From IMG/VR virus record IMGVR_UViG_3300027580_000027, positions 1-22,222 of that record: a DNA stretch of 22,222 nt; one strand, given 5' to 3'. The position numbers were made by a program, and so were the translations under genes. Position 1 is the stretch's first letter; each line of letters begins with the position of its first letter. Source of the stretch: a virus. The notes under the pieces were generated by a model. It saw only the letters and a list, made by a program, of their open reading frames with translations, did not search any database and was not told the origin of the DNA. Shown here piece by piece: positions 1 to 22,222 of the stretch.

Positions 1-467
1 TCCGCTATTCCCTCCGTCCCCAGCAGTGCGTCCATCTGGAACCCTACGGTCAGGCCGAGGTTCCGCAAGTCGGTGACGGCCGAGACGCTGCCCCCGCTAG
101 TTTGGTACTCGTACAACGGAGCCTTCGGGTCGTCCGCGGCGAAGGCCGCATCCAGTCCAATAATTACTGTGTCCTCGGCCTGGTGGTTCTTACCAACGTA
201 AACCACGGCGGTCGAATCGTCCGGCAGTGTAACGTCCGTCGTGACGTCCCGCTCCAGCCAGTTCCCCTCAATGAAAGCTTCACCGGTGTCAATGGTGGCC
301 GTCAGGCCGCTGTGGGTTTCATCAAACCCGTGTCGCGCCAGGTCTGCTAGTTCCCTCTCCCCGTTCGGAACGATCCAGCTTGTCCCGAGGCTGTTATTGA
401 TTACTCCCGGCAGGGTCAACTTCCCGCCGATCGGTCTGTTAACGCTTGGTTCTACTTGATCTGCCAT
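1..467 (-). CDS. Tail fibre-like protein, partial (C-terminal part beyond the window)
   Basis: An open frame starts at ATG 467 and runs off the left edge, giving 155 visible residues with no stop. The start is supported by AGGAGG five bases upstream. Residues 64-82 (AFIEGNWLERDVTTDVTLP), then VVYVG at 88-92 and GLDAAFAADDP at 104-114, resemble the N-terminal region of phage fibre and baseplate-associated proteins that carry a short beta-rich virion-binding domain. No membrane segment or signal peptide is visible. It follows another fibre or baseplate-type gene by nine bases, so it belongs to the distal tail module. The fibre role is inferred from position and general pattern. The receptor-binding part, if any, lies outside the window. 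Confidence 0.6.
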   Translation of the reverse strand, partial: MADQVEPSVNRPIGGKLTLPGVINNSLGTSWIVPNGERELADLARHGFDETHSGLTATIDTGEAFIEGNWLERDVTTDVTLPDDSTAVVYVGKNHQAEDTVIIGLDAAFAADDPKAPLYEYQTSGGSVSAVTDLRNLGLTVGFQMDALLGTEGIA

Positions 468-476
468 AATTTCCTC

Positions 477-1007
477 CTACCGCGTAAATTCAATTTTAAT
501 GTCTACCACCAGGGCAAAGCTTGAGTCCTTTGCCACCGAACTTCCCAACAACGAGTGGTTCAGCATCAGGCCGTCCGTTTCCTCGGTGAACATCCCCACT
601 TCGCGGATCGTGAACCCGTTCGCCTCCTGGGTCCCGAAGTACGTGGAAAACAGGATGGCGCCGCCCTCGTCCACCGTGTTGGTAAAGTCCGCTCGGTATA
701 CCTCATTGTTCAGGGCGGTGTCAGTTGGGCTCGGTGTAACGCTGTCATCGTCGCCTAGGGCTGTCCAATAGGTTGTGGGCGCCCGGTCCGCTAGGTTCAT
801 GCAATCTACCGCGTACTGGTCGAATCCCTGGGTCGTCGTGTTGCTCTGTTCGGTTTCTTGGTCCGGCTCCAGGTCCTGCAGATACTGCCATTTTTCGTCC
901 TCCGCCATCTGGCCCCAATGCTCGGGCAGTCGCCCCCGGTCGTACTGCTTAATTGTGACTGTACCTTTCGACTTCACCTTATCGTGTACCTGTCTTTCTT
1001 CAGTCAT
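477..1007 (-). CDS. Tail fibre/baseplate-type phage protein
   Basis: This 176-residue protein starts at ATG 1007, overlapping the stop of the preceding gene in an ATGA junction, which indicates translational coupling. The first 60 residues are charged and low in hydrophobics. The second half has a pattern I recognise from phage baseplate and fibre-attachment proteins: TALGDDDS, then TALNNEVYRADF, FSTYFGTQEANG, FTIREVGMF and LMLNHSLL, ending in beta strands (ALVVDIKIEFTR). The motif 'EANG-I-EVG-F...G-ML-H' is the clearest part. It probably sits at the tail tip between the hub and the fibre. No catalytic motif is visible. The exact virion role is inferred from gene order. Confidence 0.55.
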   Translation of the reverse strand: MTEERQVHDKVKSKGTVTIKQYDRGRLPEHWGQMAEDEKWQYLQDLEPDQETEQSNTTTQGFDQYAVDCMNLADRAPTTYWTALGDDDSVTPSPTDTALNNEVYRADFTNTVDEGGAILFSTYFGTQEANGFTIREVGMFTEETDGLMLNHSLLGSSVAKDSSFALVVDIKIEFTR

Positions 1008-1321
1008 TGATATTCACCATAGTTATAGGCGTCTTTGCTGTATTGCGCTTCGCCGTCGAGTTGCTTTATCCTTCCCCAATCCGACTCGTCCACCATTATG
1101 CGCTTTTCGCCGTATTGCAGTGTTCCACCTTGCCACAACTGCTTGGCGTCAATTGGTAAAGCTTGTGGCATCCTGAACTCGTCCACTTTGCTGGTTTCAT
1201 CAACGAACACGTTTCGGTGTAGGATTGCTCCGGTGTTGTCCGCCTTCTCTTCCAGCCGATCAAACCGGCGCTTTAGGCGCCGCAACAACTTCACCGCTTC
1301 CCGTAGAAGATGGTTCTTCAT
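1004..1321 (-). CDS. Small coiled-coil tail protein, paralogue of the preceding gene
   Basis: This is a 105-residue protein from ATG 1321, with ATGA overlaps at both ends. The first 25 residues form a charged amphipathic helix (EAVKLLRRLKRRFDRLEEK), followed by a short region containing FVDET and a C-terminus YSKDAYNYGEYQ. The N- and C-termini match those of the 72-residue gene just upstream, while about 35 residues in the middle (containing LPIDAKQLWQGG and MVDESDWGRI) are absent there. I do not recognise a named family. The position between the tail hub and a fibre-type gene suggests a small tail-tip or fibre-attachment protein, perhaps assembled through the helix. No catalytic motif or membrane segment is seen. 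Confidence 0.7.
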   Translation of the reverse strand: MKNHLLREAVKLLRRLKRRFDRLEEKADNTGAILHRNVFVDETSKVDEFRMPQALPIDAKQLWQGGTLQYGEKRIMVDESDWGRIKQLDGEAQYSKDAYNYGEYQ

Positions 1322-1536
1322 TGGTACTCACCGTAACCGTATGCGTCCTGGTTGTACTCCGCGATCCCATCGCTCGTCGAGGTCGTAACCGACACGACGG
1401 CCGATTTCTCGGTTTCCTCGACGAACTTACCGCGCGTGATGATGCTACCACTCCTGGTGGACTTTTCCTCTAGCCGGTCCGCGCGCTGTCGCAACCCCCT
1501 CAATAACTTCACTGCTTCCGTCAGGTCAGGATTCAT
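1318..1536 (-). CDS. Small coiled-coil tail protein (72 aa)
   Basis: This 72-residue protein starts at ATG 1536 and overlaps the hub stop codon by four bases (ATGA). It has an N-terminal amphipathic helix (EAVKLLRGLRQRADRLEEK), a middle containing KFVEETEKSAVV, and a C-terminus YNQDAYGYGEYQ. It is clearly related to the next gene (1004-1321) at both ends, and both end in YGEYQ with the next gene's ATG overlapping the stop. The pair looks like a tandem duplication followed by loss or gain of a central segment. Its function is unknown. A tail-tip structural or adaptor role is inferred only from position. Confidence 0.7.
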   Translation of the reverse strand: MNPDLTEAVKLLRGLRQRADRLEEKSTRSGSIITRGKFVEETEKSAVVSVTTSTSDGIAEYNQDAYGYGEYQ

Positions 1537-3239
1537 ACTGTATCAGCCCGTTGGAACTTCAGCGTGGTTTCCAGCCTGGGCCCGCCATACACGGTGTCTT
1601 TCTGGGTCAGTATGTAGTCCGCTGCAACGCCCAGCTTGTCGAATTGAATCGTCACCGCCTGTCCGGTCCGCAACTGGTGGGCCCGCTTCGACCTGGCCGG
1701 TAAGGTCAGTTCCTTGTCCGGCTCCGCGTTCCTTCCGAGCTTGGCCTGGATTAATTGGTTAACTTCGCTGCTAGTGCGCAAGTTATCCCTGTAGTAGTTG
1801 GACGAGCGGACGCGGTACTTCTCGGCCGATTCTCTGTCTTGTTGCACGGATGACAGGTGGTACTGGAAGTAGGATTTGATCACGGGTTCGCTCCCCGAGT
1901 TTAACCCCAGCAACTGGCCGTCCACCCCGTCCGCTTCGATAATGAGCCAGGGGTCAGGGTCGGGAAGCTTGTGGTCTGGCAGCGTGAACGTAGTGAGGCC
2001 GGCATCCTGTAGGTCGGCTATGTTGACCACCTTCTTGACAATGTCACTGTCCGGGTCCGTTATGGCCGCGGGTGCGCCGCCCTCGTTGCTCTGTATACGA
2101 ATGCGGATGCTGTCGCTCGACGGTGTGGTGTTATTTTGGTCTATCATAATGGTGTCCCGGTCCTTGCTGTTCGGGTCGGCGCCGTCGGATAGCCGCACAT
2201 AGACCGTCTGGAACCCCAGCGAATCGTTGTCGGCCCAATCCCACTCCCCGGCAGCCAGCGATCCGGCTGTTCCCGGCGTCATGGACACTGAATCCTCGTA
2301 AGTATTGTAAGGGCTGGCCAGGCCGGGGTCGCCGCCCCCGTCGGCCTCTACATAATATTCGTTGGTTCCGCTTCCGGAAGCCGTCCACTGCAAGTCAGTA
2401 ATGTCCTTCAATTGCGTCGTCAGTTCAGTCCATACCTGTATTTTGTCAATCGTCGCTTTCCTCATTCGCAATTGGTACAACTTCCGCGTTCCCTCTGTGA
2501 CCCGGAACCAATATTGTTGTGGCGTCGTGTCCTCTTCCAGCTTGGACGAGGTACCGCCTTTGACGCGCACCCTGTTGGTCAAGTCAGCCGAGGAGAAGTT
2601 GACGGTCGGCAGTCCGACATCATCGCTTTGTACAGAAAACGACGTCGAGATACCGTCCAGGGGCTTGAACACGATCGACCGCCCGCGCTGCCCGAGAAAG
2701 GCGTCCGAACGCTGCGCAAGCTCGATCACGAGCTCCAGCAAGTTCGTGCCCTGACAGAAGCGATCCACGGTGACGCCCACCGGCTCAATGAGGCCCTTCT
2801 CAATGGCGGGCGCCTTGCGGTTTATCAGTTCCTGTAACAGCGGCCGCGACCCGCCCGACACGGCGCGGTTCTCGAACTCGTCATATATGTGCCTCATGCT
2901 TAGGATGCCGAACACGAAGTCCGTAACGCTGAAGTCAATGTTCACCCTGGTGGGTGACTGCTGGTTGTAAGTTTCCGGGGTCAGCAGTCCGCGCCAGCGT
3001 TCGGTCAGCGCATCCTCTCCTTCCAGTTGCGTCCGGAAAACGGCCTCGTCGCCGGCGCGTATGAGCTTCGGCCCCTGGGTGTACTTACTGACCGGCGTTG
3101 AAGCGACCGTGATGCTCCCCGTGTCCTTGTAGTTCTGCACCCGCTCTTTGATGTCTATTTCCTGTAGTTCCGCTTGCGGTATGGTGAACGTCCTTCCGTC
3201 CACCGTCTGCACGTTCAATTCGGCATTAGTTACTTTCAT
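1533..3239 (-). CDS. Tail hub/baseplate protein with an inserted beta module
   Basis: This is a 568-residue protein starting at ATG 3239, directly after the tape measure stop. The region around residues 216-229 (SSADLTNRVRVKGG) resembles the beta-barrel signature of gp27/Mu gp44-type tail hub proteins. The C-terminal part (residues 515-565) has the usual hub ending: 'LRTGQAVTIQFDKLGVAADYIL' type strands and ETTLKFQ. Residues 284-369 hold an extra module, with GTNEYYV, GGGDP and DNDSLGFQTVYVRL, that also occurs in the tail tube protein at 8461-9948. The hub closes the tail tube and carries the tip and fibres. No Dit-like gene is evident between it and the tape measure. The hub call rests on position plus these motifs. 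The inserted module makes the protein longer than a bare hub. Confidence 0.65.
   Translation of the reverse strand: MKVTNAELNVQTVDGRTFTIPQAELQEIDIKERVQNYKDTGSITVASTPVSKYTQGPKLIRAGDEAVFRTQLEGEDALTERWRGLLTPETYNQQSPTRVNIDFSVTDFVFGILSMRHIYDEFENRAVSGGSRPLLQELINRKAPAIEKGLIEPVGVTVDRFCQGTNLLELVIELAQRSDAFLGQRGRSIVFKPLDGISTSFSVQSDDVGLPTVNFSSADLTNRVRVKGGTSSKLEEDTTPQQYWFRVTEGTRKLYQLRMRKATIDKIQVWTELTTQLKDITDLQWTASGSGTNEYYVEADGGGDPGLASPYNTYEDSVSMTPGTAGSLAAGEWDWADNDSLGFQTVYVRLSDGADPNSKDRDTIMIDQNNTTPSSDSIRIRIQSNEGGAPAAITDPDSDIVKKVVNIADLQDAGLTTFTLPDHKLPDPDPWLIIEADGVDGQLLGLNSGSEPVIKSYFQYHLSSVQQDRESAEKYRVRSSNYYRDNLRTSSEVNQLIQAKLGRNAEPDKELTLPARSKRAHQLRTGQAVTIQFDKLGVAADYILTQKDTVYGGPRLETTLKFQRADTV
2133..2390 (-). 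repeat. Module copy 1, inserted in the tail hub protein
   Basis: Residues 284-369 of the hub protein. Key positions are WTASGSGTNEYYV, then GGGDP, GSLAAGEW and DNDSLGFQTVYVRL, then a DP pair. By eye about 40 of 85 positions match the copy in the tail tube protein at 8956-9213. The predicted strands suggest an Ig-like or similar beta-sandwich, which is an inference. Confidence 0.8.
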
Positions 3240-6200
3240 TTAGAAGTTAGCACTCTCCAGTTCCTGTTTTAATCCGCGGGCAGCCTGTTTACCCTCTTCC
3301 CGCGACGTGGCTTCTATCGTGATGGGCCCGATTTGTACGTTCTTAGTTCGTCCCACCGCGGCCACGTTGCCACCCGACTCCTTCGAGTTCGGCATGTTGA
3401 GGAAGTCTAGTACCGCGTCCGCGCCCTTTCGTAGGGTGTCGGCCGGTATCACGGCCTCTTGGTTGTGCACAAACCCCGCTAGCTCGTTCTTCGGCCCCGA
3501 ACCCGTCCAGGGCGTACCCGACTGCCAGCTAAAGAAATCCGACAACTTGCCGGGGATGCTGGGCCAGTCAATGCTTGGGGTCAGGTTCTTCCAGTCCAGC
3601 TTGGCTATGATCGATAATCCCTTGTCCACCCACCCCGGAAAGTTCGGCTTCCAGTTACCTATTGCAGCAATCGGCTCGATTTGCGTTTTCCACTTCGGGA
3701 AGTTCGGCAGCCAGCTATCTATTGCAGCGATCGGCTTGACCTCATCCACCCACTTTGGGAAGCCCGGAATCCACTTAGCAATCAGGGCCCTCGGTTCCAG
3801 TTTCTTTGCCCAGGTCGGAAGGTCGGGGTTGGATACCCAATCCGGCAGAATCGTGACGGCCAGCTTCTTCCAGCCTTTCGGGGTCTTCAGTTCGCCGAAG
3901 GTCAGGTTGTTCGCTATGTCGATCGTTCCAATGTTGGAACTTATAGTGTCCGTCAGTCCTTCCACCGTGGTCCACTTGTTCCAGTCAATGCCTTCCATCG
4001 TGCTTTTGATGCTGCTGAACCAATCCGTCATGTCCTCCTTGCTGACGGAAGGCCAGCTATATGAGTAGTTCTTCATTGCCGTGCCCCAGCCCGATTCTAT
4101 GGCGCTGGTGACATCGCCCCAATCCGTGCCCTTCAGTTTGCTGCCGATCTTTTTGACCACGGACTTGACCTTCTCCCCTTTAATTTCCACGTTGCCTAGT
4201 GCACTGCCGATCCCGCTGAACGTCGTCCACTTGTCCCAATTAATGTCCTTCATCGTTTGGCCGATCGACTTTGCCCAGCTTGATATATCCTCTAGCTTAA
4301 TCGACGGCCAGGAATAAGAGAACTGCTTCATGGCGCCGCCCCAGGCCTTCTCTATCGCGGCCCCGATAGCACCGCCCACGTCGTTGTCCCTCATCCAGCC
4401 GATCCAATTTGTCTTGTCCTTTATCTTTTGCCATAAGCCCTTTTCCGGCTCCAGCTTCGTTCCTTTGCCGCCCAGCTTCAGCGTCGTTCCCTCACCGACG
4501 GTGAACGCCTTGCCTTCGGGGTTTGACTCATCCCAGGCCTTCTGGACCTTCTTTTCTAGCTCCGTATCGCTCATGCCGAACGTCACGTCCAGAATTTTCC
4601 CTATTGTGATTACGGCCAGGGCGCCTGTAACCGCGATCGTCCCGCCCGGTATACCAGCAGTTACAGCACCTATCGCTGTTGCTGCCTTCCATACCGCGGC
4701 CCCACCAGCGATAGCACTGACGGTCAGCGCCACCGGGTGTTCGATCCCGGCCTTGGCTAGGTTCTTTATTGGTTCGGTCGATTTAACGGCCGCTGATACG
4801 TCGGCCGTCACGGTCGGATCGATCTTGTTCAGGACCAGCATTGCCAGGGCACTTGGTATTAATATAGAGCCTCCCGGTATGCCGGCCGCTGCAGCCGTCA
4901 ACACGGAACCCGCCTTCCAGATGGCGGCCCCGCCGACCAGTCCAGTAATTGTCATTTTCACCGGCGACTCCAGCCCTTTCTTAGTTAGGTTCTTCACCGG
5001 ATCGCTGGACGTGGCGGCCTTCTTCAGGTCCTTCAGCCACTTGATGGTTACGTCCAGGCTGGCCTGGAATGGTACCTCTTTCTTAATACCTTTCCCTACG
5101 TCAATGGCGTTCTTAATCGACTTCTTCGTGAACTGCACCGTTCCTTGAGCTAGATCGACGTTCCACTCTATCGTGCGGCCAATCCATTCGGCCACTTCCG
5201 AATCCGATCCTTTCAGCAAGTCAACGATCCAATTAATCCGTTTGTTGGCTTCCTTGGCGGCCTCGTTTTTGCCCAGCGCAAAATCCACCGTCCACCCAAT
5301 TACTCGTTCGGCGGCCTTGGTCCAGTTTTCCAACTTATTACCCCAGTCCTTTCGAAGGTCCACACCCCACTGGATCGTGTCCTCCAGGGCCGTCTTTATC
5401 ATCTGCTTTTTCTTGTCCCAATCGGCCTCAACGAAATCAACTATAAAGCTGACCTTCGGGGATGCGTTCGTGATGGCGTTCAGCACGTCCTGCCAGGTGT
5501 TCACCTTCTTGATAAAGTCAACCAGCCCCGATATCGCCGGGTTTATGCCTTCCGAAACGAAGTTCGTCAACGAGGGCAGTAACTTGTCCCCGATCGCCAT
5601 CCAGGCGTTGTTCGCTCGGTTCCTCATAATTTGCATTTTGGTATTGAAGGTGTCCATCTTCGCGTTGTACTCGGCCTGAAGCGATCCGGCCTCGGCCATC
5701 TGGACGTTCGCTTTGTCCAGTAACTTCCGGAAGGAGCCGTAATTGGCCGCTAGCTTCCGGAGCGCCTTGGTGCTTACCTCATTGAATATCATACCCAACT
5801 TCTCTGCTTCGGACCCGCCCTTTTGCATGCTTGTAACTAACTTATTAATAACCTTCAGCGGTGCTTCGTCCCGCATTCGTTCCAACTCGTCCGCGTTCAT
5901 ACCGTAGGCATTGGCTATTTCCTTGATCTTCCGTGGGTCCTGCAGTGACGACGCCAGGCGCCGTAATCGCGTCCCGGCCCGTCGAGCCGAGGATGAAACT
6001 TCTGTTACGGTCGTGTTCAGGGACATAATCTCGGGCACCGTCAGGCCCAACGAGGTCATGGAACCCGCGGATCGTAGCATGGCGTCAGTTATCTCGGAAG
6101 CGGACGCCGCCGCGTTGTTCGATAGTGCATTAATAGCCGCCCCGAGGTTCCTTACCTTCCCAATGGGTGTACCCGTCAACTTAGTGAGCTTCGCGAAGTT

Positions 6201-6617
6201 CTTGGCCGCTTCTTGGGCCATCATGTCGGTCGCAACGGACATCTGGGCCGTAACCTTAGTAAAGTTCTTTATGTTCTTGGGGCCTTCGATTCCCAGACGA
6301 CCGGCCTCTTCCGTTATCAGAGCCAGTTCCTTATGAGCGACGGGCATCTCGGCGGCCATCTCCTTAATGGCGACCCCCATTTTGCGCGCCGTTTCCGGGT
6401 TAGTTACCTTCTCCACGTCGGCCATCTGACTTTCGAACGTGGCCGCCGCACTTACTGCCTTCGCGGCTCCACCAACGACGGCGGCCCCCAAAGCGGCGCT
6501 TAACCCGAGGGCCGCCCCTTTCAGGCTCATCATTGATCCCTGGGCGGACCCCAGCGCGCTGTTCATCCCGCCCGCGTCACCCTGTAATTGGACGCCTAGT
6601 TGCTTAGTTTGCGCCAT
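3240..6617 (-). CDS. Tail tape measure protein (TP901-type)
   Basis: This 1125-residue protein sets tail length and is ejected through the tube. It starts at ATG 6617, overlapping the preceding chaperone frame by 14 bases, with AGGAG just upstream. Residues 1-60 are Ala/Gly/Ser-rich and hydrophobic. Residues 60-350 match the TP901 tape-measure core, with FESQMADVEKV, a MAAEMP/ELALITEEAGRLG stretch and the SLNTTVTEVSSSARRAGTRLRRL helix. The rest is built from four sets of internal repeats (residues 391-489, 541-675, 749-901 and 934-1009). The C-terminus has FVHNQEAVIP, like the conserved end of this family. By the common rule of about 0.15 nm per residue the tail would be near 170 nm. It follows the chaperone pair, as in most siphoviruses. 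Confidence 0.93.
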   Translation of the reverse strand: MAQTKQLGVQLQGDAGGMNSALGSAQGSMMSLKGAALGLSAALGAAVVGGAAKAVSAAATFESQMADVEKVTNPETARKMGVAIKEMAAEMPVAHKELALITEEAGRLGIEGPKNIKNFTKVTAQMSVATDMMAQEAAKNFAKLTKLTGTPIGKVRNLGAAINALSNNAAASASEITDAMLRSAGSMTSLGLTVPEIMSLNTTVTEVSSSARRAGTRLRRLASSLQDPRKIKEIANAYGMNADELERMRDEAPLKVINKLVTSMQKGGSEAEKLGMIFNEVSTKALRKLAANYGSFRKLLDKANVQMAEAGSLQAEYNAKMDTFNTKMQIMRNRANNAWMAIGDKLLPSLTNFVSEGINPAISGLVDFIKKVNTWQDVLNAITNASPKVSFIVDFVEADWDKKKQMIKTALEDTIQWGVDLRKDWGNKLENWTKAAERVIGWTVDFALGKNEAAKEANKRINWIVDLLKGSDSEVAEWIGRTIEWNVDLAQGTVQFTKKSIKNAIDVGKGIKKEVPFQASLDVTIKWLKDLKKAATSSDPVKNLTKKGLESPVKMTITGLVGGAAIWKAGSVLTAAAAGIPGGSILIPSALAMLVLNKIDPTVTADVSAAVKSTEPIKNLAKAGIEHPVALTVSAIAGGAAVWKAATAIGAVTAGIPGGTIAVTGALAVITIGKILDVTFGMSDTELEKKVQKAWDESNPEGKAFTVGEGTTLKLGGKGTKLEPEKGLWQKIKDKTNWIGWMRDNDVGGAIGAAIEKAWGGAMKQFSYSWPSIKLEDISSWAKSIGQTMKDINWDKWTTFSGIGSALGNVEIKGEKVKSVVKKIGSKLKGTDWGDVTSAIESGWGTAMKNYSYSWPSVSKEDMTDWFSSIKSTMEGIDWNKWTTVEGLTDTISSNIGTIDIANNLTFGELKTPKGWKKLAVTILPDWVSNPDLPTWAKKLEPRALIAKWIPGFPKWVDEVKPIAAIDSWLPNFPKWKTQIEPIAAIGNWKPNFPGWVDKGLSIIAKLDWKNLTPSIDWPSIPGKLSDFFSWQSGTPWTGSGPKNELAGFVHNQEAVIPADTLRKGADAVLDFLNMPNSKESGGNVAAVGRTKNVQIGPITIEATSREEGKQAARGLKQELESANF
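3591..3818 (-). repeat. Tape measure repeat set D, four 22-residue copies
   Basis: Residues 934-1009 are four tandem segments of about 22 residues with the core PKW...(K/E)PIAAI..WLPNF. The two middle copies are also close at the nucleotide level (around 3660-3735), so this block may have expanded recently. Confidence 0.85.
3915..4373 (-). repeat. Tape measure repeat set C, two copies of about 65 residues
   Basis: Residues 749-812 and 834-901 share the pattern AIE-WG-AMK followed by YSYSWPS or FSYSWPS, then ED-S-W, then IDWNKWTT or INWDKWTT. The shared aromatic positions and order show an internal duplication. Confidence 0.8.
4593..4997 (-). repeat. Tape measure repeat set B, two 59-residue hydrophobic copies
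   Basis: Residues 541-599 and 617-675 are two copies of equal length, alignable without gaps. Both contain a KNL-K-G-E-PV start, a GGAA-WKA core and an AGIPGG turn, and end in a long hydrophobic helix. This is the only strongly hydrophobic part of the protein outside the N-terminus. It could interact with the host membrane during ejection, which is an inference. Confidence 0.8.
5148..5453 (-). repeat. Tape measure repeat set A (W-x-V-D)
   Basis: Residues 389-490 hold five related segments, spaced about 21-25 residues apart, each centred on a hydrophobic-x-V-D-hydrophobic core: SFIVDF, QWGVDL, GWTVDF, NWIVDL and EWNVDL. Each is followed by a charged helix. The period and the Trp/Asp pairing look like packing repeats along a long alpha-helical rod. 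Confidence 0.75.
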
Positions 6618-6807
6618 CCTCTTTCATCTCCTGTAGCATTTGATAGTCGCCGTCGCGAAGGTTCAGCTCACTATCTTGTTCGTCCCCATGCAGTAAATTC
6701 CATGCCTCCACCAGCGTGCTGATGTCTTGGTCCGTCAGATCGAATACACAATTCTCACCGGGGGTCAGCGTGTAGCCCCACTCGTGGAGAACGCCTACGG
6801 TTTTCAA
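6604..6807 (-). CDS. Tail chaperone T domain (67 aa; possible independent product)
   Basis: This frame of 67 codons begins at TTG 6807. AAAGGAG lies six bases upstream, so ribosomes could start here directly. The same frame is also open upstream to the A AAA AAG slip site, so it may be made only, or also, as the C-terminal part of a chaperone fusion. Residues 15-50 (TPGENCVFDLTDQD, then VEAWNLLHGDEQ) are acidic and helical, like T domains. Its last codons overlap the tape measure start by 14 bases. Which of the two routes dominates cannot be read from the sequence. Confidence 0.65.
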   Translation of the reverse strand: MKTVGVLHEWGYTLTPGENCVFDLTDQDISTLVEAWNLLHGDEQDSELNLRDGDYQMLQEMKEDGAN

Positions 6808-7229
6808 TAGCGACTCCTTTACTTTTTTGAGTCAGGTTCCCCCGCGTCCTCATCTTCTTCTTCATCCTCGTCCTCTTCGTTCCGGACGCCGCCGTACAGC
6901 TCACTGATCGTATCCAGTATTTCTTGTACTACTTTGCTGTCCCAATCCTCGTCCAGCTCGGCTTTCGTCAGGTCGCCTAGGTCCGGTACGACAATTAACT
7001 TCCGGAAGTGCTTTGCTATCTTGTCCGAGTCCACGGCGTCGGCGTCGTCCTCACCGCCGAAGTCATGGAAGAATTCCTTCCCATCGCCCCAGCTCGGTTG
7101 CACTACCTTAATGTTCATGTCCAGCGTGTCCAAGTAAACAGACTTGGGGATTCGCTTTCCGTCCGAACCCCGCTCAACGTGAAAGTCGTTCCGTCCGGCA
7201 GTTTCGGCCTTTTGGTGTTCTTCAGTCAT
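6604..7229 (-). CDS. Tail assembly chaperone fusion made by -1 frameshift (gpGT-like)
   Basis: This is a predicted fusion product of 208 residues. Reading of the upstream chaperone frame (7229 down to the AAG at 6824-6822) would shift by -1 at A AAA AAG (6828-6822), then read V-K-E-S-L and continue without a stop into the 67-codon frame ending at 6604. Tail chaperones in this position, just before the tape measure gene, commonly make a short form and a frameshifted long form, as in lambda gpG and gpGT. The short form binds the tape measure and the long form recruits tube subunits. The slip site, the shift direction and the open downstream frame are seen directly. Use of the shift in vivo is inferred. 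Confidence 0.65.
6819..7229 (-). CDS. Tail assembly chaperone, short form (gpG-like)
   Basis: This 136-residue protein starts at ATG 7229, with AAGGAG nine bases upstream. Residues 20-45 contain VYLDTLDMNIKVVQPSWG, and a predicted helical part follows (residues 70-115). The last 20 residues are almost entirely Asp, Glu, Gly and Lys and end in DSKK. It lies between the tail tube genes and the tape measure gene, where the gpG-type chaperone is expected. The acidic tail is longer than I would expect for the family. It does not enter the mature virion in known systems. The call rests mainly on gene order and the frameshift site at its 3' end. Sequence similarity alone would not be enough. Confidence 0.7.
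   Translation of the reverse strand: MTEEHQKAETAGRNDFHVERGSDGKRIPKSVYLDTLDMNIKVVQPSWGDGKEFFHDFGGEDDADAVDSDKIAKHFRKLIVVPDLGDLTKAELDEDWDSKVVQEILDTISELYGGVRNEEDEDEEEDEDAGEPDSKK
6822..6828 (-). promoter_or_regulatory. Programmed -1 frameshift slippery site A AAA AAG
   Basis: The heptamer A AAA AAG is in the correct phase: TCA AAA AAG then TAA in frame 0. This is the same heptamer as in E. coli dnaX. A Shine-Dalgarno-like GGGGGA lies nine bases upstream (6843-6838), at the spacing known to stimulate -1 shifts. I see no clear downstream hairpin. A stop codon follows the site directly in frame 0. Confidence 0.75.
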
Positions 7230-7247
7230 GCTTAGTCACTCCTTGGT

Positions 7248-8459
7248 TTAGGTTACTGTGATTGATTTTCCGGTAAACTCCGCGTCCACGTTTGCGAATA
7301 CATTACCCTCATCCCTGGCCCGTGAACCGGTATCCGTGATGGTGGCGTTTGTCGCCGTTATCGTGTTCAGGTCCAGGTTCCAAACCAGATCGCCGACGAC
7401 CTTCCGCAGCTGCCGGTCAATGCTGGTGTGGGATGCCTTCTTACCAAACACCGTGGCGGTCGCCGTTATGTCACGGGCGCCGGCCTCTAGGACCTCACCC
7501 AGGCGCTCGGTGGCACCCTGGCTGTCCACGTTGTTTGCGATTTCCAGCTCAAAGCTGTTGATCCTTTCTGCAATACTCTGTGTGTTGAAGTTGATGACGT
7601 TGCTTAGGAAGCGCTGTTCGGTGCCCCCGTGCTCTGTCACCCGAGAACCCGACGAAGGAACAACTGGTATACCCTTGTCGCCTTCCACGTTCCAGTACGT
7701 CACGGCGCCTAGTACCTTGAACACCGTGTTCCCGGTCCCCGTCATGCTGAAGGTTAGGTCGCCGTCGAACGTTCCCAGCACCTCGATCTCATATATCTCC
7801 GAGAACGAGTTGCTGGTGGTAGCAGCACTGGAACTCACTGTCACGGTCTCCGTAAGCGGTGACCCCCCGGATAACCCGCGGATTTTGATGTCGCCGTTTT
7901 CGCCCGATACGTTGGACGCTATGTCGATCGTGTCCGCTGTACCCGGCTGGTCGAGGATGTAAGTCCTGACCTTCGGCGCCATGTACTCCAGTTCGATCCC
8001 CACCGGGGAATTAGCCGCTGGGTCGCCTGAAAAGACCAGTGAATTCGGTACGCAATGCCGTGCTACCGAGTATATGTGTCGGCCCGCTCCGGCGACGCCC
8101 TCACCGGCGTGCACTTCCCGAAGCACTACCGTCCTTCGCTCCAGGGCGTTGTTTGTCGTCCGGACTATGGCTTCGAGTACCGGTTCAGCGTTGACATTGC
8201 CGCCGCCCACGTCGGCGGCCGCTATGGCGCCCTGTAAGTTGTACCCCATCGAAAATGAGTGGGTTTCCTGTCCTCTGTCAAACTTCTGCTGATCCACGGA
8301 ACCAACGCCCCGCCGCGGGTTAATCGGTACGTCCGGCGTCCAGTCAATCGAATCCACGACGTCCGCGAATGGGATGTAATGGGCGTCAGCCGGGATATCT
8401 CCGTCCACCTCTTGTATACTTTCCAGTCTTTGATCGCGTAATGCGCTCTCATTTACCAT
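7248..8459 (-). CDS. Tail tube protein 2 (major tail protein paralogue, short form)
   Basis: This is a 403-residue protein from ATG 8459, with GAGGTGA six bases upstream inside the end of the previous gene. It is clearly paralogous to the 8461-9948 protein. Shared features are MVNESALRDQR at the start, the RRGVGSVDQQKFDRGQETHSF-type region around residue 48, the SLVFSGDPAANSPVGIELEYM region, and GSRARDEGNVFAN near the end. Between about residues 235 and 262 it has a short linker where the paralogue carries an inserted module. The many short beta strands and the site before the chaperones fit a tail tube subunit. Codon choices differ widely from the paralogue, so the duplication is not recent. 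Confidence 0.75.
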   Translation of the reverse strand: MVNESALRDQRLESIQEVDGDIPADAHYIPFADVVDSIDWTPDVPINPRRGVGSVDQQKFDRGQETHSFSMGYNLQGAIAAADVGGGNVNAEPVLEAIVRTTNNALERRTVVLREVHAGEGVAGAGRHIYSVARHCVPNSLVFSGDPAANSPVGIELEYMAPKVRTYILDQPGTADTIDIASNVSGENGDIKIRGLSGGSPLTETVTVSSSAATTSNSFSEIYEIEVLGTFDGDLTFSMTGTGNTVFKVLGAVTYWNVEGDKGIPVVPSSGSRVTEHGGTEQRFLSNVINFNTQSIAERINSFELEIANNVDSQGATERLGEVLEAGARDITATATVFGKKASHTSIDRQLRKVVGDLVWNLDLNTITATNATITDTGSRARDEGNVFANVDAEFTGKSITVT

Positions 8460-8460
8460 A

Positions 8461-9948
8461 TTAGCTCACCTCTATGGTCTTACCAGTAAACTCTACGTCT
8501 TGATTCGCAAAAACGTTCCCTTCATCACGGGCTCGGCTGCCTGGGTCCGTAATGATCGCGTTCCGGGCCGTCAACGTGCTGTCCGTCAGGTTCCAAACTA
8601 TGTCGGCTATCAGGCCCTGCAGCGCGGCGTCAATATTGTCGTGGCTTGTGGTGCGGCCAAACACGGTGGAAGTTATCACAATGTCGCGGCCGCCCGCTCC
8701 TAGGTCTTCCCCAAGTGAATTCAGGAAGGCTTGTGAGTCAATGTTATTTGATACCTCTAGCTCCAACGAATTAATTTTGTCGGCCAGTGTCGGGCCGCCC
8801 CACGTCACGGTGTTATTTAAGAAACGCTGCTCCGCACCGGCGTGGTCCGTTCGCCTGTCCCCGCTTATCGGGAGAACCGGAATTCCTAGGTCGCTCTCTA
8901 TTCCCTCGTAGCTTTCGCTTCCCCACATCCGGAACAGGATCGGGTTCAGGTGGTAGTTGTTTGTGATCGCCAGGCCATCGTCGGCCAAGGTGTCAGGGTC
9001 CGAGTCGTCGTCCAGCCGGACGTACAGCGTACTGAAGCCCAAACTGTCGTTATCGCCCCAGCCCCAGGTACCCGCTGATAGCGAACCCGGCGTTTCCTCG
9101 GTGTCCGCGATCTTCGACCCCGTAACGCTTCCGGGCTGGTTTAGGTCCGGGTTTCCCCCGCCTGGCAGCGTGACGTAATACTCACCGGTGCCAGAACCCG
9201 ATAGCGTCCACTCGTAGTCAACAATGGGGTTGTGCATCCGTCGCTTGGCCGTCAGGTCGCCGGTGTGTTCGGCCTCGGCCCGCAGCGCGTACAGTTCTTG
9301 CCAGACCGTGGTTGTTTCCGTGTCGCCGGAGATTGTCACGGTTTCCCGGACGTCGCTGCCCGCGCCATCCATCCCGCGGATCGTCACGTCCAACGATTCC
9401 GCGTTTTCCGGTATCAGCATTAACGTTCCGTCAAACTCGGGCTGGTCCAGCAGATAGGTCCTAGTCCGCGGCGTCATATACTCCAGCTCGACACCGACCG
9501 GTGAATTCGCGGCCGGGTCCCCGGACAGTACCAGGCTGTTCGGCGCCGCATGTCGTGCCACTGAAATTAGTTCCCGCTTCGTTCCCCGCGGGCTGCCACC
9601 CTGGTGCAGTTCCCGCTGTATCACCGTTCGCCGCACTAGTTCGTTGTTGGCATCCCTAACCAGGGCGTCGTAGACCGGCCCCGCGTTTACCAACGACGCG
9701 GTGGCTCGGGCAATCACACCCTGAAGGTCGTACCCCAACGAGAAGGTGTGCGTCTCCGTCCCTCGGTCGAACTTCCGAAGGTCCACGGTTCCGATCCCCC
9801 GGCGCGTCGTGATGTTGATGTCAGGGGTCCAGTCCAGCGACCCCACCACGTCCGCGAAGGGTAGAAAGTCGGCATCGCTCGGTATGGCGCCGTCCTCCTC
9901 AATGATGTGCTCCACTCGTTGATCTCGTAGTGCTGATTCGTTAACCAT
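8461..9948 (-). CDS. Tail tube protein 1 (major tail protein with inserted module)
   Basis: This is a 495-residue protein from ATG 9948, with GAGGAG six bases upstream. It is collinear with the 403-residue protein downstream, except for an insertion at residues 246-331. Outside the insertion, both share the N-terminal 85 residues (FADVVGSLDWTPDINI, KFDRGTETHTF, GYDLQGVIA), the SLVLSGDPAANSPVGVELEYM region and the C-terminal SRARDEGNVFAN block. The insertion is related to one in the tail hub protein at 1533-3239. A tail tube role is inferred from position after the tail terminator and before the chaperones. A sheath is less likely because the two genes are paralogues. The extra module may project from the tube surface. 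Confidence 0.75.
   Translation of the reverse strand: MVNESALRDQRVEHIIEEDGAIPSDADFLPFADVVGSLDWTPDINITTRRGIGTVDLRKFDRGTETHTFSLGYDLQGVIARATASLVNAGPVYDALVRDANNELVRRTVIQRELHQGGSPRGTKRELISVARHAAPNSLVLSGDPAANSPVGVELEYMTPRTRTYLLDQPEFDGTLMLIPENAESLDVTIRGMDGAGSDVRETVTISGDTETTTVWQELYALRAEAEHTGDLTAKRRMHNPIVDYEWTLSGSGTGEYYVTLPGGGNPDLNQPGSVTGSKIADTEETPGSLSAGTWGWGDNDSLGFSTLYVRLDDDSDPDTLADDGLAITNNYHLNPILFRMWGSESYEGIESDLGIPVLPISGDRRTDHAGAEQRFLNNTVTWGGPTLADKINSLELEVSNNIDSQAFLNSLGEDLGAGGRDIVITSTVFGRTTSHDNIDAALQGLIADIVWNLTDSTLTARNAIITDPGSRARDEGNVFANQDVEFTGKTIEVS
8956..9213 (-). repeat. Module copy 2, inserted in tail tube protein 1
   Basis: Residues 246-331 of the protein encoded at 8461-9948. Key positions are WTLSGSGTGEYYV, GGGNP, GSLSAGTWGWGDNDSLGF and TLYVRL, then a DP pair. 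This matches the hub copy at 2133-2390 in the order and spacing of these blocks. It is absent from tail tube protein 2, so it is an insertion relative to the paralogue. Confidence 0.85.
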
Positions 9949-9951
9949 AAT

Positions 9952-10131
9952 TTACTCCTCTTCCTCTTCTTCGTCGCTGCTGAATTCTGTTATGCCGTCA
10001 TATCGGTCCACCAGCTCCTTGCCCGCTTCCTTCGGGACGTTCGCGGTTCCTTTACTGGTCGGGCGGACCGGCTCCTCCATTAAGTCCTCCACGTATAGTT
10101 GCGTGGTTCGCCGTTCAAAACTAATCCACAT
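9952..10131 (-). CDS. Small acidic-tailed protein (59 aa), unknown
   Basis: A 59-residue frame runs from ATG 10131, two bases after the tail terminator stop, to TAA 9952. It fills the only gap between the tail terminator and tail tube genes, and its last codons carry the GAGGAG binding site of tube protein 1. It starts MWISFERRTTQLYVEDLMEE, has a basic middle (KEAGKELVDRY) and ends with six glutamates. The upstream site is weak, so translation probably depends on coupling. I do not recognise a family. The acidic end resembles that of the tail chaperone. It could be a small tail accessory protein. Confidence 0.6.
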   Translation of the reverse strand: MWISFERRTTQLYVEDLMEEPVRPTSKGTANVPKEAGKELVDRYDGITEFSSDEEEEEE

Positions 10132-10133
10132 GA

Positions 10134-10595
10134 TTAAGCACCCCGTAAGTATTGATAGCCGATCCTAATAACTTTGCGGTATATCGTCGGGTCGCCATCG
10201 GTCTCGTGCATGTTATTATCACCCGCCCAGGATATGTATTCCAGGCCAGCGATCGCTTCCAGGTTGTTCAAGACTACACGAGCGGCCTCTTCTTTGGCGT
10301 CTGATAACCAGGTCTTAGGGTTAAGCCCGGCGTCTATGTCCTGAATCGCCTCACGTGTCGTCCAGATACCGCCCTCGGCCTCTCCGGACACTAGCTGGAT
10401 CGGCCCGCCGCCGCTGCCGGACATCGCGTAAAACCCCGATTCGCCTTCCGAGTTCTCGTCATCCCTCGGCAAGCAGAGTTGGGGTAAGTTTAGCTCCTCG
10501 TTGTAACTTTCGTCCGTAATCTCCGGCCTTGCCGCGTTTGTGTCGTCCCACTTGTCCTGAAGCAATTGCACCAGTTGCCAGTTAACGTCGCTCAT
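10134..10595 (-). CDS. Tail terminator protein
   Basis: This is a 153-residue protein from ATG 10595, overlapping the head closure stop (ATGA). The N-terminus (NWQLVQLLQDKWDDTNA) is a helix typical of the tail terminator (lambda gpU/HK97 gp10-neighbour) position. The middle has IQLVSGEAEGGIW and a helix AKEEAARVVLNNLEAI. It ends with the strands TIYRKVIRIGYQYLRGA, which look like a regular alpha/beta terminator fold. This family caps the tail tube and joins it to the head. The call comes from gene order (adaptor, gp10-like, closure, terminator, tube) together with length and secondary structure pattern. The individual motifs are weak. Confidence 0.65.
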   Translation of the reverse strand: MSDVNWQLVQLLQDKWDDTNAARPEITDESYNEELNLPQLCLPRDDENSEGESGFYAMSGSGGGPIQLVSGEAEGGIWTTREAIQDIDAGLNPKTWLSDAKEEAARVVLNNLEAIAGLEYISWAGDNNMHETDGDPTIYRKVIRIGYQYLRGA

Positions 10596-10945
10596 GCTGC
10601 CACCCTCTTAAGCACCAGGTCGCGCAGCCCTTCTCTCGTCGGGTGGGTCTGTTCTATGTTCCACTCAAACCCGCCCAGCTCAAACCGCGTGTGTTGGTTA
10701 AGGGACACATCCGCGTCGATCGTTATCACCACTTCCCCGTGCTCCCGCGTTCCCACTTCCGAGCGGCCCTTATCCGTCTTCGTGGCCGGCATATCCCATA
10801 GCGCCTTGATCGTAGTTTGCTCACTAGCCGGATAGCCGTATATCGCTTCTCCCCGGTCGTCCGTCCCTGTCTGCACCCGCTCCTTCTTTACCAGGTCCCT
10901 GCCGGTTTTAACCAGAAAGCGCCTGTTTCGGCCCGTCCACGTCAT
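10592..10945 (-). CDS. Head closure (head-tail joining) protein
   Basis: This is a 117-residue protein from ATG 10945, with ATGA overlaps at both ends. It has an N-terminal basic stretch (TWTGRNRRFLVKTGRDLVKK), then strands with TGTDDRGEAIYG and IKALWDMPATKTDKG. The region EVVITIDADVSLNQHTRFELGG fits the beta-barrel of SPP1 gp16/HK97-type head-tail joining proteins. Such proteins form a ring under the adaptor and act as a stopper for DNA. There is no cysteine and no catalytic motif. Family assignment is from size, strand pattern and position. Confidence 0.65.
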   Translation of the reverse strand: MTWTGRNRRFLVKTGRDLVKKERVQTGTDDRGEAIYGYPASEQTTIKALWDMPATKTDKGRSEVGTREHGEVVITIDADVSLNQHTRFELGGFEWNIEQTHPTREGLRDLVLKRVAA

Positions 10946-11298
10946 AGCTGCTCCACCCTGATTGATGCCCGCAGGTTGCCGGTGTCCACGGGACAGTAAA
11001 TTTTGGCCTTCCGAAGTATCCGCATCGCCATTATCTGCAACAGTTGACTGATGTCATCTACCTTCTCCCATATCGACTCCACGTTGCTGAACACTTCACG
11101 GGCCGCCCTGAACAGGTAAGGCTGGGCCGGCGATGACGACGTCCCGAACTCCACGTATATGCTGTACTCCACGTTCGTCCCGATCAAGTATCCCTTGCTG
11201 CTCCACGGGGTCATCTTGTTCCGAAGAAAGTCCGCGGCCTCGTTAAAGCCGTTCAGCTTCATCCCCAAGTTTAGTGACTTCGTAACCACTGCAATCAC
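10942..11298 (-). CDS. HK97 gp10-like tail completion protein, motifs in reversed order
   Basis: The best start is GTG 11298, which overlaps the adaptor stop in a GTGA junction, giving 118 residues. The longer in-frame extension upstream is only the adaptor gene read in another frame. Two signatures of the HK97 gp10 family are clear: YSIYVEFGT (residues 45-53) with PAQPYL (57-62), and CPVDTGNLRASI (102-113). In HK97 gp10 itself the PVDTG motif comes first and EFGT-PAQPF last. Here they are reversed, as in a circular permutation, with a long helix between them. The protein probably acts at the head-tail joint or in tail completion. A later start at ATG 11262 is possible. Confidence 0.75.
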   Translation of the reverse strand: MIAVVTKSLNLGMKLNGFNEAADFLRNKMTPWSSKGYLIGTNVEYSIYVEFGTSSSPAQPYLFRAAREVFSNVESIWEKVDDISQLLQIMAMRILRKAKIYCPVDTGNLRASIRVEQL

Positions 11299-11642
11299 CC
11301 CGTATGCCGGAACGCCACATCGCTGCTGGGGCTGTCGGCGCCGGACGATAACTCGTTCCCCTTGTCCAGGGCCAGGGCCTGCTGTCCGTAGCGGGTCGCC
11401 TCGTAACCTTTGCCCTTCTCCCAGCCGTAGCTTTCTTTCTGGTCCTTGTTCGTCTTGGAATCCAGTTCGCGCTCCCGTAACAGCACGAAGTGGGCCGCCA
11501 GCCAAAGTTCGATTTGGGTTTTCCGCTGCTCCTCGTAGCTTAGTTCGCTGACTTCCGTGTGAGCGGTTTGGATGAACGGGTCCAGGTTGGTCAGGTCCGT
11601 CTCCATGATGTCCTTTATCTCACTGTCTGTCACTAGTGCCAT
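11295..11642 (-). CDS. Head-tail adaptor protein (SPP1 gp15-like)
   Basis: This is a 115-residue, mainly helical protein. ATG 11642 is the first usable start, because a TAG lies in frame 16 bases upstream with no start codon between. Residues 30-60 (HTEVSELSYEEQ, then QIELWLAAHFVLLRERE) match the helical core of phage adaptors, 'IE-WLAAHF'. It continues with GKGYEATRYGQQALALD. Adaptors attach to the portal and start the neck. The Shine-Dalgarno GGAGGTGA is 34 bases from the ATG with a GC-rich hairpin between (separate entry). The gene lies just after the capsid gene, as expected. It ends in a GTGA junction with the gp10-like gene. Confidence 0.75.
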   Translation of the reverse strand: MALVTDSEIKDIMETDLTNLDPFIQTAHTEVSELSYEEQRKTQIELWLAAHFVLLRERELDSKTNKDQKESYGWEKGKGYEATRYGQQALALDKGNELSSGADSPSSDVAFRHTG

Positions 11643-11684
11643 ATGGCGGGGCGCCCGCTAGCGCCCGGACGCCCGCTCACCTCC
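11643..11684 (-). promoter_or_regulatory. Split ribosome binding site with hairpin before the adaptor gene
   Basis: GGAGGTGA (11684-11677) is followed at once by a stem, GCGGGCG (11676-11670) pairing with CGCCCCGC (11653-11646) with one bulge, and then CAT ATG. If the stem forms, GGAGG and the ATG are separated by only six unpaired bases (TGA plus CAT). An alternative, GGGCGC/GCGCCC at 11666-11661 and 11654-11649, has a six-base loop. Neither has a U-tract, so a terminator is unlikely. Confidence 0.6.
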
Positions 11685-11688
11685 AACA

Positions 11689-12690
11689 TTAAGCGTCCGT
11701 GGCGTATACAATCCCACTGTTGCCGTCTTCGTCGCTCATGACTCTCGGAGCCAGGGCCGAAAAGACCTTGTAATTAGTAACGTAGCCACCCTGTGTCTCC
11801 CACTCTACCGCTTGCAAGTCTGCGGCGGTCGGTATCTGGATCACGTTGTCAACGGGGTCCATCATAATGACATGATCCGCGTCGAGCTGATCGACCTCCA
11901 CGATTTGCTGGATGTTGTCCTTCTCCAGGATTCGCGGCATCAGGTCCCTGTCTCCGGTTCCTTCCGGGTCCGCAATGTTCATAGCGTCGAACACGTCGTT
12001 CGACACAAAGACCAGGTAAGGACCGTACATGTTGTTGTCGTTCTTGAGCGCTTGAGCCAGGTGCTTGATGTCTTCGTAGATGTCCCCAGGGTTGCTGTCC
12101 CAGCTTCCGGTCCACCCAGGATCCGAAGTTACGTCGTAGCTGTCAGGGTGGGTAAGTAGGCCAGGCGCCGCCTGTCCGTTAATCGTCACGTCGGTTCCGT
12201 GCAGCAGGGTGTCCTCTAGCTTGGCCGTGATCTTGGTGGTCAACTGTGCTATCATCGAACTGTCCACCGACACGTTGCCGGTCCGCTGCATGTTCATCAT
12301 CCGACGTCCACCCACCTGAAAGTCGCCGTGAGTCAATGGTATGGGAATCATGTACGTTTCGAAGTTCGTCTGGTCGTTCGGCCCTTGGTTTAGGAAGTCC
12401 ATGGACTGGGTTACTTCCCCAAAGTCAGAGAGCTGCTGCCACTGATCAAACAGCACGTGCAGCCCGTCCAGCTGGTCCACAACACCAGCGCCGCGTAAGG
12501 CTTCGATCGCCTGGAAGCGTCGCCTAGCTATTTTGTAAATGGTATCGTCGATCTCCTTCCAAGCATCTTTGGGAAGGGTCGCGTTCGTCCGTAGGGCCGA
12601 CGGGTCAAAGTCGTTCTCGGCCAGTCGTTCCAGGGCCCTGGGTGCCAACTCACTAAAAAGTCTGCCTGTTGATTGTTGAGCGTTAGCCAT
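11689..12690 (-). CDS. Major capsid protein, HK97 fold, encapsulin/linocin-like
   Basis: This is a 333-residue protein from ATG 12690, with GAGGTGA seven bases upstream, the usual site in this window. The N-terminus (SELAPRALERLAEN, then IDDTIYKIARRRFQAIEALRG) resembles the encapsulin/linocin M18 group, which shares the HK97 fold. It continues with YMIPIPLTHGDFQVGGRRM, a THPDSYD/DIYEDIKHLAQALKN segment and LVFVSNDVFDAMN, and a C-terminal strand-rich part with NVIQIPTAADLQAVEWETQGGY. The order scaffold, decoration, capsid fits the family. Length is a little above that of bare encapsulins. The capsid role is well supported by context. The encapsulin link is from pattern recognition only. Confidence 0.9.
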   Translation of the reverse strand: MANAQQSTGRLFSELAPRALERLAENDFDPSALRTNATLPKDAWKEIDDTIYKIARRRFQAIEALRGAGVVDQLDGLHVLFDQWQQLSDFGEVTQSMDFLNQGPNDQTNFETYMIPIPLTHGDFQVGGRRMMNMQRTGNVSVDSSMIAQLTTKITAKLEDTLLHGTDVTINGQAAPGLLTHPDSYDVTSDPGWTGSWDSNPGDIYEDIKHLAQALKNDNNMYGPYLVFVSNDVFDAMNIADPEGTGDRDLMPRILEKDNIQQIVEVDQLDADHVIMMDPVDNVIQIPTAADLQAVEWETQGGYVTNYKVFSALAPRVMSDEDGNSGIVYATDA

Positions 12691-12702
12691 CGTGTTTCAC
12701 CT

Positions 12703-13167
12703 CTAAAGCTTCTCCACTTTAATTAATGCTAAAGCACCGCTGACAACTGCCTCTTTCGCCTTTGCCACCGCTACCCCGTCCGTCGCGTTGACGTCCAGTA
12801 CACCGGCGGGTGCGGCGGTATGATCGGCCAGTGCGGTCTTGTACAGCACGTCTCCTTCGCTTACCGCGGCGTCGCCTCCGTCCTCTTCACCGTACACGTA
12901 TACGAGCGCGACTTCACCGGACTGCAGCTTGAAGAACCGCACCCCGTCGCCGTCCGCGTATACCTGATCCAGTCCTTCCTGAAAGCCGCCCTTCGCAACT
13001 CGAAGGCCGGGCAGCGCTGCCTCATTCGGTTGCACTTCCCACTGCCCCGCCGAGCTGTTCCAAACCAACTCCATTACGTGGCCGGGTAGCACCTCCGAGG
13101 CCGCTTCTTCTTCGCTCTCGTAGGGTCCGCCCGGCGCTTTATCGATTAATACGGCGTTTTCTGGCAT
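12703..13167 (-). CDS. Head decoration-like protein
   Basis: This is a 154-residue protein starting at ATG 13167, with GGAGGG nine bases upstream inside the end of the protease-scaffold gene. It is rich in Ala, Gly, Val and acidic residues with many short strands: GHVMELVWNSSAGQWEV, PGLRVAKG, GVRFFKLQSGEVALVYVYG and GDVLYKTALADH. It ends VSGALALIKVEKL. It is between the scaffold and the capsid gene, the standard location of capsid-stabilising decoration proteins, and the size fits. No specific motif identifies it. Another small head protein remains possible. Confidence 0.6.
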   Translation of the reverse strand: MPENAVLIDKAPGGPYESEEEAASEVLPGHVMELVWNSSAGQWEVQPNEAALPGLRVAKGGFQEGLDQVYADGDGVRFFKLQSGEVALVYVYGEEDGGDAAVSEGDVLYKTALADHTAAPAGVLDVNATDGVAVAKAKEAVVSGALALIKVEKL

Positions 13168-13169
13168 TG

Positions 13170-13691
13170 TTAATCGCCCTCCTCGGCCGTCAGTATTTTC
13201 CTGCTGTTAACAAGTTCCACTTCGGTCGGTCCTTCACCTTGGGTCATGCTGCCCGCTGCTCCGTAGTTCGTGCTCGGCGTCACCCGGTTTTCTACCTTTT
13301 CCAGGGCTGATTTCGGCATATCCTCTAGCTCGTCGCGGCTGAAGTCCACCTGCTTCGAGTTGTCGAGTTTATCCACGAGCGAAAGCTTTTCGCTCCGGTT
13401 CATTTCTTCCCTCACGGCGCCCTGAATTAGTTCGCGCAGGTCGCCTTCGTCGGACAACGCGGCCAGGCCGCTGTTGTCGGTTTTGGTTTCGTCAGTCACG
13501 TCGTCTTCTTCCCCCTCTGGTCCCCCGGTGTCGGATTCCGCGTCCACGGTTTCATCTTCCTCTTCCTCATCCTCTTCCGCGGTTGCCTCTTCCATCGCTT
13601 CCAACATTGTTTGCTTGGTGTCGAGTAGATCACCTTCCGGTATATCCACCCCGCGATCCAGTAACGTCTGCACAAGCTCCTCTTTTTCCAT
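13170..13691 (-). CDS. Nested scaffold protein from an internal start
   Basis: This is a predicted 173-residue product using ATG 13691 inside the protease gene, in the same frame. The start is preceded by AGGGGTGA with four bases between it and the ATG, a site as good as those of known starts in this window. The product begins MEKEELVQTLLDRG, has a helix and a very acidic stretch rich in Glu and Asp, and ends with a helical segment (LRELIQGAVREEMNRSEK) and an extended C-terminus. In lambda the scaffold Nu3 is likewise made from an internal start within the protease gene C. Sequence support is good, but use in vivo is inferred. Confidence 0.55.
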   Translation of the reverse strand: MEKEELVQTLLDRGVDIPEGDLLDTKQTMLEAMEEATAEEDEEEEDETVDAESDTGGPEGEEDDVTDETKTDNSGLAALSDEGDLRELIQGAVREEMNRSEKLSLVDKLDNSKQVDFSRDELEDMPKSALEKVENRVTPSTNYGAAGSMTQGEGPTEVELVNSRKILTAEEGD

Positions 13692-14927
13692 ACTGTCACC
13701 CCTAAAGGTGTTAATTATGCGCTGCACCAAATTCTGCCTGTTCTCTTCGTATTCCACGTCAAACTCCTCCTCCAGTAAACTCCTAGCCGTTTCGGCCGCC
13801 CGGTCGTACACGTCGGACGGTATGTCTGCCTGGGAACCGCGGCCACCGCGAACCGACACCAGGGCGTTCTTGTACAGCACCCCGTTTCCGTCGATCACCT
13901 GGAAGAACGTCAGGCCTTCCCAGGTCGTGGCTTCCACGGACCCTAACAAACTGGACTCCGCGGCTTCGGTTTGCTGGGCGTCCGTCAGGTCCGCGACGCT
14001 ATCAATCTCGTCCCAGCCCTTTTCCCCCGCGAATTCGCCTAACGATCGGCGACTCCAGGATCCTTCGGTAGTGTCGCTGTACGCCGGCGTCCGCGCAGTT
14101 TCCCTAATATCCTGTAGCTCGGTTTTGTCGAAGTCCACTCCGACCCCCTGTACGTTGGACAATGGTACTCCAACACCGTCCGGCAGCGAAAGCTCACCGG
14201 TCTGATCCGGCAGCACTGCCAGGTGGTCCGGCTTGATGTTTACCTGTACCCCGTCGTAGAACTTGCCATTGTACTCCCCGCTCTCGTCCAGCGTGTCGTG
14301 CCAGTAGCTCGTCGAAACGTCCATCGTTTCGCCGGCTTTCAGGCGGCGGTAGGTTTCCCAAAGCTCCTGTGACTTGGCCGAGTTCTCCGTACGGGCCGAT
14401 ATTGCCTTCTCCTCGTCCACCCAAATCTCGCCCTTCAGCTTATTGTCCTCGAAGTGGACGTTGTAGAAGCGCCCGAGCGAGCGTTGATCCACCAGCTTCC
14501 GATCCCGTGCCGAGGCCCCACGTGGGTGCGACACCGGCGTGGGCGTGTCGTCCCAAAGCTGGGACGTCCGTTTGATTTCCTGACCCGGAAGCAGCTGGCC
14601 CTTCACCACGGCCTCTCGTAGCGCAACCACTGGTATAACCAGGTGGTCCCGGCCGTTGTGCTTGTCGGGCCGGATGTCTTCCGGCGTCGGCTGAACCTGA
14701 ACTTTTGCCAGCATCTTCTTGTTTCCGCGTTCCATGTTGGCCTCCAACTCCACTTGGTCGTAGTTCGCGTTTGCCACCCGTATCGCTCGGGGAGCACAAA
14801 GCTCGTCATCGTCGTGCTCCTCCATGCAATCCTCATAAACCTTGTTTGCCATCTTCACCCACTGACGCTTCTCCCGGTCCGTCAGGCCGCCCACGAACTC
14901 GTCCACGTCGTCAACGGTCCAAGGCAT
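13170..14927 (-). CDS. Prohead protease (DUF2213-type) fused to an acidic scaffold tail
   Basis: This 585-residue protein matures the prohead and may guide capsid assembly. The chosen start is ATG 14927, which overlaps the previous stop (TGATG) with GGGAGG five bases upstream. A frame six codons longer (ATG 14945) has a poorer site. Residues 10-57 resemble a ChaB-like helix pair, ending APRAIRVANANY. Residues 78-245 fit DUF2213: VIPVVALREAVV, PVSHPRGAS, FYNVHFEDNKLKGEIWVD, DVSTSYW, then IKPDHLAVLP. The His of SHP, the Ser in DVSTS and the DH pair are candidate catalytic residues. Next comes an ARTPAYSD...W/SLLG domain found in related phage proteins. The last 170 residues are acidic, with a run of Glu/Asp around residues 448-480, and could be made separately as a scaffold. 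Confidence 0.8.
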   Translation of the reverse strand: MPWTVDDVDEFVGGLTDREKRQWVKMANKVYEDCMEEHDDDELCAPRAIRVANANYDQVELEANMERGNKKMLAKVQVQPTPEDIRPDKHNGRDHLVIPVVALREAVVKGQLLPGQEIKRTSQLWDDTPTPVSHPRGASARDRKLVDQRSLGRFYNVHFEDNKLKGEIWVDEEKAISARTENSAKSQELWETYRRLKAGETMDVSTSYWHDTLDESGEYNGKFYDGVQVNIKPDHLAVLPDQTGELSLPDGVGVPLSNVQGVGVDFDKTELQDIRETARTPAYSDTTEGSWSRRSLGEFAGEKGWDEIDSVADLTDAQQTEAAESSLLGSVEATTWEGLTFFQVIDGNGVLYKNALVSVRGGRGSQADIPSDVYDRAAETARSLLEEEFDVEYEENRQNLVQRIINTFRGDSMEKEELVQTLLDRGVDIPEGDLLDTKQTMLEAMEEATAEEDEEEEDETVDAESDTGGPEGEEDDVTDETKTDNSGLAALSDEGDLRELIQGAVREEMNRSEKLSLVDKLDNSKQVDFSRDELEDMPKSALEKVENRVTPSTNYGAAGSMTQGEGPTEVELVNSRKILTAEEGD

Positions 14928-15439
14928 CAGCGCCTCCCATTCCATTGTAAAATCAGCGTGGCCGCCACCGGCCGGTCAAAGATGTCGTCATTCGCGAAGA
15001 TAATGTCCGTCGAATCGGTGTAATACTCCAGCTCCAGCACGTCGCCGGGCTCCAGCGCTGCAGTCCCGCTATAGGGCAAATCCTGTTCGGCGCCCGAGGC
15101 CATCGGCCCGTCGTATTGTCGCTGTGAGCAGCGGGCCTCCGTCGTTCCGTTTATCCGGATGCGGCCCAGGAACTTCTTGTCATCGGCCGCCGGAAGCGGT
15201 TTAGTGCTGGTGTTCCTGGCGTGGATGCATCCCGTAAACTCGTACAACCCGGCGCGCGTCACCTGAACCTGTTGTCCGTCAGCCCGGAGGAACGCGTGGT
15301 GGGACGTAGTTTCTTCTTCGACGAGCGTGAGCCCGTCGAACGACGTCCAAGCGCCCACTGCCCGACTGGCTAGGTCGGGCGTTCTGTGCACCTTCAAGCT
15401 CTTTGCCCAGCGTCCGTTATGCGGACGCCAAATTCCCAT
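14927..15439 (-). CDS. Possible jelly-roll head fibre/decoration protein
   Basis: This is a 170-residue protein from ATG 15439, overlapping the prior stop in a TAATG junction with AGGAGG seven bases upstream. It begins MGIWRPHNGRW, a motif also found at the start of the next gene upstream. The remainder has the strand pattern of C1q/TNF-like or similar jelly-rolls: TRAGLYEFTGCIHARN, a short RIRINGTTEARC strand pair, AALEPGDVLELEYYTDS and LILQWNGRR at the end. Such folds in phages occur in receptor-binding and decoration proteins. Located between the minor head protein and the protease, it is more likely attached to the capsid than the tail. The role is inferred, and no exact family is recognised. 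Confidence 0.55.
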   Translation of the reverse strand: MGIWRPHNGRWAKSLKVHRTPDLASRAVGAWTSFDGLTLVEEETTSHHAFLRADGQQVQVTRAGLYEFTGCIHARNTSTKPLPAADDKKFLGRIRINGTTEARCSQRQYDGPMASGAEQDLPYSGTAALEPGDVLELEYYTDSTDIIFANDDIFDRPVAATLILQWNGRR

Positions 15440-15900
15440 TATTGAACCTCCTCACCGATCACCAGGTTCGGGTACTTCGCCGCCGTAGCGTTCGAGCCCG
15501 GCGATTCCTTCCAGCGGAAAACCAAAAACTGCTCCTCTGTCTCGTCCGTAACGTCCAAACTTACCCGCGGGAAGTCCGTGACCTGTTCGCCGGTTCCTGT
15601 GATGCCTGCAACCTCGGCCAGCGACACGTTGTTTAGCTGATCGTATAGCTGCAAGTCCACCGTCTCGTCCGTTCCGGGGTCCACCGTTAATGCCGCGGCC
15701 ACCTGTAGGTGCCCGAGCTTCAGGCCCAGGGCGCCCGGCGTGAACTTGGCAACGAAGAACTGCCAGTCCCAGGCGTACGACGTCGCGGTAAAATTCGAGT
15801 AAGCCTTCGCCTGTGCTCCTATGCTCATTAGTGGGTAGAAGTCACCGTGTATGTAACCCCGCGACTTCCAGCCGCTTCTGTGAGGGGACCAAATGCTCAT
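15439..15900 (-). CDS. Beta-rich protein with MxIWxPH N-terminus, unknown
   Basis: This is a 153-residue protein from ATG 15900, three bases after the previous stop. The ribosome binding site (AAGGCGG) is modest. It starts MSIWSPHRSGW, matching the N-terminus of the next gene downstream (MGIWRPHNGRW) in M-x-I-W-x-P-H. The rest is strand-rich: YAWDWQFFVAKFTPG, HLQVAAALTVDPG, ETVDLQLYDQLNN, and RVSLDV with FLVFRWKES. I do not recognise a named family. A beta-sandwich head decoration or fibre subunit is the best guess from composition and from the position in a four-gene cassette. Confidence 0.55.
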   Translation of the reverse strand: MSIWSPHRSGWKSRGYIHGDFYPLMSIGAQAKAYSNFTATSYAWDWQFFVAKFTPGALGLKLGHLQVAAALTVDPGTDETVDLQLYDQLNNVSLAEVAGITGTGEQVTDFPRVSLDVTDETEEQFLVFRWKESPGSNATAAKYPNLVIGEEVQ

Positions 15901-15903
15901 GGC

Positions 15904-16221
15904 TTACCGCCTTTTCCGGTCAACGTGTAAGTGGAAGGAGGACTGGGCGCTGCTTCCGTTAACGTATCGAACCCGCGCATACCGACAAAGTGGTGGAACC
16001 TCGAAGCCCAAAGCTTCGCCACTGGTGTAACTTCGTTCAGCGTCCGCGTGGACCTCTCTGGGGTCGCCGACATCCTGGCTCTGCTCCACGTATAGCGTAC
16101 CGCCAGCGTCGGCCTTCACAGCACCTACGATCTGCTCCGCGCGCTGGACGTCGAACCACTTGCCGGTGTACGTTTCGCCGGCCCCCAGCGCTGTTTCCGT
16201 GCTATCGCCTCGTTCTAACAT
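15904..16221 (-). CDS. Small beta-sandwich virion-type protein
   Basis: The start is placed at ATG 16221 because AGAGGTGA lies five bases upstream and the gap to the previous stop is 13 bases. A longer reading from GTG 16269 would overlap the upstream gene by 35 bases without a good site. The protein is 105 residues. The pattern ETYTGKWFDVQ, VGAVKADAGGTLYVEQSQD and VPPLCRYARVRYVNGSSAQS is one I associate with small beta-sandwich domains in phage virion proteins, but I cannot name a family. There is one cysteine and no catalytic motif. It sits in the cassette of small genes after the minor head protein and may decorate the head. Confidence 0.6.
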   Translation of the reverse strand: MLERGDSTETALGAGETYTGKWFDVQRAEQIVGAVKADAGGTLYVEQSQDVGDPREVHADAERSYTSGEALGFEVPPLCRYARVRYVNGSSAQSSFHLHVDRKRR

Positions 16222-16234
16222 TCTTTCACCTCTT

Positions 16235-16552
16235 TCAGTAAGTTTCGCCTTCTTCCAGTTCCGCGTCACCCGGCCAGGGCGCCGGCTTTTCCTGGAACTC
16301 CACGTGGGCGCCGTCCTCGGCCCCCAACCTTTCTAGTATGATCTGGGCCGCTACGATATCGTCCGTTACCCCGTAGTAGCCTGTACCTTTGAACGGGTGG
16401 TAAAAATGCCGGTTTACGTGCTGCAACCAGAAGTCGGCCGTTTCGGGGTCAACGATTATATCAATCGGGCCTAGTCGGGACTCCGACGTAATGCTGAAGT
16501 GGGCCGAAGCTTCACCCTCTTGGTGTAGCGAACCCGTCAGCCGTTCTACCAT
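16235..16552 (-). CDS. Small protein of unknown function
   Basis: This is a 105-residue protein from ATG 16552, two bases after the stop of the minor head protein gene. The binding site is weak (GCGGGG), so translation is probably coupled. It has strands in the first half (SAHFSITSESRLGPIDIIVD), an aromatic/His-rich middle (FWLQHVNRHFYHPF) and a helix (DDIVAAQIILERLG), and ends with an acidic stretch. No family is recognised. A possible promoter (16568-16597) lies just upstream. Its position suggests a small head-associated protein. Confidence 0.6.
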   Translation of the reverse strand: MVERLTGSLHQEGEASAHFSITSESRLGPIDIIVDPETADFWLQHVNRHFYHPFKGTGYYGVTDDIVAAQIILERLGAEDGAHVEFQEKPAPWPGDAELEEGETY

Positions 16553-16554
16553 GG

Positions 16555-18537
16555 TTATAACCCCGCCATTATACTATAAATTAAGTCGAAATGTCCTCGG
16601 TCCTTAGTGTAAAAATCGCCGGCTCCTTCAAACATGTGCTCCATGCCCATTGATACCACCTCTTTACCCCACATGTCACTGAACTGCTCATCCCCGTAAA
16701 CCCGGCCGGTGTAGTGGTCAATGAAGTCATCCTTGTAGCCCTCCTCGTCGGTATAGATCGTCGTTAAATTTCCCCCGGAAGTCCGGCGCTCCCAGAACGC
16801 GTTCACCGCATCCCGAGTTTCGTTGTTGTACTGGTGCAGAGCGTGGGACCACTCGTGTACCACCGTGTTGGGACCCACGTCCTTCGGCAAGTTCAACTTC
16901 TTTGCCGCGCCCTGATGTGAGGCCCGCATCCCCCGGTCTAGTTTGTTCAGTCTGTAGTTCTTCAGGTAGCTCTTCTTAAGGCCGTCATGGTCCTTTACGT
17001 ACGATTGAAGCCAGTCCTCACCGTCGTCCAAAGCGCGCCCCATTTTGGCCGACCCGACCCGTTTCCCACGAGCAACGTTAAAGATGTCGTCCAGGTTGTC
17101 GCCGTCCGGGAGCACGTCGTCCCACACATCGGCCTGGCGGGCGTTCACCTTATGGTTAATCGCCCTCTGAGCGTCGAAGAACCCTTCGCGAACGCGGGCC
17201 GTGTAGTCCCCTAGGTCCACGTCCTCGTCCATCCACCTTGCGTAGTCGTCCGCGAACTGAACCTGGTCCCTGAAGTCGTCCAGGTTCTCAAAGTCCCGTA
17301 GCTTCGGTTCTATCTGGTCGCGGATTTCCGGCCGAATCAGGGCGCTCATGTCGCCGTCGTCCCATTCACTGTACAGTATTTGTCCGTCCCCCGGCCAGTC
17401 GGTTTCGTCGAAGCCGAGGTCGTCAATGCTGTCGATGTCGCGTCGGGCCCGGTTCAGGCGTTTATCCACCAGGTCGTGGGCCGTGCTTTGCTTCAGGTCC
17501 AGCAAGTCCTCGGGGTCGTCGATCGTTTCCTTCGTGGCCTGGTAAGCCGCCCGGTCAAAGTGGCCACCCTCGTCGAAGATCGGCCTCTGGGCCGGTGGGA
17601 GCGGCTCTCCTGTGCTGGTCGTTGGGACGCCTTGCTGTGCTTGCGGGTGCTTCATCGGCATCCAGGTGCAGCGGCAGTTCGGGTGAAACGGTATCAGGCC
17701 GCGCGCTGCTTCGAGCTTGTACGGGTTCCCGCCGACCTGTCCAAGACAAAGCGAACAAACGTTCCCGTCTCGGGCGGTCAGCCATTCTACCTTTGCCGAC
17801 ACCTTCTGCAGGCCGGCGCGTTTGTAGCTGTCCAGCATCGCCTCGTTGTGGGCGTATATTACTTCGGTTCGCGCCATCGTTCGGGCCCGCGTGATACCTA
17901 TTTTGTCCACTCGGTCGTTTAGCTGCTTCGCCATCTTCCGCGGGTTCAAGCCCTTCGCCAGGCCTTCCGTCAGCACCCGGCTCATTTCGCCGCTCATTTC
18001 GTTCGTGATTTTGTTCAGCGCCGTCCAGTTCCGTGTGTAAAGCCGCTCTAGCGTATTCTTGTGGATCGGCATGTTGAACATGTTGCCAAATTCGCGATCG
18101 CTCATCGGAGGTACTTCGTAGCCAGGCGTTTGCCGTAGGAAGCGGTTGGCCTGCTTCATGCCCGAGGCATTCGAGCGACGTACAAAGTCGTCCGTCCAGC
18201 GCTCCCCGCCGGGCTTTTCGAGGATGTCCTGTTGAATCGCTCGGCCTAGCCACCCGTTGAAGGCGTTGGCCTTCTGGGCGTCAGTGGCAAACTTGAACTT
18301 GGCCGTGCTCGGCATCTCCGCGTTGTCGGTCCGGTAGGCCAGGCCCACCAACTCCTCTAGCGACAGCGCCTCGGTGTCAATGCCAAGGCCCAACACGTCC
18401 AGGTCAACCACGGCCCGACGAATGTCACCCTTCAGCTTCCGGAAGCGCTTATAGGCAGCGGCGCTGTACTCCTTCCGGAGCGTCTTGGTATGCGTCGGGT
18501 CCACTTCGGGTTTCCAGGCTGACTTCGCCAGGTCCAC
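16555..18537 (-). CDS. Minor head protein (Mu F/SPP1 gp7-like) with HExxH domain
   Basis: This is a 660-residue protein from GTG 18537, the only normal start codon available. Residues 165-295 carry the minor head domain: LYTRNWTALNKIT, ARTMARTEVIYAHNEA, VEWLTARDGNVCSLC, then FHPNCRC. The cysteines and His (C261, C264, H285, C288, C290) look like a zinc site. In the C-terminal part, NTVVHEWSHALHQ gives HEWSH at residues 561-565, a gluzincin-type motif, and KEVVSMGMEH (625-634) offers a Glu as third ligand. This domain (about 490-655) is not part of a typical gp7. It follows the portal gene. No convincing Shine-Dalgarno sequence precedes the GTG, and a His-rich in-frame stretch lies upstream, so the true start may be earlier. 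Protease activity is not shown by sequence alone. Confidence 0.8.
   Translation of the reverse strand: MDLAKSAWKPEVDPTHTKTLRKEYSAAAYKRFRKLKGDIRRAVVDLDVLGLGIDTEALSLEELVGLAYRTDNAEMPSTAKFKFATDAQKANAFNGWLGRAIQQDILEKPGGERWTDDFVRRSNASGMKQANRFLRQTPGYEVPPMSDREFGNMFNMPIHKNTLERLYTRNWTALNKITNEMSGEMSRVLTEGLAKGLNPRKMAKQLNDRVDKIGITRARTMARTEVIYAHNEAMLDSYKRAGLQKVSAKVEWLTARDGNVCSLCLGQVGGNPYKLEAARGLIPFHPNCRCTWMPMKHPQAQQGVPTTSTGEPLPPAQRPIFDEGGHFDRAAYQATKETIDDPEDLLDLKQSTAHDLVDKRLNRARRDIDSIDDLGFDETDWPGDGQILYSEWDDGDMSALIRPEIRDQIEPKLRDFENLDDFRDQVQFADDYARWMDEDVDLGDYTARVREGFFDAQRAINHKVNARQADVWDDVLPDGDNLDDIFNVARGKRVGSAKMGRALDDGEDWLQSYVKDHDGLKKSYLKNYRLNKLDRGMRASHQGAAKKLNLPKDVGPNTVVHEWSHALHQYNNETRDAVNAFWERRTSGGNLTTIYTDEEGYKDDFIDHYTGRVYGDEQFSDMWGKEVVSMGMEHMFEGAGDFYTKDRGHFDLIYSIMAGL
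16568..16597 (-). promoter_or_regulatory. Possible internal promoter
   Basis: TATAAT (16573-16568) and AGGACA (16597-16592) are separated by 18 bases. The -35 matches four of six consensus positions. It lies in the coding end of the minor head gene (YSIM), so chance is a real alternative. If active it would raise expression of the small head genes and the capsid module. Confidence 0.25.
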
Positions 18538-18597
18538 CCGCTCGTGGCTGTGGTCGTGGCCGTGGCCGTGTTCGTGTGTCGCCTTTTTGGTTTTAAT
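18538..18597 (-). other. Possible His-rich N-terminal extension of the minor head protein
   Basis: In frame with GTG 18537, codons from ATT 18597 encode IKTKKATHEHGHGHDHSHER, with six histidines alternating with other residues from position 8. There is no stop codon. ATT is preceded by GGGTGA with six bases between (18609-18604), and it overlaps the portal stop by one base. AUU is a rare start, so this is a hypothesis. Confidence 0.4.
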
Positions 18598-20023
18598 TAG
18601 TCATCACCCGTCGGAACTCCTCGTTGAACTCGTTCTGTACCTGTTCATTTTCTTCGTCCACCTCGGCCTGGTCCATCTCGTCCTCTGTCGGTCCGTCGGT
18701 CAGATCGTACTCCTCCAGCGTGTCGTCGTCAAACCCGAACAACTCCTTCAGTATCATCTTCTTCGGCATCAGGGCGGCCGGCATCCCGCCACTGGCTTTG
18801 TTCAGAGCCGCGGCCTTCTTCTGTATTATTTCGGCTTGCTCCAGCTTGGTCGGCGTCCAGAGGTTCGGCCAGTTGACGCTGTAACCGCCTTGGTGCGGCG
18901 GGTCGAGGATGTCAATGTCAACGAGCCGGTCAACGAAGCGCTCCAGGATCATCGGCTGCGCGAATTGCGTTTGCCGGTTTTCAATTTGGTCGAACCAGTT
19001 CTTTCGGTCCTGTGAGCTGGCAAGCTCGGCCTTCTCCGAACCCATCAGTATTCGCTTCGGTATGCCGGTTTTGACGCTGATTGTCGTTATTACAATGTCG
19101 AAGGGGTTCGACGGGTCCATACTAGTTTCGCCGGCCAGCTCCTGTACGTCAACGCCGGACGTCGTAACCACCCGCTTGAACCCGTTCAGGAACTTCTGCA
19201 TCTCCTCCGTTATGTCGTCGAAGTCCTCGGGGTCCTGTAAGTTGGCGCCTTCCTTCTCGGACACGTGGTAGCCTTTCGTCGCTTGCTGCCAGAACCCTTC
19301 CGGCGCCGCACCTATCAGCTTGTCGAGGTCCTGTAACCTGTGGAATACCTTCTTGAGGCGCGGTTCACCATAAACCTCATTATCCAGGAGGCCCTCGGCT
19401 ACGTGTATAACTCTTGAGTGGTGGACCTTCTTCTGGCTTTCGTCCTTGATGTCGAACTGCTCCAGCTCTTCCAGGCTGAAGTCCAGGTCGTACAGCGTCG
19501 GCCGACCGAAGCGTTCCTGTCCCGCGTCCTCCTGGAAGTCCTCGACGTCGGCCTTGCCTTCCCAAAACGGCATCAAGTAATTCAACCCCGTCGCGTTGTC
19601 CACCCGTAGCTCCATGTTGTCGCCGTTCGCGTCGTTGATGCCGAGGAGCAGCGCCCCGTAGTGGCCGATCCCGGCCAGGCGGTCCAGCCGCTCCAGATAG
19701 TGAAAAACCGAATAGTTCTCGACCAGCGTGCTCCAGCCCTTCATGAAGGAACTTTTGCCGCCTGAACCGTCCGTTATCTCCGGCGACTTTCGCCACGTGT
19801 CGTGAGCTGGTCGATCGACAATCACCGACGCAATCCCGCGGTTGTCGTAATACTTCCGGAAGTCCTGGTGGCCGGGGTCTCTGGTGTAGCCGAGGGCCTT
19901 TTCAATATCGCGCTCACCATCGTATTGCACACCGACCCGGCCCATCCCGCGGGCGTCCAGCACATCGTTTGCTACCATCGCGCCTAGCGCTTCAAATTCA
20001 TTCATGTTCTTGTCTTCGCTCAT
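18593..20023 (-). CDS. Portal protein (DUF1073-type)
   Basis: This is a 476-residue protein from ATG 20023, with AGAGGAG five bases upstream. The N-terminal half has YDNRGIASVIVDRPAHDTW and a region with HYGALLLGIND that fit the DUF1073 portal family. Residues 280-360 contain the portal-like sequence FKRVVTTSGVDVQELAG, then IVITTISVKTGIPKRILMG and GSEKAELASSQDRKNWFDQI, a well conserved block in this family. The C-terminal 40 residues are very acidic. It is at the standard place between the large terminase and the minor head protein. The dodecameric portal ring at the capsid vertex is the docking site for the terminase and the channel for DNA. The call is strong. Confidence 0.9.
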   Translation of the reverse strand: MSEDKNMNEFEALGAMVANDVLDARGMGRVGVQYDGERDIEKALGYTRDPGHQDFRKYYDNRGIASVIVDRPAHDTWRKSPEITDGSGGKSSFMKGWSTLVENYSVFHYLERLDRLAGIGHYGALLLGINDANGDNMELRVDNATGLNYLMPFWEGKADVEDFQEDAGQERFGRPTLYDLDFSLEELEQFDIKDESQKKVHHSRVIHVAEGLLDNEVYGEPRLKKVFHRLQDLDKLIGAAPEGFWQQATKGYHVSEKEGANLQDPEDFDDITEEMQKFLNGFKRVVTTSGVDVQELAGETSMDPSNPFDIVITTISVKTGIPKRILMGSEKAELASSQDRKNWFDQIENRQTQFAQPMILERFVDRLVDIDILDPPHQGGYSVNWPNLWTPTKLEQAEIIQKKAAALNKASGGMPAALMPKKMILKELFGFDDDTLEEYDLTDGPTEDEMDQAEVDEENEQVQNEFNEEFRRVMTN

Positions 20024-20035
20024 GTCTACTCCTCT

Positions 20036-21373
20036 TTAAGAACCAGGCGAACCGCCCGTGTATCCGGACGTATCCGCTAACGCGTTGTGGGCACCGCTAA
20101 GCGCGTCGATCTGGTCGTCGTGCTCATCGGCGCTCGGGAACTTAACCGCTTCTCGGATAAAGTCGTCGTTCCAGCCGCCCTTTACCAGCTTCAGGTTGCC
20201 GGCTTTCGCTGCTGAAGCTACCGGGTTTGCCCTCACTGTTTTCGGCCCCGTGACGCGATCACCGTCGAACGCAAAACCAACGAGGACGTCGCGTCGATAG
20301 TGTCCAATCAAGCTTTTCCCCGCCGAACCGGGCTCTCGTTCCATTCGAATCAGCACATTTGGGTAGCGCTGGTTATCCAGTTGTGCTGTCTGCTTCACCG
20401 TCTTTTCCACCCAATAGTCGTCCGCCCTGAAGTGCTTTATGTCGTCCAACCAGAAGCGCCCGTCCTTCATCGCCAGCAGCGCGCCAGCCGTCCAGTCCGG
20501 GTCGTTGTCGCCCTTCTCGGCCGTCGAGGCCAGGTCCCAGTACCGGACGCGTCGGGCGTCCTTCGGGGCCTCGTCCACTAGGTCGAACCAGGCGCGCTTG
20601 AACTTCTCCCCTTCCTCCGCGATTTCCCAGCTTCCGTTCATCACCTTCTCCTGTGTAATCGGGTCAAGGTGGGACAGGCTGTCGCGGTACTCCTCCCGGC
20701 GAACGTGGGGGTTATCTTCCAGCGACGCCGGTATGCGAACCCGCTCGTGGTCCGTCACTTCCTGGTCAACATAACGCGCCTTCACCCACTCGAAGCCGGG
20801 GCCGATCGGGTTTCCGGCCGCCCTGAAGCGTAGCGGGACGTCCGATTCCACGGTTCGTCGGAGCCTTGAGAACAAGAAGGTGTACTGCCTTTCCAGGAAC
20901 TCACAAATCTCATCAAAGCCAATGAACTGATACTCGGCCGAGTTGTAGTTGAAGCGGTCGTCCTCGTACTGCATGTGGCCGAACTCCAGCGTCGCGCCGG
21001 AAGGGAACGTCCAGGTATGGTCCTTTCCGTTCCAGCTTGCGTCGGTGTCTTTCAGCCACTTCTTCGACCTGGGGATTAAGGAATTGGCTTTGGTCAGGTT
21101 GGTGAAAGTTCGTCGGAACAGGATGGCAGCGTAGTCGGACTCATCGACGTACATAAGCGCCGCCATAAGCAGTGCGTCAGTTTTGCCGGGGCCAGCGGCG
21201 CCACCGAAGAACACGTCCTTGTTCTCGGCCATCAAGAACTCCCACTGCTTCTGGGTCGGCGTGTGGGGGATGTAAGGGTTATTCAGAACCCTCTGGATCG
21301 TCTCCCTCTCGTGACCTGTTAGCTTCAATGGCCCGGATAATGGCCTCTGCTGCTTGACCGTCGTGGTTGACAT
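20036..21373 (-). CDS. Terminase large subunit
   Basis: This 445-residue protein starts at ATG 21373, supported by GGGGTGA five bases upstream. A GTG three codons earlier is less likely. It overlaps the small terminase gene by 95 bases. In the numbering from that GTG, the ATPase has an adenine/Q motif (TPTQKQWEF, 41-49), Walker A GGAAGPGKT (60-68), Walker B FIGFDE (153-158) and a coupling motif AGNPIG (189-194). The nuclease has YWDLAS with Asp 283, an acidic MEREPGS segment (Glu 350) and HDDQIDAL (421-428), which fit RNase H-like metal ligands. It cuts and pumps phage DNA into the prohead with the small subunit. Length is usual for the family. All key motifs are present. Confidence 0.95.
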   Translation of the reverse strand: MSTTTVKQQRPLSGPLKLTGHERETIQRVLNNPYIPHTPTQKQWEFLMAENKDVFFGGAAGPGKTDALLMAALMYVDESDYAAILFRRTFTNLTKANSLIPRSKKWLKDTDASWNGKDHTWTFPSGATLEFGHMQYEDDRFNYNSAEYQFIGFDEICEFLERQYTFLFSRLRRTVESDVPLRFRAAGNPIGPGFEWVKARYVDQEVTDHERVRIPASLEDNPHVRREEYRDSLSHLDPITQEKVMNGSWEIAEEGEKFKRAWFDLVDEAPKDARRVRYWDLASTAEKGDNDPDWTAGALLAMKDGRFWLDDIKHFRADDYWVEKTVKQTAQLDNQRYPNVLIRMEREPGSAGKSLIGHYRRDVLVGFAFDGDRVTGPKTVRANPVASAAKAGNLKLVKGGWNDDFIREAVKFPSADEHDDQIDALSGAHNALADTSGYTGGSPGS

Positions 21374-21812
21374 CAATATCACCCCGGTGTTCCACTTCGC
21401 CGGTGAAATCCAGCTCCAGCTCGTCCGCTGCTTCCTCGAACAGGTTAACTTCCCACTGCTCTGATCGTGTGTTCGATAGGATTTGCGTGCTTATCTTTAG
21501 CTGCTTCAGGCGGTCGAAGTCCGTGGCGCTGTCCAACAGCTCGGCCACCGTTTCGTCACGGATGCGCCTCATTATCTCGTCGTAGGTCGAGCGAAGGTTG
21601 GCCTCCTTCTCGGTCTGCTCCTCCCTAACCTTTTTAGCTGCATCCCTGTGTATCTCGCTGACTACCAGGCCTTTGTCCCAATCGTTCCTGTTGGCCTTCT
21701 TGTACCCGTAGCGCTCGTTAAACCCGTACTCCCGTGACATCTCCGCGATAGTGCTTTCGCGCGCTTCGTAACGTCGCCGGATTTCTTCCCATGGGTAGGA
21801 TTCTTCGGGCAT
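21279..21812 (-). CDS. Terminase small subunit
   Basis: This is a 177-residue protein from ATG 21812. Residues 7-36 (PWEEIRRRYEARESTIAEMS, then REYGFNE) look like a helix-turn-helix, and the middle has a long charged helix (AAKKVREEQTEKEANL). The C-terminal part, after ATDFDRLKQLKIS, is acidic. This is the layout of DNA-binding terminase small subunits, which recognise the packaging site. It sits just before the large terminase gene and after the repeat-rich candidate packaging region. The AGAGGAG upstream is 17 bases from the ATG, which is far. It is optimally spaced for an in-frame ATT at 21824, so the start could be four codons earlier. Confidence 0.8.
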   Translation of the reverse strand: MPEESYPWEEIRRRYEARESTIAEMSREYGFNERYGYKKANRNDWDKGLVVSEIHRDAAKKVREEQTEKEANLRSTYDEIMRRIRDETVAELLDSATDFDRLKQLKISTQILSNTRSEQWEVNLFEEAADELELDFTGEVEHRGDIDVNHDGQAAEAIIRAIEANRSREGDDPEGSE

Positions 21813-21856
21813 AGTTGATTCAATCAGCGCTCCTCTCTGATTCTCGGTTCGTTTTC

Positions 21857-21885
21857 ATTATAACACAAGCGCACCCCGCGCACAA
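21857..21885 (-). promoter_or_regulatory. Late promoter, sigma-70-like with extended -10
   Basis: A perfect TATAAT (21862-21857) is preceded by TG with one base between (extended -10). TTGTGC (21885-21880) is a weak -35, matching TTG only, with a 17-base spacer. Transcription would start near 21850, leaving a leader of about 38 bases to the small terminase ATG. No other gene lies between, so this can drive the whole operon. Confidence 0.75.
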
Positions 21886-21912
21886 GGCCCTTCGGGGGGT
21901 CGCTCGTCCAGA

Positions 21913-21926
21913 AAGCCGTCCGGCTT
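21913..21926. repeat. Short perfect palindrome
   Basis: AAGCC-GTCC-GGCTT forms a five-pair stem with a four-base loop, or a six-pair palindrome AAGCCG/CGGCTT with two bases between. It lies between the large inverted repeat and the promoter. Confidence 0.6.
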
Positions 21927-21929
21927 AGG

Positions 21930-22020
21930 TCGGGGTTTCTGTTTTCGCGGGCCGACGTCCAAGAACGGGGGTTTCCGTAGGACCCCCGTCTTGGAACAAG
22001 GCCCGCGTGGAGAACCCCGA
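21930..22020. repeat. Nested inverted repeat of 91 bases
   Basis: There are three stacked stems. Outer: 21930-21940 with 22011-22020 (one bulge). Middle: CGCGGGCC 21946-21953 with 22000-22007. Inner: 21959-21972 with 21982-21994 (one bulge, stem of 13 pairs). The loop is nine bases (21973-21981), and a symmetrical five-by-five internal loop separates inner and middle stems. No U-tract follows on either strand. Confidence 0.85.
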
Positions 22021-22082
22021 TTCGCCGCTGCCGCCTGACGTCCGTCCAAGATTTTTACCGCGCGCGCGTTGTGGACGGAACC

Positions 22083-22105
22083 TTGGACGCCCCGACCATC
22101 GGGCA
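22083..22105 (+). repeat. 23-base direct repeat, copy 1
   Basis: It starts TTGGACGC and ends CATCGGGCA. It matches copy 2 (22132-22154) at 20 of 23 positions, with starts 49 bases apart. It contains one of the TTGGACG motifs. Confidence 0.75.
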
Positions 22106-22131
22106 GAGCCGACGGAAAGTACTCTCTCGGT

Positions 22132-22154
22132 TTGGACGCACGGATCATCGGGCA
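22132..22154 (+). repeat. 23-base direct repeat, copy 2
   Basis: It matches copy 1 at 20 of 23 positions. Its first 12 bases (TTGGACGCACGG) are also found as an exact inverted copy at 22202-22213, so this site takes part in both a direct and an inverted repeat. Confidence 0.75.
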
Positions 22155-22201
22155 GCCTGGACAGGTTCTTTCGGCAACTACCCGCGGGGCTTCCGGACGG
22201 C

Positions 22202-22213
22202 CCGTGCGTCCAA
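22202..22213 (-). repeat. Inverted 12-base copy of the TTGGACG element
   Basis: CCGTGCGTCCAA at 22202-22213 is the exact reverse complement of 22132-22143. With the single motifs at 21956-21962 and 22043-22049, it makes five exact TTGGACG/CGTCCAA sites within 258 bases. Confidence 0.7.
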
Positions 22214-22222
22214 GAGGAAGCC

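Follow-up and report, generated by a model that had tools for sequence, protein, structure and literature searches.

The window, by which we mean the whole stretch of DNA analysed (22,222 nucleotides, positions 1 to 22,222 of IMG/VR virus record IMGVR_UViG_3300027580_000027), carries on its minus strand two tail tube genes, a tape measure gene and the gene of a putative tail hub protein (Table 1). The tube, tape measure, capsid, neck and maturation proteins of the window match those of the haloarchaeal tailed viruses Hardycor1 and HATV-3, and it is thus very probable that the DNA belongs to a virus of halophilic archaea. In case of tube1, the homologues are HrrHc1_105 of Hardycor1 and gp29 of HATV-3; tube queries composed of two sequences gave no relatives, and these were found once the haloarchaeal homologues had joined the query. 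An AF2 model of tube1 built on 16 rows has a confident core, and a Foldseek search of the PDB assigns this model the tail tube fold, the best matches being the SH-Ab15497 major tail protein, the T5 tail tube/tip and the P74-26 tail tube (probability 1.00, E 1e-5 to 9e-4). Judged from its model, tube1 is a T5-type duplicated tail tube protein and tube2 its plain paralogue. The two genes lie in tandem (7248-9948), one product decorated and the other plain; the relatives L195-L197 exhibit a single tube gene within 4 kb on each side (less at contig ends). The putative hub takes its name from the position of its gene downstream of the tape measure gene together with a non-significant match to the PHROG 'tail protein' family phrog_400 (E 0.06); it has no homologue in INPHARED and no annotated homologue. 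Of the host names proposed in an earlier note on this DNA, 'tube' therefore stands, on fold and gene position, whereas 'hub' is used here in a putative sense. Just downstream of the hub gene (1004-1536) are two small paralogues, 1004-1321 and 1318-1536, which are 38% identical over 103 columns and differ in an internal gap. Between the head genes, two adjacent proteins of 153-170 aa (14927-15900) appear by eye to be jelly-roll type decoration proteins; the one that was checked, the product of 14927-15439, gave no Pfam match.

Table 1. Genes and inserted segments discussed in the text (coordinates within the window).
Feature	Coordinates	Strand	Remarks
tube1, major tail tube protein, 495 aa	8461..9948	-	T5 pb6-like duplicated tube fold; module carrier
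tube2, module-free tube paralogue, 403 aa	7248..8459	-	56% identical to tube1 on either flank of the insert
putative tail hub protein, 568 aa	1533..3239	-	module carrier; position after tape measure gene; homologues L211 and L212 in IMG/VR
tape measure protein (context)	3240..6617	-	PhageMin_Tail PF10145 E 1.6e-20; phrog_28 E 3e-55; Hardycor1 Tmp E 2e-82
whole insert in tube1, about residues 235-337	8938..9246	-	module-free homologues have a short beta-turn here
whole insert in hub, about residues 273-377	2109..2423	-	about 9 residues (KQAEDGKMG) in homologues
module copy in tube1, residues 246-331	8956..9213	-	44/86 identical to hub copy; family profile A2
module copy in hub, residues 284-369	2133..2390	-	44/86 identical to tube1 copy

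The putative hub and tube1 have one segment in common, hereafter called the module, whose two copies align without a single gap (identities in Table 1). Among the window's own proteins, blastp reports 51% identity between hub and tube1 over 90 aa (E about 2e-23), and the raw score of the module pair is 235 as against 34 +/- 7 for 5,000 shuffles, the shuffle maximum being 68 (z = 30). This bears out the similarity that the earlier note had put by eye at about 40 of 85 positions, and the coordinates and other sequence facts it gave are likewise correct: hub and tube1 have nothing in common beyond the module, as expected for the otherwise unrelated proteins it had described, and the second tube paralogue does lack the module while matching tube1 on both flanks. 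Comparison of the two 258-nt module segments with blastn gave zero alignment, so that the copies are without similarity at the DNA level, and no third copy was found within the window.

The insertion site in the tube was read from an alignment with tube2 and 14 IMG/VR homologues. The module-free IMG/VR sequences and tube2 align across the entire tube, and their strands on either side of the site are linked by a beta-turn (typically DGSGT). Confident host strands (residues 232-236 and 337-341) flank the insert in the tube1 model, whereas the module between them is modelled at low confidence because a single row covers it. In case of the hub, homologues on two IMG/VR contigs cover residues 21-272 and 378-567 in two matches that lie about 27 nt apart, and the empty site thus comprises about nine residues in the context VQIWLHKQ-AEDGKMG-VRIQ. 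These empty sites identify both insertion points in the window as short turns between host strands, and their closed state in module-free relatives indicates that the module is plugged in between host strands rather than belonging to the host core. The same lead-in, SLV/SIR-N/S-A-x-Y-K-W-T (about eight residues), is seen in hosts that are otherwise unrelated, from which we take the true unit to be about 85-92 residues long. Tube1, tube2 and the L195/L197 lineage fall together in a single clade, and tube1 is its sole member with the module. This is most simply read as a gain in tube1, with the proviso that tree counts cannot separate gain from loss. The two halves of the tube fold in tube1 are also separated by a middle domain (8938-9450, about residues 166-337, TETV-LNGTT...TGDVTV) that looks like an older insertion, in which case the module would be nested inside another inserted domain.

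Structure prediction for the module family (AF2, 39 relatives) returned a compact, mostly beta domain of six strands with a pLDDT of 90.9 and a pTM of 0.83. The module is therefore predicted to fold on its own, and it forms a separate unit outside the confident tube core, not the part of the host core that would have counted against the reading of the earlier note. Neither copy has a Pfam match at E <= 10 and the consensus has none; PHROGs, PDB sequences, INPHARED, PLSDB and 50,697 phage records likewise yielded no significant match to the module. Matches to PDB sequences of ankyrin repeats and capsid proteins were rejected, since only a short acidic stretch was matched, and gp9 of Streptomyces phage FlowerPower was set aside as a relative at E 0.2. 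At the level of fold, the Foldseek search of the PDB gave no confident match for the module (best E 0.63), Ig domains being listed only at E about 1 with TM values of 0.2-0.3. The top fold match in BFVD is a phage protein named xylosidase (probability 0.99, TMq 0.58, E 0.03). The module corresponds to no recognised carbohydrate-binding family.

Pattern scans of IMG/VR recovered 32 relatives in the first round and 109 in the second, so that at least 109 contigs carry the module; from 122 loci we collected 91 modules in 82 distinct ORFs. When the module is masked, the host proteins fall into about 25 groups with no detectable mutual similarity. Annotated hosts comprise nozzle proteins (phrog_376), DUF2460, phrog_394 and phrog_396 proteins, the central tail fibre J, tail fibres, beta-helix/pectate-lyase tailspikes and structural proteins of phrog_511 and phrog_399, along with minor tail and connector-like proteins. 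Insertion within a conserved domain is seen in the DUF2460 match, which is split by the module, and the phrog_394 and phrog_376 alignments continue across it. Within the nozzle family, the module is found at several separated sites, at times with two or three copies per protein; most contigs exhibit a single copy, and placing the same surface at many positions of one virion is thus not a general design. The transferable cassette suggested in the earlier note is strongly supported by these data, with about 25 unrelated hosts, several sites per family and closed empty sites, and its presence in at least two dozen further kinds of tail protein of uncultured viruses gives the module the look of a surface attachment that can be moved from protein to protein. 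Its insertion and independent folding are shown by the combination of homology, empty sites and structure models, and we regard it as almost certain that the module is an insertable plug-in display domain. Two apparent relationships were rejected: Cluster 0 is not wholly composed of nozzle proteins, as L080, L086, L088, L089 and L034 have no phrog_376 match, and where hub residues 201-283 seem to resemble L018, a DUF2460 protein, the alignment is merely noise that gap extension has added ahead of the module. Further observations concern single loci. The nozzle proteins L009 and L013 contain repeated PF16190 (E1_FCCH) domains, another recurring small beta module; at L154 (genome G270) a divergent module is found in each of two different ORFs, 979 and 961 aa long, that lie within about 6 kb; and the Verrucomicrobia MAG contig JAJFLO010000569.1 (L035, L126, L129) has an open frame of 8,765 aa with two tandem modules. 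In the Verrucomicrobiota genome G478 (L189), a 167-aa protein exhibits a shortened module, WTEDSGEYW...GTVGSLAAGEWGFADGKIYVKDD, which is possibly an intermediate form and for which no further relatives were found in phages or IMG/VR.

Comparison of module copies in different host families reveals a nucleotide identity of 69% at best, with a median of 53%, and hence no sign of recent DNA transposition. Where dN/dS could be measured, close pairs that share the insertion site gave values of 0.10-0.17, and the two observations combined indicate an old, constrained protein domain. In-frame insertion at many sites of many unrelated genes would also be expected of a selfish or neutral DNA element tolerated as protein, for which Rickettsia palindromic elements provide an analogy. 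We disfavour this explanation as very improbable: the copies in the window lack DNA similarity, those in different host families do not exceed 69% nucleotide identity, the dN/dS values speak for constraint, and the known hosts are nearly all virion or surface proteins instead of random genes. A separate question is whether the hub and tube copies are independent captures or one was copied from the other inside this virus lineage. The presence of both in one genome would fit copying, and an AU test does not reject a clade of hub and tube modules (p 0.257), for which reason we dropped the claim that the captures are certainly independent. We nonetheless consider copying rather unlikely, as a quick tree assigns each copy to a supported group of its own, together with modules from other viruses, the best tree that forces them together is 30 log-units worse, the pair is saturated at synonymous sites, and each copy is more similar to a module elsewhere (67% and 59% identity) than the two are to each other (51%).

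Cellular relatives were found with the A2 profile, which contains no known cellular beta-helix member: proteins from a Woesearchaeota genome (E 5.6e-9 and 2.5e-7) and one from a genome of the Desulfovibrio phylum (E 5.3e-8), with the slightly wider A6 profile adding another protein in the phylum of the Woesearchaeota (E 3e-10). The A2 searches constitute the independent evidence, whilst an hhalign comparison of A2 with the beta-helix set (E 6e-25) is partly circular, because this set was picked by the same profiles. These four cellular relatives (L149, L151, L152 and L192) are Beta_helix PF13229 or NosD-like proteins in which the module interrupts the helix after its first coils. The profile matches show that, in archaea as well as bacteria, the nearest cellular relatives of the module break up the beta-helix of extracellular proteins. 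L151 and L152, both from a Woesearchaeota MAG, are very large beta-helix proteins, L151 also containing a CBM_6/CBM_35 domain. An arrangement of this kind is known from GH120 xylosidase, where an Ig-like beta-sandwich interrupts the beta-helix and contributes to forming and organising the active site (PMC6887791). The likeness to this GH120 insertion domain (PF21258; TsXylC, PDB 3VST) includes, in the cellular relatives, the position in the right-handed beta-helix and the motif order (W..., a 'VxxDG' block, a W-strand, 'TxYxR' and DPN) and, for the module itself, the 'xylosidase' fold match in BFVD given above; in L151, one beta-helix contains what by eye is a GH120-type insert and the next a module-like insert at the same place. 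In contrast, the tube and hub of the window are not beta-helix proteins and lack the GH120-type trait of a domain interrupting such a helix after the first coils. The PF21258 (GH120_ins) HMM matches neither the module copies nor the consensus, hhalign between module and GH120_ins is non-significant (E 0.27 with A4, otherwise 0.3-0.56), and 3VST is absent from the best 50 PDB fold matches listed for the module. As the direct profile comparison is non-significant, we do not claim membership in GH120_ins and see only an analogy of place and, probably, of fold.

What the module does on a virion can be approached from these observations. We conclude that viruses of bacteria and archaea have put a self-contained beta domain of about 85-92 residues into turns and loops of their tail proteins, where it would project from the tube, hub, nozzle, spike or fibre with the host fold left undisturbed. 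Acting as an accessory adhesion domain, many copies along a tail could weakly bind glycans or glycoproteins of the host surface or matrix, and this weak multiple binding would hold the virion near its receptor. In the virus of the window, the module would line the tail as part of tube1, perhaps thinned out by undecorated tube2 subunits, and would sit at the tail tip as part of the hub; the common surface of tube and tip for host or polysaccharide contact, offered as speculation in the earlier note, may be understood in this way by analogy. Adhesion is inferred from parallels: Ig-like domains of tail tubes have been proposed to bind carbohydrates weakly (PMC8718954), carbohydrate-binding module (CBM) inserts in evolved Dit proteins bind cells (PMC9128512), and the module has kin in carbohydrate-type beta-helix proteins. 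On these grounds an adhesive function seems slightly favoured, and the explanation as a whole, a plug-in domain working as an accessory adhesion domain, is in our view reasonably probable. The main rival is a structural role, in which the module would serve as a clamp: through extra contacts from one subunit to the next it would make the tail more stable, for instance at high salt, and it would bind nothing outside. Such a role is known for the inserted beta-sandwich domain 2 of the YSD1 tube, which stabilises the ring (PMC8718954), and the frequent occurrence of the module in tube, hub and nozzle proteins would agree with it; however, the same conserved sequence is found in about 25 unrelated hosts with different neighbours, its sites vary within one family, close relatives do without it, and it also occurs in beta-helix proteins outside virions. 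The variety of hosts and sites and the module-free relatives imply that the virion offers the module no single, shared partner surface, and we consider the clamp unlikely. The adhesive reading can be extended to an uncatalogued, promiscuous adhesion domain derived from or shared with extracellular beta-helix enzymes, with the pair of plain and decorated tube proteins setting the adhesive density; this appears conceivable, albeit somewhat less likely than not. If tube1 and tube2 co-assemble, decorated and plain subunits would be mixed by way of gene duplication, although tube2 may alternatively be a tip ring protein like T5 p140.

With the module, the portable decorations known from tails gain an entire domain family. 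Tailed viruses of archaea and of bacteria make use of one and the same plug-in, and this plug-in is linked to a domain that extracellular beta-helix proteins possess. The turn-insertion sites, for which clean empty alleles exist, reveal the places at which a tail protein can accommodate a folded insert; structural work stands to benefit, as does the annotation of many proteins now labelled 'hypothetical'. As one domain can be assayed for many viruses, what tail decorations bind becomes directly testable. Promiscuous tail decorations and domain mosaicism are already known kinds of phenomenon; the databases and papers searched gave no description of the module family, of its internal mode of turn insertion, of its occurrence in viruses of archaea as well as bacteria or of its relatives among beta-helix proteins. 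Mosaicism of phage protein domains, with fragments common to otherwise unrelated tail proteins, is a general phenomenon (PMC10684548); the module stands apart in that PHROGs, Pfam and the genomes of cultured phages all lack it and that it extends to viruses of both archaea and bacteria. The BACON domains of crAss-like phages (PMC6949934) are also putatively glycan-binding beta domains that are modular in phage structural proteins; the module differs in having no Pfam BACON match and in occurring mostly as single copies and not in tandem arrays. Evolved Dit proteins resemble the module's hosts in that a domain lies inside a tail protein with conserved N and C ends (PMC9128512), yet their inserts bind host polysaccharide whereas binding by the module is putative, the module is unrelated to them by Pfam, and its range of host proteins is far wider. 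There is also a likeness to the Ig-like decorations (Big_1, Big_2, I-set, FN3), which phages have on their capsid proteins and, in the tail, on tube, fibre and baseplate proteins (PMC9022992, PMC8718954): in both cases a small beta domain is found on the tail, in functionally unrelated virion proteins (here about 25 host groups), and is dispensable in relatives. Unlike these, the module matches no Ig family of Pfam, has no confident Ig fold match and is inserted internally and not fused to the C-terminus. The arrangement of the tube genes finally recalls SPP1, in which plain and decorated tube subunits are mixed; there the two kinds arise through a frameshift, here they come from two genes.
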